NCBI GenBank assembly: GCA_902798975.1
Contig: CADBYT010000001.1
Coordinates: forward strand, 1 to 64,000
Direction: 5' to 3'
Length of the DNA: 64,000 bases
From: an uncultured Bacteroidia bacterium
Lineage (GTDB): Bacteria > Bacteroidota > Bacteroidia > Bacteroidales > UBA932
This document shows, piece after piece, positions 1 to 64,000 of the stretch. The position numbers and the translations under genes were made by a program. Positions within the stretch are counted from its first letter, which is position 1; each line of letters opens with the position of its first letter. The notes beneath the pieces are model-generated. The model was not told the origin of the DNA. It did no database searches and worked only from the letters and a program-made list of their open reading frames with translations.

Positions 1-72
1 GCCTTGAACGGTATTATTGATTGGGCTTTGACAAACAGAGATGCTCTGGCTCCGCATGGCCGCCGCGAATAA
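1..72 (+). CDS. 3' end of an unidentified gene (partial)
   Basis: Frame 1 is open from the first base to a TAA at 70-72 and encodes the last 23 residues of a protein ending DALAPHGRRE. The piece is too short to assign to a family. A terminator-like hairpin follows about 35 bp later, which supports a real gene end here. It may belong to the same accessory segment as the unknown gene at 209-919. Confidence 0.4.
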   Translation, partial: ALNGIIDWALTNRDALAPHGRRE

Positions 73-108
73 CATCAAATAAATTCCCTGTTTATCGAAC
101 AGGATAGA

Positions 109-140
109 CCCCTGCAGCCCTTATGGGTTACAGGGGTTTT
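109..140 (+). terminator. Rho-independent terminator after the partial gene
   Basis: CCCCTG (109-114) pairs with CAGGGG (131-136). An inner CCC/GGG (118-120 with 125-127) closes a TTAT loop, and a TTTT run follows at 137-140. Orientation and position suit the plus-strand gene ending at 72. Confidence 0.6.
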
Positions 141-208
141 ACTGTGTAGGGGGAACGACCCGGGGACCAGCCCGGAACGATCCACGCCATACGTTTGGCC
201 AGATTTTA

Positions 209-919
209 CTACAGCTTCATTGAGAAAGAGAACTCGCGCGGGATGTTACGATATCCGGTTTGCCGGTCAAGAAGGACGTACCGGCCGTGGACTTGGTACT
301 CGTCAAGATCCAGATCCCAGCGCCGGCGGAAATCATCCACTACGATGAAAACGCGACCATCGCCGGAGTCACAGGGCGCGTCGGCCAGGAAGTTCCGCAT
401 ATGGCCCTGATTTCGGCCGTAGCCGGGCTTTGTCAGCTGGATGCGGGAAAGTACCTGGTACCGGCCGGCAGGCTCCGTCTCGGGGAAATACGAGTGGAAA
501 CAAAGGCGGAGGTCGGTCCCATCAACGGCGGCGTCCTCAAAGTCCAGAGAATGCACCGGAAACTTCTGCCAGGCCTGCGGGTAGGGGACGTGTTCATCTC
601 CCAGCGTATAGAAGCCGTGGTAAGCGCTTATAAAGAGATTCTGGCCGGAGATATGCGCGGTATTGTCGAAGGGCGGCTTGTGGCTTATAACGGGCTCTGC
701 GAGGGCGTTCCAGGTCAGTTGAACGGAATGCTCGAGGGTTCTCCAGGCTGCCAGTGCCCGACGGTGAACATCGAGTTGGCTATTCTGCGCGTCAGTGCCG
801 GGGAATTCACACTGATTCTTCTTCTTGAAGTAGCAGCGGCCGTCCACATGATAGAAGGTGAGGTCCCCAACGGAGCCCCAGCAGTCGGATATCAGGACAG
901 ATGGCGTGAAGCGCGGCAT
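209..919 (-). CDS. Hypothetical protein, N-terminus resembling DUF6266-like proteins
   Basis: This is a 236-residue protein with no signal peptide or membrane segment. The N-terminus (SVLISDCWGSVGDLTFYHV, then KKK) resembles a Bacteroidota family of unknown function whose members begin with a similar 'G-x-V-G-x-x-x-F/Y' hairpin followed by a basic patch; I recall this from DUF6266-type proteins and cannot verify it. The rest is rich in aromatic residues (SAYHGFYTLGDEHVPYPQAW) and may be beta-rich. A TAAATTTG box lies 28 bp before the start, and the 16-bp repeats near the tRNA begin just upstream of that. The gene sits alone between a terminator and the tRNA-flanking repeats, so it is probably accessory cargo. 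Confidence 0.6.
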   Translation of the reverse strand: MPRFTPSVLISDCWGSVGDLTFYHVDGRCYFKKKNQCEFPGTDAQNSQLDVHRRALAAWRTLEHSVQLTWNALAEPVISHKPPFDNTAHISGQNLFISAYHGFYTLGDEHVPYPQAWQKFPVHSLDFEDAAVDGTDLRLCFHSYFPETEPAGRYQVLSRIQLTKPGYGRNQGHMRNFLADAPCDSGDGRVFIVVDDFRRRWDLDLDEYQVHGRYVLLDRQTGYRNIPREFSFSMKL

Positions 920-946
920 AGTTTGTTATAGGTCAAGTCGTTACTA

Positions 947-954
947 CAAATTTA
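947..954 (-). promoter_or_regulatory. Promoter -7 box for the gene at 209-919
   Basis: The minus strand reads TAAATTTG, matching the Bacteroidota TAnnTTTG consensus, 28 bp before the start codon. No clear -33 TTTG is present. The first copy of the 16-bp repeat (976-991) covers the area where a -33 factor or regulator would bind. Confidence 0.45.
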
Positions 955-975
955 CGAAAAATCAAGCAGAAAACC

Positions 976-1290
976 TTTCCGTCCCACTTTTTTCTGATTT
1001 CAGCACTATATCACCGGTTTTTCCGTCTCACTTTTATCGTAAAACAATAAAATGGGCAAACGAAATGAGGGTTTCCGTCCCAGTTTTTTGTGAAGAAAAG
1101 CGACTTCCGTCCCACTTTTTACCCCGTTTGACAAGAAATGAACTGTAACAAAAACAGTAACAAAGATTCGCCCTCAAGGGTATTAGAGGGTAGTCAAAAA
1201 CGCCAGCAGGGGGCCGTAGAAGCTGTATTTCGGAGTACCACGCAATAGGGCGCAGAAAGGCCAAAAGTGGGACGGAAAGTGGGACGGAAA
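976..1290. repeat. Six copies of a 16-bp motif TTTCCGTCCCACTTTT beside tRNA-Phe
   Basis: Plus-strand copies lie at 976-991, about 1019-1034 (variant GTCTCAC), about 1072-1088 (variant CCCAG) and 1104-1120. Two inverted copies lie back to back at 1263-1278 and 1276-1290. Between them (1121-1262) I see no gene. Such clusters of direct and inverted short repeats next to the 3' end of a tRNA gene resemble arm-type binding sites of a tyrosine recombinase, or an operator array for the gene at 209-919. No integrase gene is visible in the window. Confidence 0.7.
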
Positions 1291-1295
1291 AGAAA

Positions 1296-1318
1296 AACCC
1301 GCTGAAAATCAGCGGGTT
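1296..1318 (-). terminator. Rho-independent terminator of tRNA-Phe
   Basis: A perfect 10-bp stem AACCCGCTGA/TCAGCGGGTT (1296-1305 with 1309-1318) has a 3-nt loop. On the minus strand it runs into TTTTTCTTTT. It starts 5 bp beyond the 3' end of the tRNA. Confidence 0.85.
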
Positions 1319-1322
1319 ACTG

Positions 1323-1395
1323 TGGTGCTGGGAAGAATCGAACTGCCGACACAAGGATTTTCAGTCCTTTGCTCTACCATCTGAGCTACAGCACC
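1323..1395 (-). tRNA. tRNA-Phe (GAA)
   Basis: A 73-nt cloverleaf: acceptor GGTGCTG/CAGCACC, D-arm GCTC/GAGC, anticodon stem AAGGA/TCCTT with loop CTGAAAA (anticodon GAA), and a TTCGATT T-loop. The discriminator is A and the 3' CCA is not encoded. The T-stem GGCAG/CTTCC has one C-U mismatch (positions 51-63), which is unusual but does not break the fold. A strong promoter lies upstream and a terminator directly downstream. Confidence 0.95.
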
Positions 1396-1413
1396 AATTG
1401 CGTTTTGGGATTG

Positions 1414-1445
1414 CAAATATAGGAACAGTTTAGGAATTTGCCAAA
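1414..1445 (-). promoter_or_regulatory. Promoter of tRNA-Phe
   Basis: On the minus strand TTTG (1442-1445) is followed after exactly 20 nt by TATATTTG (1414-1421). This is a full match to the Bacteroidota -33/-7 consensus. Transcription would start a few bases before the mature tRNA end at 1395. Confidence 0.8.
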
Positions 1446-1465
1446 TTTATTTTAAGAATCATATC

Positions 1466-1497
1466 CCAGGGGCGCTGGAGCCCCAAATCGCCCCTGG
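1466..1497 (-). terminator. Hairpin terminator at the end of the arginine/EamA transcription unit
   Basis: CCAGGGGCG (1466-1474) pairs perfectly with CGCCCCTGG (1489-1497) around a 14-nt loop, 6 bp beyond the EamA stop codon. The following minus-strand sequence is A/T-rich but has no compact T run, so it may be a weak or factor-assisted terminator. Confidence 0.55.
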
Positions 1498-1502
1498 CAA
1501 CG

Positions 1503-2540
1503 TTATTTTTCGCCCGCGAGGGGCAAAATGGCATGTTTCCGCCCCTGGCGACCGGCGACGATGACGCCGGCCATAATCAGGATGGAGCCCACGGCGCCGG
1601 CGGGGGTGAGGCGCTCGCCGAGCAGGATCATCGCCGTGATCAGCGTGAAGACGGGATTCAGGTACACGTAATTGACGGAGGTGATGTTGCCCAGCCGGGA
1701 CATGACGAGATTCCAGGCCACGAAGCAGGCGAGGGATGCACAGAGACCCAGAAAGAGCAGGTTCCCCCATACCACGGGATTCCGGAACAGCTCCAGCGGA
1801 GCGAATTCGCGCCCGAGCAGGAAGGGGATGATGGTCAGCAGACCGTAAAAGAACACTTTGCGCGTGGCGAAGACGGCACCGTAATCTTCCGTCATCCGCC
1901 CCATGAAGAGACTGTACAGCGCCCAGCAGACGGCCGCGCCGATGGCCAGCAGGTCACCGTGCAACGACACCTGCACCCGCTGCCCGTCGAAAAGCATCAG
2001 CGCCATGCCGCCCAGGGCCAGCAAAGTGCCGAGCAGCAGCATCCAGCCGGACTCCACCCGCTCCATGGACGCAGCGAAGCGATCCCGGCGGAAACGCCGG
2101 TAAATGAGGCTGAAGATGGCTGTAAACAGCGGCGCGCTGCAGACCAGAAAGGACACGTTGCTGGCCTGCGTGTGCGCGAGGGCGGTATTCTCCGTCAGGA
2201 AATAGAAGGAGCCGCCGGTGAGGCCGAGGAAGACGAAGAGGAGCTCGTCTTGCCAGGAACGGGAGAAGAGGGTAGGAGATGCCCGATCAGGTCGGGCATG
2301 ACGAGAGTTGGGGCGGGCATGACGGGGTGTCATGCCCGGCTGCGACCGGGTATCTCGGGGAGGACGCGAGGCGAGCGAGAGCACCCAGATGCCGAGGTAG
2401 GCGAGGGAGAAGCGGACAACAAAGATTTCCGCAGGATCGAGTCCTGCGGAAATCAAGGTCTTGGTACTCACGAACGTGATGCCCCAGATGGCAACGACCG
2501 TGAGCGCCAGCAGGTGCCAGGGCAGTCTGCTAGTACTCAT
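1503..2540 (-). CDS. EamA/DMT-family transporter with repeat-derived insertion
   Basis: A 345-residue inner-membrane protein with about ten predicted membrane segments in two EamA halves (first half opening with ALTVVAIWGITFVSTK, second half with GDLLAIGAAVCWALYSLF). The family exports small metabolites and amino acids; the substrate here is unknown. I chose the ATG at 2540 because homologues begin just before the first helix; it overlaps the carB stop by 11 bp, so the gene closes the arginine/carAB unit. Residues about 62-89, between helices 2 and 3, are encoded by palindromic repeats at 2276-2356 and look unlike any EamA protein (RHARPDRASP). The frame stays open, so the protein may still function. 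Confidence 0.85.
   Translation of the reverse strand: MSTSRLPWHLLALTVVAIWGITFVSTKTLISAGLDPAEIFVVRFSLAYLGIWVLSLASRPPRDTRSQPGMTPRHARPNSRHARPDRASPTLFSRSWQDELLFVFLGLTGGSFYFLTENTALAHTQASNVSFLVCSAPLFTAIFSLIYRRFRRDRFAASMERVESGWMLLLGTLLALGGMALMLFDGQRVQVSLHGDLLAIGAAVCWALYSLFMGRMTEDYGAVFATRKVFFYGLLTIIPFLLGREFAPLELFRNPVVWGNLLFLGLCASLACFVAWNLVMSRLGNITSVNYVYLNPVFTLITAMILLGERLTPAGAVGSILIMAGVIVAGRQGRKHAILPLAGEK
2276..2356. repeat. Palindromic elements inside the EamA gene
   Basis: A complete element at 2276-2303 (GAGATGCCCG, loop ATCAGGT, CGGGCATGACG), a half element at about 2310-2325, and an inverted diverged element at 2328-2356. The first copy is identical over 28 nt to copies at 47779-47806 and 48933-48960. 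All are read through in frame by the transporter gene. Confidence 0.85.
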
Positions 2541-5500
2541 CCCAGCTCTTGATGCTGATCTCTTCCAGCGGCACGGCGCAGAAAGCCCGGATATAGGCGG
2601 TCGCCAGACGGCTGTTGGTAATGAGCGGCACGTTGAAGTCAATGGCCGCACGACGCATCTGGTATCCGTTGCTCAGCTCGCTGTGGGTGAAGTTCTTAGG
2701 GATATTGATCACAAGCTCCACTTCATGTTTCCGGATGAGATCGAGCGCAGCGGGGGCGCCTTCCTCCTGCTCGTTCGGCCAGAGGGCGCGGAGTGCCGGG
2801 ACCTCGTTCTCATTCAGGTACTTGCAGGTGCCGCCGGTGGCGTAGATCGTGTAATGCTTCTCCGCCAGAAGCTGGCAGGCACGCAGCAGGTCGGCCTTCT
2901 GGATCGGGTTGCCGGAAGAGATGAGGATGGACTTTTCCGGGATGCGGTGTCCGACGGAAAGCATGGACTTGAGCAGCGCCTCGTTGAGGTTGTCGCCGAT
3001 GCAGCCCACCTCGCCGGTGGACGCCATGTCCACGCCCAGCACCGGGTCGGCCTTGCCCAGACGGGCGAAGGAGAACTGCGAGCACTTGATGCCGACGTAG
3101 TCCAGCTCGAAGGGATCGATGTCGATGCGCTCCGGGCGCTGGCCGAGCATACAACGCGTGGCCAGGTCGATGAAGTTGACTTTCAGGACCTTGGACACGA
3201 AGGGGAAGCTGCGGGAGGCGCGCAGGTTGCACTCGATGACCTTGATGTAGTTGTCGGTCGCAAGGAACTGGATGTTGAACGGACCGGTGATGTGGAGCTC
3301 CGCGGCGATGGCTGCGGCGGTCTTGCGGATCTTGGCGGCGGTGATGCCGTAGATCTTCTGCGGCGGGAACTGGATGGTGGCGTCGCCGGAGTGCACGCCC
3401 GCGAACTCGATGTGCTCGGAGATCGCGTAGGCGATGACCTTGCCACCATCGGCCACGGCGTCGCATTCCAGCTCCTTGCAGCGCTGCATGAAGGAACTGA
3501 TGACCACCGGATGCTCCTCGGAGACCTCGACGGCCATGTCGAGGAAGATCCTCAGGTCATCCTTGCTGTAGCAAACGTTCATCGCGGCGCCGGAAAGCAC
3601 ATAGGACGGGCGCACGAGCACCGGGAAACCGACTTCGTCGACAAATTTGTCCACGTCTTCCATCGTCGTGAGCTCGCTCCAGCGCGGCTGGTCGATGCCC
3701 AGTTTGTCCACGATCTGGGAGAATTTGTTGCGGTCTTCGGCGCGGTCGATGTCATGGGCCGTCGTGCCCAGAATATGGACGCCGGCGCGCATCAGGGGCA
3801 CGGCCAGGTTGTTCGGGATCTGGCCGCCCACGCTCACGATGACGCCGTAGGGCTTCTCCAGGCCGCAAATCTCCATCACCGTCTCAAAGCTCAGCTCATC
3901 GAAATAGAGCCGGTCGCAGACGTCATAGTCGGTGGAGACGGTCTCCGGGTTATAGTTGATCATGATGGCCTTGTAGCCGCTCTCGCGCAGGGTCTTCAGG
4001 GCATTCACGCCGCACCAGTCGAACTCCACGCTGCTGCCGATGCGGTAGGCGCCGGAGCCCAGGACAATGACGGTGTTGGAGCCGTCCTCGAAAGAGATGT
4101 CATCGACCTCTCCGTTGTAGGTCATGTAGAGGTAGTTGGTCACAGAAGGGAATTCCGCGGCCAGGGTATCGATCTGCTTGACATAAGGCCGCAATCCCAG
4201 GAAGGCGCGCAGTTCACGCACCTTGGCCTCCGAAGTGCCGATCACCCGGGCGATCTGGATGTCCGAGAAGCCCTGGCACTTGGCCTTGCGGAGGAGATCG
4301 AAGCCGATGTCCGTCAGTTTCTTGCAGGATTCAAGTTCGCGGTAGGTCGCCTCGATGCCGGCCAGTTTGCACAGGAACCAGCGGTCGATCTTGGTCAGCT
4401 CGTAGATGCGGTCCACGGTATATCCGGCCTCAAAGGCAGCGGCGATGGCGAAAATACGCATGTCCGTGGGATGGCGCATCAAGTCGTCGAGTTCCTCGTG
4501 TTTGAAGGGCTTGTTGCAAACGAAACCGTTGGCACCCTGGCCGATCATACGCAAGCCTTTCTGCATCGCCTCTTCGAAGGTGCGGCCGATGGCCATCACC
4601 TCGCCGACGCTCTTCATGCTGGATCCGATCTCACGCGAGACGCCCTTGAACTTGTTGAGATCCCAGCGGGGAATCTTGCAGACTACGTAGTCGAGGGCCG
4701 GTTCGAAGAAGGCGGGCGTGGTCTTGGTCACTGTATTCTTAAGCTCGTGGAGTCCGTAGCCCAGGCCGATCTTGGCGGCGATGAAGGCGAGGGGATAGCC
4801 CGTGGCCTTGGAGGCCAGGGCGGAGGAGCGGCTCAGACGGGCGTTGATCTCGATCACGCGGTAGTCTTCGCCGTCGGGGCTGAAGGCGTACTGCACGTTG
4901 CACTCGCCGACGATACCGATGTGGCGCACGATGTCAATGGCCTTCTTGCGAAGGAAATTGCACTCGTCGTTGGTCAGCGTCTGGCAGGGGGCGACCACGA
5001 TGCTTTCGCCCGTATGGATGCCCAGCGGGTCGAAATTCTCCATGTTACAGACCGCGATGCAGTTGTCATAGCCGTCGCGCATCACCTCGAACTCGATTTC
5101 CTTCCAACCGCGAAGCGACTTTTCGACGAGCACCTGCGGGGAGAAGGAGAAGGCCTTGCGCGCCACGGTTTCCAGCTCCGCTTCATCCTCGCAGAAACCG
5201 GAACCCAGGCCGCCCAACGCATAGGCGGCACGAAGGATCACCGGGTAGCCGACTTCACGGGCGGCGGCACGCGCCTCCTCCAGGTTGGCGGCGGGATGGG
5301 ATTTGATCGTCTTGATATCGATCTCGTCCATGCGCTCCACGAAGAGCTCGCGGTCTTCCGTGTCGATGATGGACTGCACCGGGGTGCCGAGCACGCGGAC
5401 CCCGTTCGCCTCGAGGATGCCGTTCTTGTAGAGTGCGACGCCGCAGTTCAGCGCAGTCTGGCCGCCGAAGGCCAGCAGAATGCCCTGTGGCTTCTCTTTC

Positions 5501-5733
5501 TTGATGACCTTCTCCACGAAGAAGGGGGTGACGGGCAGGAAATAGACTTTGTCCGCCACACCTTCAGAGGTCTGCACCGTAGCGATGTTGGGGTTGATGA
5601 GGACCGTCTTGATGCCCTCCTCCCGGAGGGCCTTGAGGGCCTGCGAGCCGCTGTAGTCGAATTCGCCGGCTTCGCCGATCTTGAGGGCGCCCGATCCGAG
5701 CACCAGCACTTTCTTTATATTGGAGTCGATCAT
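2530..5733 (-). CDS. carB: Carbamoyl-phosphate synthase large subunit
   Basis: A 1067-residue protein of normal CarB length with two tandem ATP-grasp synthetase halves (first with LVLGSGALKIGEAGEFDYSG, second with VLGSGAYRIGSSVEFDWCG). The C-terminal MGS-like allosteric domain (YTIYATGGTCKYL onward) begins near residue 950. It combines ammonia from CarA with bicarbonate and two ATP to give carbamoyl phosphate for arginine and pyrimidines. The start overlaps the carA stop by ATGA, so the two subunits are translationally coupled. It is placed directly after the arginine genes, which suits supply of carbamoyl phosphate to the carbamoyltransferase encoded upstream. Confidence 0.97.
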   Translation of the reverse strand: MIDSNIKKVLVLGSGALKIGEAGEFDYSGSQALKALREEGIKTVLINPNIATVQTSEGVADKVYFLPVTPFFVEKVIKKEKPQGILLAFGGQTALNCGVALYKNGILEANGVRVLGTPVQSIIDTEDRELFVERMDEIDIKTIKSHPAANLEEARAAAREVGYPVILRAAYALGGLGSGFCEDEAELETVARKAFSFSPQVLVEKSLRGWKEIEFEVMRDGYDNCIAVCNMENFDPLGIHTGESIVVAPCQTLTNDECNFLRKKAIDIVRHIGIVGECNVQYAFSPDGEDYRVIEINARLSRSSALASKATGYPLAFIAAKIGLGYGLHELKNTVTKTTPAFFEPALDYVVCKIPRWDLNKFKGVSREIGSSMKSVGEVMAIGRTFEEAMQKGLRMIGQGANGFVCNKPFKHEELDDLMRHPTDMRIFAIAAAFEAGYTVDRIYELTKIDRWFLCKLAGIEATYRELESCKKLTDIGFDLLRKAKCQGFSDIQIARVIGTSEAKVRELRAFLGLRPYVKQIDTLAAEFPSVTNYLYMTYNGEVDDISFEDGSNTVIVLGSGAYRIGSSVEFDWCGVNALKTLRESGYKAIMINYNPETVSTDYDVCDRLYFDELSFETVMEICGLEKPYGVIVSVGGQIPNNLAVPLMRAGVHILGTTAHDIDRAEDRNKFSQIVDKLGIDQPRWSELTTMEDVDKFVDEVGFPVLVRPSYVLSGAAMNVCYSKDDLRIFLDMAVEVSEEHPVVISSFMQRCKELECDAVADGGKVIAYAISEHIEFAGVHSGDATIQFPPQKIYGITAAKIRKTAAAIAAELHITGPFNIQFLATDNYIKVIECNLRASRSFPFVSKVLKVNFIDLATRCMLGQRPERIDIDPFELDYVGIKCSQFSFARLGKADPVLGVDMASTGEVGCIGDNLNEALLKSMLSVGHRIPEKSILISSGNPIQKADLLRACQLLAEKHYTIYATGGTCKYLNENEVPALRALWPNEQEEGAPAALDLIRKHEVELVINIPKNFTHSELSNGYQMRRAAIDFNVPLITNSRLATAYIRAFCAVPLEEISIKSWDEY

Positions 5734-6806
5734 AACAGGGAGATAAAGTCGTCAAAGATGAATTCGGTATCCTCCGGGCCGCTGGACGCCTCGGGGTGGA
5801 ACTGGGCGGAGAAGAAGGGCTTGGACTTATGCCGTATGCCTTCGTTGGTGCCGTCGTTCATGTTGATGAAGTAGGGTTCCCAGTCAGCGGGCAGCGTATC
5901 TTCCTTGATGGCATAGCCGTGGTTCTGCGCCGTGATGTAGCATTTGGTCGTGCCGGCCTGGCGCACCGGCTGGTTGTGGGAACGGTGGCCGTATTTCAAC
6001 TTGTAGGTCGTGGCGCCCGCAGCGATGCCGAGCAGCTGGTTGCCCAGGCAGATGCCGCAGATGGGCTTGCCCGTCTGCATGGCCTTGCGGATGTTCTCCA
6101 CGGTAACGGCGCAGTGGACCGGGTCGCCCGGGCCGTTGGAAATGAAGAGGCCGTCCCAGTCGAACTGGTTGAAGTCGTAGTCCCAGGGCACGCGGATGAC
6201 CTCGACATTGCGGACAATCAGGTTGCGGAGGATCTGGTGCTTGACACCGCAGTCCACCAGGACCACCTTCTTGTCTCCCTGGCCGTAGCGGATGATATCC
6301 CGGCAGGAGACCTTCGCCACCTGGTTCTCCAGACCCGGATCGGCGACTTCGAAAGCACTGTCATCATCGACGGGGACAATCTTGCCGAGCATCGAACCCT
6401 CTTCGCGGAGAATCTGGGTCAGCAGGCGCGTATCGATCCCGAAGATACCCGGGACCTTCTGCTCTTCCATCCAGGCGCCCAGGCTCTTGACGGCGTCCCA
6501 GTGGCTGTATTCTTCGCAGTAGTCGGTCACAATCAGTCCGCGGATGTGGATCTTTTCGGACTCGAAGCCCTTCAAAAGGCCACCGGCGTCAGACATCATC
6601 TTCGAAATGCCGTAGTTGCCGAGGATCGGATACGTGATACACAGGATCTGTCCCTCGAAGGACGGGTCCGTAAGACTCTCCGTATAGCCGACCATGGCCG
6701 TGGAGAAGACCACTTCTCCGTCGCAGGGACCGTCGTAGCCGAAGCTCCAGCCCTCCATTATGCGTCCGTTCTGCAGGACGAGTTTCACTTTTTTGCGTGT
6801 TGCCAT
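5730..6806 (-). CDS. carA: Carbamoyl-phosphate synthase small subunit (glutamine amidotransferase)
   Basis: A 358-residue protein with an N-terminal CPSase small-chain domain (LVLQNGRIMEGWSFG) and a C-terminal class I glutaminase domain. The nucleophile motif is GICLGNQLLG (Cys present; the usual His after Gly is Asn). The His-x-Glu pair lies in SAQFHPEASSGPEDTEF. It hydrolyses glutamine and channels ammonia to CarB. The start MATRKKVK was chosen because the 13 upstream codons are not conserved-looking and the argH stop lies 16 bp away. Confidence 0.96.
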   Translation of the reverse strand: MATRKKVKLVLQNGRIMEGWSFGYDGPCDGEVVFSTAMVGYTESLTDPSFEGQILCITYPILGNYGISKMMSDAGGLLKGFESEKIHIRGLIVTDYCEEYSHWDAVKSLGAWMEEQKVPGIFGIDTRLLTQILREEGSMLGKIVPVDDDSAFEVADPGLENQVAKVSCRDIIRYGQGDKKVVLVDCGVKHQILRNLIVRNVEVIRVPWDYDFNQFDWDGLFISNGPGDPVHCAVTVENIRKAMQTGKPICGICLGNQLLGIAAGATTYKLKYGHRSHNQPVRQAGTTKCYITAQNHGYAIKEDTLPADWEPYFINMNDGTNEGIRHKSKPFFSAQFHPEASSGPEDTEFIFDDFISLL

Positions 6807-6822
6807 ATAACAGTTTGATAAT

Positions 6823-8142
6823 CTATTTCCAGTCGGACGCCGCATCCATCAGCGCGGCGATCTTGTCGTTGCATAAGTTGCCCAGGCTGCCGATGTGCGT
6901 GTGGCCGAGGTCGGAGGCCTTGAGCGTGGACTTGTCGCCGCCGCCGTAACGGAAGCGGCCTTCGTTGACCTCGACGCCCACCTGCCGGTACGCCTCGCGG
7001 AACGGAGTTCCGGCGAGCGTGCGGCGGTTCACCTCCTCGACCGTGAAGAGGTAATCGTAGAGCGGGTTGTCCAGGATCTTCGTGTTCACTTCGATATGCG
7101 CGAGCATGTAGTCCGTCATCTGCAGGCACTCGTGCATCAGCTCCAGGGCAGGGAAGAGCACGTCCTTGAGCAGCTGGTAATCGCGGTGGTAGCCGTGCGG
7201 CATGTTGCTGCAGAGCAGGGCGATCTCGTTCTCGCAGGCAAGAATGCGGTTGCACTTGCCGCGCAGGATCTCCCACACATCGGGATTCTTCTTGTGCGGC
7301 ATGATGCTGGAGCCCGTGGTCAGCTCGTCCGGGAAGTGGATGAAGCCGAAATTCGGGCACATGTACATGCAGCAGTCTGACGCGAACTTATTGAGCGTCA
7401 GCGCGATGCCGCCAAGTACAGAAGCGACGGCCCGCTCGGTGCGGCCACGCTGCATCTGTGCGGCGACGCTGTTGTATACGGGGGAGTCGAAGCCCAGCAG
7501 GTCGGTCGTCATCTGGCGGTCGAGCGGGAAGGAATTGCCGTAGCCCGCGGCGGAGCCGAGCGGGTTGCGGTTCACGATCCTGTAGACACCGCCCAGCGCG
7601 TACATGTCGTCCACGAGGGCTTCGGCGTAGGCGCCGAACCAGAGACCGAAGGACGAAGGCATCGCCACCTGCGCGTGCGTGTAGCCGGGCAGGAGCACCT
7701 CCTTGTGCTGCTCGCTGAGCCCCTGCAGGGTACGGAACAGCGTCAGGACCTCTTCGCGGACGGTCTGGAGTTCGTCGCGCAGGAAGAGCTTGAGGTCCAC
7801 GAGGACCTGATCGTTGCGGGAACGCCCGGAATGGATCTTCTTGCCCATCTCGCCGAGTTCGCGGGTGAGCAGAAGCTCTACCTGCGAGTGGATATCCTCC
7901 ACGTCGGGCTCCAGCACGAAATCACCGGCCTCGATGCGTTCCGCAATGCGGCCGAGGGCGGCGTCGAGGGCCGCCAGCTCATCGGCGGAGAGCAGGCCGA
8001 TCTTCTCCAGCATCCTGATATGCGCCCGGGAGCCCTGCACGTCGTAGCGCGCGAGACGCAGGTCGAGCACACGGTCGTTGCCGACCGTGAAACGATCCAC
8101 CGCTTCCGTCGCGGAAGTTCCTTTATTCCAGAGTGTTGCCAT
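6823..8142 (-). CDS. argH: Argininosuccinate lyase
   Basis: A 439-residue fumarase/aspartase-superfamily enzyme with the signature GSSIMPHKKNPD and the family segment SGRSRNDQV near residues 110-118. It splits argininosuccinate into arginine and fumarate, the last step of the pathway. The start MATLWNKG gives a 20-bp overlap with argE; an alternative start 7 codons upstream is possible. Confidence 0.96.
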   Translation of the reverse strand: MATLWNKGTSATEAVDRFTVGNDRVLDLRLARYDVQGSRAHIRMLEKIGLLSADELAALDAALGRIAERIEAGDFVLEPDVEDIHSQVELLLTRELGEMGKKIHSGRSRNDQVLVDLKLFLRDELQTVREEVLTLFRTLQGLSEQHKEVLLPGYTHAQVAMPSSFGLWFGAYAEALVDDMYALGGVYRIVNRNPLGSAAGYGNSFPLDRQMTTDLLGFDSPVYNSVAAQMQRGRTERAVASVLGGIALTLNKFASDCCMYMCPNFGFIHFPDELTTGSSIMPHKKNPDVWEILRGKCNRILACENEIALLCSNMPHGYHRDYQLLKDVLFPALELMHECLQMTDYMLAHIEVNTKILDNPLYDYLFTVEEVNRRTLAGTPFREAYRQVGVEVNEGRFRYGGGDKSTLKASDLGHTHIGSLGNLCNDKIAALMDAASDWK

Positions 8143-9214
8143 AAAAGGTCTCGATAAATTCAATGTACTTGTCTATGCCTTCCCGGATCTCCCGGGTACG
8201 GATGTATTCATCCGCCTTGTGGGAGCGGGAAGAGTCCCCGGGCCCCATCTTGACGGCATCCACGGGGATGCGCATCCAGTCGGAGGTCGTGGGGGAGGAG
8301 AAGGTCTCGATGCCGAGGGTCTGCGCCGTGCGGAGCAGCGGAGAGCCGTCCCGCGTAGCGGAGGAGCGGTTCAGCAGGTTGCGTGCCTTGAGCGTGCTCT
8401 TGCAGAACGCCTGCAGTTCGGCGAGGATCTCTTCGTTGGTATATTGTTCCGTCGGGCGGATGTCCACCACGAAACGGCAGCGGTCGGGGATGACGTTGTG
8501 CGCCTGCCCGGCCTCGATCTGCGTGACACTGAGGCGGACGTCTCCCATCATCGGGGAATGCCGGGAGAAGCGGTGCGCGCGCAGGGCGGCAATATCGTCG
8601 AGGGCGATATAGAGGGCGTTCACGCCCTCGCCGCGGGCGGCATGCCCGCTGACGCCCTGCGCCTCGCCGTCCAGCACCAGCAGGCCGCGTTCGCTGCTCG
8701 CCAGCCGCATGCAGGTGGGCTCGCCCACGATGACCCAGCGCGGCATCGGGTAGCGTCCACTGGAGGCGAAGAAACCGTCCGGGGCAAAAAGCCAGCGCGT
8801 ACCGTCGGGACCGCTGATCTCTTCCTCGCGGGACAGGATCAGCATCAGGTTCACGGGTATCTCCCGCTCATAAAAATGGCGGAAAGCAGCAATCATCGAC
8901 ACTACACTTCCGCCATCGTCGTTGGAGCCAAGTCCATACACGGTATCGGGATCGTTGCCCGAATCATACGGGTCGCGCGTGTAACCATGGTTGACGGGCA
9001 CCGTGTCGAGATGCGCGTCCAGCGCGAGCGTCGGCCTGGACGGATCGAATCGTCGGTTCAGGGCCAGCACGTTGCCGCCTATCTCCTCGCAGGCAATGCC
9101 GTAGGACGCAAGCGCCTCCCGGACACACGCGGCCACCGCCGCCTCCTGTCCGGAGAGGGAAGGGATGCGGACCATCTGCCGCAGCAGCTGTATGGAATCC
9201 TCGTGCAGGCTCAT
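8123..9214 (-). CDS. argE: M20 deacylase of the arginine pathway (N-acyl-citrulline/ornithine deacylase)
   Basis: A 363-residue M20-family metallopeptidase. The metal-binding DAHLDTVPV motif lies near residue 70, a bridging Asp lies in GSNDDGG, and the catalytic Glu pair is in REEEISG near residue 129. In Bacteroides-type arginine synthesis the carbamoyltransferase acts on succinylornithine, so this enzyme probably removes the succinyl group from N-succinylcitrulline rather than acetyl from acetylornithine. That assignment rests on the neighbouring ArgF'. It overlaps argB by 4 bp and argH by 20 bp. Confidence 0.85.
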   Translation of the reverse strand: MSLHEDSIQLLRQMVRIPSLSGQEAAVAACVREALASYGIACEEIGGNVLALNRRFDPSRPTLALDAHLDTVPVNHGYTRDPYDSGNDPDTVYGLGSNDDGGSVVSMIAAFRHFYEREIPVNLMLILSREEEISGPDGTRWLFAPDGFFASSGRYPMPRWVIVGEPTCMRLASSERGLLVLDGEAQGVSGHAARGEGVNALYIALDDIAALRAHRFSRHSPMMGDVRLSVTQIEAGQAHNVIPDRCRFVVDIRPTEQYTNEEILAELQAFCKSTLKARNLLNRSSATRDGSPLLRTAQTLGIETFSSPTTSDWMRIPVDAVKMGPGDSSRSHKADEYIRTREIREGIDKYIEFIETFYGNTLE

Positions 9215-9990
9215 ATCTTCAGTTCAGTTCCGCCCGGTTCGAGCAGCCGGGAGGCGTTCCGGATGACAACCCCGCAGGCACCGTTCCGCAAGGCTCCGAA
9301 CGCGTTGTCGAGCTTGGGAATCATCCCCTCGGCGACGCGTCCTTCCGCTTTCAGCCGGGCATAGCCGGCCGGGTCGAGGGAGGGGATCACGCTGGAATCG
9401 TCATTCCGGTCACAAAGTACGCCATTTTTCTCGAAACAATAAAATAATTTTGCGCCCAGGGCGGCAGAAATTGCACCGGCCATGGTGTCGGCGTTCGTGT
9501 TCAGCAGCTGACCCGCTCCGTCGTGGTTGATCGCGCAGAAGACGGGCACCAGGCCGGCGTCCAGCAGCTGCATGACGAAGGGCACGTTCACGGAGGCCGG
9601 CGTCACGTCTCCCACGAAGCCGAAATCCACCTTCGTGACGCCGTCGGAAAGGGTTTTCGGCGGGCGTTTGCTGGCGGTGACCACGCTGCCGTCGCAGCCG
9701 GCCAGGCCGATGGCGTTGCAGCCGTGCTTCTGGAGGCGGGCCACGATGTCCTTGTTGCACAAGCCGGCATAGACCATGGTCACGACCTCGAGCGTGTCCG
9801 CGTCCGTGACGCGGCGCCCTTCGATCTTGACGGGTTCCTGTCCCAGGGCCTTCTGCACCTGGCTGGCCTTCACGCCACCCCCGTGGACGATGAGCTTCGG
9901 ACCCGGCAGGGCCGCGAATTCTTCGCAGAAGCGCTCCAGCGCCTGCGGATCGTCCACCACGTTGCCACCGACTTTGTACAGGCTGATCAT
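9211..9990 (-). CDS. argB: N-acyl-glutamate kinase
   Basis: A 259-residue amino-acid kinase-family protein with KVGGNVVDD at the N-terminus, the glycine-rich IVHGGGVKAS motif and AINHDGAGQLLNTNADTMAG near the nucleotide site. It phosphorylates N-acetyl- or, in this lineage, probably N-succinylglutamate. It overlaps argF' by ATGA at its start and argE by 4 bp at its end, so it is a coupled member of the arginine operon. Confidence 0.92.
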   Translation of the reverse strand: MISLYKVGGNVVDDPQALERFCEEFAALPGPKLIVHGGGVKASQVQKALGQEPVKIEGRRVTDADTLEVVTMVYAGLCNKDIVARLQKHGCNAIGLAGCDGSVVTASKRPPKTLSDGVTKVDFGFVGDVTPASVNVPFVMQLLDAGLVPVFCAINHDGAGQLLNTNADTMAGAISAALGAKLFYCFEKNGVLCDRNDDSSVIPSLDPAGYARLKAEGRVAEGMIPKLDNAFGALRNGACGVVIRNASRLLEPGGTELKI

Positions 9991-10949
9991 AAGCTCTCAA
10001 GCATGCGTTTCATCACCACCTGTGCGGAGACGGCGCGGTTGGCCGCCTCGGGAATCACCAGGCTCGTGGGAGCGTCGATCACCTCGTCGGAGACGATCAT
10101 ATTGCGCCGCACGGGCAGGCAGTGCATAAAGTAAGCGTTATTGGTGACGGCCATGTGCTTCGCGTCCACCGTCCAGCCCATATCCTTGCTCAGGATCTGG
10201 CCGTACTGTGCAGGATCCGTGACGCCCGGACAGCTCCAGTTCTTGGCATAGACGAAATCCGCGCCTTCCAGGGCCTTCATCTGGTCGTATTCCACGGGCG
10301 CATTTCCCGCAAAGGCGGGATCCAGCTCATAACCGTGCGGATGCGTGATCACGAAATCCACGTCGGCCGCATTCATCCATTCCGCGAAAGAATTCGGCAC
10401 GGCCTGGGGGAGGGCCCGCGGGTGCGGGGCCCAGGTCAGCACCACCTTGGGGCGTTTCTTGTGGCGGTATTCCTCGATGGTGATGAGATCCGCAAAGGCC
10501 TGGCAGGGGTGCACCGTGGCGGATTCGAGGCTGATGACGGGCTTGCCACCGTATTCGACAAACTGCTTCAGCACCGTCTCGCTGTAGTCGAATTCCCGGT
10601 CCTGCAGGCCCGCGAAAGAGCGGATGCCGATGATGTCGCAGTAGCTGGTCATCACGGGGATGGCCTCGCGCAGATGCTCGGACTTGTCTCCGTCCATCAC
10701 CACGCCCATCTCGGTCTCCAGCTTCCAGCTGTCCTGGCCGATGTTGAGCACGATGGGGCTCATGCCCAGGTTGAGCGCCGCTTTCTGGCTGCTCAGGCGG
10801 GTGCGCAGGCTGCTGTTGAAGAAGACCAGCATGATGGTCTTGTTCTCGCCCAGGTGTTTCCAGGCGAAGGGGGTGGCTTTCACCTGCCTGGCTTCCTCGA
10901 GCGCTGCGCCGAGGTCGCCGATATCGCTGACGTGGAAGAAGGATTTCAT
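9987..10949 (-). CDS. argF': N-succinylornithine carbamoyltransferase (ArgF')
   Basis: A 320-residue transcarbamylase. The carbamoyl-phosphate motif is NSSLRTRLS rather than the STRTR of ornithine enzymes. The 80s-loop MDGDKSEHLREA, ESATVHPCQAFADL and HCLPVRRN match the succinylornithine enzyme of Bacteroides fragilis as I recall it. That enzyme has Pro at position 90, where acetylornithine enzymes have Glu; here the residue is Ser90. Serine at this position has been reported to give succinyl preference, so I keep the succinyl assignment. It transfers a carbamoyl group to N-succinylornithine. Confidence 0.9.
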   Translation of the reverse strand: MKSFFHVSDIGDLGAALEEARQVKATPFAWKHLGENKTIMLVFFNSSLRTRLSSQKAALNLGMSPIVLNIGQDSWKLETEMGVVMDGDKSEHLREAIPVMTSYCDIIGIRSFAGLQDREFDYSETVLKQFVEYGGKPVISLESATVHPCQAFADLITIEEYRHKKRPKVVLTWAPHPRALPQAVPNSFAEWMNAADVDFVITHPHGYELDPAFAGNAPVEYDQMKALEGADFVYAKNWSCPGVTDPAQYGQILSKDMGWTVDAKHMAVTNNAYFMHCLPVRRNMIVSDEVIDAPTSLVIPEAANRAVSAQVVMKRMLESL

Positions 10950-12073
10950 CAGGCTATGACTTCGTTGAATGCCTCCAGGAAGCGGTCCGCCTCGGCTTTC
11001 GTGAGGCAGAGCGGCGCCAGGAGACGGATCATGTTCTGGCCGGCCACGCCGGTGAAAATGTGCTTGTCGTAGAGGAGTTTCTGCCGCAGGGGAGCGACGG
11101 GCTCGTTGAATTCGATGCCGAGCATCAGGCCCTTGCCGCGCACTTCCTTGATTCGGTCGCTCTTGGGAAGCGCTTCCTTGATATAGTCGCCGACCGCGAG
11201 GGCATTGGCCATCAGGCCTTCCTGCTCGATGATGTCAAGCACGGCCAGGGCGCCCGCGCAAGCGAGGTAGTTGCCCCCGAAAGTGGTGCCGAGCATGCCC
11301 TTGCGTGCCCGGAATTTCGGAGAGATGAGGATGCCGCCGCAAGGGAAGCCGTTGGCGATGCCCTTGCCCATCGTGATGATGTCCGGCTTGATTCCGGACC
11401 ACTTGTGGGCGAAGAATTTGCCCGTGCGTCCGTATCCGCTCTGCACCTCGTCGAGGATGAGCACGGCCCCGTACTGGTCGCACATGCGGCGGAGGGCCTG
11501 CATGAAGCCGTTGGTCGGAACATGGATGCCGCCGCAGCCCTGGATGCCTTCGATGATCACGCCGGCCACGCCGCCCTTGATCAGCTCGTCCAGCACGGCG
11601 TCGCCGTCATTCAGGTCCACGAAAGTCACGTGGTGGTGTGAATTGAAGGGAGAGATGATCGCCGGGTTGTCCGTCAGCGCCACGGCACCCGAAGTGCGGC
11701 CGTGGAAGCTGTGCCGGAAAGCGATGATGCGGTCCTTGCCGGTGTGGAAGGAGGCCAGCTTGGCGGCGTTCTCGTTGGATTCGGCGCCGCTGTTGTCCAG
11801 GAAGAGGGTATAGTCCTCGTAGCCGCTTGCCTCACCGAGGCGGCGGGCGAGTTCCTCCTGCAGCGGGTTGCGCACACTGTTGGAATAGAAGCCGATCTTG
11901 TTCAGTTGGTCGGTCAGTGCCGCCACGTAGTGCGGATGGCTGTGGCCGACGGAGATGACGGCGTGTCCGCCGTAGAGGTCGAGGTATTCCTGTCCCTTGT
12001 CATCCCACACGGTACAGCCCTGCGCGCGCACCGGCGTGACATCGAAAAGGGAATAGACATCGAATAATTCCAT
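10949..12073 (-). CDS. argD: N-acyl-ornithine aminotransferase
   Basis: A 374-residue class III PLP aminotransferase. It has the family segments YLDLYGGHAVISVGHSHP, LILDEVQSGYGRTGKFFA and the PLP lysine in ITMGKGIANGFP (near residue 236). It converts the N-acyl-glutamate semialdehyde to N-acylornithine. Its stop and the argF' start share one base (TGATG), and argC ends 5 bp upstream. Confidence 0.93.
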   Translation of the reverse strand: MELFDVYSLFDVTPVRAQGCTVWDDKGQEYLDLYGGHAVISVGHSHPHYVAALTDQLNKIGFYSNSVRNPLQEELARRLGEASGYEDYTLFLDNSGAESNENAAKLASFHTGKDRIIAFRHSFHGRTSGAVALTDNPAIISPFNSHHHVTFVDLNDGDAVLDELIKGGVAGVIIEGIQGCGGIHVPTNGFMQALRRMCDQYGAVLILDEVQSGYGRTGKFFAHKWSGIKPDIITMGKGIANGFPCGGILISPKFRARKGMLGTTFGGNYLACAGALAVLDIIEQEGLMANALAVGDYIKEALPKSDRIKEVRGKGLMLGIEFNEPVAPLRQKLLYDKHIFTGVAGQNMIRLLAPLCLTKAEADRFLEAFNEVIA

Positions 12074-12078
12074 AATCG

Positions 12079-13023
12079 CTAAAATGCTGATGCCTTCAGC
12101 TTCAGGCCCGTGGTTTCGGGAATGCCGAATATCAAATTCATGTTCTGGACCGCCTGTCCGGACGCACCTTTGAGGAGGTTGTCAATCACGGAGGAGACGA
12201 CCAGCGTGCCCTCGTGCACCTCCGGAGCCACGATGGCCTTGTTGGTGTTGACCACCTGCTTGAGGTCTACCGGACGGTCGGAGACGAAGGTAAACGCCGC
12301 GTCGGCGTAGTAGTTCTGATAGAGCGAGAGCGCCTCTTCGCCGGTCAGGGGCGTGTCCACCGTGACGGAGGCGAAGATGCCGCGGGCGAAGTCGCCCCGC
12401 ATCGGGACGAACTGGATGTCGTTGAATGCCAGGTTGCGGCAGATTTCTTTAAGGTGCTGATGCTCAAATACTTTGTAGGTCGAGAGGTTGTCGGTCCGCC
12501 AGCTGAAGTGCGTGGTGGCGGCAGGCTTGACGCCCGCGCCCGTGGAGCCGGTGATGGCCGTCACGTGGACGGTGCTCTTCAGCAGACCGGCGTGCGCCAG
12601 CGGCAGCAGCGCCAGCTGGATGGCCGTCGCAAAGCAGCCCGGATTGGCAATCTTGCGCGCCGTGCGTATCCTGTCGCGCTGCCACTCCGGCAGGCCGTAG
12701 ACATAACCCTCGGATTCGTCACGGTAGTCCTGTGCCAGGTCCACGACCTTCAGGCCCGCGGGCATGGTGTTCTGCTCCCAGAACTCCCGGCTCTTGCCGT
12801 GGGCGGAGCAAAGGAAGAGCACGTCGACGGCGGAGAGGTCGTAGCCGTCGCTGAAACGCAGCTCCGTGTCGCCGAACAGGCCGCCGTGCACGTCGTAGAG
12901 GTGATTGCCGGCGTTGCTGGTCGAGTGCACGAAGACGATCTCCACTTCCGGGTGATTCACCAGGATGCGGATGAGCTCGCCCGCCGTGTAGCCGGCGCCG
13001 CCGATGATGCCGACCTTAATCAT
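12079..13023 (-). CDS. argC: N-acyl-gamma-glutamyl-phosphate reductase
   Basis: A 314-residue protein with an NADP-binding N-terminus (GIIGGAGYTAGELIRIL) and the catalytic cysteine in ANPGCFATAIQ near residue 128. It reduces the acylglutamyl phosphate to the semialdehyde. It overlaps the end of argG by 8 bp (ATGATTAA). Confidence 0.94.
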   Translation of the reverse strand: MIKVGIIGGAGYTAGELIRILVNHPEVEIVFVHSTSNAGNHLYDVHGGLFGDTELRFSDGYDLSAVDVLFLCSAHGKSREFWEQNTMPAGLKVVDLAQDYRDESEGYVYGLPEWQRDRIRTARKIANPGCFATAIQLALLPLAHAGLLKSTVHVTAITGSTGAGVKPAATTHFSWRTDNLSTYKVFEHQHLKEICRNLAFNDIQFVPMRGDFARGIFASVTVDTPLTGEEALSLYQNYYADAAFTFVSDRPVDLKQVVNTNKAIVAPEVHEGTLVVSSVIDNLLKGASGQAVQNMNLIFGIPETTGLKLKASAF

Positions 13024-14230
13024 TGCCCTTGAATTCGTCTTTGTGGTTGCCGTAGTAAACGCGCAGCGGGGTGGAGGTCACCTTGATGAAGCCCTTGGCC
13101 TCTTCGGCCGTCCAGCCCTTCTGCGTCTCGCCGTACTCGCCGAGCTTGCTCTTGACGAGGTCGTCGGGGGAGTCCACACCCACGGTGGAGAAGCCGTAGG
13201 GGCGCAGTTCGAGGGTCACGGTGCCGTTCACGTTGCGCTGGCTGCTCTCGAGCATGGCCTCGATGTCCCGCATCACGGGCTCGAGGTACTGGCTCTCGTG
13301 CAGGAACATGCCGTACCAGTTGGCCACCTGGTCCTTCCAGTACTGCTGCCACTTGGAGAGGGTGAACTTCTCCAGGAACTTGTGGGCGCCGATGATGAGC
13401 ATCGGGGCGGCGGCTTCGAAGCCCACGCGACCCTTGATGCCGATGATGGTGTCGCCCACGTGCATGTCGCGGCCGATGCCGTACGGGGCGCCGATGGCCT
13501 CGACGGCCTGGATCGCGGCGATCTTGTCGCTGTATTCCTTGCCGTTCACGCTCTTGAGCTCACCCTTCTCGAAGCCGAGGCTGAGGATCTCGGAGCCGGT
13601 CTTACTGACCTGCTTGAGGTAGGCGCTTTCAGGCAGGCCCTGCCTGGAGTCGAGGATCTCGCCGCCGCAGATGGAGGTGCCCCAGATGCCGACGTTGTAG
13701 GAGTATTTCAGCTTCGTGAAATCGGCGTTGAAGCCGTGCGCATTGAGGTAATCGACCTCTTCCTTGCGGGAGAGGTTGCCGTCGCGCGTGAGGGTGATGA
13801 TCTCCATATTCGGGCACATCACCAGGAAGGTCATGTCGAAGCGGACCTGGTCGTTGCCGGCGCCGGTGGAGCCGTGGGCAATGGCATCCGCACCGATCTC
13901 GTTGGCGTAGCGGGCGATGGCCATACCCTGGAAGATGCGCTCGGAGGACACGGAGATCGGGTATGTGCCGTTGCGGAGTACGTTACCGTAGACCATGTAT
14001 TTGAGGCTCTTGGCGTAGTATTCCTGCGTGACGTCGAGGGTCACGTATTTCGTTGCGCCCAGCTTGTAGGCGTTCTCTTCGTTGGTCTTCAGCTGTTCGG
14101 GGCTGAAACCGCCGGTGTTGGCGCAGGCTGCGTGGACCTCATAGCCCTTCTCTTTGGCGAGGTACATCACGGTGTAGGAGGTGTCCAGGCCTCCGCTGAA
14201 TGCGACAACGACTTTCTTTTTCTTTTCCAT
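13016..14230 (-). CDS. argG: Argininosuccinate synthase
   Basis: A 404-residue protein with the P-loop-like VVAFSGGLDTSYTVMYL motif at the N-terminus and GSTGAGNDQVRFD in the middle. It ligates citrulline and aspartate. The start MEKKKKVVV was chosen because the frame upstream runs through palindromic repeats and the GNAT gene. The 82-bp gap to the GNAT gene is filled largely by those repeats. Confidence 0.94.
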   Translation of the reverse strand: MEKKKKVVVAFSGGLDTSYTVMYLAKEKGYEVHAACANTGGFSPEQLKTNEENAYKLGATKYVTLDVTQEYYAKSLKYMVYGNVLRNGTYPISVSSERIFQGMAIARYANEIGADAIAHGSTGAGNDQVRFDMTFLVMCPNMEIITLTRDGNLSRKEEVDYLNAHGFNADFTKLKYSYNVGIWGTSICGGEILDSRQGLPESAYLKQVSKTGSEILSLGFEKGELKSVNGKEYSDKIAAIQAVEAIGAPYGIGRDMHVGDTIIGIKGRVGFEAAAPMLIIGAHKFLEKFTLSKWQQYWKDQVANWYGMFLHESQYLEPVMRDIEAMLESSQRNVNGTVTLELRPYGFSTVGVDSPDDLVKSKLGEYGETQKGWTAEEAKGFIKVTSTPLRVYYGNHKDEFKGND

Positions 14231-14255
14231 ATCTGTTACTTTTTCTATTCTGTTC

Positions 14256-14310
14256 GAGATTCGCCGATCGGAGTCGGCGAATGACGGTTGGCGGAGTCGG
14301 CGAATGACGG
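14256..14310. repeat. Palindromic elements between the GNAT gene and argG
   Basis: A full element at 14256-14286 (GAGATTCGCCGATCGGAG, then TCGGCGAATGACG) and a truncated second copy at 14290-14310, in direct orientation. They sit within the arginine operon, so the hairpin would lie in the polycistronic mRNA. Confidence 0.8.
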
Positions 14311-14312
14311 GG

Positions 14313-14873
14313 CTATTCGCCCGGATGATGGATTTCCAGGTGCTCCTGCGGGTCATAGAGCAGGCCCGTGCAGATACACATCTTGTAGTCATGGCTCTCG
14401 AGGATGTCGAAATGGCGGCATCCCTCGCAGCCTTTCCAGAACTCGGGATCGTCCGTGAGCTCGGTGTAGGGGACCGGACGGAAACCGAATTCGTAGTTCA
14501 TCTTCATCACGGCCGCGCCGGTGGTGATGGAGAAGATCTTGGCGTCCGGAAAGAGTTTGCGCGACAGAATGAAAGTCTGCTCCTTGATGCGCTTGGCGAT
14601 GCCCATGCCGCGGAATTTGTGCGCGACGATGAGACCGGAGTTGGCCACGAAGCTCTTGCCGCCCCAGGACTCGATGTAGGAGAAACCGGCGAATTCGCCC
14701 TCGTCGGAAACGGCGATCACGGCCTTGCCGGCGCGGATTTTCTCATTGATGTATTCCGGCGTACGCTTGGCGATACCGGTCTTGCGCTCCAGCGAGGAAA
14801 TATAAATCTCCTGACAGATTTCCTCCGCAAAGCGGGTGTGGCTCTCATCAGCCACCATGACGTTGATGTTCAT
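14313..14873 (-). CDS. GNAT acyltransferase of the arginine operon (candidate N-succinylglutamate synthase)
   Basis: A 186-residue GNAT fold. The acyl-CoA-binding segment is IVAHKFRGMGIAKRIKEQTF (near residues 80-99), and a Cys-rich tail follows (CEGCRHFD, KMCIC). The window has no argA or argJ, so the first acylation of glutamate is unassigned unless this enzyme does it. A GNAT protein next to argG in Bacteroides thetaiotaomicron has been proposed from mutant fitness data to be an N-succinylglutamate synthase; I recall this and cannot check it. Position and the succinyl-type ArgF' make the same role likely here. Confidence 0.7.
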   Translation of the reverse strand: MNINVMVADESHTRFAEEICQEIYISSLERKTGIAKRTPEYINEKIRAGKAVIAVSDEGEFAGFSYIESWGGKSFVANSGLIVAHKFRGMGIAKRIKEQTFILSRKLFPDAKIFSITTGAAVMKMNYEFGFRPVPYTELTDDPEFWKGCEGCRHFDILESHDYKMCICTGLLYDPQEHLEIHHPGE

Positions 14874-14886
14874 TGTTTTATAACGT

Positions 14887-16350
14887 CTATTTGATAGTAA
14901 TCCTTTCTTCTTTGTTCACCCGGATGAGGGGCACGCCGCTCATACGCTCTTCCACAATAATATAGTCCGAAGAAGACAGCGTCTTGACGGTGCCGTTCTT
15001 CTTGATGTCATCTTTGCTGAGTTTCAGGAAACTCTCGATGTTGTTGTAGTGGAAGTCTCCCATGGCGACCTTGATCACGTCGTCGTCCTGGACGGCGCGG
15101 CCGTTGAGCTCGAGCGTCTCAATGCGATGCTCCTGCTGATTGTAAACCACCTTGACGCCCTTGGACAGCTGGTAGAACTCGCCGCCATCGTCGGGTGCGT
15201 CGATGGATTCGTCCCGGAACATCCACATCAGGGCATCGCGGAGCTGCTTGCCGGTGAGCTTGAATTCCACGACCTTGTTGTCATAGGGGAAGACCTTCCG
15301 CAGGTCGCCTTTCGTCACCACCTCGCCGAGCTGCTGGCCGCGGATGGCGCCGCTGGAGATGAAAACGATGTCCACGCCGGTGCCCTCCTTGACGATATCC
15401 GTGAACAAATGGCCGAGCTGCGAGTCGCGGTTGCGGCGAAGCTGGGTATACACGCCGTCCAGGCGGGTCAGCACCTGCTCATAGACAGCATCCGTGGTGG
15501 ATTTGTAGTCGTTCACCACCTTCTCCAGTTCGAGGTCCCGCGGGCAGTTGTCGGCGTTGATGGGGATGAGCTGCCACTTATAGGAATCGATGGAATTCGT
15601 GTCCGTATTGATGACCAGGTCGAAACGACCGATCTGGTCCGTGCCCACAGCGGCCTGGACGATGGGAATGCCGTTCACCTCCGCGGGCTTGTCGATCAGC
15701 GTGTGCGAATGGCCGCCGATGATGAGGTCCACGCCCCAGTCCGGATCCAGCTGCGCAGCCAGCTTCTGGTCATTCTCCCAGCCGATGTGCGTCAGCAGGA
15801 CGGTCAGGTCGATGTCGACGGTCTGGTAAGCCATGCAGATGCGGCCCACTTCTTCAGCCGCGTCCTTGATGCCCACCAGCGTGCTGATCAGCTTCTCGTT
15901 GCGCGTGTACTCCAGCACGTCCTCGGTCAGGATGCCGATGAACATGATCTTCATCCCGTCGATCTCGATGATCTTGTGGGAATTGAAGAGGCGGGTGCCA
16001 TTGCTGGTCAGGAACATGTTGGCATTGATGATCGGGAATTTCGCGCATTTCTCGAGGAAGAGGAGGTGGGCGAGACCGTAGTCCACTTCATGGTTGCCCA
16101 GCGTGACCACGTCGGGCGCCAGCAGGTTCATGATCTCGATGGTGGAGATGCCCCTGTACTCCTGATCGATCAGGGAGCCCTTGAACATGTCGCCGGAGAT
16201 GGCGTAAAGCACGTTCTTTTCTTCTTTGCGGACCTTGGAAATGTAGCCGGAAAGCATGGAAACGCCGCCGGTCAGTTTCTCGTCGACTTTTTCGGCGAGG
16301 AAGTCTCCATGTAAGTCATTGGAGTGTAAAAGCGTGAGTGTTTTCTTCAT
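14887..16350 (-). CDS. Bifunctional metallophosphatase/5'-nucleotidase-like protein
   Basis: A 487-residue protein with calcineurin-like metal motifs HSNDLHGDF (residues 9-17), GNHEVDYG and GGHSHT, followed by a 5'-nucleotidase C-terminal domain (substrate-loop region VFPYDNKVVEFKLTG). Such enzymes hydrolyse nucleotides or related phosphoesters. Starting at MKKTLTLLHSND leaves no signal peptide, so it is predicted to be cytosolic, unlike periplasmic UshA. A further start 18 codons upstream would add a weakly hydrophobic stretch and seems less likely. Its promoter lies about 175 bp upstream, and it is followed after 13 bp by the GNAT gene, so it probably leads the arginine transcript. Confidence 0.85.
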   Translation of the reverse strand: MKKTLTLLHSNDLHGDFLAEKVDEKLTGGVSMLSGYISKVRKEEKNVLYAISGDMFKGSLIDQEYRGISTIEIMNLLAPDVVTLGNHEVDYGLAHLLFLEKCAKFPIINANMFLTSNGTRLFNSHKIIEIDGMKIMFIGILTEDVLEYTRNEKLISTLVGIKDAAEEVGRICMAYQTVDIDLTVLLTHIGWENDQKLAAQLDPDWGVDLIIGGHSHTLIDKPAEVNGIPIVQAAVGTDQIGRFDLVINTDTNSIDSYKWQLIPINADNCPRDLELEKVVNDYKSTTDAVYEQVLTRLDGVYTQLRRNRDSQLGHLFTDIVKEGTGVDIVFISSGAIRGQQLGEVVTKGDLRKVFPYDNKVVEFKLTGKQLRDALMWMFRDESIDAPDDGGEFYQLSKGVKVVYNQQEHRIETLELNGRAVQDDDVIKVAMGDFHYNNIESFLKLSKDDIKKNGTVKTLSSSDYIIVEERMSGVPLIRVNKEERITIK

Positions 16351-16525
16351 AAGGATATACACAAAGCCCCTAATGGCAAGACAAACCGAGATTGTCAATT
16401 GCAATTATTGGGCGAAAATTCATATAAACTGGGATTACCGAATTTCCGAGGATGTGGGAGGGTTCTACGCCTCCTATCTTCGGTCTCGTCTGGAGCTCTG
16501 GTAACACACGCATAACATGACTTCG

Positions 16526-16533
16526 CAAAGATA
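16526..16533 (-). promoter_or_regulatory. Promoter -7 box with a 170-nt leader ahead of the arginine run
   Basis: The minus strand reads TATCTTTG, a perfect -7 box, about 175 bp before the 5'-nucleotidase start. The leader between 16351 and about 16520 encodes no convincing gene. It contains GC-rich segments (around 16440-16500) that could pair (CCGAAGAT with ATTTCGG-like sequence) and might hold a regulatory structure; I do not recognise a known riboswitch. Confidence 0.55.
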
Positions 16534-16586
16534 AATAAAAAATTTAAATATCCAATGCCTATCCGCAAAGAAGCACACATAAATCA

Positions 16587-16625
16587 GTTACCGGACGCGT
16601 GGAACAAGCCCATGCGTCCGGTAAC
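16587..16625 (-). terminator. Strong hairpin after the nitroreductase remnant
   Basis: A perfect 12-bp stem GTTACCGGACGC/GCGTCCGGTAAC (16587-16598 with 16614-16625) with a 15-nt loop, 21 bp after the stop at 16647. There is no strong T run on either strand, so termination efficiency is uncertain. Confidence 0.5.
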
Positions 16626-16646
16626 AATTAGAAAGCGGGAAGCGTC

Positions 16647-17074
16647 CTACCAGTGGTCGTAGTGGATATTTTCCGGCTTCCACTTGTCTTTCGGCTGGTC
16701 TTCGCCGGCCGGGTAGCCCACCGGCACAATGCAGTACGGCGTCACGTTGGCGGGGAGGCCGAGCACCTCACGGGCCGGAGCCATGCGATCATCATACGGG
16801 TAGCAGGCCGTCCACACGGCGCCAAGGCCGATCGCCTCGGCGGCGAGCAGCAGGTTCTCCGTGGCTGCGGCGCAGTCGGCCGTCCAGTTGCCGTTCTCCA
16901 CTTCCTCCGGCGCAGCGTCAGGCTGGCCGAACGGGGTGCGGGACATCGTGGTCTGACCGCAGACAACGAACACCACCGGCGCCTGCGCGATCATGCCGCC
17001 GGCTGCTTCGGCGTGCACGCGACGACCGGCCCCATCAGGACTGCCGTCAATAAAATGATTCTCAGAAATTTCAT
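16647..17074 (-). pseudogene. Nitroreductase-family lipoprotein, inactivated by internal deletion
   Basis: From 17074 the minus strand encodes a lipoprotein signal peptide (MKFLRIILLTAVLMGPVVAC, then TPKQPAA) that hits a TGA at 16991-16993. In another frame, from about 17018, the rest reads as the second half of a nitroreductase (APVVFVVCG, then AAATENLLLAAEAIGLGAVW and PVGYPAG) to a stop at 16647. The N-terminal FMN-binding part (roughly 60-70 residues containing the usual RxSxR segment) is missing. The simplest reading is a deletion plus frameshift in a formerly exported nitroreductase. A shortened 123-residue product from the GTG at 17018 is possible but would lack half the fold. Confidence 0.7.
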
Positions 17075-17092
17075 ATGCGTCATGTAATAGGA

Positions 17093-18277
17093 TTAGCGAA
17101 TGGCGGAGGCAAGGGATTCGAGGGCGGCCTGCAGATTCGCGCGGGGACAGCCGACGTTGAGTCGCATGAAGCCTTCGCCCTCGGGACCGAAAACGGTGCC
17201 GTCGTTCAGCGCCAGGCGCGCCTTGTTCACGAACAGATCCACCAGGGCGGGCTGGGGGAGGCCCAGTTTGCGGCAGTCCAGCCAGACGAGGAACGACGCC
17301 TGCGGCCGGACGGCGCGGACCTGCGGCAGATTCGCACGCAGCCAGCCGTCCACGAAGTTTATGTTACCCTGCACGTAATCAAGCATTTCCGCGCGCCAGG
17401 CCTTGCCCGCTTCCGTGTAGGCCGCACGGGTAGCCTCGGCCGAGAAGATGGGCGGGTAGTCCGTCTCGTTGGACTCGATATACTTGAAGAATTTCCCGGC
17501 GAGCGCCGGGTTCTGGATGATCACGTACGAACTCACCACGCCCGCGATGTTGAAGGTTTTGGACGGGGCCATGAAGGTAATGGCGCAGCGGGCGGCCGTC
17601 TCGCTGACGGATGCGAACGGAATATGCTTCCGTTCGCCGAGCACCATCTCGCAATGGATCTCGTCGGAGACGACGATGATGCCGTGACTATCGCAGATTT
17701 CCGCCAGGCGGCGCAGCACCTCCGCCGGGAAGCAGACGCCACCTGGGTTGTGGGGATTGCAGAGGAGCAGCATCCTCGTCCGGTCGTCGATCTTGCGCTC
17801 CAGGTCCTCCAGATCCATCTCGTAGCGCTCCAGGAAACCCTCGGCGTCATAGACGGGACGCAGGGGATTGTTCACCACCTCGAAGCCGCTCTCCTCCGCC
17901 ACGATGCGGAACGGATGATAAACGGGCTTCTGGATGATAACCTTGTCGCCGGGCTGCAGGAAGCAGCGCTCAGCGAAGCCGAAACCCTTCACGATGCCCG
18001 GCACGTAGCGGAAATCCTTCGCGGGCACCTTCCAGCCGTGCAGTTCCTCCACCCAGCGGGACACGATCTCGAAATAATCCTCGCCCGTGACAGGGTAGCC
18101 CAGCACCGGATGGTCCAGGCGCCGCCGCAGCGCGTCGAGGATGAAATCCGGCGTGCGGAAATCCATATCCGCGACCCAGAGGGCGTTCAGGTCCGAACGG
18201 CCGAAACTCTCTTTGAGTGAATCATATTTGTAGCAGCGCGTGCCGCGCCTGTCAATCATCTCGTCGAAATCGTACAT
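17093..18277 (-). CDS. PatB/MalY-type pyridoxal-phosphate C-S lyase or aminotransferase
   Basis: A 394-residue fold-type I PLP enzyme. It has ALWVADMDF, the cofactor-stacking CNPHNPGG, VSDEIHCEMVLG and the PLP lysine in MAPSKTFNIAG (near residue 233). These are typical of PatB/MalY cystathionine beta-lyases, which cleave cystathionine or cysteine conjugates. The start MYDFDEMIDRRGT was preferred over an ATG 5 codons upstream. It ends 18 bp before the nitroreductase remnant and is likely its upstream operon partner. Confidence 0.88.
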   Translation of the reverse strand: MYDFDEMIDRRGTRCYKYDSLKESFGRSDLNALWVADMDFRTPDFILDALRRRLDHPVLGYPVTGEDYFEIVSRWVEELHGWKVPAKDFRYVPGIVKGFGFAERCFLQPGDKVIIQKPVYHPFRIVAEESGFEVVNNPLRPVYDAEGFLERYEMDLEDLERKIDDRTRMLLLCNPHNPGGVCFPAEVLRRLAEICDSHGIIVVSDEIHCEMVLGERKHIPFASVSETAARCAITFMAPSKTFNIAGVVSSYVIIQNPALAGKFFKYIESNETDYPPIFSAEATRAAYTEAGKAWRAEMLDYVQGNINFVDGWLRANLPQVRAVRPQASFLVWLDCRKLGLPQPALVDLFVNKARLALNDGTVFGPEGEGFMRLNVGCPRANLQAALESLASAIR

Positions 18278-18303
18278 AGGATGAAAAATCAAAAGTCAAA
18301 ACA

Positions 18304-18332
18304 CAAAAATACTGAATTTTTGTATAACTTTG
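18304..18332. promoter_or_regulatory. Divergent promoters for patB-like gene and porin/pot operon
   Basis: Minus strand TATTTTTG (18304-18311) faces the PatB-like gene 27 bp away. Plus strand TAACTTTG (18325-18332) faces the porin gene 38 bp away. Both match the -7 consensus, and the two start regions overlap, so they may interfere. Confidence 0.6.
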
Positions 18333-18369
18333 CGCCGTAGTTATTACCAACCCTCTTTTATGGTTAGAA

Positions 18370-19422
18370 ATGAAGAAATACCTTTTATCGATCGCAGCGC
18401 TGCTGCTCGGCTTGCTTGCGCACTCGCAAGAGGCTGACGAACTCGGTAATTATGCCGAGCTCTCCGTTGTTGCCCGTCTGGATGCGAACCCTTATTTCGG
18501 TAACGAACCTGAATTCACACTCGGCAATTCTTCGATTTACACCCTTTTCACCGGCTCCGCTTCGGAGCACTTCTCCTGGGCGCTGCAGAACCACTGGTTC
18601 AGCGGCAATTCCTTCCTGGGCCCCGAGGCCGATCCTTTCGACCAGTTCAAGGGTCTCGGCTACTCCGATAACACGAATTTCCTCGACCTGGCGAATGTCA
18701 CCCTGACCTTCGGCAGCTGGAACTTCACCCTCGGCAAGCAGTGCATCCTGACGGACGGCCACGAATACGACGATGACGACTGGGACGTCTACACCGGCCT
18801 CGCCACACCGCTCTGGAACGGCCTCGCCTGCTATCAGTGGGGCGGCCAGGTGACCTGGATCTCGCCTTCGGAGTCGACGGCTTTCAGCCTCCAGATGACC
18901 ACCTCGCCCTTCGGCGAGCGTCCCTTCAGCAGCGGCCTCTGGGCCTGGTCCGCACAGTGGGTGGGCGGATACAACTGGTTCCTGCCGACCTGGAGCGTGA
19001 GCCTGCTCCAGAGCATGGACGACGCTGATCCCAACCCGATCCGCCGCAACAACTGGCTTATCAGCCTGGGTAACACCTTCGATCTCGGCGCCTGGACCAT
19101 TTCCCTGGACTGGAGCAACACCGGCGGTTTCAGCAGCATCGACAACGGCCTGCTCAAAGGCAACACCTTCCACGGCCGCGTGAGCTATATGCCCGGCGAG
19201 CACTGGAACTTCGCCCTGCAGGGTAACTATGTTACCTCGACAATTGATGCAAACGTTAATGGTTCAACAAAATGGTGGAACGCCGGTGCCATCGCCGAGT
19301 TCTTCCCGCTGAGCGACTCGGACGCCCTGCGCCTGCACGCCTATGTCGCCTACGACGCCCAGGTGGAAGCCTTCTTCTTCAAAGTGGGCCTCCGCTACAA
19401 CCTGACCTTCAATCTCTGGTAG
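18370..19422 (+). CDS. Outer-membrane beta-barrel (porin-like) protein of the polyamine uptake cluster
   Basis: A 350-residue protein with a signal peptide ([20 protein letters not shown]) followed by many alternating aromatic strands ([22 protein letters not shown]). It ends in an aromatic residue (NLTFNLW), typical of barrels inserted by BAM. No SusC-type plug or TonB box is seen. It lies 4 bp before potA on the same strand, so it probably provides the outer-membrane passage for the polyamine importer; this is inference from position. Confidence 0.75.
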
Positions 19423-19426
19423 GGGA

Positions 19427-20807
<1,381 letters not shown>

Positions 20808-20818
<11 letters not shown>

Positions 20819-21572
20819 CCACTGGAGCATACCTTACGTGGTCTTCATGGCCATTTTCGTGGTGCTGCCGCTCGTCCTGGTGATGGTATATGCCTTCCAG
20901 GACGGTACGGGGCATTTCACGCTGGCCAACATCACCCGCTTCTTCACCGACGCCGACGCGCTCACCACCTTTGCGGTGTCGCTCGAGATCGCCATCGAGA
21001 ACACGCTGATCTGCATCCTGCTCGGCTATCCCGCCGCCTGGATCCTGGCCAACAAGGACCTGAACCGCAGCGCGATCACCATCATCCTGTTCATCATGCC
21101 GATGTGGATCAACGCCCTGATGCGCACGCTCGCGACGGCCGAGATCTTCAACATGCTCGGCATCCGGCTGGGCAAGGGGACCCTGCTCTTCGGTATGGTC
21201 TACGACTACCTGCCGTTCATGATCTACCCGATCTACAACGTGCTGGCCAAGATGGACAAATCCTACCAGGAGGCGGCCCAGGACCTGGGCGCCACCCCGT
21301 GGAAAGTGTTCTGGAAGGTCACCGTCCCGCTCTCGATGCCCGGCGTCTGGAGCGGCGTGCTGATGGTCTTCATGCCGACGGTGAGCACCTTCGCCATCTC
21401 GGAATTCCTGACCAACAACAAGATCAAGCTTTTCGGTACCATCATCCAGGAGAACATCAACTCCTCGATGTGGAACTACGGCGCGGCGCTGGCCTTCTTC
21501 ATGCTCATCATCATCGGAATCACGACGCTGTTCACCGGCGACCAGAAAGAAGCGGAGGAGGCGCTGATCTAA
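20808..21572 (+). CDS. potB: Polyamine ABC transporter permease PotB
   Basis: A 254-residue binding-protein-dependent permease with about six membrane helices. The EAA loop [20 protein letters not shown] (near residues 154-173) contacts the ATPase. The start overlaps the end of potA, indicating coupled translation. It pairs with PotC to form the inner-membrane channel. Confidence 0.92.
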
Positions 21573-21578
21573 GGGAGC

Positions 21579-22379
21579 ATGAAAAGATTCCTCGCCAAGA
21601 CCTACATCTGGATCCTGCTGATCCTGCTCTACACCCCGCTGATCCTCATCGCCGTCTTCTCCTTCACGGAGAGCAAGGTGCTGGGCAGCTGGACCGGGTT
21701 CTCGACCCGGCTCTATGAGAACCTCTTCACCGGCAGGATACAGGGGAGCGCCACGCTGCTCTCTGCCGTGGAGAACACGCTGCTGATCGCGCTGGTGTCC
21801 GCCGCCGTGGCCATGCTGCTCGGCACGGTCGCCGCCATCGGCATCTTCAACCTGCAGGGGCGCAAGCGGCGCGTCGTCAGCTTCCTGAACAACATCCCGA
21901 TGATCAACCCCGACGTCATCACGGGTGTCTCGCTCTTCCTGCTCTTCATCTTCCTGCACTTCAGCCAGGGCTACCTGACCGTCATCCTGGCGCACATCTC
22001 CTTCGGCACCCCGTATGTCGTGCTGAGCGTCCTGCCCAAGCTGCAGCAGATGAATCCGAACGTCTATGAAGCGGCGCTCGACCTGGGCGCAACCCCCGTG
22101 CAGGCCCTGCGGAAGGTGCTGATCCCGCAGCTGCGTCCCGGCATGGTGTCCGGCTTCATCCTGGCTTTCACGATGTCGCTGGACGACTTCGCCGTGACTT
22201 TCTTCACCCGGGGTACCATCGGTCTGGAGACCCTGTCCACCTACATCTACGCCGACGCGCGCAAGGGCGGCCTGACGCCGGAACTCCGGGCGCTCATGAC
22301 CCTGATTTTCCTGATTATCCTGATCCTGCTGATCGTCATCAACGTGCGGCAGGCCAAAATGAATAAAGACAAAGAATAA
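21579..22379 (+). CDS. potC: Polyamine ABC transporter permease PotC
   Basis: A 266-residue permease with about six helices and the EAA loop YEAALDLGATPVQALRKVLI near residues 164-183. It starts 6 bp after potB and ends 3 bp before the first substrate-binding protein gene. Confidence 0.92.
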   Translation: MKRFLAKTYIWILLILLYTPLILIAVFSFTESKVLGSWTGFSTRLYENLFTGRIQGSATLLSAVENTLLIALVSAAVAMLLGTVAAIGIFNLQGRKRRVVSFLNNIPMINPDVITGVSLFLLFIFLHFSQGYLTVILAHISFGTPYVVLSVLPKLQQMNPNVYEAALDLGATPVQALRKVLIPQLRPGMVSGFILAFTMSLDDFAVTFFTRGTIGLETLSTYIYADARKGGLTPELRALMTLIFLIILILLIVINVRQAKMNKDKE

Positions 22380-22382
22380 GAT

Positions 22383-23675
22383 ATGAAAAAAGCACTTACC
22401 CTTATTGCAGCCCTGGCGCTGCTGTGCAGCTGCGGCGCCGACCGGGAGCACATCCTGAAAGTGTACAACTGGTCCGACTACCTGGACACGGAAGTCATCG
22501 GCGAATTCGAGCAGTGGTATGAGGAGCAAACCGGCGAGCCGGTCAAAGTCATCCTCCAGACCTTCGACATCAACGAGACCATGCTCTCCAAGATCGAGAA
22601 AGGCCAGGAAGACTTCGACGTCGTCTGCCCGTCCGACTACATCATCGAGCGCATGCTCCAGAAGGACCTGCTGCTCCCCATCAGCCATGACTTCGGCGAC
22701 ACGCCCGACTACATCGACCAGTACATTTCGCCCTTCGTGAAGGAGAACTTCAACAAGATCGAGGGCGGCTCCAAGAACGCCAACGACTACGCCGTGGGCT
22801 ACATGTGGGGTACCGTGGGCATCATCTACAACCCGAAATACGTCAGCGACGAGGAAGCGTCCACCTGGAACATCTTCCGCAACCCCAAGTTCGAGGGCAA
22901 GATGTTCATGAAAGAAGACGCCCGCGACGTCTACTCGCAGGTGCTCATCTATCTTCGGCGCGAGGAGCTCGCGCGCGGCGAGGTCACCATGGACGAGCTG
23001 ATGCATGACTCCTCCGACAAGTCCATCGCCGACGTGGAAGCCTTCCTGGAGGAAGTGAAGCCGCTCGTGGCGGGCTGGGAGGCCGATTTCGGCAAGGACC
23101 AGATGGTGCAGGAGCGCGGCTGGGTGAGCCTGAACTGGAGCGGCGACGGCGTGTGGACGCGCATCCAGGCCGAACCCTTCGGCGTGCCCATCAAGTTCTC
23201 CTTCCCGAAAGAAGGATTCACTGTCTTCTTCGACGGCTGGGTGATCCCCAAATATGCCAGGAACACCAAGGCCGCCAGCTACTGGATCAACTTCATGAAC
23301 CGTCCGGACGTCGTCATCCGCAATGTCATCGAGACAGGATACGTGTCCTGTAATGCCGCTCCCGAGGTGCTGGAAGCCTTCGTCGACGACAGCTACGACC
23401 CCATCGACCTGAGCTACTTCTTCGGCCCGGACTACACGGCCGTGCGCACGGATCCCGTGCTGTATCCCGACCGCTCCGACATCGAGCGCACCGCGATGGA
23501 GCACGACTGGGGCGAGCGCTCCGAAGCCCTGCTGGCCATGTGGTCCCGCGTCAAGGGCGATAACGCCAGCGCGCTGACCTACATCATCATCGGGGCCGTC
23601 ATCGTGGCCGCTGCCGGATTCGCACTCAGTAAGCGAAACAAGAAAAAGAGCAAGCGGAACAAATACAAAAAGTAA
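22383..23675 (+). CDS. potD: Polyamine-binding lipoprotein PotD, copy 1, with C-terminal membrane anchor
   Basis: A 430-residue extracellular solute-binding protein. It has a lipoprotein signal (ALALLCSC with the modified Cys near residue 18), the PotD family opening KVYNWSDYLD, and WGTVGIIYNP in the middle. Unusually, the C-terminus carries a hydrophobic helix (YIIIGAVIVAAAGFAL) followed by a very basic tail (KRNKKKSKRNKYKK). The protein therefore seems held in the inner membrane at both ends. A second, closely related gene follows 30 bp downstream. Confidence 0.9.
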   Translation: MKKALTLIAALALLCSCGADREHILKVYNWSDYLDTEVIGEFEQWYEEQTGEPVKVILQTFDINETMLSKIEKGQEDFDVVCPSDYIIERMLQKDLLLPISHDFGDTPDYIDQYISPFVKENFNKIEGGSKNANDYAVGYMWGTVGIIYNPKYVSDEEASTWNIFRNPKFEGKMFMKEDARDVYSQVLIYLRREELARGEVTMDELMHDSSDKSIADVEAFLEEVKPLVAGWEADFGKDQMVQERGWVSLNWSGDGVWTRIQAEPFGVPIKFSFPKEGFTVFFDGWVIPKYARNTKAASYWINFMNRPDVVIRNVIETGYVSCNAAPEVLEAFVDDSYDPIDLSYFFGPDYTAVRTDPVLYPDRSDIERTAMEHDWGERSEALLAMWSRVKGDNASALTYIIIGAVIVAAAGFALSKRNKKKSKRNKYKK

Positions 23676-23705
23676 TTTTTTATTATCTTCGCGAAAACAA
23701 ACCAC

Positions 23706-25010
23706 ATGGTTATTTCGCGAAGAATTTTTTTAAGGGGACTCCTTCTCCCGCTGCTCGCAGCGCTGGTCTGCGGATGCAGCGGCGACCGGGAACATATCCT
23801 GCGGGTATACAACTGGTCGGACTACCTGGACCTCTCGGTCATCGAAGATTTCGAGCAGTGGTACGAGGAGCAGACCGGCGAGCCCGTCAAGGTCATCTAC
23901 AACACCTACGAAAACAACGAGCACCTGCTTTCCAAGATCGAGAAAAGCCATGAGGACTGCGATGTCGCCTGCCCGTCGGACTATCTCATCGAGCGCCTGC
24001 TCCAGAAGGATCTGTTGCTTCCCATCAGCCATGACTTCGGCGCCACGCCCGACTACACCGACAGCATCTCACCCTTCATCCGCGCCTGTTTCGACAAGAT
24101 CGAGGGCGGGGGAAAGAACGGTAACGACTATGCCGTAGCCAACAACTGGGGCACCACCGGCCTCATCTACAACGTCAAGTATGTCACCGACGAGGAAGCC
24201 TCCAGCTGGAACATCCTGCGCAACCCCAGATTCGCAGACAGGATCTTCATCAAGGATTCCGCCCGCGACGTCTTCTCGCAGATTATTCTCTACCTGCGCC
24301 AGGACGACCTCCGCAGCGGCAAGGTCACGATGGACGACCTGATGCACGACTCCTCCGACGAGGCCATCGCCGACGTGGAAGCCTTCCTGAAGGAAGTAAA
24401 GCCGTTCGTGGCGGGCTGGGAGGCCGATTTCGGCAAGGACCAGATGGTGCAGGAGCGCGGCTGGATCAGCCTGAGCTGGAGCGGGGAAGGCGTCTGGACC
24501 GCCGAACAGGCGGAGCCGCTGGGCATCGAGCTCAAGTACTCCCTTCCCAAGGAAGGATTCACGGTCTGGCTCGACGGCTGGGTGATCCCCAAATACGCCA
24601 AAAACGCCAAAGCAGCCAGCTACTGGATCAATTTCATGTCCCGTCCGGACATCGCCATCCGCAATGTCAAGGAAACGGGCTATGCTTCCGCCAACGGCTC
24701 GAAGGAAGTGCTGGACGCCTTCATCGACGACAAGTACGAGCCCATCAATCTGTGCTATTTCTTCGGCCCCGAAGCCGCCTCCGCCCGCGTCAATCCCGTG
24801 CTGTATCCGGACGCCGAATCCATCCGGGTCGCGACGATGGAGCATGACTGGGGCGACCGTACGCCCGCCCTGGATGCCATGTGGAGCCGCGTGAAAGGGG
24901 AGAGCGCCAACGCCGTGATGATCTTCGGCGTAGGCTTCCTCCTCGCCCTGCTGCTGGGCGTGGCCTACTACCGCCGTTTCCACGGCAAGGGAAGCGAGCA
25001 AACCAGCTAG
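23706..25010 (+). CDS. potD: Polyamine-binding lipoprotein PotD, copy 2
   Basis: A 434-residue paralogue of the preceding gene, with a lipobox in AALVCGCSG, the same KVYNWSDYLD-like start (RVYNWSDYLD) and a C-terminal helix (MIFGVGFLLALLLGVAYY). Long stretches are near-identical at DNA level; for example about 57 bp at 23068-23124 and 24407-24463 match. This points to recent duplication or gene conversion. The signal peptide differs and starts with an arginine-rich VISRRIFLRG. Substrate-facing differences (ILQTFDIN against IYNTYENN) suggest the two may bind different polyamines. The gene ends in a CTAG shared with the convergent tdh stop. Confidence 0.9.
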   Translation: MVISRRIFLRGLLLPLLAALVCGCSGDREHILRVYNWSDYLDLSVIEDFEQWYEEQTGEPVKVIYNTYENNEHLLSKIEKSHEDCDVACPSDYLIERLLQKDLLLPISHDFGATPDYTDSISPFIRACFDKIEGGGKNGNDYAVANNWGTTGLIYNVKYVTDEEASSWNILRNPRFADRIFIKDSARDVFSQIILYLRQDDLRSGKVTMDDLMHDSSDEAIADVEAFLKEVKPFVAGWEADFGKDQMVQERGWISLSWSGEGVWTAEQAEPLGIELKYSLPKEGFTVWLDGWVIPKYAKNAKAASYWINFMSRPDIAIRNVKETGYASANGSKEVLDAFIDDKYEPINLCYFFGPEAASARVNPVLYPDAESIRVATMEHDWGDRTPALDAMWSRVKGESANAVMIFGVGFLLALLLGVAYYRRFHGKGSEQTS

Positions 25011-25960
25011 AGCAGCTTCTCCCGCAAATGCTTGATCATATCCTTGGTCATCGTCTCCAGATTGTAGGACGGTGACCATCCCCATTCCTTGCGGGCGCAG
25101 ACGTCATCCATCTTGTTCGGCCAGGAATCGGCGATCGCCTGGCGGACCGGATCCACCTCGTAGCGCATCGTGAAATTGGGATAATGCTTGCGGATGGCGT
25201 CGTAGACCTCTTCCGGATCGAAGCTCATCGACGCGATGTTGAAGGCGTTGCGGTGCACCAGATAGCGCGGATCCGCCTCCATCAGGTTGATGGCGGCCTT
25301 GATCGCGTCCGGCATGTACATCATGTCCATGTAGGTGCCGTGCGCCAGCGGGCAGACGAACTCCTCGCCCTTGACGGCCGCATAATAGATCTCGACCGCA
25401 TAGTCCGTGGTGCCGCCGCCGGGCAGGGTCTTGTAGGAAATCAGGCCCGGGAAGCGCACGGAACGCGTGTCCACGCCATATTTATGGAAATAATAATCGC
25501 TCAGCAGCTCGGTCGCCACCTTGGTCACGCCGTACATCGAAGTCGGGCGCTGGATGGTGTCCTGCGGGGTGTTGTCGCGCGGCGTATCCGGCCCGAAGGA
25601 GCCGATGGAAGACGGCGTGAAGACGGCGCAATGCTTCTCCCGCGCCACTTCGAGAATGTTGATCAGGCCGTTCATCTGGATGTCCCAGGCCTTGAGCGGC
25701 AGGCGCTCGGCGGTGGCGGAGAGCAGGGCGGCGAGGTTGTAGATGGTGTCGATGTCGTATTTGTCCACGATCTCGGCGATCTGCTTGGCGTTGCAGACGT
25801 TCGCCTGCTCGGCGGGGCCGCTCTCAAGCAAGTCGCCCGTGGGGGCGGAACCGGGAATATAACCGGCCACGATGCGGCCGTAATGGTAAATCTTGCGGAG
25901 TTTCATCGTGAGTTCCGAACCGATCTGGCCGGTGGAACCAATGACGAGAACATTTTTCAT
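25007..25960 (-). CDS. tdh: L-threonine 3-dehydrogenase, SDR/epimerase type
   Basis: A 317-residue extended short-chain dehydrogenase with NAD motif GSTGQIG (residues 8-14) and the catalytic YGVTK. The sequence RFPGLISYKTLPGGGTTDYA is typical of the epimerase-like threonine dehydrogenases of Bacteroidota. It oxidises threonine to 2-amino-3-ketobutyrate, which the product of the divergent kbl gene then cleaves. Its stop overlaps that of potD copy 2 by 4 bp. Confidence 0.9.
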   Translation of the reverse strand: MKNVLVIGSTGQIGSELTMKLRKIYHYGRIVAGYIPGSAPTGDLLESGPAEQANVCNAKQIAEIVDKYDIDTIYNLAALLSATAERLPLKAWDIQMNGLINILEVAREKHCAVFTPSSIGSFGPDTPRDNTPQDTIQRPTSMYGVTKVATELLSDYYFHKYGVDTRSVRFPGLISYKTLPGGGTTDYAVEIYYAAVKGEEFVCPLAHGTYMDMMYMPDAIKAAINLMEADPRYLVHRNAFNIASMSFDPEEVYDAIRKHYPNFTMRYEVDPVRQAIADSWPNKMDDVCARKEWGWSPSYNLETMTKDMIKHLREKLL

Positions 25961-25991
25961 AAGTGTGTTTCGCGTGCTATTAATTATTACG

Positions 25992-26008
25992 CAAATTTAT
26001 TAAATTTG
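25992..26008. promoter_or_regulatory. Back-to-back promoters for tdh and kbl
   Basis: Minus strand TAAATTTG at 25992-25999 (towards tdh) and plus strand TAAATTTG at 26001-26008 (towards kbl) are separated by one base. The symmetry means one regulator could control both threonine-degradation genes. Confidence 0.65.
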
Positions 26009-26040
26009 TGGGAGAAAACGCTAATAAATCCACATAATTT

Positions 26041-27231
26041 ATGTACGGAAAGTTTCAATCTCATCTTCAGCAGGAACTTAAGGCCATCGACGAGGCCGGC
26101 CTCTACAAACGCGAACGCACCATCTGTTCCCCGCAGGGAGCGGAGATCACCCTGGAAGGCGGCAGCACCGCCCTGAATTTCTGCGCCAACAACTACCTCG
26201 GACTCTCCGACAACCCGCGCCTGATCGCCGCCGCGAAGAAGGCCCTCGACGAGCGCGGCTTCGGCATGTCCTCGGTCCGCTTCATCTGCGGCTGCCAGGA
26301 CCTGCACCGCGAACTGGAAAAGGCCATTTCCGCCTATTTCCATACGGATGACACCATTCTCTACGCCGCCTGCTTCGACGCCAACGGCGGCGTCTTCGAG
26401 CCCCTGCTGACCGCCGAGGACGCCATCATCTCCGACGCGCTCAACCACGCCTCCATCATCGACGGCGTGCGCCTCTGCAAGGCCGTCCGCTACCGCTACG
26501 CGAACGCGGACATGACCGAGCTCGAGAAGTGCCTCCAGGAGGCCCAGGCGCAGCGTTTCCGCATCATCGTGACCGACGGCGTCTTCTCCATGGACGGCAA
26601 CGTGGCCCCGATGGACAAGATCTGCGAGCTGGCCGAGAAATACGACGCACTGGTGATGGTGGACGAGAGCCACAGCGCCGGAGTCGTGGGCCCGAAAGGC
26701 CGCGGCGTGGCCGAACTGTACAATCTCTACGGCCGCATCGACATCCACACCGGCACGCTGGGCAAGAGCTTCGGCGGCGCCGTGGGCGGCTTCACCACCG
26801 GCCAGCAGGAAATTATCGACATGCTTCGCCAGCGCAGCCGTCCGTATCTCTTCTCCAATTCGCTGCCGCCGATGATCTGCGCCGCCGGCATCGAACTCTT
26901 CAAGATGCTCGGGGAGAGCGACGAGCTGCACGACCGCCAGCAGGAGAACGTGGCCTACTTCCGCGACCGGATGATCGCGGCCGGATTCGACATCAAACCC
27001 ACGCAGAGCGCCATCTGCGCCGTGATGCTCTACGATGCGCCGCTCTCGCAGAAGTTCGCCGCCGCCATGGCGAAGGAGGGGATCTTCGTGACCGGATTCT
27101 ACTATCCGGTCGTCCCGAAGGGGCAGGCGCGCATCCGCGTGCAGCTGTCCGCCGCACACACGCGCGAGCAGTTGGACAAGGCCATCGCCGCCTTCATCAA
27201 GGTCGGGAAAGAGCTCGGCGTATTGAAGTAG
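26041..27231 (+). CDS. kbl: Glycine C-acetyltransferase (2-amino-3-ketobutyrate CoA ligase)
   Basis: A 396-residue alpha-oxoamine synthase family PLP enzyme. It has NNYLGLSDNPRL, VMVDESHSAGVVGPKGRG and the PLP lysine in GTLGKSFGGAVGGFTTG (near residue 242). It converts 2-amino-3-ketobutyrate and CoA to glycine and acetyl-CoA. It is divergent from tdh. Its TAG stop overlaps the first base of a palindromic element. Confidence 0.95.
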   Translation: MYGKFQSHLQQELKAIDEAGLYKRERTICSPQGAEITLEGGSTALNFCANNYLGLSDNPRLIAAAKKALDERGFGMSSVRFICGCQDLHRELEKAISAYFHTDDTILYAACFDANGGVFEPLLTAEDAIISDALNHASIIDGVRLCKAVRYRYANADMTELEKCLQEAQAQRFRIIVTDGVFSMDGNVAPMDKICELAEKYDALVMVDESHSAGVVGPKGRGVAELYNLYGRIDIHTGTLGKSFGGAVGGFTTGQQEIIDMLRQRSRPYLFSNSLPPMICAAGIELFKMLGESDELHDRQQENVAYFRDRMIAAGFDIKPTQSAICAVMLYDAPLSQKFAAAMAKEGIFVTGFYYPVVPKGQARIRVQLSAAHTREQLDKAIAAFIKVGKELGVLK

Positions 27232-27288
27232 ATCCCCGATCAGGTCGGGGATGACGGATCGTCATTGCCGGCCCCGACCGGCAATCTC
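27231..27288. repeat. Two palindromic elements after kbl
   Basis: GATCCCCGATCAGG, then TCGGGGATGACG at 27231-27256, and an inverted element GTCATTGCCGG, then CCGGCAATCTC at 27261-27288. The first begins with the last base of the kbl stop codon. Together they may form the 3' hairpins of the kbl transcript. Confidence 0.8.
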
Positions 27289-27296
27289 CATGCACC

Positions 27297-27941
27297 ATGA
27301 CACCGACCGTCGAATACCTGGAAGAGCGCTTCGACACATTCAACCGGATGTGTTTCGACGGCGCTCTTCCGCGTATTCCGATCAAGCTGAGCCGCGCCCG
27401 CACCTTCGTCGGGCGGCTCGTTTACCGCCCCGTGCGCGACTGGCGGGGCAGGGTGGTGCGGCGCGAGGATTTCGTGCTCCGCATCAGCACGTATTTCGAC
27501 CTGCCGGAGGCGGAGGTCGAGGACACGCTCATCCATGAGATGATCCATTACTGGATTGCCTGGAAGGGGATCCAGGACACGTCCACGCACGGGCGGGAGT
27601 TCCGCCGCATCATGAAGGAGATCAACACCTTGCACGGCCGGCACCTGACCATTTCGCACAAGTCTACGCCCGAGGAGCAGGACCGCGACACGCGCGTCCG
27701 GGACCACTGGCTCTGCGTCTCGCAGCTCGCCGACGGGCGCACGGCGCTGACCGTCGTCGCGAAGCCCCGCATCGCCCGGATCAAACGCGCCTTCCGCTGG
27801 TCTCCGACCGTCCGCAGCCAAACTTGGTATCACAGCCGCGATCCCTGGTTCAACCGTTTCCCCCGCTGCCGCAGCCCCAAACTCTTTCCGGTCGACCCGA
27901 CCGTCCTCCAGCCGCACCTCGACGGGGCGGAGCCCCTGTAG
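27297..27941 (+). CDS. SprT-like zinc metallopeptidase domain protein
   Basis: A 214-residue protein with the zinc-protease helix LIHEMIHYW (HExxH near residues 81-85) and a third ligand His in STHGREFRRI (near residue 101). The domain is SprT/SPRTN-like; members degrade DNA-crosslinked proteins in eukaryotes, but bacterial roles are unclear. The C-terminal 80 residues are rich in Arg, Pro and aromatics and could bind nucleic acid. It starts 8 bp after the palindromic elements. Confidence 0.8.
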   Translation: MTPTVEYLEERFDTFNRMCFDGALPRIPIKLSRARTFVGRLVYRPVRDWRGRVVRREDFVLRISTYFDLPEAEVEDTLIHEMIHYWIAWKGIQDTSTHGREFRRIMKEINTLHGRHLTISHKSTPEEQDRDTRVRDHWLCVSQLADGRTALTVVAKPRIARIKRAFRWSPTVRSQTWYHSRDPWFNRFPRCRSPKLFPVDPTVLQPHLDGAEPL

Positions 27942-27966
27942 GCTATTCGCCGGCCGGCGCGAAAAG

Positions 27967-28902
27967 CTAAATCGTCATGGTGAAGCCGTAAATCTTGCCC
28001 TTCTCGAGGTTTCTCTTCTCAGTAACGCTCTTGTTCTGCACGCATCCGCCGCCGAACGTCTCGACACTTTCCCATGAGGCGCCCCAACCTTCCCTGGAAC
28101 GTCCGCCATAATGGAAACGAAGCGTGTAGCCTTCCTCCAAGTCTCCTTCGGAAAAGATTGGGGCATAGAACACTTGCGTTTTGGGGCCGCCACTGGTGTT
28201 CAGGTCACTGTTGTAGAAGTCGTTGAGCGTGTATTTGATGGTCCCGTAGGCGGTAGCGGCGAACAATCCGGTGTAAGTGTCCGTCGTCACGTCGAGCGCG
28301 CCGGCGGTCGCAATGACGGCCGGGGTGCCGGCATTGTCCACGGAAATCTTGACGGTACTGACCCGCTCATAATAGTCGTCATACCACGCCGTCGTCGAGC
28401 AGGTCACCGTGAGCCGGAACACGCAGATCTGGCGGACCAGCTCCACGTGAGCTGTGCTTTCGGCAATCACGACGTCGCCCACCATCACGTCGGCGCCGGC
28501 CAGGCTGGAAGGGGTATCCTTGACAATCTTCCCCACGGAACTCGTTAGGGAGTTCAGCGGGATGGAGACATCTCCCTCGGAGACGGTACCGAACAGCTTA
28601 CTTCCCGCCGAGGTAGAGAGAGCCGGATAGAGGCAGATCACCCGGTCGCCCGGATTACCGTTCCAGGCGCCGATAAAATCAGCTTTCTCGCGGCCGTTTT
28701 CTCCAGTAGACATAAAATCGTCAATAGCAGTGATGCCGGATTCATCGAACGAGATATAGGCGGTCTTGGTCGGCGCGCCGACCGTGGCATTGATTGTCAG
28801 CTGGATTCCGGCATGCTGGACCGGAAGCGACTCCTTGTTGCAAGCGCAGAAAGCAATAATGGCACTTGCCATTAAAACGATGGAATATAACGTATTTCTC
28901 AT
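27967..28902 (-). CDS. Fimbrillin-family lipoprotein
   Basis: A 311-residue lipoprotein with a signal and lipobox at SAIIAFCACNKE. A beta-rich body contains the segment ADFIGAWNGNPGDRVICLYP, and the C-terminus runs KRNLEKGKIYGFTMTI, the 'G-K-x-Y' strand typical of fimbrillin/Mfa-like domains. Such proteins form or cap surface fimbriae. No anchor or tip genes are nearby, so the structure it contributes to is not evident. It follows a 43-residue peptide gene after 21 bp. Confidence 0.75.
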   Translation of the reverse strand: MRNTLYSIVLMASAIIAFCACNKESLPVQHAGIQLTINATVGAPTKTAYISFDESGITAIDDFMSTGENGREKADFIGAWNGNPGDRVICLYPALSTSAGSKLFGTVSEGDVSIPLNSLTSSVGKIVKDTPSSLAGADVMVGDVVIAESTAHVELVRQICVFRLTVTCSTTAWYDDYYERVSTVKISVDNAGTPAVIATAGALDVTTDTYTGLFAATAYGTIKYTLNDFYNSDLNTSGGPKTQVFYAPIFSEGDLEEGYTLRFHYGGRSREGWGASWESVETFGGGCVQNKSVTEKRNLEKGKIYGFTMTI

Positions 28903-28923
28903 GGTTCTGTCTCTTTTGATTGA

Positions 28924-29055
28924 TTAAAAATTCCACTCCCATCCCCTGGGCATATCCGGAACCTCACCTGATGCGGCGATGATGCCTTCTGGTTTGACCT
29001 CTACGACCTCGACGATCGGCGCCTCGTAAGGCTGTTTGATTGTTGAAACTTCCAT
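28924..29055 (-). CDS. Small peptide of a type found beside Bacteroidales surface-protein genes
   Basis: A 43-residue peptide MEVSTIKQPYEAPIVEVVEV continuing KPEGIIAASGEVPDMPRGWE. The pattern 'Y-x-x-P-x-x-E-V-x-E-V-x-x-E-G-I-x-x-x-S-G' recurs in short proteins near fimbrillin and other surface genes of Bacteroidales, as I recall. Function is unknown. It is co-directional with the fimbrillin gene and just upstream. The ATG at 29055 fits the conserved region; an upstream start 25 codons earlier in the frame is less plausible. Confidence 0.55.
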   Translation of the reverse strand: MEVSTIKQPYEAPIVEVVEVKPEGIIAASGEVPDMPRGWEWNF

Positions 29056-29156
29056 AAAATGTAATAATACTACTAACGATGGTTTTTTGACACGCAAACA
29101 TACAAATTCTCCGCGACATTTTTGTATCATGTCCGTCTAAATACACCAAGTTAATC

Positions 29157-29187
29157 TTGCATTTGTGCGTTTAATTTCTTATCTTTG
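29157..29187 (+). promoter_or_regulatory. Promoter of the fic gene
   Basis: TTG (29157-29159) and TATCTTTG (29180-29187) are separated by 20 nt, a good -33/-7 pair. The fic start codon is 23 bp beyond the -7 box. Confidence 0.6.
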
Positions 29188-29210
29188 ATTATCTGGCGAG
29201 AGGAACTCAA

Positions 29211-30269
29211 ATGAGTGCATTTGATGAATATATCCGGCAGGGAGAACCGGAAAGAAAAGAAAAAGCGGCTGCCTGGCAGACTGCGATAGGCCTTCAGGAT
29301 GTGGATGGACTCAAGCCGTCCGCATACCTGATCGAAGCAGCAAAGAAGCACATCGAGGGCGATATTACAATCGACGATGTCAAGCAAATGCTGGACACCT
29401 ACTATCAGTCCAAAACCGCCAGAACTGAAGTAGAAAGTGAGAGGACAGAAGAGGCGGATAAAGTGTCGGCCCGTATTGAAGAACTTCTTACAGAAAAATC
29501 CTTTTCATTCACTCCCGAGTATTTAGCACGAATTCATCGCCATTTGTTCCAGGGATTATTCAAGTTCGCCGGCCGATATCGTGATTATGATATTACCAAA
29601 CGCGAGTGGGTATTAGGTGGCGATACGGTTTTGTATGCCAGCGCATCCATGATTTCAGAAACGTTGAAATACGACTTTTCTCAGGAGAGATTGGTCAATT
29701 ATGCTGCTCTTGATACAGACAAAGCCATAGAACAAATCGCCAAATTCATTTCTGGAATCTGGCAGATTCATCCTTTCGGGGAGGGCAATACGCGCACAAC
29801 GGCCGTGTTTGCCATGAAGTATCTTCAATCGTTCGGGTTTGAAGTGCGGAATGACATGTTTAAGGAGCATTCCTGGTATTTTCGGAATGCCCTGGTACGG
29901 GCCAATTACAACAATTACCCGAAAGGAATACAAGCTACTGATAATTACCTTATTCTTTTCTTCCGGAATCTCCTTCTTGATGAGAAGAATGAATTAAGGA
30001 ACCGTAGCTTGCTGGTATGTCCGTTCAAAAGTGCCAACCCTCCCGTTTCTAAGTGCCAAAATGACACTTTGAACTGCACGTTGGAAGAACTGGCCATTGT
30101 AAAGATCCTGAAGGAAAACGGAAAGGTTAAACAGGAAGAAATCGCCCGTCAAATCGGGAAATCACTCCGAACCGTTAAAAGAATCATGACCGGTTTGGCA
30201 GAAAAGAACGTGATTGCCCGTGAGAATGGCAGAAGAGATGGCGTATGGGTCGTTAAAACAGACCCCTGA
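29211..30269 (+). CDS. Fic-domain adenylyltransferase with N-terminal helical and C-terminal winged-helix domains
   Basis: A 352-residue protein. The Fic active site HPFGEGNTRT lies near residues 187-196 with an intact catalytic His. The N-terminus includes EGDITIDDVKQMLDTYY, which resembles the VbhA-type antitoxin helix seen fused to some Fic proteins; a clear inhibitory S/TxxxE(G/N) motif was not found. The last 65 residues form a winged helix (KQEEIARQIGKSLRTVKRIM), suggesting DNA binding and autoregulation. Fic enzymes transfer AMP to Tyr, Thr or Ser of target proteins. The gene is less GC-rich than its neighbours and is probably acquired. Confidence 0.88.
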   Translation: MSAFDEYIRQGEPERKEKAAAWQTAIGLQDVDGLKPSAYLIEAAKKHIEGDITIDDVKQMLDTYYQSKTARTEVESERTEEADKVSARIEELLTEKSFSFTPEYLARIHRHLFQGLFKFAGRYRDYDITKREWVLGGDTVLYASASMISETLKYDFSQERLVNYAALDTDKAIEQIAKFISGIWQIHPFGEGNTRTTAVFAMKYLQSFGFEVRNDMFKEHSWYFRNALVRANYNNYPKGIQATDNYLILFFRNLLLDEKNELRNRSLLVCPFKSANPPVSKCQNDTLNCTLEELAIVKILKENGKVKQEEIARQIGKSLRTVKRIMTGLAEKNVIARENGRRDGVWVVKTDP

Positions 30270-30273
30270 ATCC

Positions 30274-30325
30274 CGTCATTCGCCGGCTCCTCTCCCGTCA
30301 TTCGCCGGCTCCGACCGGCGAATCT
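30274..30325. repeat. Palindromic elements after fic
   Basis: A half copy (CGTCATTCGCCGGCTCC, 30274-30290) and a full inverted-orientation copy at 30296-30325 (CGTCATTCGCCGG, then CCGGCGAATCT). They begin 4 bp after the fic stop. Confidence 0.8.
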
Positions 30326-30354
30326 TGTTTATTCAAAATTAATGTTTACCTTTG
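30325..30354 (+). promoter_or_regulatory. Promoter of the candidate small RNA
   Basis: TTG at 30325-30327, a 19-nt spacer and TACCTTTG at 30347-30354 match the -33/-7 consensus. No start codon with a convincing frame follows before the terminator at 30431. Confidence 0.6.
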
Positions 30355-30356
30355 CA

Positions 30357-30472
30357 AAAGAAGGGGGGATAGGTCCTCTGGGCTTGTCCCTTTTGAACCT
30401 TCTTGAAAGCGATTCTACGGATTCGCTGCTCTGAGGGCTGACGATATTATTTCGTCAGCCCTCAGTATTTTT
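30357..30472 (+). ncRNA. Candidate structured small RNA of about 115 nt
   Basis: Between a consensus promoter and a perfect terminator the sequence folds as three hairpins. First, AAGAAGG (30357-30363) pairs with CCTTCTT (30398-30404) around an inner stem GGGAT/GTCCC and AGGTCC/GGGCTT closing a UCU loop. Second, AGCGA pairs with TCGCT (about 30408-30427). Third is the terminator. No good open reading frame is present. I do not recognise a known RNA family; a 6S or signal-recognition RNA does not fit the motifs. Confidence 0.5.
30431..30472 (+). terminator. Very strong Rho-independent terminator
   Basis: A perfect 14-bp stem CTGAGGGCTGACGA/TCGTCAGCCCTCAG (30431-30444 with 30452-30465), a 7-nt loop and the tail TATTTTT. 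It ends the candidate small RNA. Confidence 0.85.
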
Positions 30473-30535
30473 GTCAAAACCTGACACAATGCTGCCGTAC
30501 CTTTGCCGCTGCGAACAACAAAACGACAGAATACC

Positions 30536-30649
30536 ATGGAAGCGAACAAACAACAGGGGAGCCTGAGCCTGGACCTCTTCTTCGGGCTCATCAAACTGGG
30601 AATGACAGCGTATTTCGTGTACCACTTTATCGGTTGGATGGCGCTGTAG
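30536..30649 (+). CDS. 37-residue membrane peptide
   Basis: ATG at 30536 opens a 37-codon frame ending TAG: a polar start (MEANKQQGSLSL) followed by one hydrophobic helix (DLFFGLIKLGMTAYFVYHFI, then GWMAL). A -7 box TACCTTTG lies at 30498-30505 and a perfect 13-bp hairpin follows 3 bp after the stop, so it is flanked by its own transcription signals. It could be a small membrane regulator or the hydrophobic toxin of a type I pair; I know no named family. Confidence 0.5.
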   Translation: MEANKQQGSLSLDLFFGLIKLGMTAYFVYHFIGWMAL

Positions 30650-30651
30650 CG

Positions 30652-30692
30652 ATACGGAAGCCCCATACTCCTGCAATCCGGGGCTTCCGTAT
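30652..30692 (+). terminator. Terminator hairpin after the 37-residue peptide
   Basis: A perfect 13-bp stem ATACGGAAGCCCC/GGGGCTTCCGTAT (30652-30664 with 30680-30692) with a 15-nt loop. The following TATGT gives only a weak T tract. Confidence 0.6.
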
Positions 30693-30740
30693 TATGTCAT
30701 CCCCAACGCGCCGGCCGGCGGGTTATTTCCAACTTTTTCC

Positions 30741-30748
30741 TATATTTG
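30741..30748 (+). promoter_or_regulatory. Promoter -7 box of the DUF2075 nuclease-helicase gene
   Basis: TATATTTG matches TAnnTTTG, 22 bp before the ATG at 30770. It could drive the whole co-directional block to about 35.8 kb or beyond. Confidence 0.6.
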
Positions 30749-30769
30749 TGATTGATCCACAATAACCAC

Positions 30770-32827
30770 ATGCGCAAATTCTATTACAGCGAGACCTGTT
30801 CCCGTTTCCTTCGGGCGGATGACAATGCTATCCTGGGGGAGATGGGCTCGCTCAATGAATTTGACCTGACTCTGGATCAACGCGATGCCTGGCAGCAGGA
30901 AATCATCATCATGAAGCAGGTCGTGCGGGAATTGGGCGGCGAAGGAAACATTGTCTTCGAGTACACCATACCCCGTCTAGGAAAGCGCGTAGACGTGGTT
31001 TTGCTGCTCAACGGCATAGTCTTTACCATCGAATTCAAGGTCGGTTCCAACGAATTCCTCGTCAACGACAAAGAGCAAGTATGGGACTATGCCCTCGACC
31101 TGAAGAACTTCCACGAAGAGAGCCGCGACCGAATCATCGTCCCAATCCTCGTGGCCACGGAAGCTCCTGACAAGGCCTGCTCGAGCAGCCCCGGCCTCTT
31201 CAGCGTTTACAACGACAAGGTCTACTACCCGCTATTCACCAACAGCGCGCGCCTGCTCCTCACGATCCAGCAAGTCCTCGCCAAAGAAGGAACAAAAGCA
31301 CCCATAGACGCCCACGAATGGCTCTACAGCCGCTACAACCCCACGCCCACAATCATCCAGGCGGCTTCCGCCCTCTACATGAACCACAGCGTGGAGGATA
31401 TCACCAAGCACGAAGCCGACAAGGCCGGCATTGACACTTGCACGGACCTCATCCTGGACATCATCCGAAAGTCCAAAGTCAACCATCAGAAGAGCATTTG
31501 CTTTGTCACAGGCGTGCCCGGGGCGGGGAAGACCCTCGTTGGCCTGAACGTTGCCATCCAGCAGGAACAAGGCGACCTGGCCGTCTACCTCTCCGGCAAC
31601 GGACCGCTCGTCAAAGTCCTCACGGAAGCCCTCGCGCGAGACAAAGTCCAGAAGGAAAAAGCGGCCAACCGCAAATGCACCAAGACGGAAGCCGAGCGGC
31701 AAGTGAGCCGCTTCATTCAGATCATCCACCGCTACCGCGACAACATGCTCGCCAAGCTGAAAACGCCCATCCAGGGCACTGGAATAGAGATTGATCCGGC
31801 CAAAGTCTCCAAAGCTGCAAATGCCAATGCGGCCGAAGTCGAGAATGTCGCCATCTTCGATGAGGCCCAGCGTATGTGGGACATGCGCCACCTCAGCGCC
31901 TGGCTTGCTCGCAAGAAGAATCTCGCCAATTTCCCCATGTCCGAAGGAGAATTCCTCATCTGGTCACTGGACCAGCACAAAGACTGGGCGACCATCGTCT
32001 GCCTGGTGGGCGGGGGACAGGAGATCAACTCCGGCGAAGGCGGTATCGGACTCTGGATCCAAGCCCTGAACGAAACCTTCCCGGACTGGCAGGTCTATAT
32101 CTCAGATCGCCTCACGGACAAGGAATACGCCGAAGGCAATGTTGCCGCGCTCCTGGCCGACAACCCAAACGTCCATCTGGAACAAAATCTGCATCTGGCG
32201 GTCTCCCAGCGCTCTTATCGCGCCGAGACGCTGTCCCTCTTCGTGCACCAATTACTCGACCTTGACGTAGACGCAGCGCGATCCACATACGCCGATATCA
32301 AGGAGCGTTATCCCATCGTGCTGACGCGTGATTTAAACAAGGCGAAGCAGTGGGTTCGCGACCACGCCCGTGGCTCCGAACGCTACGGCATGCTGGTCTC
32401 CTCGAAGGCTTTCCGGCTGAAACCGCTGGCTATCGACATCCGTTCGCAGGCCGACATCGTCCCGTGGTTCCTGAACTCCATCTCGGACATCCGCTCCTCG
32501 CTTTTCCTTGAGGACGTCGCCACTGAATTCGATATCCAGGGCCTCGAGCTCGACTGGACCTGCCTCGTCTGGGACGGCGACTTCCGCTATGACCCCAAAC
32601 ACCACTGCTGGCAGCACTTTAACTTCCGCAGCGACCGTTGGCAGAACATCAACCAAGCCGAAGGCCGTGCCTACCAGCTTAACGCCTACCGCGTCCTCCT
32701 GACACGCGCCCGCCAGGGCATGGTCATCTGCATCCCCGAAGGCAACCCCGACGACAAAACCCGTTTGCCGGAGTTTTATGATCCGACGTATGAGTATTTT
32801 AAGGAGCTGGATCTGGAAGTAATTTAA
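30770..32827 (+). CDS. PD-(D/E)xK nuclease fused to DUF2075 (Schlafen-like) helicase
   Basis: A 685-residue protein. The N-terminal region has a restriction-endonuclease-like core, RVDVVLLLNGIVFTIEFKVG, with D75, E88 and K90 as the D...ExK triad. The C-terminal two thirds is a DUF2075 superfamily-1-like helicase: Walker A GVPGAGKT (about 248-255), Walker B VAIFDEAQR (about 360) and the late motif AYRVLLTRARQGMVICIP. DUF2075 proteins often sit in defence islands, but no role is settled. The ATG at 30770 was chosen over an upstream TTG. It heads a run of nuclease genes with a 4-bp gap to the HNH gene. Confidence 0.85.
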   Translation: MRKFYYSETCSRFLRADDNAILGEMGSLNEFDLTLDQRDAWQQEIIIMKQVVRELGGEGNIVFEYTIPRLGKRVDVVLLLNGIVFTIEFKVGSNEFLVNDKEQVWDYALDLKNFHEESRDRIIVPILVATEAPDKACSSSPGLFSVYNDKVYYPLFTNSARLLLTIQQVLAKEGTKAPIDAHEWLYSRYNPTPTIIQAASALYMNHSVEDITKHEADKAGIDTCTDLILDIIRKSKVNHQKSICFVTGVPGAGKTLVGLNVAIQQEQGDLAVYLSGNGPLVKVLTEALARDKVQKEKAANRKCTKTEAERQVSRFIQIIHRYRDNMLAKLKTPIQGTGIEIDPAKVSKAANANAAEVENVAIFDEAQRMWDMRHLSAWLARKKNLANFPMSEGEFLIWSLDQHKDWATIVCLVGGGQEINSGEGGIGLWIQALNETFPDWQVYISDRLTDKEYAEGNVAALLADNPNVHLEQNLHLAVSQRSYRAETLSLFVHQLLDLDVDAARSTYADIKERYPIVLTRDLNKAKQWVRDHARGSERYGMLVSSKAFRLKPLAIDIRSQADIVPWFLNSISDIRSSLFLEDVATEFDIQGLELDWTCLVWDGDFRYDPKHHCWQHFNFRSDRWQNINQAEGRAYQLNAYRVLLTRARQGMVICIPEGNPDDKTRLPEFYDPTYEYFKELDLEVI

Positions 32828-32831
32828 TGAC

Positions 32832-33917
32832 ATGGCCAATATGATTCTTCCTTCCTCCGGAATAGTTGATGCGGGCCGTTTGTCGAGGATCTACGACAAT
32901 ACGGTGGCAACATATAAATTCTATTGGTTCGTCTCAATTATTGATTGGATTTGCGCAAATCCAGGACGGCGTAGTTTCACGTTTGACGAGATTATAGCTG
33001 GTATGATTGCCGAGGCATGGTATCCCATCCATTACTTCAGACTTTCTTTCGGGAAACAGGACTCGCTAGAGGCTATCATCCTTGAGATCCAGCGCCAACT
33101 TGACATACCCATAGATGCGAGTAGAGAATCCGTACGGAATCAGATTCTTAGGAACATAAACAAACCGGAGATCAGTAAATCGGCTCATATTCTTATAAAC
33201 AACGTCCCGTATAGATTCCTGTCTCCGTGGATACCCAAAGCAACCGATGCTCAGGTCGTTGAACTATCTCATGTATACACGAATGGATGCCCGTACGCGA
33301 TTATCGATAAATCCATTATCGTAGACAATCTTTGGGCGGATTATCTGATAGCAAACGCTGCTATTCTGAAGGACTTTTCCTTCTGGAATCTTTCTGTTTT
33401 TCTCCAAAAACGAAATCCAAATGTACCTGATATTCCTTCCAAGTTGGTTCGTCCGTTACAGCGTTCTGCACTTACACGTCAGCACAGGTTCTGGGATAGG
33501 TACATTGAATCCGCTGGGGGACTTCGCTGCATCTATACTAATGCTGAATTGACGGTAGGAAACTACGACTTAGATCACTTTATTCCATGGAGTTTTGTTG
33601 TGCATGATTTGCTATGGAACCTTCTTCCGTCAGATTCATCCATCAATTCTTCCAAGAGCAACTGTATCCCATCTTTGGATCGTTATTTGGAGCCCATGAC
33701 TAAGGTGCAACATGCAGCGCTTCGGGTAAATTATGCTTCCAACCCCTCGGATAAGTTGTTCGAAGACTATCTTGTTTTCCGGTGCTCGATTCAAGAGCTT
33801 ATAGATGCCCCCGAAGAGCAATTCTTCGAGCTATTCAAGAAAGAATTCACGCCTATGGCGCAAACGGCCACTAATATGGGGTTTGCTCCTTGGATTAATA
33901 CGCCATCATATGGATAA
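32832..33917 (+). CDS. HNH endonuclease-domain protein
   Basis: A 361-residue protein. The HNH core lies at about residues 236-278: CIYTNAEL, then YDLDHFIPWSFVVHD, LLWNLLPSDSSINSSKSN. The Asp-His, Asn and Asn/Lys residues fit a catalytic beta-beta-alpha-metal fold. The N-terminal 220 residues are unfamiliar and may bind DNA. The gene is clearly AT-richer than the housekeeping genes, as are the next several. It starts 4 bp after the DUF2075 gene and overlaps the HIT gene by 8 bp, so the three are likely translated together. Confidence 0.8.
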   Translation: MANMILPSSGIVDAGRLSRIYDNTVATYKFYWFVSIIDWICANPGRRSFTFDEIIAGMIAEAWYPIHYFRLSFGKQDSLEAIILEIQRQLDIPIDASRESVRNQILRNINKPEISKSAHILINNVPYRFLSPWIPKATDAQVVELSHVYTNGCPYAIIDKSIIVDNLWADYLIANAAILKDFSFWNLSVFLQKRNPNVPDIPSKLVRPLQRSALTRQHRFWDRYIESAGGLRCIYTNAELTVGNYDLDHFIPWSFVVHDLLWNLLPSDSSINSSKSNCIPSLDRYLEPMTKVQHAALRVNYASNPSDKLFEDYLVFRCSIQELIDAPEEQFFELFKKEFTPMAQTATNMGFAPWINTPSYG

Positions 33918-34284
33918 TTGTCCCTTCTGTAGAGTCGAATCCGAACGAGAGATAATTGCATCCTCGGCGCTCTCGTTGGCTTTTTTCGATGGATTTCCCG
34001 TGTCTCCTGGGCATGCACTAATTATCCCTCGAAGACATATTGCCTCCTTCTTTGATTTAACGAGAGAAGAGCAGCAGGACATGCTCAATCTAGCGGAGGA
34101 AGTGAAACGAATTGTAGATGAAAAGTTTCATCCGGATGGATACAATATCGGTGTGAATGTTGGCGAAGCCGCTGGGCAAAGCATCTTTCATGTCCACCTG
34201 CATCTGATCCCTCGATATGTCGGCGATGTCCCCAATCCTCGCGGGGGAGTGCGAGGTGTTATCCCCGCAAAACAAAACTATTAG
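33910..34284 (+). CDS. HIT-family nucleotide hydrolase
   Basis: A 124-residue protein with an N-terminal zinc-type CPFC pair (residues 4-7), PGHALIIPRRHI and the histidine triad HVHLHLIPR near residues 101-109. HIT enzymes hydrolyse AMP-linked substrates such as Ap4A or AMP-lysine. A HIT gene coupled (8-bp overlap) to an HNH nuclease and a nuclease-helicase is noteworthy: it might process a nucleotide signal or adenylated end produced in the system. That is speculation. The start MDNCPFC is clear from the family. Confidence 0.88.
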   Translation: MDNCPFCRVESEREIIASSALSLAFFDGFPVSPGHALIIPRRHIASFFDLTREEQQDMLNLAEEVKRIVDEKFHPDGYNIGVNVGEAAGQSIFHVHLHLIPRYVGDVPNPRGGVRGVIPAKQNY

Positions 34285-34299
34285 TTTGGTGCATCAATC

Positions 34300-35766
34300 A
34301 TGGCAAAGAACATAGTTCAATATGGATATGCTCTGTTAGATGCGACCAATAATACGATCAGCATCGATGAAATTGACCGGTCATTCACGAAGCTGCACAA
34401 ATTCTATTGTCCGCACTGCCACAATGAGATGTATGCCACATTTGGCGAGGTACAATTGCCACATTTTCGTCACAACAGTGACAAGTGTCAGCACAGTAAA
34501 TACCTTCACGACTTGGCTGAACACGTCTTCTATGAGGAGTATTCCAGGTGCCTTGATGAAGGATTGCCGTTCCATCTGGAATTACGCATCCCAACGCATT
34601 GTAACAATGCGTGCGTTCTGAAGAAACATACCGATTGCAACGAGCACTACATCCAAAAGACGGTCAATCTGACTAAGGAATACACACTGATTTCCCTTGA
34701 AACCAGGGTGGGTATTGAAGAGCGTTATCGTCGGCCTGACATCCTTCTCGAATCTCTTGATGGCAAGCAGCTGTGGGTTGAGATTTGGGTATCTCACGAG
34801 ACGGAAGAAGAGAAAAGGAAAGACGGTCGCATCATCGAAATCAAGATTGAAACAGAGAAGGATCTGGAGAAAATCCGGCAGCATAAGATAATCCAGTCCG
34901 AAGGTGAGGATCTGGCCGTTCGCATTTTCAGTATCGAAACAGATGGCGCCGATGCCCTGTTTGCGAACGAAGAGCCCGATTCTACCACAATCTTCCCCTG
35001 CGAGAAGTATTTCTGTTTTGAAGTGGGAAACTTCGGCTATAAGGCCGATATTTTAGACTATATCAAGACGAGCATCAACACAGATCTATCATATAGAGTC
35101 ATTCTCCGGCTGAACTGGAAGGGTCAGCACGATTCTATTGGAGGAACTACCGGTAAGCAGACAACAGTGGAAAACCTGCGCTCTGTCTGCACGCAAAGAT
35201 ACTATTCCTATGGTGATGACGGCCCATTGTATCAGGACAAGACTTTTGATTCCCTGATTGTTTTTGAGTGGAAACCGGAATCTTTCAAACCAACGCCTAT
35301 CCAAGGAGCAACACCATACTATCGTTCTTCATACAAACCTCGTCACCAGCCGACACCACAACCGACTGCCGCGCCGGTCGATATTGCCGATTTGGAATGG
35401 GTCGATTTGGGCCTCCCGTCCGGGACTCTCTGGGCAAAGAACGATGTCGATGGCAAAATGACATTTCTGGAGGCCAGACGGGCCTATGGAGCCCATGTGC
35501 CATCTAAAAGGAACGCTAACGAACTCCACAAGCATTGCACCAGAGAATGGGACGATACTGCCCATGCGCTCGTTTTCACGGGGCCGAACGGGAATTCCAT
35601 ATCATTCCCTTGCAAAGAAAGAAACAAAACCTACTGGCTCAATGCTTATGAACAGGGCAACCCGCAGTTTGGCCAATGCTTCCACATTGGTCCGGACCGA
35701 CACTTCTGGGTCAATGACAAAGATGCCCTCTCTGCAATCTACGTACGCCTGGTCCGCTTTCCATAA
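34300..35766 (+). CDS. CoiA-like nuclease protein with C-terminal DLGLPSG-type domain
   Basis: A 488-residue protein. The N-terminal zinc-finger-like part has C37/C40 with HFRH at 55-58, as in competence protein CoiA. A Cys cluster follows (C101, C105, C113), then a nuclease-like core RRPDILLESLDGK (D147) and LWVEIWVSHE (E161). A Pro-rich linker (about 348-362) leads to a C-terminal domain starting WVDLGLPSGTLWAKND. That domain resembles the repeat found in Bacteroidales and Fibrobacter surface lipoproteins; its presence in a cytoplasmic nuclease-like protein (no signal peptide) is odd. The gene starts 15 bp after the HIT gene. Confidence 0.7.
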   Translation: MAKNIVQYGYALLDATNNTISIDEIDRSFTKLHKFYCPHCHNEMYATFGEVQLPHFRHNSDKCQHSKYLHDLAEHVFYEEYSRCLDEGLPFHLELRIPTHCNNACVLKKHTDCNEHYIQKTVNLTKEYTLISLETRVGIEERYRRPDILLESLDGKQLWVEIWVSHETEEEKRKDGRIIEIKIETEKDLEKIRQHKIIQSEGEDLAVRIFSIETDGADALFANEEPDSTTIFPCEKYFCFEVGNFGYKADILDYIKTSINTDLSYRVILRLNWKGQHDSIGGTTGKQTTVENLRSVCTQRYYSYGDDGPLYQDKTFDSLIVFEWKPESFKPTPIQGATPYYRSSYKPRHQPTPQPTAAPVDIADLEWVDLGLPSGTLWAKNDVDGKMTFLEARRAYGAHVPSKRNANELHKHCTREWDDTAHALVFTGPNGNSISFPCKERNKTYWLNAYEQGNPQFGQCFHIGPDRHFWVNDKDALSAIYVRLVRFP

Positions 35767-35889
35767 AGTAATTTGCAAATAGCACTTGATATCATTTGTT
35801 TTACCATACATGGTCTGCAAATACAAACTCATCACCCTTTGGGGCAGCACGCGTTTCAAGGAGCATTGTAATTTAAACACGTTAGCAAC

Positions 35890-36684
35890 ATGAAAGAACC
35901 TGGATACGTTTACATCCTCACCAATCCAAGTTTCAAGGATGATATCGTCAAGATTGGTCTGACTTCCGGCACAGTCGAGAAGCGGATGAAGGAACTCCAT
36001 ACGACAGGTGTCCCGACGCCGTTTGAGAAGTATGCTTCCATCAAAACATCGAAGTACGAGGAGGTGGAGAGGTTTATGCATCATAGCCTGTCGCTGCTGT
36101 CCGAGGGTAGCCGGGTAAATGACAACCGGGAATTCTTTCGGATTGGTCCTGAGAAGGCTTTGTCATTCATGATGGAAATTGCCGAACTCCTTGATGATGC
36201 AGAAGTTACCACCTGCAACGAACAGGCGCGTAAGGATCATGTAGAAATTGCTCATAAGAAGAGCTTGTCCGGGAAAGAGGAGTGGATTGCTTCGGCTCAT
36301 TTCAAGGGCATTGAGCCGGAAGAGGCCTCCGGGTTTATCGATAAGCTTCTCCAGATGGGATATGGCGCGCATGTGGGTACAAGCGACCTTACGCTCGATC
36401 GTACCGTTGGAAAGAAGCGTTACAATGTCTTGATGTTCTTTGGCCTGGAAGCCGTTTCAATCGGATTTCAGCCAAAGGCGTTGATTGAGTTGTCCAAAGC
36501 AGCCACAGGTTCTGAGAATTCAGCTCAAGCCCTGCTTGAGAGGCTTAAGCTGTTTCTTGGCCCACAACAGAAGAACAAGACGCCCTACGAACCGCTCAAC
36601 GGGTACTACTATATCCCCTGGAGCACAGTTACAGAGAGGGGTGAACAGTTGACTGAAGTGTTAAGAGCGTTCTTTGCATACTAG
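35890..36684 (+). CDS. GIY-YIG (T5orf172-type) nuclease-domain protein
   Basis: A 264-residue protein. The N-terminal 95 residues are a GIY-YIG domain of the T5orf172 kind: GYVYILTNPSF, VKIGLTSGTVEKRMKEL, and NREFFRIGPEKA. The C-terminal 150 residues are unfamiliar, starting near EEWIASAHFKGIEPEEASGF. The domain is common in phage and mobile-element proteins and nicks or cuts DNA. A 123-bp AT-rich gap separates it from the CoiA-like gene; I see no perfect promoter in it, so it may belong to the same transcript. Confidence 0.75.
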   Translation: MKEPGYVYILTNPSFKDDIVKIGLTSGTVEKRMKELHTTGVPTPFEKYASIKTSKYEEVERFMHHSLSLLSEGSRVNDNREFFRIGPEKALSFMMEIAELLDDAEVTTCNEQARKDHVEIAHKKSLSGKEEWIASAHFKGIEPEEASGFIDKLLQMGYGAHVGTSDLTLDRTVGKKRYNVLMFFGLEAVSIGFQPKALIELSKAATGSENSAQALLERLKLFLGPQQKNKTPYEPLNGYYYIPWSTVTERGEQLTEVLRAFFAY

Positions 36685-36728
36685 AAAATGGTTGGCTAAT
36701 ACAAACCCCGTCGTATGGGAGTACGCTT

Positions 36729-37322
36729 ATGCGTCGTAAGGAATCGATCGACAACCTCATTCGTGTTAAGGACTTCATCGAGTCCCACGTCTGGCATTTC
36801 GCCAAGACAATGCCGGAGATTCCGCATTGGTTTTGTCTGCGGAAGGACAAGAATGACGTAGAGGAGTTCCTGTGGTTCGCCCGGCATATCGAAAAGCACG
36901 GTACGCCAGGGGAGTTTTGCGGGAAAACGTATCGGTATTACCATTTTGAGGAGAGAAAGTATTGGTCAATGGACGAGCGTCCGGAGGACTGCGATCTGAT
37001 CAATATGGATTCCGCCGATGGCGATAGCCCTGTCCTCTTTCAGCGCTGTTCGATGATTCTGAATGGCCCCATAGAGAGGGTAAAAGAGATCTTTCAGCGG
37101 AACAATGTGCCGCTGTGCAAGAGTGATTTTGCGAAGGATGTGGGCTATGTCTTTCTGACGCGCTCGGGGACGGCTACACATGGTTCGCTATTTGGCGCCT
37201 TGCGTGAATACCCGGATGCCATAGCCAGCTGCAGCCCGGCCCTGGTTGGAGTCAAAACATACCTCAGGTACTGCAAAGAGTCCCTTGTGCCGGTGGAATA
37301 TGATCTTGATATAGTGCCATGA
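36729..37322 (+). CDS. Hypothetical accessory protein
   Basis: A 197-residue soluble protein. The segment IPHWFCLRKDKNDVEEFLWF, then YRYYHFEERKYWSMD, followed by LINMD resembles a family of phage and mobile-element proteins with an 'HWY-x-R...KYWTMG...INR' pattern that I recall but cannot name. Function is unknown. Its stop overlaps the next gene's start by ATGA, so the two are coupled. Confidence 0.6.
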   Translation: MRRKESIDNLIRVKDFIESHVWHFAKTMPEIPHWFCLRKDKNDVEEFLWFARHIEKHGTPGEFCGKTYRYYHFEERKYWSMDERPEDCDLINMDSADGDSPVLFQRCSMILNGPIERVKEIFQRNNVPLCKSDFAKDVGYVFLTRSGTATHGSLFGALREYPDAIASCSPALVGVKTYLRYCKESLVPVEYDLDIVP

Positions 37323-38119
37323 AGAAACTGACCTCTAGTGAGTTCTCCGCCTGGTTGGATGAGACCGACCCCAAGTATCTCTACAACCCGGAAACCCGAA
37401 TGGCCTACAAGGATGTCGGGTTCTATCCCCAGCAGCCGGCATATTGCAAGGGGCCGGATGGCCGAGAAGTCCGGATTACCAAGAAAGACGAAGGTCTCAT
37501 CAAGACTCTAAAGCATAGCTGCGTAATGACGGCTGGAGAGTATGCGGCATATGGTCCGAGTCTTGTCTTCAATGCTATTCCGTCGTCCACTACTCAGGTT
37601 GAACCCTGGTTGAAGAATCATGCAGAGAAAGAGTCTATCGAGGACATTCCCAAGCCGATGGCCGATGAGTTTACAACACTGATGCATGCGGAGATGATGG
37701 ATGGTGAGATGACTCGCGAAGAATTGATGTGCTGGGGCGCATACGGCGCTATTGAGCGGGGAACCCCCAAAGAAGAGGCCTTGAAGAAATACGGTGTCAC
37801 CGAGGAAGCATATAATGCCTGCATCAGGAAAGAATATGAGCTGGCCGGCACCCCGTTTAATAATGGCTCGGCGGACGATCCATTTTCATTCTTCCGGTTT
37901 TACAAGGAGGAGCACGTCAATGTCTGCCCGTTCCAGCTCGGGACCGACGAGGCAATGCTTTGGCAGGCTGAAAAAGTCATCTATGGGAAGTGGAACAGCC
38001 TGACGAAGGGAGAGACTCCGACACCGGAGCAGGTCAAAGGCTGGGTGGCTGATGTCGTTTTGCGATTCAACCCATATGGCGGCGACAAGACGATGAAGTG
38101 CTACAAAGAGCACTTCTAA
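37319..38119 (+). CDS. Hypothetical accessory protein
   Basis: A 266-residue soluble, acidic protein with no family I recognise. It is translationally coupled to the preceding gene by a 4-bp overlap. A central helical stretch (about residues 125-165, MTREELMCWGAYGAIERGT, then EEALKKYGVTEEAYNA) could form a small helical bundle. It ends 12 bp from the convergent deoxyribosyltransferase-like gene. Confidence 0.55.
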   Translation: MKKLTSSEFSAWLDETDPKYLYNPETRMAYKDVGFYPQQPAYCKGPDGREVRITKKDEGLIKTLKHSCVMTAGEYAAYGPSLVFNAIPSSTTQVEPWLKNHAEKESIEDIPKPMADEFTTLMHAEMMDGEMTREELMCWGAYGAIERGTPKEEALKKYGVTEEAYNACIRKEYELAGTPFNNGSADDPFSFFRFYKEEHVNVCPFQLGTDEAMLWQAEKVIYGKWNSLTKGETPTPEQVKGWVADVVLRFNPYGGDKTMKCYKEHF

Positions 38120-38131
38120 TCGGCAAGAGTA

Positions 38132-38794
38132 CTATTCCGGATAGATTTCAAGGACCTTTCCTTCCCGTTGGGCGGCCCGGATCTCCCGGAGCAGCTGCCG
38201 TTCCGAATCATTTTGAGGCGTACGCTCACCTCGAGAGAGCTTGCACTGGATGAGGTCCGAGTCAAGCAACGGATCGTTGCAGTAGTCCTGATACGAATCA
38301 TACACCGTCCCATCCGGAGCCGTGTACTTCTTGCCAGGAGTGTGTTTCGGCTTCGGTTTGTCATCCGCCTCGCTCAGCATCGTGGCCAGCGTGTCGAGGT
38401 CGTTAGTCACCGCATAGAAGAGCTTGTACATCAGCTCCGGCTCCACCATTTCCGGGATGTAGGCGATGACCTTCTTTCCTGCCCCAGCCATCCACCCAGC
38501 CTCGGTGTGCGCTGATCTTCCACACGGAAGCACGAGGACGCAAGTGTCCGCTACCTCCATGGCATCCGCGTCGTTCCTGAATTGACATTCTGCTTTCGGG
38601 TGGTGCAATCCCTCGGCATACTGCTCGAACGTCCAGTTTTGGGCTTTTTCATCGATGTCCGTCCAATGGAAACCATTGCCTCCGTAAATGGGATGACGGA
38701 AATCAAAGACACGGTGGCCCTCATCTTTGAGGCGCTTCACCACATCATCGTAGTACGGGTTCTTCCAACTGGAGGCGACGTAAATCCTTGCCAT
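38132..38794 (-). CDS. Nucleoside 2-deoxyribosyltransferase-like protein
   Basis: A 220-residue protein whose first 130 residues have the Rossmann-like fold signatures of the deoxyribosyltransferase/DUF4406 group: ARIYVASSWKNPYYDDVV, a central MEVADTCVLVLPCGRSAHTE and GWMAGAGKKVIAY. The Ser-His-Glu segment would contain the catalytic Glu. The C-terminal 60 residues (from about DKPKPKHTPGKKYTAPDG) look like a separate small domain. Such proteins may alter nucleotide pools and are frequent on phages and islands. The ATG at 38794 fits a TATCTTTG promoter 21 bp upstream. Confidence 0.7.
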   Translation of the reverse strand: MARIYVASSWKNPYYDDVVKRLKDEGHRVFDFRHPIYGGNGFHWTDIDEKAQNWTFEQYAEGLHHPKAECQFRNDADAMEVADTCVLVLPCGRSAHTEAGWMAGAGKKVIAYIPEMVEPELMYKLFYAVTNDLDTLATMLSEADDKPKPKHTPGKKYTAPDGTVYDSYQDYCNDPLLDSDLIQCKLSRGERTPQNDSERQLLREIRAAQREGKVLEIYPE

Positions 38795-38814
38795 GAGTTT
38801 CTTTTTGAATGATC

Positions 38815-38822
38815 CAAAGATA
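38815..38822 (-). promoter_or_regulatory. Promoter -7 box of the deoxyribosyltransferase-like gene
   Basis: The minus strand reads TATCTTTG, 21 bp before the ATG. No clear -33 element is present. Confidence 0.55.
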
Positions 38823-39099
38823 AGTGTTTTTTTGTTGTATCTAGAAACACTTTTCGCAGAGTCAACGTGCATTCTCGCCGCACAGCACTGCCGTTGCTGC
38901 GTCAGCCGGTAGGGGAGTCGCGCGGGGGCCTGTGGCCGTTTGCCTGCGCCGTCGGGGGCCGTGGGGAGCGTGCGTGAGGTCGGCTGACGAGGGCCTTCGG
39001 AGCCGGTAGAGCGGCAGGGTGGCGACGGACGGGCATTTTGTTGCCCGGACGGCGGCAGCACTGCCGCTCCCGGCGGAGAAGGCGGTAACTTTTTCCGGG
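38823..39099. other. GC-rich noncoding spacer with small hairpins
   Basis: No gene is convincing here. CAGCACTGCCG occurs twice (38883-38893 and 39056-39066). GTCAGCCG (38901-38908) can pair with CGGCTGAC (38981-38988), and CGGGCA/TGCCCG (39030-39035 with 39042-39047) forms a tight hairpin downstream of the gene at 39100. Base composition is far more GC-rich than the flanking island genes. Confidence 0.5.
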
Positions 39100-39618
39100 T
39101 TACCGTCCGAGAGTATCCAACAATTCCTCAACCGTTGCCGGCCGGGTACCGGGATGAAGCATCTTGAACTTATGGTATCGAAGCACGTCGGCGGCTATCT
39201 GGTTCCGCAGGGCCTCGCCCCGCTTGAACCAGCCGGAAACGATCTTATAGCCCTTCCAGCCGCAGTTGCAGTAGCCTTCCAGATCCACCCGGCCGCTGAG
39301 CGGAGAGCCGACGAAACGGAAGGGGAGTACGGTCTTGCCGCACTCGGGACACTGGTACTGGAAAAGGTCGGGATGGTTCCTGATGGTCTGGACGAAGGAG
39401 CCCAGCCAAACGGGGTCGGGGGCCAGCTCGGCGGTGATTCCAGCGACACTGTAGGTCATCTCCAGGTACAGGGGGATGAAGTAGAACCGGTCGATGTCTT
39501 TCCAGTCGTCGAAGCGGACGTAAAGCTCGTTCGCGTGGGAATAGAACGGTTGGGTGAGGAGACGCTGCTCCTCGGTCGGGCGCAATGCGTTCTTCCTGAT
39601 GAAAATGTTTTTGTCCAT
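39100..39618 (-). CDS. Hypothetical protein with zinc-ribbon
   Basis: A 172-residue soluble protein. A CPEC motif (residues about 90-93) and a later CNCGW (about 117-121) could bind one zinc ion. The N-terminal half contains an aromatic segment (DWKDIDRFYFIPLYLEMTY). I know no function. It is a single minus-strand gene in the island. Confidence 0.6.
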   Translation of the reverse strand: MDKNIFIRKNALRPTEEQRLLTQPFYSHANELYVRFDDWKDIDRFYFIPLYLEMTYSVAGITAELAPDPVWLGSFVQTIRNHPDLFQYQCPECGKTVLPFRFVGSPLSGRVDLEGYCNCGWKGYKIVSGWFKRGEALRNQIAADVLRYHKFKMLHPGTRPATVEELLDTLGR

Positions 39619-39756
39619 GATACAGACTTTTTTTGATTGAACATCCGCATCGCTTTACCACCGTGGCTTCTGGCTGCTCGGTTGGTGCTCCTCCGGGGAG
39701 ACTCACGTTATGCCTTTTGCGCCCAGAATATCATCAATAATTTGTATTTTAGCACC

Positions 39757-39957
39757 ATGAAACGCATTCGGTACACCGGGACGAATTACGAGGAGATCAA
39801 GGCGCTATGCGGCGACAGGGTGCTGGCGCCGTATTTCTGCATGGGGTTCTCGATGCTTTCCGTGGACACCGGGGATGGCTTCGAGTCGGTGTATGAAGGC
39901 GACGACATCGTGCTCGAAGACGACGGCTCCCTCCGGGTGGAGAGGGGTGGTCGGTAA
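39757..39957 (+). CDS. Small phage-like protein
   Basis: A 66-residue acidic protein, IRYTGTNYEEIKALCGDRVL onward, ending with the strand GDDIVLEDDGSLRVER. The 'GTNYEEIKAFxGD ... V-x-x-GD-x-I-x-x-D-x-x-G' layout recalls small phage and prophage proteins of unknown role. The ATG at 39757 follows an AT-rich stretch; upstream sequence in the frame is not protein-like. Confidence 0.55.
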   Translation: MKRIRYTGTNYEEIKALCGDRVLAPYFCMGFSMLSVDTGDGFESVYEGDDIVLEDDGSLRVERGGR

Positions 39958-39964
39958 CGAAGAA

Positions 39965-39985
39965 GACCAAGGGGTTTCCTTGGTC
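39965..39985. terminator. Hairpin between convergent genes
   Basis: A perfect 8-bp stem GACCAAGG/CCTTGGTC (39965-39972 with 39978-39985) with a 5-nt loop lies between the stops at 39957 (plus) and 39994 (minus), so it may terminate both. Confidence 0.55.
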
Positions 39986-39993
39986 CTATCATA

Positions 39994-40881
39994 TCACAGT
40001 GCTTGAATTTGCTCTTCGGTGAGGCCGGTAATTTCGACAATATCAGCAATGCTCATTCCTTTCTTCAACATCCTCCGGGCAATCTCTTTGGCCTGCACTT
40101 CTTTCCCATGTTCAACGCCTTCTTCCCGGGCAAAGTCGATAGTATTCTGATAGTCCCAGCGAGCCTTTAGAGAACTGAGATAGGCCTGCTGCTGGGCATC
40201 GGTCATATTGGCATATTCGGCTTCCTGGATCATAGCTTCAAAATAAGGGTCGTCCCATAATTCCGGTTTCTCCGCGAATTTCGGTAAGTTTTTCAAAATA
40301 AACAAGAACCTGTCCTCAAATGTGTGGCAGTCCTCCTTTTTCTTGTCGAACCGCTTGACCTCAAGGAAAGCAAAACGAATCCGGTCCGTCATCAATTCGT
40401 TCGTCTGTTCGTCCCGAATGGTAAACATATGGATAAACTGTTTTTTGTCAGCAAGCGTCGGGTCCAAATGGCGCAGTGGAAAGTTCAGCAGGCCGAAGAA
40501 AAAGACAGGCGGGTAGTTGTAGTCCCATTTCTCCCGTTTGCTCTTGTCTTTCGGCGCGGACTTGGAGATAGGGAAGGTCGTGTAGAACAGGGATCGTTCC
40601 AGGAAATACTTCTGCTGTGCAATTTGGACTTCTATCACGAACTTACGTTTGTCTGTCGTCTTGCAAAACAGGTCAAAACTAGCCTTCCTGTCCTCTTTCG
40701 TATGTCCGAGTTGCTCGCTGTCATCAATCGTAATGTCTTCGATGTTCAGTCCGAAGATTTCATTGAGCGGACGGATGATGAGTTGTTTCTTGCCGGATTC
40801 CTTGAAAATGTACTTGAATCCGTAATCGACCATAGGGTCGATATACTTGCCTACAAAAGGCTCTTGACGGATGTTTGTCAT
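39994..40881 (-). CDS. Rpn/PD-(D/E)xK nuclease family protein (PF12784-type)
   Basis: A 295-residue protein with the family start FVGKYIDPMVDYGFKYIFKE, the nuclease core RKASFDLFCKT, then KFVIEVQIAQQ (D, then ExQ), and a C-terminal helical tail ending GMSIADIVEITGLTEEQI. These proteins, often annotated as transposases, are single-strand/recombination-promoting nucleases found in many copies in Bacteroidales. No terminal inverted repeats are seen around it, so I treat it as a gene, not an insertion sequence. Confidence 0.85.
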   Translation of the reverse strand: MTNIRQEPFVGKYIDPMVDYGFKYIFKESGKKQLIIRPLNEIFGLNIEDITIDDSEQLGHTKEDRKASFDLFCKTTDKRKFVIEVQIAQQKYFLERSLFYTTFPISKSAPKDKSKREKWDYNYPPVFFFGLLNFPLRHLDPTLADKKQFIHMFTIRDEQTNELMTDRIRFAFLEVKRFDKKKEDCHTFEDRFLFILKNLPKFAEKPELWDDPYFEAMIQEAEYANMTDAQQQAYLSSLKARWDYQNTIDFAREEGVEHGKEVQAKEIARRMLKKGMSIADIVEITGLTEEQIQAL

Positions 40882-41066
40882 AATAAAAGAATACAGGCCG
40901 GGAATGGTTTGTCCGGCCCTGGCGGCTAAGATGTGAATAGAATAAATGCCGGCCTATAGGAACCTGAAAGAATCGTATTTTTTTCACACTTACCCCCGAG
41001 AAAATGGTGAGTGTGGGATTTCAGGAACTTTTTCGTATTTTCGCATCAACCACAATAAGACTACGT

Positions 41067-41261
41067 ATGGCTGAACAGAAATTCCCTTGCGAGAACTGCA
41101 AGTTACGCGCACATTACGACAAGAACCCCAAGTCGGTACTGGGCCGCTTCTGGCGCTGGCACATCAACTTCTGCCCCGGTTTCCGGGCGTATTTCACCAA
41201 TCAGGACGAGCAGACCCAAGCGGCGATCCGGGAGAAATACAATTTCACCAAATACCAGTAG
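41067..41261 (+). CDS. Conserved small Bacteroidales protein
   Basis: A 64-residue basic protein with a CENC pair near the N-terminus (residues 8-11) and a third Cys (FCPG). The body is GRFWRWHINFCPGFRAYF and it ends IREKYNFTKYQ. I recall near-identical short hypothetical proteins in Bacteroidales. A TATTTTCG box lies at 41036-41043, 23 bp before the ATG, and a strong terminator lies 33 bp after the stop. Confidence 0.7.
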   Translation: MAEQKFPCENCKLRAHYDKNPKSVLGRFWRWHINFCPGFRAYFTNQDEQTQAAIREKYNFTKYQ

Positions 41262-41294
41262 CTCTCCTGTCACCCGGAACCGAAGACTTCTGAG

Positions 41295-41321
41295 AACCAC
41301 CCTGCTACCGGGGTGGTTTTT
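41295..41321 (+). terminator. Rho-independent terminator of the small gene at 41067
   Basis: AACCACCC (41295-41302) pairs with GGGTGGTT (41311-41318), followed by TTTTTC. It also overlaps the end of the convergent winged-helix gene (41325). Confidence 0.8.
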
Positions 41322-41324
41322 CAA

Positions 41325-42368
41325 TTATCTGGACAGGTAGTTGAGGTACCGGGAGATTTCGGGCTCCAGGCCTTCGCGGCTGAGGGGGCAGTCCGGATGG
41401 AAAGGGTGGACGGTGATCTTGTCTTTGGCGGCGGTCCAGTTGCCGGCCACGTGGCCGTCCAGCAGGACAATCGGCCAGAAGGTGCCGCTCTGGTCATGAG
41501 CGTGATGCCGGTGTTCAAGCGGCAGAACAACATCCCGGCTCTTGTAGCTGATCAGGTACTCGTCATAGGGCGGCAGCAGGATGCAGTGGCCCTTCTGAAA
41601 GCCGCGCGTGCGGGCATCCTCCGTGAGGTAGAATTCCCGGCCGCGCCATTTCTCCGCATGGAGCCAGTCGCCCAGCAGGGCGATGCCCCTCCGGCAGTCG
41701 CTCATATTGAGACCGCTCCACCAGGCGAAGTCCTCCAGCGTGGCGGGTTGGCTGTGGCGGAAGTATTTGCGCGTGAAGAGCAGCAGCGCCTCGTCCCGGT
41801 CCATTGGCGCGGGTGCAGGCAATTTGTCGGCCGAGAGAGCGTAGGTGGCTTTCAGCGGCAATAGATCGCCGCTGCAGAGCACGCCGGCGAGTTCCGCCAT
41901 GCGGATGTGGTACGACAGCCGGTGGTCGTCCATTCGGATATCGCGCTCCGCCAGGCCCTGGACGATGTCTTCCTTCGTGGCGCTCCGTTTATCGGCCACG
42001 ATGCGGCAAAGGATCTCCCGGATTCGGTAGAGTTCTTCGTCCGGTATGCTGATGCGGTTGCTGGCCATCCAGCCCTTGGTGACGGCGATGGCTTTGGGGG
42101 CGCAGAGCTGAATGAACGGCCAGTAATCGTCGGCCGCCACCAGTTGCCAGGTGCCTCGCATCAGATGGAATCGGACGATCTTGCCGGCATTGAAAGCCTT
42201 CTGGAATGCCTTGAGCGAAGGTTTCTTCGTCCGCATGGCCACGGCCCAGCGCATCCCCTTGTGGTCCTGCGCCTGCACGGCTCCCATCCAGCTCACCACC
42301 TCTTTGGGCGTGGCGAACTGCGGGCAGATGAGCTGCTGGCTCAGCAGGCGTTGGGACACAGGATTCAT
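41325..42368 (-). CDS. Winged-helix DNA-binding protein of the AlkZ/YcaQ (HTH_42) family
   Basis: A 347-residue protein with the family motif VQAQDHKGMRWAVAMR near residues 31-46. The Gln-x-Gln pair corresponds to the catalytic/DNA-contact motif of AlkZ interstrand-crosslink glycosylases. Further family segments are FHLMRGTWQLVAADDYWPF and a late LPPYDEYLISYKSR. It may be a base-excision enzyme for damaged DNA. It is 12 bp downstream of the HicB-like gene on the same strand. Confidence 0.8.
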   Translation of the reverse strand: MNPVSQRLLSQQLICPQFATPKEVVSWMGAVQAQDHKGMRWAVAMRTKKPSLKAFQKAFNAGKIVRFHLMRGTWQLVAADDYWPFIQLCAPKAIAVTKGWMASNRISIPDEELYRIREILCRIVADKRSATKEDIVQGLAERDIRMDDHRLSYHIRMAELAGVLCSGDLLPLKATYALSADKLPAPAPMDRDEALLLFTRKYFRHSQPATLEDFAWWSGLNMSDCRRGIALLGDWLHAEKWRGREFYLTEDARTRGFQKGHCILLPPYDEYLISYKSRDVVLPLEHRHHAHDQSGTFWPIVLLDGHVAGNWTAAKDKITVHPFHPDCPLSREGLEPEISRYLNYLSR

Positions 42369-42380
42369 GATATAAAAGGA

Positions 42381-42779
42381 TTATAGCCGGGCGGAGCTGA
42401 TTTCTGCTCCGATAGATTCAATGGCTTTCATTATTTTGCGCGTGGTCTTTTCGCCGGGATAGGCGAGGCCGCTTTTATATGCGCGCATTCTACTCTCGTT
42501 GATTCCTGCGTATTCGGCGAACTTGCTGACATTCAGGAAATCAAAGTAGTTGAAAAAAGAAGGAATATCGTATCGGAACGAGATGTCTATCTTGGTCGGC
42601 ATTTCCGATCCTTCTTTCGCTGCGCCCTCCAAAGACTCTTTGACGCTGGCCAGGAAGTCCTGCTTAGCTGCTTTCACACTCTCGCCGTAGCCGCCGAAAT
42701 AATAACGCCCAACCTTCTGCTCCGAATGGATAGAATAATACCCGTCGGGACCTTTCTCGATGATAGCTAAAATCTGCAT
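42381..42779 (-). CDS. HicB-like antitoxin/regulator without an adjacent HicA
   Basis: A 132-residue protein. The N-terminal half is a HicB-type partial RNase H fold (MQILAIIEKGPDGYYSIHSE, then GGYGESVKAAKQDF), and the C-terminal half is a helix-turn-helix (VSKFAEYAGINESRMRAYKS). HicB proteins normally neutralise the HicA RNase, but no HicA-sized frame is next to it, so it is an orphan regulator or the toxin has been lost. It has a textbook promoter 21 bp upstream. Confidence 0.75.
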   Translation of the reverse strand: MQILAIIEKGPDGYYSIHSEQKVGRYYFGGYGESVKAAKQDFLASVKESLEGAAKEGSEMPTKIDISFRYDIPSFFNYFDFLNVSKFAEYAGINESRMRAYKSGLAYPGEKTTRKIMKAIESIGAEISSARL

Positions 42780-42799
42780 AAAAAACGATGTGCTTCATG

Positions 42800-42830
42800 G
42801 CAAAGATAACAATAACGTTGCAAGATTCAA
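42800..42830 (-). promoter_or_regulatory. Consensus promoter of the HicB-like gene
   Basis: On the minus strand TTTG (42827-42830), a 19-nt spacer and TATCTTTG (42800-42807) give a full -33/-7 match. Confidence 0.8.
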
Positions 42831-43384
42831 AAACAAATTCGTTGCAGAATTTGATAATGCTTCGATCGGTTCGAGTGGCCATCAGTAAAGTTGTATTCTT
42901 TTCCCGGAAAAACCTATGGCTTGAGTCAAAAGTGAAAGAAAAATTGTGAATTATTTCGGATTATTACGTTTTGATAATACAAGTTGCGTGGGGAGGATTT
43001 CTCTGATTGACTGACAGCTCCGAGGCACCAGCGCCTCCTATCTATAAGGGGGCTAAGCCGCCCCCTATAACCCCTTGCGCCGCTCAAGTCCCTTAGCAAC
43101 TCCGTTACTTTCCTCCTGGCGGCTCGGCAAAGAAAGCCAGCTTTCTCTGCGCTCGCTCGCTGCGTCGGCTTCCGTATTTGCTACCGCAAATACACGGGAC
43201 CGCGTCGGTCGGCTGGTGCCGACTTGACGCCACGCACCCGGGGGGCTCGCTCCTCGCCGACGGATGCCCGCACTGACCAAGGTTCCGGGAGCACCAGAGG
43301 CGATTTCTGCTCCCGGCGAACATATTTTCTGCATTCCGGGAGCGCTGGGGCCTTTCTCCGCTCCGGCAAATAACGGAGGGAGCT
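42831..43384. other. Noncoding block with several hairpins at the island's right edge
   Basis: No gene is supported over more than 550 bp. An AT-rich first part (to about 43010) changes abruptly to GC-rich sequence. Hairpins are TATAAGGGGGC/GCCCCCTATA (43043-43053 with 43060-43069, one bulge) and GTATTTGC/GCAAATAC (43174-43181 with 43186-43193). Two tandem imperfect copies 51 bp apart start TTCCGGGAGC at 43283 and 43334; each folds (CCGGGAGCA/TGCTCCCGG in the first). The origin is unknown. Confidence 0.5.
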
Positions 43385-43498
43385 CCCCGATCAGGTCGGG
43401 GATGACGGTGGATAGAGGGTCGGAGCGTAGCGACGCAGGGGGTCCGGGGGGTTAGCCCACCGGTCATTAGATTCGCCGGTCGGAGCCGGCGAATGACG
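43385..43498. repeat. Two palindromic elements before nupG
   Basis: CCCCGATCAGG, then TCGGGGATGACG at 43385-43407, and GATTCGCCGGTCGGAG, then CCGGCGAATGACG at 43470-43498. The second ends 5 bp from the stop codon of the minus-strand nupG-like gene. Confidence 0.8.
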
Positions 43499-43503
43499 AT
43501 CTG

Positions 43504-44784
43504 CTAGGCTTTCTGCTTCTTCTGCGGATCCTTGAAGAGGAGGGCGAAGAGGAGGCCGACCAGCAGGGAGTACGCCGCGAAGATGTACCAGGCGGTGCTC
43601 CAGGACGGCTCGGCGGCGTTGTAGACGAAGTGGTTCACCACGCGGCCGGCGGCCCAGGTGCCGATGGAGGCGCCGAGACCGTTGGTCATCAGCATGAAGA
43701 GACCCTGCGCCGAAGAGCGGATGTCCTTGTCCGTATTCTCGTTGACGAAGAGCGAGCCGGAGATGTTGAAGAAGTCGAAGGCCACGCCGTACACGATGCA
43801 GCTCAGGACGAACATCCACACGCCGCTGCCCGGGTTGCCGGCGCCGAAGAAGCCGAAGCGGAACACCCACGCGAACATGGCGATCAGCATCACCTTCTTG
43901 ATGCCGAACTTCTTCATCGCGAAGGGAATCAGCAGGATACAGAGCGTCTCGGACACCTGGCTCAGGGAGATCAGCGCGTTGGCATTGTTGGCACCCCAGG
44001 CGTTCGCAAAGAGGGGATTGTCTTTGAAGGAAGTGATGAAAGTATTGGCGTAGCCGTTGGTCACCTGCAGGGAAGCGCCGAGGAGCATCGAGAAGATGAA
44101 GAACACGGCGAACTGCGGATTCTTGAAGAGCTTGAAGGCGGTGAGTCCCGTGGCCTCGGCGAAGGACTGCGTGCCCTCGGCCTTGGGCTTGCACGGGCAG
44201 TTCGGCAGGGTCAGGGAATAGACGCAGAGCACGAGGCTGAGGGTGCCGGACACGAAGAACTGGTTATAGGTATGCTGGAACTGCACGCCGTCGGCGCCCT
44301 TCACGAAGTTGACGAAGAGCATCGTCAGGATGAAGCCCACGGTACCGAACACGCGGATGGGCGGGAAAGCCTTCACGGGGTCCTTGCCGGCCTTCTCCAG
44401 GGCGTTGTAGGCCACGGAGTTGGAGATGGCGATGGTCGGCATGTAGAAGGCCACGCTCACCGCGTAAAGCGCGTAGAACGTGCCGAATTCAATCCCGGCA
44501 CCGGCATTCATCGCATACCAGCCGGCGGCGAGCATCCCGGCGCCCGCGACACCCTGGCAGAGCGACAGCACCTTCTGCGCCGGAATCCATTTGTCGGCGA
44601 TGATGCCCATCAGGGCGGGCATGAAGATGGAGACAAAACCCTGGGTGGCGAAGAAGAGCCAGATCTGGGGGCCGAAGCCGCTGCTAGCGAGGAAACTTCC
44701 CATCGAGGTGAGGTAGGCACCCCAGGCCGCGAACTGGAGGAAGTTCATGATGATCAGCCGGAGGCCGATGTTCGATTTGTTCAT
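43504..44784 (-). CDS. Nucleoside:H+ symporter of the NupG/XapB type (MFS)
   Basis: A 426-residue inner-membrane protein with about 12 helices. The first helix region LRLIIMNFLQFAAWGAYLTS is characteristic of the nucleoside-H+ symporter branch of the MFS, and IRVFGTVGFI lies after helix 4. The family imports nucleosides in symport with protons. It is transcribed from a TATTTTTG promoter divergent from tgt. Confidence 0.88.
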   Translation of the reverse strand: MNKSNIGLRLIIMNFLQFAAWGAYLTSMGSFLASSGFGPQIWLFFATQGFVSIFMPALMGIIADKWIPAQKVLSLCQGVAGAGMLAAGWYAMNAGAGIEFGTFYALYAVSVAFYMPTIAISNSVAYNALEKAGKDPVKAFPPIRVFGTVGFILTMLFVNFVKGADGVQFQHTYNQFFVSGTLSLVLCVYSLTLPNCPCKPKAEGTQSFAEATGLTAFKLFKNPQFAVFFIFSMLLGASLQVTNGYANTFITSFKDNPLFANAWGANNANALISLSQVSETLCILLIPFAMKKFGIKKVMLIAMFAWVFRFGFFGAGNPGSGVWMFVLSCIVYGVAFDFFNISGSLFVNENTDKDIRSSAQGLFMLMTNGLGASIGTWAAGRVVNHFVYNAAEPSWSTAWYIFAAYSLLVGLLFALLFKDPQKKQKA

Positions 44785-44814
44785 AAGGTAGGTTCGTTAG
44801 TTTTTTTGTAACCA

Positions 44815-44852
44815 CAAAAATACAAGTTTTTCACGGGATTTCACTATCTTTG
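44815..44852. promoter_or_regulatory. Divergent promoters of nupG-like gene and tgt; tgt likely leaderless
   Basis: Minus strand TATTTTTG (44815-44822) serves the transporter. Plus strand TATCTTTG (44845-44852) ends only 4 bp before the tgt ATG at 44857, so transcription should start at or within a base or two of the start codon. Confidence 0.65.
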
Positions 44853-44856
44853 AAAG

Positions 44857-45987
44857 ATGAAATTTACGAAGACAGCGACCGATCCGCATTCCTCCGCCCG
44901 CGCGGGCGTCATCGAGACGGACCACGGCCGAATCCATACCCCCATCTTCATGCCTGTCGGGACCGTCGGCTCCGTCAAGGGCGTGTATCATCGCGACCTT
45001 AAGGAAGACATCGGCGCGGAGATCATCCTGGGCAACACCTACCACCTTTATCTGCGCCCCGGACTCGACACGCTGCGCGCCGCGGGCGGTCTGCACAAGT
45101 TCGAGGCCTGGGACCGTCCCATCCTTACGGACAGCGGGGGATTCCAGGTCTTCTCCCTGAGTCCCATCCGCAAGCTGACCCCTGAAGGTTGCACCTTCCA
45201 GAGCCACATCGACGGCTCGCGCCACAGCTTCACCCCCGAAAACAACGTGGACACGCAGCGCATCATCGGCGCCGACATCATGATGGCGCTCGACGAATGC
45301 TGCCCCGGCGACGCCGACCACGCCTACGCCCGCAAGAGCCTGAACCTCACCAAGGCCTGGCTGGAGCGCTTCGCGAAGCGATTTGCCGAAACGGAACCGC
45401 TCTACGGCTATTCCCAGACCTTCTTCCCGATCGTGCAGGGCTGTGTCTATCCCGACCTGCGCCGGGAGGCGGTCGACCACGCCGTGCAATTCGGAGCTGA
45501 GGGCTATGCCATCGGCGGCCTGGCGGTGGGGGAGCCTACGGAGAAGATGTACGAGATGCTGGAACTGGTCTGCCCGCTGCTGCCGGACGACCGGCCGCGT
45601 TACCTGATGGGCGTCGGCACGCCGGCGAACCTGCTGGAGGGCATCGCACGCGGCGTGGACATGTTCGACTGCGTCATGCCTACGCGCAACGGCCGCAACG
45701 GCATGCTCTTCACCTGGGACGGCATCATGAACATGCGCAACGCGAAATGGGGGCAGGACTTCTCCGAGCTGGACCCGAAGGGCGCGTCCTTCGTGGACCA
45801 TACCTACACGAAGGCCTACCTGCACCACCTGTTCGTGGCAGGGGAGATGTTCGCGGCCATGCTCGCCAGCGAACACAACCTCGCCTTCTACCTGGACCTG
45901 GTGCGCACGGCGCGGCAGCACATCGAGGCAGGGGACTTCGCCGCCTGGAAGGAAAGCACCCTCGAACGCATCACAAGAAGGATATAG
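44857..45987 (+). CDS. tgt: tRNA-guanine transglycosylase
   Basis: A 376-residue Tgt with the active-site motifs TDSGGFQVFSL (catalytic Asp), GYAIGGLAVGE and FDCVMPTRNGRNG (nucleophile Asp). It exchanges guanine 34 of GUN-anticodon tRNAs for preQ1, or for queuine in organisms lacking the pathway. The C-terminal zinc motif (CxCxxC...H in E. coli) is absent: the region reads DPKGASFVDHTYTKAYLHHL. I believe Bacteroidota Tgt proteins share this loss, so it is not evidence of decay. It is followed after 1 bp by the LptF/G-type gene. Confidence 0.95.
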   Translation: MKFTKTATDPHSSARAGVIETDHGRIHTPIFMPVGTVGSVKGVYHRDLKEDIGAEIILGNTYHLYLRPGLDTLRAAGGLHKFEAWDRPILTDSGGFQVFSLSPIRKLTPEGCTFQSHIDGSRHSFTPENNVDTQRIIGADIMMALDECCPGDADHAYARKSLNLTKAWLERFAKRFAETEPLYGYSQTFFPIVQGCVYPDLRREAVDHAVQFGAEGYAIGGLAVGEPTEKMYEMLELVCPLLPDDRPRYLMGVGTPANLLEGIARGVDMFDCVMPTRNGRNGMLFTWDGIMNMRNAKWGQDFSELDPKGASFVDHTYTKAYLHHLFVAGEMFAAMLASEHNLAFYLDLVRTARQHIEAGDFAAWKESTLERITRRI

Positions 45988-45988
45988 C

Positions 45989-47077
45989 ATGCTGGGGATC
46001 AACAAGATAGATTGGTATATCGCGAAGAAGTTCATCATGACCTTCTTCCTGTCCCTGCTGCTCATCATCGTCATTATCATCATCTTCGACCTGTCGGAGA
46101 AGATCGACTACTTCGTCAAGAACGATGCGCCGCTGAAGGCCATCATTTTTGACTATTACTGCAACTACATTCCTTATCTGGTGAACATGTTCGCCTCGCT
46201 GTTCGTCTTCATCACGGTGGTGTTCTTCACCTCGCGCATGGCGGCGAACTCCGAGATTATCGCCATCCTTTCCTGTGGCGTCAGCTTCCACCGGATGATC
46301 ATTCCTTACCTGGCGTCCGCGGCGCTCATCGCGATGTTCGCGCTGGGCCTCAATCTCTTCGTCATTCCGCACTCCAACGCCACGCGCCTGGAATTCGAGA
46401 CGCAGTATATCAAGAAGAACACGAACTACCACCTCCGCGACATCCACTACCAGACCGCGCCAGGGCAATTCGTGTATATCGAGTCCTTCAGCCGCTGGAA
46501 TAACACGGCCTACAAGTTCACCATCGAGGACATGGACGGCCATCGGCTGACCCGCAAGGTCAGTGCGGAGACCGCCGTCTGGGACAGCACCACGACCGGC
46601 TGGAAACTGAACAAGGTCTTCATCCGGGAATACAGCGAAGGCCTCAGGGACCAGGTCTCGTACAAAGAGCAACTGGATACGGTCATCGCGCTGAAGATCA
46701 GGGATTTGTTCAACAACGAGAAGACCGTGGAGACCCTGGATATCCGGGCGCTGAACGAGCTCATCGCCACCCAGCGGATGCGCGGCGACGCCAACGTCAT
46801 GTATGCTGCCATCGAGAAGCAGCGCCGCCTGACCATGCCGTTCTCCGCCCTGATCCTGACCATCATCGGCGTGTCGCTCTCCGCCCGCAAGCGGCGCGGC
46901 GGCATCGGCTGGAACATCGGTATCGGAATCGCGATCGCCTTCTCCTACATCTTCTTCCTGCGCGTCAGCGAAATGTTCGTCTATACTGATACGCTGCCGC
47001 CCGGCATAGCGCTGTGGCTGCCTAACCTGTTGTTTACCGTGGTGGCGTATTTCCTGTATAAGCGGGCCTGCAAGTAG
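45989..47077 (+). CDS. LptF/LptG-family (YjgP/YjgQ) permease
   Basis: A 362-residue inner-membrane protein. Two N-terminal helices (FFLSLLLIIVIIIIFDLSEK) are followed by further helices to about residue 125, a periplasmic beta-jellyroll part in the middle and three C-terminal helices (MPFSALILTIIGVSLSARKR). It would form the LPS-extracting ABC transporter with LptB. Only one of the two homologues is here. The gene is coupled to tgt, and its TAG stop is fused to a palindromic element. Confidence 0.88.
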   Translation: MLGINKIDWYIAKKFIMTFFLSLLLIIVIIIIFDLSEKIDYFVKNDAPLKAIIFDYYCNYIPYLVNMFASLFVFITVVFFTSRMAANSEIIAILSCGVSFHRMIIPYLASAALIAMFALGLNLFVIPHSNATRLEFETQYIKKNTNYHLRDIHYQTAPGQFVYIESFSRWNNTAYKFTIEDMDGHRLTRKVSAETAVWDSTTTGWKLNKVFIREYSEGLRDQVSYKEQLDTVIALKIRDLFNNEKTVETLDIRALNELIATQRMRGDANVMYAAIEKQRRLTMPFSALILTIIGVSLSARKRRGGIGWNIGIGIAIAFSYIFFLRVSEMFVYTDTLPPGIALWLPNLLFTVVAYFLYKRACK

Positions 47078-47143
47078 AGATTCGCCGGTCGGAGCCGGCG
47101 AATGACGGAAGGGAGAAGACGAATGACGGAAAAAAGAATGACG
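47077..47143. repeat. Palindromic element and two fragments between lptF/G and dut
   Basis: A full copy at 47077-47107 (GAGATTCGCCGGTCGGAG, then CCGGCGAATGACG) begins with the final G of the lptF/G stop codon. GAATGACG fragments follow at about 47120-47128 and 47135-47143. Confidence 0.8.
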
Positions 47144-47150
47144 ATAAGAT

Positions 47151-47585
47151 ATGAAAGTAAAAGTAATTAATAAAAGTTCGAATCCGTTGCCGGAGTATGC
47201 GACGGCATTCGCCGCCGGACTGGACGTCCGGGCCAACAACGACACCCCCATCGAACTGCAGCCCCTCGGCCGCGCCATCGTCCCGACCGGACTCTTCCTG
47301 GAGATTCCCGCCGGCTACGAGGTGCAGGTGCGTCCGCGCAGCGGCCTGGCCGCCAAACGCGGCATCACGGTCCTGAATGCGCCCGGCACCATCGACGCGG
47401 ACTACCGCGGCGAGGTCTGCGTAATCCTGGTCAACCTGGGCACGGAGCCCTTCGTCATCGAGCGCGGCGAGCGCATCGCCCAGCTGGTGCTGGCCCGGCA
47501 CGAAGTCATCGAATGGGAGGAAAGCGATTCCCTCGCGGAATCGGAACGCGGTGCCGGCGGATTCGGCAGCACCGGTGTCAAATAA
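47151..47585 (+). CDS. dut: Deoxyuridine 5'-triphosphate nucleotidohydrolase
   Basis: A 144-residue trimeric dUTPase with all five motifs: [46 protein letters not shown] and the C-terminal [10 protein letters not shown]. It hydrolyses dUTP to dUMP, limiting uracil in DNA. It lies 7 bp before murF. Confidence 0.96.
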
Positions 47586-47592
47586 GATAGTT

Positions 47593-48933
47593 ATGGAAGA
47601 ACTGTATGCCAAATACTTAGCCTGCGGCTGCAAGGTCACGACCGACAGCCGGGCGATCCGCGGCGGGGAGATCTTCTTCGCCCTGCGGGGAGAGAATTTC
47701 GACGGCAACAACTACGCCCTCAAGGCGCTGGAGTCCGGGGCCGCCTGGGCGGTGGTGAATGAGGACGCCGGGTGGGAGGAGATGCCCGATCAGGTCGGGC
47801 ATGACGGAACGCAAGCCAGGCATGACAAGCTTATCAAGGTGGCGGATCCGCTCACGACGCTGCGGGACCTGGCCATCTGGCATCGCACGCACGTACGGGA
47901 CGGCCAGCTGCCTGTCATCGGCCTGACCGGCACCAACGGCAAGACCACGACCAAGAACCTGATTTCCGCCGTCCTGGCGAAGAAATACCGCGTCACGGCC
48001 ACGCAGGGCAATCTCAACAACGACATCGGCGTGCCGCTTTCGGTGCTGTCCATCACGCCCGACACGGAAATCGCCGTGATCGAGATGGGCGCCAGCCACC
48101 CCGACGACATCGCCAAGCTCGTGCCGATCAGCCGGCCGGATTACGGCCTGATCACCAACGTCGGCCGTGCTCACCTGCTGGGCTTCGGCTCGTTCGAGGG
48201 CGTCAAGGCCGCCAAAGGCGAGCTTTACAACTGGCTCGGCAGCCACCGCGGCTCGCTCATTTTCCTGAACGAGGATGACGCCGACCTGCGGGAAATGGCC
48301 GCGAAGCAGCCCTGCCACACCTTCGGTTACGGGGTCGAATACCAGCACGCAGAGATTCTGCCGGCCACGCCGGAAGAGCCGTTCCTGCGCATCCGGCTGG
48401 GCGAGGACCTCGTGAAGACGAACCTGGTCGGCGCCTACAACGCCACCAACGTGCTCGCCGCCCTGGCGGTGGGTGAGTATTTCGGCGTGCCGCGGGCCGA
48501 CGCCATCGCCGCCATCGCGGATTTCGTGCCCGCCAACAACCGTTCGCAGATGGTCCGCACGGCCGCCAATACCCTCATCGTGGATGCCTACAATGCCAAT
48601 CCTTCCTCGATGCATGCGGCGCTGGACAACTTCCGTCACGTGGAAGCCGCGCACAAACTTGCCCTGCTGGGCGACATGCGGGAACTGGGGGAGGAGTCCG
48701 TTGCGGAACACGAGAAGGTGGTCCGCCAGCTGCGCGAGAACGGGGTTCCGGCCTGCCTGGTCGGGGAGGAATTCCAGAAGGCGCTGGCGAAGCTGCCGGC
48801 CGGGGCGGAGCCGTGGTTCCCGTCCGCCGATGCCCTGCTGGAGCACATCCAGGCGCATCCCGTCCAGGATACGGTCATCCTCATCAAGGGATCGCACAGC
48901 ATCTCGATGGAGAAGGTAGTTCCTGTACTTTAG
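47593..48933 (+). CDS. murF: UDP-MurNAc-tripeptide-D-Ala-D-Ala ligase with repeat-derived insertion
   Basis: A 446-residue Mur ligase. The ATP motif GLTGTNGKTTTKNL lies near residues 112-125, followed by GNLNNDIGVPLSVL, EMGASHPDDI, and VDAYNANPSSMHAALDNF. It adds D-Ala-D-Ala to the peptidoglycan precursor. Codons about 63-78 are an in-frame palindromic element (peptide EMPDQVGHDG) placed between the N-terminal domain strand AAWAVVNEDAG and the linker IKVADPLTTLRDLA. Because MurF is essential, the insertion must be tolerated. The start MEELYAKYLACG was taken over an upstream in-frame ATG inside dut. Confidence 0.95.
   Translation: MEELYAKYLACGCKVTTDSRAIRGGEIFFALRGENFDGNNYALKALESGAAWAVVNEDAGWEEMPDQVGHDGTQARHDKLIKVADPLTTLRDLAIWHRTHVRDGQLPVIGLTGTNGKTTTKNLISAVLAKKYRVTATQGNLNNDIGVPLSVLSITPDTEIAVIEMGASHPDDIAKLVPISRPDYGLITNVGRAHLLGFGSFEGVKAAKGELYNWLGSHRGSLIFLNEDDADLREMAAKQPCHTFGYGVEYQHAEILPATPEEPFLRIRLGEDLVKTNLVGAYNATNVLAALAVGEYFGVPRADAIAAIADFVPANNRSQMVRTAANTLIVDAYNANPSSMHAALDNFRHVEAAHKLALLGDMRELGEESVAEHEKVVRQLRENGVPACLVGEEFQKALAKLPAGAEPWFPSADALLEHIQAHPVQDTVILIKGSHSISMEKVVPVL
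47779..47826. repeat. Palindromic element inside murF
   Basis: A complete copy at 47779-47806, identical over 28 nt to those at 2276-2303 and 48933-48960, plus a CAGGCATGAC fragment at 47817-47826. It is translated in frame. Confidence 0.85.
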
Positions 48934-49014
48934 AGATGCCCGATCAGGTCGGGCATGACGAACGGCAGTCGGGCATGACGAATAATTGTCATCCCCGGCT
49001 TGACCGGGGATCTC
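48933..49014. repeat. Palindromic elements between murF and the barrel gene
   Basis: A complete copy at 48933-48960 starting on the last base of the murF TAG, a half copy at about 48966-48980, and an inverted copy (GTCATCCCCGG, then CCGGGGATCTCC) at 48988-49014 that abuts the stop of the convergent gene at 49015. Both convergent genes thus end in such hairpins. Confidence 0.85.
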
Positions 49015-50601
49015 CTACATTCTGTACCGATACTGCAGCCGCACCTCCATGCGCCCTTCTTTGGACGTGCGGTTCCAGGGATACTGGACCGTCTCCAGGC
49101 GGAGCCAGAGGCTGTGGTGACGGGAGAGGTGCCAGGCGCCGTAGAGCGATGCATCCCAGCCGCGCCCGTAGCGCGCCGGGACCGTGAAGGAACCGGGCGC
49201 GTCGCGCTCGTAGACGTAGATGCGGTCTTCCCAATCATCCACCTTGAAGACGCCGCCGCGCAGGTAGAGGGCGGCCTTCTCCGCTTTCCAGCCCGCCTCC
49301 GCATACCAGTTCCAGGCGAAGTCACGGCAGCGGACCGCATCGAAGCGGGCAGAAAGCAGCCAGGGGCCGCGTTCGGCGGCCAGCACCACGCGCCCATCCA
49401 CCCGCAGGGGCGCTTTGTCCGCAGGCCGGTAACGCGCCTGCAGGCGGAATTCCGGGCGCAGCTGGATGGTCCGCCATTCCCGTTCCGGATGCCAGCGCAG
49501 CAGCGCCTTGTACTGCGCCACGCCCGTGTCGGTCCGCCAGCCGGCATCCGCCGTCAGCCCGAAGGCGGGACCTTCATACCCGGCGGCCACGCCGCTGTAT
49601 CGCTTGTCCCCACGGCCGTACCAGCGGCCCAGCAGCCCGAGGCGGTGGCCATATTCCGGAAGGTAATACGCCCCCGCCTGCACCATCAGCTTGCCGCTGT
49701 AGAGCAGGGCGGCTTCGCCGAACAGGCTCCAGTCCGGCCGGGCGATCCGCGCTTCCAGCGAGGCGCCTTCCGAGGTGGCCGTCACGCCCGCCGTCGCCGA
49801 ACGCCAGGTCCGGGTCAGGTTGACGATCGGCAGCTTGCCCATTATGGAATAAGCCGCCGAGAGCGTCCAGCGGCCGAAATGCCAGTCCGTCGCCACGCCC
49901 AGCAGGGTGGCGCCGTACGAGCCGGTGGGGGAGAAGCCGGTCCCGTTTCGCCGGAAGGCGCCCAGCGTGCCGAAGCCGCTCAGCTGGAAGCCGCTCCACT
50001 GCAGCAGGCCCTGCCCGAAACGGGCGTTGAAATGCCCCACGACCAGCTGTCCCAGCGCCCGGCGGCCATAGTAGGCTGCGCTCAAGGTAGGGAAGCCGAC
50101 GGCGGGATCCGATAGGGTATTGCGCACGGAAACGAACGCGGCCGCGCGTTCGCCGAGGACCGCCTCATATTTCGCGCCGCCTGCGGCGCTGCCGTCCGTC
50201 CGGAGTGCCCCCCGCAGGGTGAGCGTCTGCCCGAAGCGCAGGTCTTCCCGGTGACCGGGCACCGCATCCCGGTCGCCCAGCACGACGAATTCCCGCAGCG
50301 CTTCCACGAAAGCCGCGGAGAAACCGTCCACGAGCGCCAGCTCGGTCCAGGAGAGGATATCTCCCGACCGGGCACGGTAGTCCAGCAGGGAAGCGACCTG
50401 GTACGGGGTCAGCAGCCCGGTGGACAGCATCCGGCCGCGGCCGGCGATGTTGAGATCGACTGGGTGTGCCGCCAGAGTCTGGTAGCGTTGCACTTCGTCT
50501 TCGGAGAGTTCTTCGACGCAGGACGCGCCGGTAAGCGTCAGAAGGGCTTGCTGAAAGCCCCCCGGTCCGGAAAGGACCAACAAGATCAGGAGACTTTTCA
50601 T
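49015..50601 (-). CDS. Outer-membrane protein with N-terminal helix-hairpin-helix region and beta-barrel
   Basis: A 528-residue protein with a short signal-like N-terminus (MKSLLILLVLSGPGG). A ComEA-like helix-hairpin-helix segment follows (HPVDLNIAGRGRMLSTGLLT, YQVASLLDYRARSGDILSWT). The remaining 400 residues are alternating aromatic beta-strands (RWTLSAAYSIMGKL, EWRTIQLRPEFRLQARY), ending in a strand with Tyr/Met. This architecture recurs in Bacteroidota; the role is unknown. The start at 50601 was chosen for the signal peptide and a TAAATTTG promoter 20 bp upstream. Confidence 0.75.
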   Translation of the reverse strand: MKSLLILLVLSGPGGFQQALLTLTGASCVEELSEDEVQRYQTLAAHPVDLNIAGRGRMLSTGLLTPYQVASLLDYRARSGDILSWTELALVDGFSAAFVEALREFVVLGDRDAVPGHREDLRFGQTLTLRGALRTDGSAAGGAKYEAVLGERAAAFVSVRNTLSDPAVGFPTLSAAYYGRRALGQLVVGHFNARFGQGLLQWSGFQLSGFGTLGAFRRNGTGFSPTGSYGATLLGVATDWHFGRWTLSAAYSIMGKLPIVNLTRTWRSATAGVTATSEGASLEARIARPDWSLFGEAALLYSGKLMVQAGAYYLPEYGHRLGLLGRWYGRGDKRYSGVAAGYEGPAFGLTADAGWRTDTGVAQYKALLRWHPEREWRTIQLRPEFRLQARYRPADKAPLRVDGRVVLAAERGPWLLSARFDAVRCRDFAWNWYAEAGWKAEKAALYLRGGVFKVDDWEDRIYVYERDAPGSFTVPARYGRGWDASLYGAWHLSRHHSLWLRLETVQYPWNRTSKEGRMEVRLQYRYRM

Positions 50602-50621
50602 AGCATTATGCAGTTTCTTCC

Positions 50622-50650
50622 CAAATTTAGAAATTATTTTCGTAAATTCG
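50622..50650. promoter_or_regulatory. Divergent promoters of the barrel gene and hpt-adk
   Basis: Minus strand TAAATTTG (50622-50629) faces the barrel gene. Plus strand TAAATTCG (50643-50650) faces hpt-adk, whose start is 24 bp away. Confidence 0.55.
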
Positions 50651-50674
50651 GGCATTCAAAGAAACACTCCCATC

Positions 50675-51808
50675 ATGAAGGACGAGAAAATCCAGATTCA
50701 CGACAAGACCTTCCGGCCTTACATCCGCCACGAGCGCATCATGGACGCCATCGACACCGTCGCGCGGGAAATCAATTCCGACTTCCGCAACTGTACGGAC
50801 GTGCCGGTGATCCTGTGCGTGCTGAACGGCTCCATTCCGTTCACAGGCGAGCTCCTGCAGCGCATCGATTTCCCCTGCCAGCTCATTTCCATCAAACTGT
50901 CCTCCTACCAGGGCACCAGGTCCACAGGCACAGTCCTGAACGTGATGGGCCTGACGTCCAGCGTGCGCGGGCGCCGCGTCATCATCTGCGAAGACATCGT
51001 GGACACCGGCAACACCATCGTCGCCCTCAAGGAGATGCTCCTGGACAAAGAAGGCGCCTCCGAAGTGCGTATCGCCACGCTGCTCCTCAAGCCGAAGGTG
51101 TACGACAAGCCGGTCAAGCTGGATTACGTGGGCATGGAGATCCCCAACGCCTTCATCGTCGGCTTCGGACTCGACTACAACGAGCTCGGCCGCAACATCA
51201 GAGACATTTACGTTATTGACGAAACACCCATGAAGTATTACATCCTCTTCGGCCCTCCGGGTGCCGGCAAGGGCACCCACGCCGGTGCCATCGCGCAGAA
51301 GTACAACCTCAAGCACATCTCCACCGGAGAACTGCTCCGCGCCGAAATCGCCGCGGGCACCGAGCTCGGCAAGCAGGCCAAGACGCTCATCGACGCCGGA
51401 GAGCTCGTTCCCGACTCCGTCGTGGAGGGGATGATCGAGACCGCCTTTGACACCATCAAGGGTGTGGACGGCTTCCTGCTGGACGGCTTCCCGCGCAACC
51501 TCGCGCAGGCCGCTGACCTGGACAAGATCCTGGAGAAGCGCGGCGAGAGCGTGACCGCCGTGGTCGGCCTGATGATCGACGACGACATGATCTTCCAGCG
51601 CATCCGCGGCCGCGCCATCATCGAGGGCCGCGCCGACGACGCTTCGGACGAGACCATCGCCAACCGCATCAAGACCTACCACAGCCAGACCGAACCGCTG
51701 ATCGACTACTACAAGAAGGCGGACAAGTACCACGAGGTGACCGTGAACGGCGGCACCATCGAGGAGAACCGCGGCCGCGTGCTGGCCATGATGGAGACCA
51801 TCGCATAA
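50675..51808 (+). CDS. Fused hypoxanthine phosphoribosyltransferase-adenylate kinase
   Basis: A 377-residue two-domain protein. Residues 1-185 are a purine phosphoribosyltransferase with the PRPP motif VIICEDIVDTGNTI. Residues 186-377 are an adenylate kinase with P-loop GPPGAGKGT, LLDGFPRN and a short LID without zinc cysteines. It would salvage hypoxanthine (and guanine) to IMP/GMP and balance AMP/ATP. The join is at TPMKYYILFG, where the Met is at an old adk start codon (51230). In related genomes hpt, adk and obgE are neighbours, as I recall, so the fusion probably arose by losing a stop codon. An internal start could still give free Adk. Confidence 0.93.
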   Translation: MKDEKIQIHDKTFRPYIRHERIMDAIDTVAREINSDFRNCTDVPVILCVLNGSIPFTGELLQRIDFPCQLISIKLSSYQGTRSTGTVLNVMGLTSSVRGRRVIICEDIVDTGNTIVALKEMLLDKEGASEVRIATLLLKPKVYDKPVKLDYVGMEIPNAFIVGFGLDYNELGRNIRDIYVIDETPMKYYILFGPPGAGKGTHAGAIAQKYNLKHISTGELLRAEIAAGTELGKQAKTLIDAGELVPDSVVEGMIETAFDTIKGVDGFLLDGFPRNLAQAADLDKILEKRGESVTAVVGLMIDDDMIFQRIRGRAIIEGRADDASDETIANRIKTYHSQTEPLIDYYKKADKYHEVTVNGGTIEENRGRVLAMMETIA

Positions 51809-52449
51809 TGGCCGACAACTACCTGGAGAAGCGTTACGAAGAGGTGTTCGGCAAGGACGCCGGGCACAGGCGTGCCCCGCAGCGTCCCTCGCTGGACACG
51901 CTCCTGCTTCATAACCGCAGCTACCGCGGCTTCGACAAGGACTACGTCGTGCATCAGCGCCAGCTGGAAGCGATGATCGCCGTCAACACCAAGGTCGCCT
52001 CGAGCGTGAACATGCAGCGGCTCCGCTTCCGGGCCGTCGTCAAGGGTCCCGAGGCGGACCGGGTGAACAAGCATATCCGGATGGGCAGGGGACTGCCGCA
52101 CCTGCAGCTGCCCTTCCCGGGCCGCGAGCCCGAAGCCTTCATCGTGGTGTGTTCCACCGCGGCGGAGAATCCGGGCATCGACATCGATCTCGGTATCTCC
52201 GTACAGAGCATGCTCCTGAAGGCCGTGGAGATGGGTCTGGGAGGCCTCATCATCCGCAATTTCGACCGTGAGCCGGTCCGCGAGGCCCTGGCCCTTCCGT
52301 ATGAACCGATCTGTGTCGTAGCCGTCGGCAAGCCTGCCGAGCAGATCCAACTCGTGGATGCCCGCGAAGGCGACGACCTGTCCTACTACCGTCGCGACGG
52401 CATCCACTACGTACCCAAGTTAACTGCTAAAGAACTTACAATAGAATGA
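51808..52449 (+). CDS. Nitroreductase-family flavoprotein
   Basis: A 213-residue FMN-dependent oxidoreductase with the N-terminal HNRSYRGFD (FMN phosphate contact) and GISVQSMLLKAVEMGLGGLI in the second half. The substrate is unknown. Start and stop overlap both neighbours (1 bp with hpt-adk, 4 bp with the Na/Pi symporter), indicating a coupled operon. Confidence 0.88.
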   Translation: MADNYLEKRYEEVFGKDAGHRRAPQRPSLDTLLLHNRSYRGFDKDYVVHQRQLEAMIAVNTKVASSVNMQRLRFRAVVKGPEADRVNKHIRMGRGLPHLQLPFPGREPEAFIVVCSTAAENPGIDIDLGISVQSMLLKAVEMGLGGLIIRNFDREPVREALALPYEPICVVAVGKPAEQIQLVDAREGDDLSYYRRDGIHYVPKLTAKELTIE

Positions 52450-54146
52450 ATTCAGGCGCCCTGTTGATCGTATTCAAACTGCTGGGGTCGATCGCCCTGC
52501 TCATGTACGGCATGAAGGTGATGAGCGAAGCGCTCCAGAAAATGGCAGGCCCCCAACTGCGCCACGTCCTGGGCGCCATGACGACCAACCGCTTCACCGG
52601 CGTCATGACGGGTATGGCCGTCTGCGTGGCCGTCCAGTCGTCCGCCGCCACCACCGTCATGACGGTATCCTTCGTGAACGCCGCCCTCCTGACCCTGGCG
52701 CAGGCCATTTCGGTGATCATGGGCGCCAACATCGGCACCACGCTCTCCGCCTGGATCATGTCCGCCGGATTTTCCTTCAACATCGCCAACCTCGTCTGGC
52801 CGGTGTTCCTGGTCGCCGTCATCCTGATCCAGTTCAAGAAACACCGCTACCTGGGCGATTTCCTTTTCGGTCTGTCCTTCATGTTCTTCGCGCTCGGCAC
52901 GCTCAACGCCACCGGCCGCGAGATGGACCTGGCCAGCAACGCGCAGGTGGTCAATTTCTTCTCCTCCTTCGATTCGGGCAGTTACCTCACGATCCTGCTC
53001 TTCCTGGTCATCGGCGCCATCCTGACCTGCATCGCGCAGTCTTCCGCCGCCCTGATGGCCATCACCATGGTGCTCTGCACCACCGGCGTACTCACGATTT
53101 ACCAGGGTGTCGCCCTGGTGATGGGTGAGAACATCGGTACCACCCTGACAGCCAACCTGGCGGCGCTCTCCGCCAACACGCAGGCCCGCCGCGCCGCGCT
53201 GGCCCACCTGGTGTTCAATATCTTCGGCGTGTGCTGGGTGCTCTGCGTGTTCTATCCCTTCGTCCGGACCGCCTGCCGCCTGGCGGGCGTGGATGCGGAC
53301 GCGGGCGTGGAGAACCCCGAGCGACTGACCTTCGTGCTGGCCACCTTCCACACCATGTTCAACCTGACCAACACGCTGATTCTCATCTGGTTCATTCCGC
53401 AGATCGAGAAGCTGGTCAGCAAGCTGATCCCGCAGAAGGTCACCGAAGACGAATTCCGGCTCCAGTTTATCTCCAGCGGTATCATGAAGACGCCGGAAAT
53501 CTCCGTCTTCCAGGCCCAGAAGGAGATCGAGCTCTTCGCTGACCGCATGCGCCGCGTCGTGGATATGGTCAGAGACCTGACTGCTCCCCAGGACGACGAG
53601 AACTTCCAGGTCATCTACGACCGCATCGCGAAATACGAGCACATCAGCGACAACATGGACAACGAGATCGGCAAATACCTCGGCCAGGTCAGCAATGCAC
53701 ACCTGTCCGACGACACCAAGCAGACGATCCGGGCCATGCTGCGCGAGATTGGCGAACTGGAGAGTATCGGCGACAGCTTCTTCAACCTCGCCCGCGCCCT
53801 GATGCGCCGCAAGAACCAGCAGGTCACCTTCTCCAAAGCCCAGGAAGAAGGCCTGGCCGAGATGTACGGTCTCCTGGAACAGAGCATGGACCAGATGATC
53901 GTCGTGCTGCGCGGCGAAGCCGACATCACCGAATCCACCCGGCTGGAGATCGCCATCAACGCCTGCCGCGACCGCCTGCGCGAGCAGAACGAGGGCGCGG
54001 TGGACGAGCACGACTACAGCTATGCCTGCAGCACCATCTTCATGGATCTGATCTCCGAGTGCGAGCAGTGCGGCGACTACATCGTGAACGTGGTGGAGGC
54101 CAAGACGGGCCAGAAGGTCGAGAAAACCGAGAAGAAAGCCGCCTGA
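52446..54146 (+). CDS. Na/Pi cotransporter family protein with PhoU-like C-terminus
   Basis: A 566-residue protein. The membrane half contains two inverted repeats with the QSSAATT and QSSAALM signatures and GANIGTT/GENIGTT motifs (residues about 60-240). The cytoplasmic C-terminal part (from about 340) is helical and PhoU-like. It probably imports phosphate with sodium. The start overlaps the nitroreductase stop by ATGA. Confidence 0.92.
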   Translation: MNSGALLIVFKLLGSIALLMYGMKVMSEALQKMAGPQLRHVLGAMTTNRFTGVMTGMAVCVAVQSSAATTVMTVSFVNAALLTLAQAISVIMGANIGTTLSAWIMSAGFSFNIANLVWPVFLVAVILIQFKKHRYLGDFLFGLSFMFFALGTLNATGREMDLASNAQVVNFFSSFDSGSYLTILLFLVIGAILTCIAQSSAALMAITMVLCTTGVLTIYQGVALVMGENIGTTLTANLAALSANTQARRAALAHLVFNIFGVCWVLCVFYPFVRTACRLAGVDADAGVENPERLTFVLATFHTMFNLTNTLILIWFIPQIEKLVSKLIPQKVTEDEFRLQFISSGIMKTPEISVFQAQKEIELFADRMRRVVDMVRDLTAPQDDENFQVIYDRIAKYEHISDNMDNEIGKYLGQVSNAHLSDDTKQTIRAMLREIGELESIGDSFFNLARALMRRKNQQVTFSKAQEEGLAEMYGLLEQSMDQMIVVLRGEADITESTRLEIAINACRDRLREQNEGAVDEHDYSYACSTIFMDLISECEQCGDYIVNVVEAKTGQKVEKTEKKAA

Positions 54147-54147
54147 C

Positions 54148-55341
54148 ATGTTTCGCTTCTCCAAGACCCTGACGACGCTGGCGCTGCTGACGGCGGGAGC
54201 CGCGGCGCTTTCCGCGCAGCCGCTGGACCGCTCACACCTGAATATGGGTGTCCAGGGGCAATACAGCCACGTCCTCAATGGCCAGGAGATTTATGAGAGA
54301 CTGCTGGAGTCCTACAATTACGGCATCTACAGCGCCACGCTGGGCATTTCCACCCACCCGGACGACGGCGACTGGTACGCGTACGCCTTGAACTATCCGA
54401 GCTACGGATTCGGCTTTACCTTCGCCGACATGGGTTCGCTGTCATGCAAGAACAACTCGCATCTCGGGGACGTCCTGGACATGTACGGCTGGACGGAATT
54501 CAGCCTGATCCGCACGCACTCTTTCCGTTTCGGGCCCACGCTGGAGTTCGGTCTGTCCTATACCGCCGCCATCTATGATGGCTACAGCAACCTCGCCAAC
54601 CGCTATTTCGGTTCGCAGCTCTTCGTGATGCTCAGCGCCGGCCTGCAGGCGGAATGGCTGTTCACGCCGCAGTGGGGGATACTCGCCGGCGTGTACCTGA
54701 TCCATCATTCCAACGGCATGCTCCAGACGCCCAACATCGGCATCAACGAACTGTCCGCCGGCGTGGGTTTGCGTTATTATTTCGCGCCCACGCGCTTCGA
54801 CGCCCGGCCGGCAGCCGCCCCGGAGAAGCCGGAGTTCCGCAAGGGCCTGCGCTGGAGCGTATTCGCCTCCGCAGGCATGCACAGCTGCCCGGTCGAGTTT
54901 GACTGGATCTATGAATCCGATGACCCCGCACACCTCGCGCCGCCGCATTTCTGCGCCGCCGCCGGCGTGGAACTGGCCTGGCACTATTCGCCCATCTTCG
55001 CCACCGGCATCGGCCTGGAGGCGAACTACTCCGCCAACAACTACCGCGACGTGGACCTGATGATCGAAGGGCGCGAGGACCCACGCGGCTATTCGCCCTG
55101 GCGCGTCGGCGTTTACCTGTCGCAGGAATTCCGCTACAGGCAGCTCTCCGTGCATCTCCAGATCGGCGCCTACCTCTTCAAGCGCTGCGGCCTGACGGAA
55201 GACATCGGCACCTCCTTACAGAAAGTTGGCCTACGCTACCATTTCCGCCGCACGCGCGGCATGTACCTCGGGCTCGACATGCGCGCGCACCAGTTCGACC
55301 GCTCCTACGCGCTGGAATGGTCGCTGGGGTTCGATCTGTAA
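54148..55341 (+). CDS. PagL-like acyloxyacyl hydrolase (lipid A 3-O-deacylase family)
   Basis: A 397-residue outer-membrane protein with signal peptide LTTLALLTAGAAALSAQ. The PagL-type active site is HHSNG (residues 186-190) within LIHHSNGMLQTPNIGINELS, where His and Ser are catalytic. PagL proteins are about 150-200 residues; here an extra C-terminal region of about 180 residues may form a second barrel (HYSPIFATGIGLEANYSA). It is expected to remove an ester-linked acyl chain from lipid A at the cell surface. It follows the Na/Pi gene by 1 bp. Confidence 0.75.
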   Translation: MFRFSKTLTTLALLTAGAAALSAQPLDRSHLNMGVQGQYSHVLNGQEIYERLLESYNYGIYSATLGISTHPDDGDWYAYALNYPSYGFGFTFADMGSLSCKNNSHLGDVLDMYGWTEFSLIRTHSFRFGPTLEFGLSYTAAIYDGYSNLANRYFGSQLFVMLSAGLQAEWLFTPQWGILAGVYLIHHSNGMLQTPNIGINELSAGVGLRYYFAPTRFDARPAAAPEKPEFRKGLRWSVFASAGMHSCPVEFDWIYESDDPAHLAPPHFCAAAGVELAWHYSPIFATGIGLEANYSANNYRDVDLMIEGREDPRGYSPWRVGVYLSQEFRYRQLSVHLQIGAYLFKRCGLTEDIGTSLQKVGLRYHFRRTRGMYLGLDMRAHQFDRSYALEWSLGFDL

Positions 55342-55398
55342 GCTCTTGACTTATATCAAATATTTTGTAATTTTACGACACTAAAAACACAAAGGAAA

Positions 55399-55920
55399 AT
55401 GGGTTTACTTAAGAATCTTCTCGACATTGCCGGAAAGGCCGTCTCGGTGGCGCAGGAACTTTCGGGCAAACAGGAACCGGCCAAGAATCAGACACCTGCT
55501 TATACCGCCCCGGTGCAGCGCCATGAAGAGGCTCCGGTCCGGGAGAAATCCGCCGCCGAATGGCGCGCATTCTTCCGTGAGATACTCATGACTGACTTTG
55601 CCGGATACAATGTCCGGGAAAATGTTCCCGTCACGGAACTCGTCGGAAACGCAGCCGACGAGGCCAAGCTCTATAAATCCCGTCCCAGCCAGGTCTACCG
55701 GGCTGAATGGGGCGAGCCCTACAGCTTTGTCCTGTATCAGATGGGGGCGCCGAAGGGTGTCGTCATGCTGGGCGACGGCCACAGCCATTCCGCGAAGGTC
55801 AAATATCTGATCGCCCGGATGTACGCCAAGAAGATCGGCATCCCGTACATCAACTTCTACACCCAGATGCCCAACGAACGCAACTACGTCGTGGGGCGCA
55901 TCCACAAGTTCCTGGGATAG
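55399..55920 (+). CDS. Hypothetical protein with C-terminal nuclease-like fold
   Basis: A 173-residue protein. A helical N-terminus (LLKNLLDIAGKAVSVAQELS) and a polar linker are followed by a domain from about residue 60 ending KVKYLIARMYAKKIGIPYIN, then NYVVGRIHKFL. That ending recalls a restriction-endonuclease-like domain in many Bacteroidota and Firmicutes hypothetical proteins; catalytic residues are not obvious. It lies directly upstream of the structured region before the reverse transcriptase, on the same strand. Confidence 0.6.
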   Translation: MGLLKNLLDIAGKAVSVAQELSGKQEPAKNQTPAYTAPVQRHEEAPVREKSAAEWRAFFREILMTDFAGYNVRENVPVTELVGNAADEAKLYKSRPSQVYRAEWGEPYSFVLYQMGAPKGVVMLGDGHSHSAKVKYLIARMYAKKIGIPYINFYTQMPNERNYVVGRIHKFLG

Positions 55921-55926
55921 ACCTAC

Positions 55927-56057
55927 GAAAAAGGGGATGCGACTTTGTTGCGCCTGCGAAGGACGCAGCATCACCCGAAAATGCCTTGCAGGCGGCAGGG
56001 TGGTGTACCCGTCCGGTGATCAGCAATTTTGCTGATTCAAAATCATTCCCCTTTTTC
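55927..56057 (+). ncRNA. Candidate structured RNA immediately upstream of the reverse transcriptase
   Basis: A perfect 11-bp inverted repeat GAAAAAGGGGA (55927-55937)/TCCCCTTTTTC (56047-56057) encloses three hairpins. The first is CTGCG/CGCAG (55954-55958 with 55964-55968). The second is CATCACCC/GGGTGGTG (55969-55976 with 55998-56005) with an inner TGCC/GGCA. The third is ATCAGCA/TGCTGAT (56019-56025 with 56030-56036) with loop ATTT. The last base of the repeat is 8 nt from the reverse transcriptase ATG. The layout is like retron or DRT-type noncoding RNAs. No reading frame of note is present. Confidence 0.5.
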
Positions 56058-56065
56058 TTTTTCTT

Positions 56066-57265
56066 ATGCGCAGCATTATCTCTCAGTTGGACGACCAGGC
56101 GCTTTGGGAAGAATTCCTGGCCTACCGTCTGATGAAGGGCCGTTTCACATGGCCCATGTTCAGCGATGCGGACGACTGCGTCGCGAACGAGAGTTATCTG
56201 CCGACAGCCCGGGCCTTCATGAACGGCGAAGGCCCCGGCATTCCCGAACGGAAGCGCATCAACAAGATGGGAACCGGCAAGAAACGGACGGTCTACTGTT
56301 TCAGCCCGGAAGAAACCCGCGTCCTCAAGCTTATCGCCTTCCTCCTGTACCGCTACGACGATCGCTTTTCCCCGAACTGCTATGCCTTCCGGCGCGGCAT
56401 CAAGGCCAGCGATGCGGTGTTCCGGCTCCGGAAAGCGCTCCGGAGCCGGAAACTGTGGGCCTACAAGCTGGATATCCACGATTACTTCAACTCCATTTCC
56501 ATTTCCATCCTGCTTCCGATACTCAAGGATCTTCTGTCCGATGACCCGCCTCTCTACGCGTTCTTCGAACGGATGCTGACAGACGGCAGGGCGCTTGCCG
56601 ACGGAGAGATCGTCACGGAGAAAAGGGGCGTGATGGCCGGCACGCCCACATCCCCGTTCCTGGCAGATGTCTACCTGATGGAGGTGGACCGCCATTTCGC
56701 AGATGCCGGCGTCATCTATGCCCGCTATTCGGACGATATCATCCTGTTTGCGGAGACCCGGGAGGAGCTGGAAGCGCAAAAGACGGTGCTGCTGGGCTTT
56801 CTGGAAAAATACCGCCTGGAGGTGAATCCGGACAAGGAACGGATCTATTCGCCCGACGAGCCCTTCGAATTCCTCGGATTCCGATGCCACGGCAACGAGA
56901 TTGACATCTCCACCGCGGTCAGGGCCAAGAGGAAGGGCAAGATCCGGCGCGCCGCACGCTCGCTCCAACGGTGGCGTACGGAGAAGAATCTGGGTGCGGA
57001 ACAGGCCATGAGAGCCCTGATCCGCCAGTTCAATGCCAAGTTCTTCGAGGGGGAGGATCCCGATGCGCTCAGCTGGTCCAGGTGGTTCTTCCCGGTCATC
57101 AACCGGACCGAAGGCCTGAAGGAGATCGACCTGTACCTCCAGCAGTATCTCCGTTACCTGTCCACCGGCCGGCACACCAAGGCCAACTACCGGGTGCGCT
57201 ATTCAGACCTCAAGGCGCTGGGCTATCGCAGCCTCGTCCATGAGTATTACGAAGAAAATCACTAA
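56066..57265 (+). CDS. Reverse transcriptase, unclassified group, YSDD active site
   Basis: A 399-residue RNA-directed DNA polymerase. Motifs in order are LDIHDYFNSIS (first catalytic Asp, about residue 138), MAGTPTSPFLADVYL (motif 4), ARYSDDIILF (YSDD at 221-224) and FEFLGFRCHG. A C-terminal helical part follows (WSRWFFPVINRTEGLKEIDL, then YLSTGRHTKANYRVRYSDLK). It lacks maturase and HNH domains of group II introns, and I do not see the NAxxH or VTG motifs of retron enzymes. It resembles stand-alone gut-bacterial reverse transcriptases that I recall but cannot assign to a DRT type. No other gene partners it apart from the structured leader. Confidence 0.88.
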   Translation: MRSIISQLDDQALWEEFLAYRLMKGRFTWPMFSDADDCVANESYLPTARAFMNGEGPGIPERKRINKMGTGKKRTVYCFSPEETRVLKLIAFLLYRYDDRFSPNCYAFRRGIKASDAVFRLRKALRSRKLWAYKLDIHDYFNSISISILLPILKDLLSDDPPLYAFFERMLTDGRALADGEIVTEKRGVMAGTPTSPFLADVYLMEVDRHFADAGVIYARYSDDIILFAETREELEAQKTVLLGFLEKYRLEVNPDKERIYSPDEPFEFLGFRCHGNEIDISTAVRAKRKGKIRRAARSLQRWRTEKNLGAEQAMRALIRQFNAKFFEGEDPDALSWSRWFFPVINRTEGLKEIDLYLQQYLRYLSTGRHTKANYRVRYSDLKALGYRSLVHEYYEENH

Positions 57266-57270
57266 CTTTG
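57263..57270 (+). promoter_or_regulatory. Promoter -7 box of obgE, inside the end of the RT gene
   Basis: TAACTTTG overlaps the reverse transcriptase stop codon and ends 7 bp before the obgE ATG, so the transcript would have a leader of only a few bases. Confidence 0.55.
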
Positions 57271-57277
57271 CGGAGCA

Positions 57278-58267
57278 ATGGCAGAAAGCAACTTCATAGA
57301 CTACGTAAAGATCTACTGCGCCTCCGGGCACGGGGGAGCGGGATCGGCGCATCTGCACCGCGCCAAATATGTCCCCAAAGGGGGTCCGGACGGCGGAGAC
57401 GGCGGACGCGGCGGGCACATCATCCTGCGCGCCAATCCCCAGTTCTGGACGCTGATCCACCTCAAATACCGCAAGCACATCCACGCCGAGGACGGCGAGA
57501 AAGGCGGCTCCGACCTGCGTACGGGCAAGAACGGCGAGGACATCTATCTCGATGTCCCCATCGGCACCGTGGCCAAGAACGCGGACACGGACGAGGTCCT
57601 TTTCGAGATGATGGAAGCGGGGGAGGAGCGCATCCTCTGCCGGGGCGGCAAGGGCGGCCTGGGCAACAACAATTTCAAGACCCCGACCCTGCAGACACCC
57701 CGTTTCGCCCAGCCGGGCGAAGAAGGGGAGGAGGGCGTGTATATCCTTGAGTTGAAGCTGCTTGCGGACGTCGGCCTGGTCGGCTTCCCGAACGCCGGCA
57801 AGTCCACGCTGCTCGCCACGATCACGGCCGCCAAGCCGAAGATCGCTTCCTACGCCTTCACCACGCTGGAACCGAACCTAGGCATCGTACGCTACTACGA
57901 CGACAAGTCGTTCGTGATGGCGGACATCCCCGGCATCATCGAGGGCGCCCACGAGGGCAAGGGCATCGGCATCCGCTTCCTGCGCCACATCGAGCGCAAT
58001 TCCGTGTTGCTCTTCATGGTGAGCGTGGAGGAAGAGGACATCGCCGCGGCCTACAAGACGCTCCTCTCGGAGCTCAAACTCTACAATCCGGAATTACTGA
58101 CCAAGCAGCGCGTGCTGGCCATCACGAAATGCGACCTGATCGACGCCGATATCGAGAAGATGATCAAGCCGCACCTGCCGCGCAAGGTCCCTTGCGTGTT
58201 CATCTCCTCCAGCACCGGACAGGGGTTACAGGAACTTAAAGATCTGCTCTGGAAGGCCTTGCAGTAG
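57278..58267 (+). CDS. obgE: GTPase Obg/CgtA
   Basis: A 329-residue Obg GTPase. The glycine-rich Obg fold (KYVPKGGPDGGDGGRGGHII) spans residues 1-155. The GTPase domain follows with G1 GFPNAGKST, G3 DIPGI and G4 TKCD. It acts in large ribosomal subunit maturation and stress control. It ends in a TAG followed directly by palindromic repeats. Confidence 0.96.
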   Translation: MAESNFIDYVKIYCASGHGGAGSAHLHRAKYVPKGGPDGGDGGRGGHIILRANPQFWTLIHLKYRKHIHAEDGEKGGSDLRTGKNGEDIYLDVPIGTVAKNADTDEVLFEMMEAGEERILCRGGKGGLGNNNFKTPTLQTPRFAQPGEEGEEGVYILELKLLADVGLVGFPNAGKSTLLATITAAKPKIASYAFTTLEPNLGIVRYYDDKSFVMADIPGIIEGAHEGKGIGIRFLRHIERNSVLLFMVSVEEEDIAAAYKTLLSELKLYNPELLTKQRVLAITKCDLIDADIEKMIKPHLPRKVPCVFISSSTGQGLQELKDLLWKALQ

Positions 58268-58268
58268 C

Positions 58269-58340
58269 CGTCATTTACCGGCTATCCTCCGTCATTCCCG
58301 GCCCTCCGTCGTCATTCGCCGGCTCCGACCGGCGAATCTC
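58269..58340. repeat. Palindromic elements between obgE and the lipid kinase gene
   Basis: Two decayed GTCATT fragments at 58269-58310 and a full copy at 58311-58340 (GTCATTCGCCGG, then CCGGCGAATCTC). The last bases of the full copy form part of the TGA stop of the minus-strand gene at 58339. Confidence 0.8.
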
Positions 58341-59283
58341 ATCCTTTCAGGACGTGCACCCGCTCCCCGGTGACCTCCACCGTGAGCGGCAGTTGCGCCT
58401 CGACCTCACCGTCAAATTCGACGATATCCGCGGACGCCTCGTCCAGCGGAGCCACCCGCAGGGTCTTGCAGCGGCCGCTGATGATGAGTTCCGACTCGTT
58501 GGCCGTGCCGGAGAACAGGCGCGGAATCTCCTTCGTCAGCGACAACAGCTTCGCCTTCGGGACGATCATATAGTCCAGCAGCCCGTCGTCGTTGACCGCG
58601 CAGGGAACCTGCCGCATGCCGCCGCCGGACCAGGCGCCGTTGCCGGCCGCCATGGAATAAGCTTCGCCGCTGAAGACCTCCCGGTCATCTGCGAAAACGG
58701 CGATACGGATGGGTTTGATATGCGTAATCGTATGGCGCAAGCCATTGAGATAGATCATCTTGCCGCGCATGCCGCGCTCCTTCTGGCGGTTCACCCGCTC
58801 GCACACGTGCGAGTCGAATCCCAGGCCGCAGCCGTTCGCCATGTAGGAGACCTTCCCGTCGCGGCTGGTGCCGCGCACGACGTCCATCCAGCCGAAGGAT
58901 TGCTGGCTGATCAGCTTGACCACATTCTCGACGTCGTCCGGGACATGGCAGGACTTGATCCAGTCATTGCCGGAGCCGATCGGGACCACTGTCAGGTAGA
59001 ATTCTTCCGTGGGCGTGCCGGTCTCCGCGCACCAGCTGCAGATGCCGCCCAGCACTTCGTGGAAAGAACCGTCGCCGCCCACGGCGGCAATCCGCCTGTA
59101 CCCGGCTGAAGCGGCCTCCCGGGCCAGTGTGACGGCATGTTTCTTGTGATCGGTCATCTCGGTCACGAAGGGAATTCCCTTCTGTTCGAGCATCTTCTCG
59201 GCAGGGACCCATTCGGACATCGCTTTCCCGGAACCGGCCCGAGGATTTACGATGAAATACCACGCGGTTTTTGTATCAGACAT
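58339..59283 (-). CDS. YegS/DAGK-type lipid kinase
   Basis: A 314-residue protein of the diacylglycerol kinase catalytic family. It has the FIVNPRAGSGKA start, the nucleotide motif AAVGGDGSFHEVLGGI (near residues 57-72) and GSGNDWIKS. It probably phosphorylates a lipid such as diacylglycerol or a sphingoid base; sphingolipids are common in Bacteroidales, so either is possible. The ATG at 59283 fits a TATTTTCG promoter just upstream. Confidence 0.88.
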   Translation of the reverse strand: MSDTKTAWYFIVNPRAGSGKAMSEWVPAEKMLEQKGIPFVTEMTDHKKHAVTLAREAASAGYRRIAAVGGDGSFHEVLGGICSWCAETGTPTEEFYLTVVPIGSGNDWIKSCHVPDDVENVVKLISQQSFGWMDVVRGTSRDGKVSYMANGCGLGFDSHVCERVNRQKERGMRGKMIYLNGLRHTITHIKPIRIAVFADDREVFSGEAYSMAAGNGAWSGGGMRQVPCAVNDDGLLDYMIVPKAKLLSLTKEIPRLFSGTANESELIISGRCKTLRVAPLDEASADIVEFDGEVEAQLPLTVEVTGERVHVLKG

Positions 59284-59288
59284 ACCAC

Positions 59289-59315
59289 GAAAATAGGAAT
59301 AATTTGTTAAATTTG
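59289..59315. promoter_or_regulatory. Divergent promoters of the lipid kinase and parA
   Basis: Minus strand TATTTTCG (59289-59296) towards the kinase and plus strand TAAATTTG (59308-59315) towards parA, 23 bp before its ATG. Confidence 0.6.
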
Positions 59316-59338
59316 CAATCTTAGGATAATTGAGGATT

Positions 59339-60115
59339 ATGGGAAAAGTCATCGCTATAGCCAACCAGAAAGGAGGTGTCGGGAAAACGACCACCGCCAT
59401 CAACCTGGCGGCTTCGCTCTCCGTTCTGGAAAAGAAAGTGCTGATCATCGACGCGGATCCGCAGGCCAATACGACCTCCGGTCTGAACTTCGCGCCGGAC
59501 AACGACCAGCAGCGCACGCTTTACGAAGTGATGATCGGCAAGATTGACGCTGCCGACGCCCTGATCCAGACGGAAATCGCCAACCTGCACATGATCCCGT
59601 CCCACATCAACCTCGTGGGTGCGGAGATCGAAATGCTCGAGGCCGACAACCGCGAAATGCTCCTCAAGAACGCCCTGGCCCCCATCCGGGACAACTACGA
59701 CTACATCATCATCGACTGCTCGCCCTCGCTGGGCCTGATCACGGTCAACACCCTCACGGCAGCCGATTCCGTCATCATTCCGGTCCAGCCGGAGTTCTTC
59801 GCCCTGGAAGGCCTCGGCAAGCTCCTGCAGACCATACGCCTCGTGCAGGGCGGCGTCAATCCCGACCTGACCATCGAGGGCTTCGTGGTCACGATGTTCG
59901 ACGGGCGTACGCGCGTCCACACGCAGGTGCTCGCGGAACTGCGCGAACATTTCCGCGACCTGGTCTTCAAGACGGTCATCCAGCGCAACATCCGCCTCAG
60001 CGAAGCGCCGTCCCACGGCAAGCCCATCATCCTTTACGATATCATGTGCAACGGCTCCACCAACTATCTCAACCTCGCCCGGGAAGTGCTGGAGCATAAC
60101 GGAGAGAACCTATGA
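59339..60115 (+). CDS. parA: Chromosome-partitioning ATPase ParA/Soj
   Basis: A 258-residue ParA with the deviant Walker A KGGVGKTT (residues 10-17), the switch segment IDADPQANTTSG and IIDCSPSLGLITVNTL. It forms ATP-dependent gradients on the nucleoid that move ParB-bound origins. The ATG at 59339 was chosen; a TTG 3 codons upstream is possible. The stop overlaps the parB start (ATGA). Confidence 0.96.
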   Translation: MGKVIAIANQKGGVGKTTTAINLAASLSVLEKKVLIIDADPQANTTSGLNFAPDNDQQRTLYEVMIGKIDAADALIQTEIANLHMIPSHINLVGAEIEMLEADNREMLLKNALAPIRDNYDYIIIDCSPSLGLITVNTLTAADSVIIPVQPEFFALEGLGKLLQTIRLVQGGVNPDLTIEGFVVTMFDGRTRVHTQVLAELREHFRDLVFKTVIQRNIRLSEAPSHGKPIILYDIMCNGSTNYLNLAREVLEHNGENL

Positions 60116-61059
60116 GCAAAGAACCCAGAGGCCTCGGCAAGGGCCTGAGCGCCCTGCTCGGCGAAGTGCCCGACGCCGACCAGCTCCGCCAGCCGGTCGG
60201 ATACGTCAACAAAGAAATCGTGGGAACCCGCGGCCGCCAGGAGAACACGGCCGACATTCTCCGCATTCCCGTGGACATGATCGAGCCCAATCCCTTCCAG
60301 CCCCGTATGTCCTTCGACCAGGCCGCGCTGGAAGAACTGGCCGCCTCCATCCGCACGCTCGGGCTCATCCAGCCCATCACCGTACGCCGCATCTCGGATC
60401 GCCACTACCAGATTATCAGCGGCGAGCGCCGCTACAAGGCCTGCCGCCTCGCAGGCATGACCACCATTCCGGCCTACATCCGGGACGCCAACGACCAGGG
60501 CATGCTCGAGATGGCCATCGTCGAGAATGTCCAGCGCGAGGACCTCGATCCGATCGAGCTCGCCCTCAGCTATCGCCGGCTCATCGACGAATGCAATCTC
60601 ACGCAGGACAGCCTGGCCGACCGGGTAGGGAAGAAGCGCGCCACCGTGGCCAACACGATACGCCTGCTGAAGCTGCCCGCCAAGGTCCAGCATGACATCA
60701 AGGTCGGCCTGCTCAGCGCCGGCCACGCCAAGGCCATCCTCGGCGTTGAATCGCCGGAAGTCCAGGAGCAGCTCTGCGACCTGGTGATACGCGACGGCCT
60801 GTCCGTCCGCGAACTCGAAAGCATCGTGCGCAAGCTGCAGGTCGATCCGGACGCGGCCAAGACCAAGATCCGCAACACCCCCGCGGCCCCGGAACTGCCG
60901 CAGGAGTACTACCGCATCCTGGAGCACGTGGGCAAGTATTTCTCCAATGAGATTTCGCTGAAGCGCAGCGCCTCCGGCAAGGGCGTCATGACCATTCACT
61001 TCGACTCGGACGAGGAAGTACAGAGATTTGTAAACGCGCTGGACGAAAAGCAGTTCTAA
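60112..61059 (+). CDS. parB: Chromosome-partitioning protein ParB/Spo0J
   Basis: A 315-residue ParB with the ParA-activating RGLGKGLSALLG N-terminus and the CTP-binding boxes NPFQPRMSFD and GERRYKACRL. The DNA-binding helix-turn-helix includes TQDSLADRVGKKRATVANTI, and a C-terminal dimerisation segment ends the protein. I could not see a parS palindrome (TGTTTCACGTGAAACA) in the window by eye. The stop and the next start share a base. Confidence 0.96.
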   Translation: MSKEPRGLGKGLSALLGEVPDADQLRQPVGYVNKEIVGTRGRQENTADILRIPVDMIEPNPFQPRMSFDQAALEELAASIRTLGLIQPITVRRISDRHYQIISGERRYKACRLAGMTTIPAYIRDANDQGMLEMAIVENVQREDLDPIELALSYRRLIDECNLTQDSLADRVGKKRATVANTIRLLKLPAKVQHDIKVGLLSAGHAKAILGVESPEVQEQLCDLVIRDGLSVRELESIVRKLQVDPDAAKTKIRNTPAAPELPQEYYRILEHVGKYFSNEISLKRSASGKGVMTIHFDSDEEVQRFVNALDEKQF

Positions 61060-61955
61060 TGAGACACCTGAAGTTATTCTGCACATTGATGACGGCGCTG
61101 CTCGCCGCCTTCCTGTGCTTGAATGCTTCAGCCCAGTTCAAGGAGCAGGCCTTCACCCAGCAGTACAACGACGACCCCGCTTCGGCCTCGGACAGCACCG
61201 ACGTCCTGTTCTCCTTCAAGGAGTATTTCGGCGGACTCAGCCACAAGCAGGAGATCCGCATCGGCACGATGACCGCGGGCTCCGCCCTCATCATCGGCGG
61301 TTCCCAGATCTACAACAAGCAGACCTGGAAACTCCCCATCGTGTACGGCGCCATCGGCGGCAGCCTGGGCGCCGGCATCTATTTCAACGCCACCGGCAAC
61401 AAGGAAGTGGCCAAATACTGCTTCATCGGCGCCGGATTCGCCTATTGGGCCACGCTGATGGACGGCGTGCTCAATTACAAACCCAGCATTTACCCGCATC
61501 CGGGCAAGGCCACGCTCTTCTCGATCCTGGTCCCGGGTCTCGGACAGATCTACAACCGGGAATACTGGAAACTGCCCATCTACCTGGGCGCCATCGGCTT
61601 TGCCTTCCATCTATATTCCGACTTCCAGGTCAACTACGCGCGTTTCCGCGACATCTACATCGCGGCCAACGATCCCGAAGCGCATTACGACGGCCCCATC
61701 ACGGCCGACCAGGCGCTCTACTACCGGAATGTTTACCGGCGCTACCGGGATTACTCCATCCTGGCCATCGCCGTATTATATTTGCTTCAGGTCATCGATG
61801 CCAACGTCTTTTCGTACATGCACAATTTCGAAGTGGACGACGATATCGCCCTGAAGGTCGCCCCGGCCGTCATCATGCCGGAGCGGCAGTACGCCTCCAT
61901 CAATCCCGTTTCCCAGCCGGCCGCCTTGGGCTTTCGGCTGGGCATAAGTTTTTGA
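61059..61955 (+). CDS. DUF5683-family membrane protein
   Basis: A 298-residue protein with a signal peptide (LMTALLAAFLCLNASAQ) and several hydrophobic segments (YGAIGGSLGAGIYFNA, PGKATLFSILVPGLGQIYNR). The PGLGQIYNREYWKLP segment is the hallmark of DUF5683, usually encoded next to parB in Bacteroidota. Function is unknown; the constant link with parAB and the downstream transglycosylase suggests a cell-envelope role. Confidence 0.85.
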   Translation: MRHLKLFCTLMTALLAAFLCLNASAQFKEQAFTQQYNDDPASASDSTDVLFSFKEYFGGLSHKQEIRIGTMTAGSALIIGGSQIYNKQTWKLPIVYGAIGGSLGAGIYFNATGNKEVAKYCFIGAGFAYWATLMDGVLNYKPSIYPHPGKATLFSILVPGLGQIYNREYWKLPIYLGAIGFAFHLYSDFQVNYARFRDIYIAANDPEAHYDGPITADQALYYRNVYRRYRDYSILAIAVLYLLQVIDANVFSYMHNFEVDDDIALKVAPAVIMPERQYASINPVSQPAALGFRLGISF

Positions 61956-61957
61956 CA

Positions 61958-63688
61958 ATGAAAAGATTAGTTAGTATATTCATCCTACTGTCCGCCCTGG
62001 CCTTCCCCCTGGGCGCACAATCGGAAACCGTCGTGATGTCGTCCGCCGAGACGTCCGCCGAAACCACGGAAGAAGGTGAAGTGCAAGCGCCGCCGAAGAA
62101 AACTTTCCGCGAGCGCATGAACGAGTTGTTCGGAGGCAACAAGAAACAGATCCAGGAAGAGAACGAGGTGCTGCGCGGCGAACTGGATTCGCTGCAGCTC
62201 CTGCTGGACCATTATCGCGGGCAGGCCGCCCTCGACGAGCAGGAAATCGCCGCCCTCGAGAAGGAAATGGAGGAGAACGGCTTCGAGTACACGACCGAGT
62301 CCACCGACAGCCTGCTGCATCTCTGGTACAAGAATACGCTGATCAGCGACTTCGACGCCGTCAACGAGTACAACATGGACTCCGTCCGTTTCTCGTCGAA
62401 CGTCTCCGATACCGAGATGATGCGCCGCCTGTCGGCCATGAATTCATTCATCACGCTGCCGTACAACGACATTGTCAAGAACTACATCATACTCTATTCC
62501 GAGCGCATGCCCTCCAGAATGGGTCGTGTGCTGGGCCTGAGTACCTATTATTTCCCGATTTTCGAGGACATCCTGCTCCGCTACGGCCTGCCGCAGGAAC
62601 TCAAGTACATGGCCATCATCGAATCGATGCTGAACCCGGTGGCGACGTCCGTCGCCGGCGCGCGCGGCATCTGGCAGTTCATGTATCAGACCGGCACCGG
62701 CTATGGCCTGGAGATCAATTCCTTCGTGGATGAGCGTCTGGATGTGGAGAAGGCCGTGGATGCCGCCGCGCGCTATCTGCGCGACGCCTACCGCACCTTC
62801 GGCGACTGGGCGCTGGCCATCAGTTCCTACAACTGCGGCGCCGGCAATGTATCCAAGGCCATCCGCCGTGCGGACGGCAAGCGCGATTTCTGGAGCATCT
62901 ATCCCTACCTGCCCAAGGAGACGCGCGGCTACGTGCCCGCCTTCGTGGGCGCCATGTACGCCATGACTTATTACCGCGAATACGGCATCGTGCCGCAGAA
63001 GATGGGCATGCCGGCCCAGACGGATACCTTCATGATCCGCCGCAACCTGCATTTCGACCAGATCGAGGCCGTGGTGGGCGTGCCGAAGGAGGATCTGCAG
63101 AACCTGAACCCGCAGTATATCAACAATATCATCCCGGGCAACAGCCATCCCTATGTCCTGAAGCTCCCGTACACCTGGACGGCCAGCTTCCTGGAGGCCA
63201 ACCGCGATTCGCTCTATGCCTACAAGGCGGACTCCCTGCTCACCGGCAAGGTCCTGAAGGAACAGGGTTCCGGCAGCAAGTCCGGCGGCAAGTCGACCGG
63301 CAAATCCGGCAGCAGCAGCACGCAGCAGCGCATCGCCTACAAAGTCAAGAGCGGGGATTACCTGGGCAAGATCGCCTCGAAGTACGGCGTCACCATCAAC
63401 CAGATCAAGAGCTGGAACAACCTGAAATCCAACAGCATCCAGATTGGTCAGACGCTCTACATCTACAAGAACGGCGGTCCGACGATCTCGCAGGGGAGTA
63501 CGGGCGGCAGCTCCTCTTCGAACAGCAGCAAACCGAAGACGGTCATTTATACCGTCAAGTCCGGCGATTCGCTTTCCAAGATCGCCAGCAAGTACAAAGG
63601 CGTCAGCGTCGACGACATCAAGAAGGCCAACGGCCTGAAGTCCGACGCCATCCGCGCCGGCCAGAAGCTCACGATTCCGCAGAAATAG
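61958..63688 (+). CDS. MltD-like lytic transglycosylase with two LysM domains
   Basis: A 576-residue exported protein. The signal peptide is LVSIFILLSALAFPLGAQ, followed by a coiled-coil-like region (KQIQEENEVLRGELDSLQLL). The SLT domain has the catalytic Glu in AIIESMLNPVA, GARGIWQFM and ISSYNCGAGNV. A Ser/Gly-rich linker and two LysM repeats (IAYKVKSGDYLGKIASKYGV and VIYTVKSGDSLSKIASKY) end the protein. It cleaves glycan strands of peptidoglycan. The ATG at 61958 lies 2 bp after the DUF5683 stop. Confidence 0.93.
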   Translation: MKRLVSIFILLSALAFPLGAQSETVVMSSAETSAETTEEGEVQAPPKKTFRERMNELFGGNKKQIQEENEVLRGELDSLQLLLDHYRGQAALDEQEIAALEKEMEENGFEYTTESTDSLLHLWYKNTLISDFDAVNEYNMDSVRFSSNVSDTEMMRRLSAMNSFITLPYNDIVKNYIILYSERMPSRMGRVLGLSTYYFPIFEDILLRYGLPQELKYMAIIESMLNPVATSVAGARGIWQFMYQTGTGYGLEINSFVDERLDVEKAVDAAARYLRDAYRTFGDWALAISSYNCGAGNVSKAIRRADGKRDFWSIYPYLPKETRGYVPAFVGAMYAMTYYREYGIVPQKMGMPAQTDTFMIRRNLHFDQIEAVVGVPKEDLQNLNPQYINNIIPGNSHPYVLKLPYTWTASFLEANRDSLYAYKADSLLTGKVLKEQGSGSKSGGKSTGKSGSSSTQQRIAYKVKSGDYLGKIASKYGVTINQIKSWNNLKSNSIQIGQTLYIYKNGGPTISQGSTGGSSSSNSSKPKTVIYTVKSGDSLSKIASKYKGVSVDDIKKANGLKSDAIRAGQKLTIPQK

Positions 63689-63709
63689 TCTTCCCCGGCC
63701 CTTCCCTTT

Positions 63710-63773
63710 GTCATCCCCGGCTCCGACCGGGGATCTGCTTTCACCGTCATGGCCGACCTGATCGGCCATCTCC
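63710..63773. repeat. Two palindromic elements after the transglycosylase gene
   Basis: GTCATCCCCGGCTCCGACC, then GGGGATCT at 63710-63736, and CGTCATGGCCGACC, then TCGGCCATCTCC at 63745-63773. Both are in the same orientation. Confidence 0.8.
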
Positions 63774-64000
63774 TTCTCCGCCAGCCTTCCCTCGCGGACG
63801 GACGGAAATTATTTTTCGGGCAAGTTTGCCGAAAAACCAATTTCCGCTCCGCCCTCCACAACGCCCCCGCACGGCCGGCAAATCTCTGCCACCCGCCAGG
63901 ATTTCCCGGCAAAACCTGCCCAGTCCCCTCAAATAATAGGGGACCGGCCAGAAAATACGGCCTATTTCTGCCCGAAAAAGGCATATTTGCTCCTGGTGAA
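63774..64000. other. Noncoding tail of the window with one hairpin
   Basis: No gene is supported. GTCCCCT (63923-63929) pairs with AGGGGAC (63938-63944) around an 8-nt AT-rich loop. Motifs CCGGCAAA and GGCC/CGGCC recur nearby. It may be the start of another intergenic or a gene beyond the edge. Confidence 0.4.

Follow-up and report, generated by a model that had tools for sequence, protein, structure and literature searches.

Several bacterial reverse transcriptases (RTs) are described as taking their template from a non-coding RNA (ncRNA), and these enzymes have been proposed to be relatives of telomerase (PMC12632851). In DRT10, the loop that holds the template comes directly after a stem-loop, SL5, and the template follows an A-B-A' pattern that yields a cDNA of tandem repeats (PMC12632851). 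For DRT3a, an ACACAC template is described in a loop placed like the loops of DRT9 and DRT10 (PMC13174585), and for DRT9 the template is given as a conserved tract of uridines (PMC12483538). UG26 is merely listed among viral RTs, with no mechanism described, in the accessible portions of the open-access literature searched; that literature holds no mention of RT-5 RNA, the RT-5 motif or RF03026, nor of COG2852 together with reverse transcriptase. The accessible portion of a 2026 overview of DRT1-9 (PMC13213688) does not mention UG26 either.

The locus described here, in a window of 64,000 nucleotides (the whole stretch of DNA analysed) from an uncultured gut bacterium of the Bacteroidia, is a compact cassette of an RT, a folded RNA and a partner protein (Table 1), the parts of which probably form one transcription unit. 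By its sequence, the RT is a member of UG26: it matches the PADLOC model RT_UG26 at 517.9 bits (E 3.6e-156) over residues 3-398, that is, over its full length, against 119.4 bits for the next-best PADLOC model. The UG26 model is silent on any RNA or partner. A cis-encoded, conserved and structured RNA, one of the marks of the ncRNA-templated class 2 DRTs, is present. As far as the available description goes, DRT10 (UG17) is similar in combining an RT, an ncRNA and a partner, and in having a stem-loop just upstream of the template loop; it differs in that its partner is a SLATT protein, whereas that in the window is RTasCOG2852-like, and a pseudoknot is supported in the RNA family of the window (PMC12632851). 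With DRT9 (UG28), again judged from part of the account, the cassette shares a similar RT fold and an RT with an ncRNA bearing a conserved (in our case candidate) template tract; the template is poly-uridine and the catalytic motif YADD in DRT9, in contrast to TTCAAA and YSDD here (PMC12483538).

Table 1. Positions of the cassette components, the predicted RNA elements and the PagL-like gene, counted from the first base of the window.
Feature	Position	Strand	Remarks
PagL-like (lipid A deacylase family) protein gene	54148-55341		Upstream of the cassette
Partner ORF ('UPORF')	55399..55920	+	173 aa
Complete ncRNA element (extended RT-5), P1 5' arm to P1 3' arm	55927..56057	+	Predicted extent
RF03026 RT-5 match	55948..56049	+	Rfam
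P1 closing helix, 5' arm	55927..55937	+	Pairs with 56047-56057
P2 hairpin	55939..55951	+	GCGA 55939-55942 with TTGC 55948-55951
Pseudoknot arm GCCTGC	55952..55957	+	Pairs with P5 loop 55988-55993, GCAGGC
P4	55961-55965 with 56010-56014	+	Alignment; also in printed Rfam consensus
P4b	55969-55975 with 55999-56005	+	Alignment; also in printed Rfam consensus
P5	55982-55985 with 55994-55997	+	Alignment; also in printed Rfam consensus
P6 hairpin, candidate template boundary	56019..56036	+	ATCAGCAA 56019-56026 with TTGCTGAT 56029-56036
Candidate template loop TCAAAATCAT (inferred)	56037..56046	+	Between P6 and P1 3' arm
P1 closing helix, 3' arm	56047..56057	+	Pairs with 55927-55937
UG26 reverse transcriptase	56066..57265	+	399 aa; YSDD is residues 221-224

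The gap between the partner ORF and the RT (55921-56065) is 145 nt long, and its strand folds to -60 kcal/mol, where shuffled versions average -38.8 (z -5.6) and none of 200 folds as well. An earlier note, made from the DNA alone, had seen in it a perfect 11-nt inverted repeat that encloses hairpins. The repeat is indeed perfect, with 109 nt between its arms, and RNAalifold, given 76 RNAs, recovers the closing helix and the inner hairpins unprompted. Judged by its Rfam match, the RNA is a member of an already catalogued family, RT-5 (RF03026), which it matches end to end (model positions 1-104 of 104) at 91.7 bits (E 4e-18; threshold 45.7) and with which it shares P4, P4b, P5 and P6. RT-5 reportedly stems from a 2017 survey of structured RNAs by Weinberg and others. 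Its printed consensus consists of these four helices, whereas P1, P2 and a pseudoknot between GCCTGC and the P5 loop are added here with the support of covariation; the output of cmscan omits pseudoknots.

The alignment behind these additions contains the window RNA and those of 75 of the 80 homologous loci. Four loci cut by a contig end, with the 3' part of the RNA present (L024, L055, L061 and L071), were left out, as was L032, which lacks TTCAAA and the RNA of which was later recovered by a covariance model built from the 76. In the 45-pair structure with the pseudoknot, 96.8% of cells are paired, and 23 pairs show changes on both sides against a shuffled mean of 13.5; none of 500 shuffles reaches any of the five measures observed, and sliding the partners by 1-3 columns reduces pairing to 42-53%. 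P1 is paired in 96.9% of cells, with both-side changes in four of its 11 pairs, P2 in 98.7-100% (two of four pairs) and the pseudoknot in 99.8% (three of six pairs). P1 is thus a real closing helix that the printed consensus misses, and the pseudoknot covaries and is supported across the family. Because kinship can inflate the shuffle test, and because the structure was drawn from the same alignment, the stronger evidence comes from 11 further RNAs in other genomes, in which P1, the pseudoknot and P6 return, mostly with different arms. The P1 arms are complementary in all 11 and differ in sequence in nine, those of L115 and L121 being nearly the arms of the window, and the pseudoknots of divergent loci read GCTTTC/GAAAGC, GCCTTC/GAAGGC and ACCTGC/GCAGGT. 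The pairing of the RT with a structured upstream RNA, as the earlier note proposed, is therefore borne out by a covarying fold in homologues.

The covariance model finds the RNA in the divergent loci L095, L097, L098, L116, L117, L118 and L120, the divergent sense matches scoring 43-76 bits. At E up to 1 it gives no report for L096, L099 and L119, the last a fragment at a contig edge; the helices of L096 and L099 were read instead from a comparison of the divergent RNAs. Four further matches of the model, at 17-27 bits (best E 1.2e-4), fell on the minus strand, opposite true sites.

On balance, we favour the reading that the cassette encodes an RT that, like those of DRT3a, DRT9 and DRT10, takes its template from an ncRNA, with the template loop between P6 and P1 and, in one branch, a bound partner. 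The ncRNA would fold into a pseudoknotted structure closed by P1 and act in trans as scaffold and template for the RT, which would copy the loop between P6 and the closing helix (TTCAAA...); P6 would stop the enzyme, as SL5 does in DRT10, and the product, by analogy, would be a single-stranded cDNA of short repeats. The loop sits where the template loops of class 2 DRTs sit, and by that analogy it is likely to template cDNA. The argument is one of position, not of repeat pattern. TTCAAA stands ahead of the P1 arm in 79 of the 80 loci (L032 being the exception) and in 10 of the 11 further RNAs (all but L120). In the window, ATTC occurs twice at a distance of 10 nt, but direct repeats of the A-B-A' kind, at least 3 nt long, are not significantly enriched over the family: of 28 distinct loops 22 have one, where shuffling gives 18.9 (p about 0.09). 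The narrower pattern TTCAAA-N-TC occurs in 59 of 76 rows; counted over distinct spacers, it is seen in 15 of 27, where shuffling gives 3.7, an excess that shared descent may explain. In L120 the loop that follows P6, TTTAATATTTC, carries two copies of ATTT at a spacing of 7 nt, which looks, in this one case, like a joint change of both repeat copies.

It could also be that the RT and RNA form a working complex in which the RNA is mainly a scaffold, DNA synthesis being untemplated or templated by another RNA and TTCAAA being a binding element; the conserved hexamer could indeed be a protein-binding site. The near invariance of TTCAAA speaks for this, since the loop of DRT10 is described, in the parts of the paper available, as variable and as carrying A-B-A' in 85-95% of RNAs, whereas the present loop is conserved and its A-B-A' pattern not significant (PMC12632851). 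So does RNAalifold, in which the three leading loop bases pair with 56017-56019, and the loop may therefore be shorter than drawn. However, the templates of DRT9 and DRT3a are likewise described as conserved, and the DRT3a loop is said to lie where those of DRT9 and DRT10 do, as far as the accessible text of these reports goes (PMC12483538; PMC13174585). We regard an RNA that is mainly a scaffold as rather unlikely.

The position of the RNA bears on another alternative, namely that it is a cis-regulatory leader or attenuator of the RT, with P1 and the T-run that follows it acting as a terminator. The RNA ends 8 nt before the start codon of the RT in the window, the 3' arm of P1 is a run of C and T followed by T's, and the gap to the RT, which ranges from 5 to 170 nt, is at most 60 nt in 66 of the 76 aligned cases and longer in 10. 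The distance to the partner is the tighter of the two, the RNA starting 4-50 nt (median 8) past the partner stop in 76 of 76. In L115 the RNA (303-443) directly follows the partner, and the start of the RT, near 3494, is about 3 kb away; in L116 the RNA (2870-3007) is separated by about 0.5 kb from an RT that starts near 3553; both are draft assemblies, in which mis-joins are possible. That the RNA follows the partner in these two loci while the RT sits at a distance suggests that it is more than an RT leader. A pseudoknot that covaries and persists beside RTs of 32% identity also fits an RNA bound by the RT better than a leader. The view of the RNA as a leader in the earlier note thus does not hold as it was put, and a regulatory leader is, in our opinion, an unlikely explanation of the family. 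At the RNA end in L116 (3003-3032), before the RT, there is a strong hairpin with a T-run that resembles an intrinsic terminator.

The RT itself was compared with its relatives through the 80 homologous loci, which were those kept out of 203 RT relatives, and through an alignment of 46 of 81 RTs, near-duplicates and fragments having been removed by eye. The catalytic motifs that had been noticed in the 399-residue protein are present (KLDIHDYFNSI and YARYSDDI, with the aspartates intact). YSDD had been taken as a departure from YADD; it is kept in all 80 loci and throughout a deeper alignment of 19 RTs, at identities down to about 32%, and so is a signature of the group rather than an oddity. 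The AlphaFold2 model of the RT has a pLDDT of 91.5, and Foldseek ranks group II intron RTs first, followed by G2L4 RT and DRT9, with DRT2 at rank 17; that a DRT does not come first speaks against the reading favoured here.

An inverted repeat that encloses hairpins beside an RT recalls the retrons, in which case P1 would be the a1/a2 repeat and the inner hairpins msr and msd of a divergent member. VTG is a retron-type motif. The earlier note found neither it nor NAxxH in the window RT, which we can confirm; among 81 UG26 RTs, VTG occurs in one and NAxxH in two, never in the same protein. With the St85 retron model the RT reaches 59 bits (cut-off 235), against 517.9 bits as UG26, and the RNA beside it belongs to Rfam RT-5 and has a pseudoknot. 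Elsewhere in the same genome there is, moreover, an RT fragment that does have VTG, which also tells against reading the cassette as a retron. We hold such a retron to be very improbable. The conclusion of the earlier note that the RT is not a retron RT by sequence is correct, and its 'different class' is one already catalogued, as UG26 for the RT and RT-5 for the RNA. The fragment just mentioned (L002, at the start of contig G000:C7) is a second RT, cut by the contig end, that reads RYADD and EVTGLVV and is likely, from these motifs, to be a retron RT. That the RT of the window is a group II intron RT or its remnant, as might be thought from the best Foldseek matches (structures of GsI-IIC RT, TM 0.77) and from a match to TIGR04416, can hardly be entertained, because that match, at 120.9 bits, is far under the cut-off of 300, the UG26 match is full length, and the Rfam matches at 54000-59000 include no group II intron RNA.

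The earlier note had called the RT lone. There is instead a conserved partner ORF directly upstream, a homologue of which is the immediate upstream gene in all 76 loci with enough sequence, and the other neighbours in the window, including Obg and the PagL-like protein, recur in none of the 80 loci in flanks of up to 5 kb. Further neighbours in the window are read, from their sequences, as a NaPi transporter, a lipid kinase and ParA. A profile of the partner finds two of 198 order genomes and five of 149 family genomes, all of which also have UG26. The alignment used for the partner holds 62 of 77 sequences, near-duplicates and fragments having been removed by eye, and 58 of these 62 match the PADLOC model RTasCOG2852 at E up to 0.1 (best 6.8e-8), although the window protein itself does so at E 0.016 only. 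The makers of PADLOC, it appears from these matches, already knew of a protein of this kind next to some RT.

The partner looks, in its predicted structure, like an amphipathic N-terminus, a Pro/Gln-rich linker and a compact alpha/beta domain similar to PD-(D/E)XK proteins. The AlphaFold2 model has a pLDDT of 85.8 overall and of 46-55 over residues 1-30. The best Foldseek match is TnsA endonuclease (E 0.08, TM 0.31, rmsd 8.6), with none at 0.001, and the RTasCOG2852 match was counted in support of the PD-(D/E)XK fold. Profile comparison with PDB sequences gave nothing meaningful (best E 0.69), and no Pfam family matched more than five of the 62 members (best E 0.0072), one member matching TnsA-like N at 0.053. 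The core strands, residues 108-114 and 117-125, hold no conserved D...(D/E)XK set. Conserved residues are found elsewhere (E103 in 60, D87 in 57 and K135 in 62 of 62 sequences), and being off the core strands they make a different active site possible. Over the first 18 residues after the Met, the hydrophobic moment exceeds that of more than 95% of shuffles in 54 of 75 proteins and of fewer than 90% in 19. In the branch that has it, the partner may bind the cDNA or the RT-RNA complex, and its N-terminus could place either at the membrane.

No recognisable partner was found in the most divergent UG26 loci, L096-L099 and L118, with RTs of 32-36% identity, the upstream sequence of L096 being 374 nt only. 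The partner is therefore not universal, and it seems from this comparison that RT and RNA are the core, with the partner confined to one branch; that branch includes L095, L116 and L117, the RTs of which are 39-41% identical to the window RT. The partner position of L120 (3890-4810, minus strand), beside a UG26 RT and RNA, is occupied by a 206-aa ORF with a zinc ribbon-like start; the 95-aa ORF ahead of it resembles a zinc ribbon plus a transmembrane helix. The 206-aa ORF aligned with the partner at the expected place, at a domain E of 2.9, which is not significant.

UG26 matches were found in 11 of 393 order genomes and six of 149 family genomes; in a sample of the phylum, the window's own genome is the one match among 395. 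Among the matches listed, UG26 occurs in two of 11 genomes of the same genus, the window's own included. The distribution is patchy, which fits an accessory system. Some genomes may hold two copies: G776, which has one copy on C20, bears a further UG26 RT fragment at a contig end (L119, G776:C23). Neither plasmids (at E 1e-30) nor phages (at E 1e-20) gave a match to the UG26 RT, and one viral contig carries a distant RT of 26% identity. Among the records listed (60 of 471 for plasmids and 10 of 10 for phages), the RT matches are mostly group II introns, some being Cas1-linked and retron-type. One genome of the genus, G932, was considered as an empty site: it has obg at 96% identity and a PagL-like gene at 56%, but the two are separated by another gene and the site is not clean. 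That gene, on the minus strand of L134 (1330-2763), is carboxylesterase-like by reading and takes the place that the cassette has in the window. In the six remaining loci of the genus (L135-L140), no PagL-like neighbour of obg was found.

Location in a defence island is a common but not a strict feature of DRTs. For the neighbour scan, 16 loci were drawn randomly from 45 with full flanks, and up to six nearest ORFs of at least 120 and fewer than 900 aa were taken. Among the 91 neighbours thus obtained, PADLOC at E 1e-20 reported methyltransferase and mad3 models only, and the NCBIfam names, among the best 25 of 215 families, are mostly those of metabolic and translation genes. The neighbouring genes are of the housekeeping kind. 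The lack of a defence-island signal is evidence against assuming defence, and a role of the cassette in phage defence is unproven.

The analysis links three orphans that had been catalogued apart from one another: an RNA of Rfam, a group of RTs and a COG2852-like protein associated with RTs. They become a single module whose mechanism can be tested, and for the RT group, UG26, the open-access literature searched describes no mechanism. We suggest tentatively, and with more doubt than conviction, that UG26 and RT-5 might together be a further bacterial telomerase-like synthesiser, in which a pseudoknotted RNA with a boundary at P6 would direct a single-stranded DNA of TTTGA-containing repeats, (GATTTTGAAT)n or (TTTTGA)n in the window, to be read by a nuclease-fold protein that would have lost the usual active site and gained a membrane-seeking helix. 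If the loop is copied, the bacterial RTs that use an ncRNA template would gain a pseudoknotted member, one whose partner is not SLATT.
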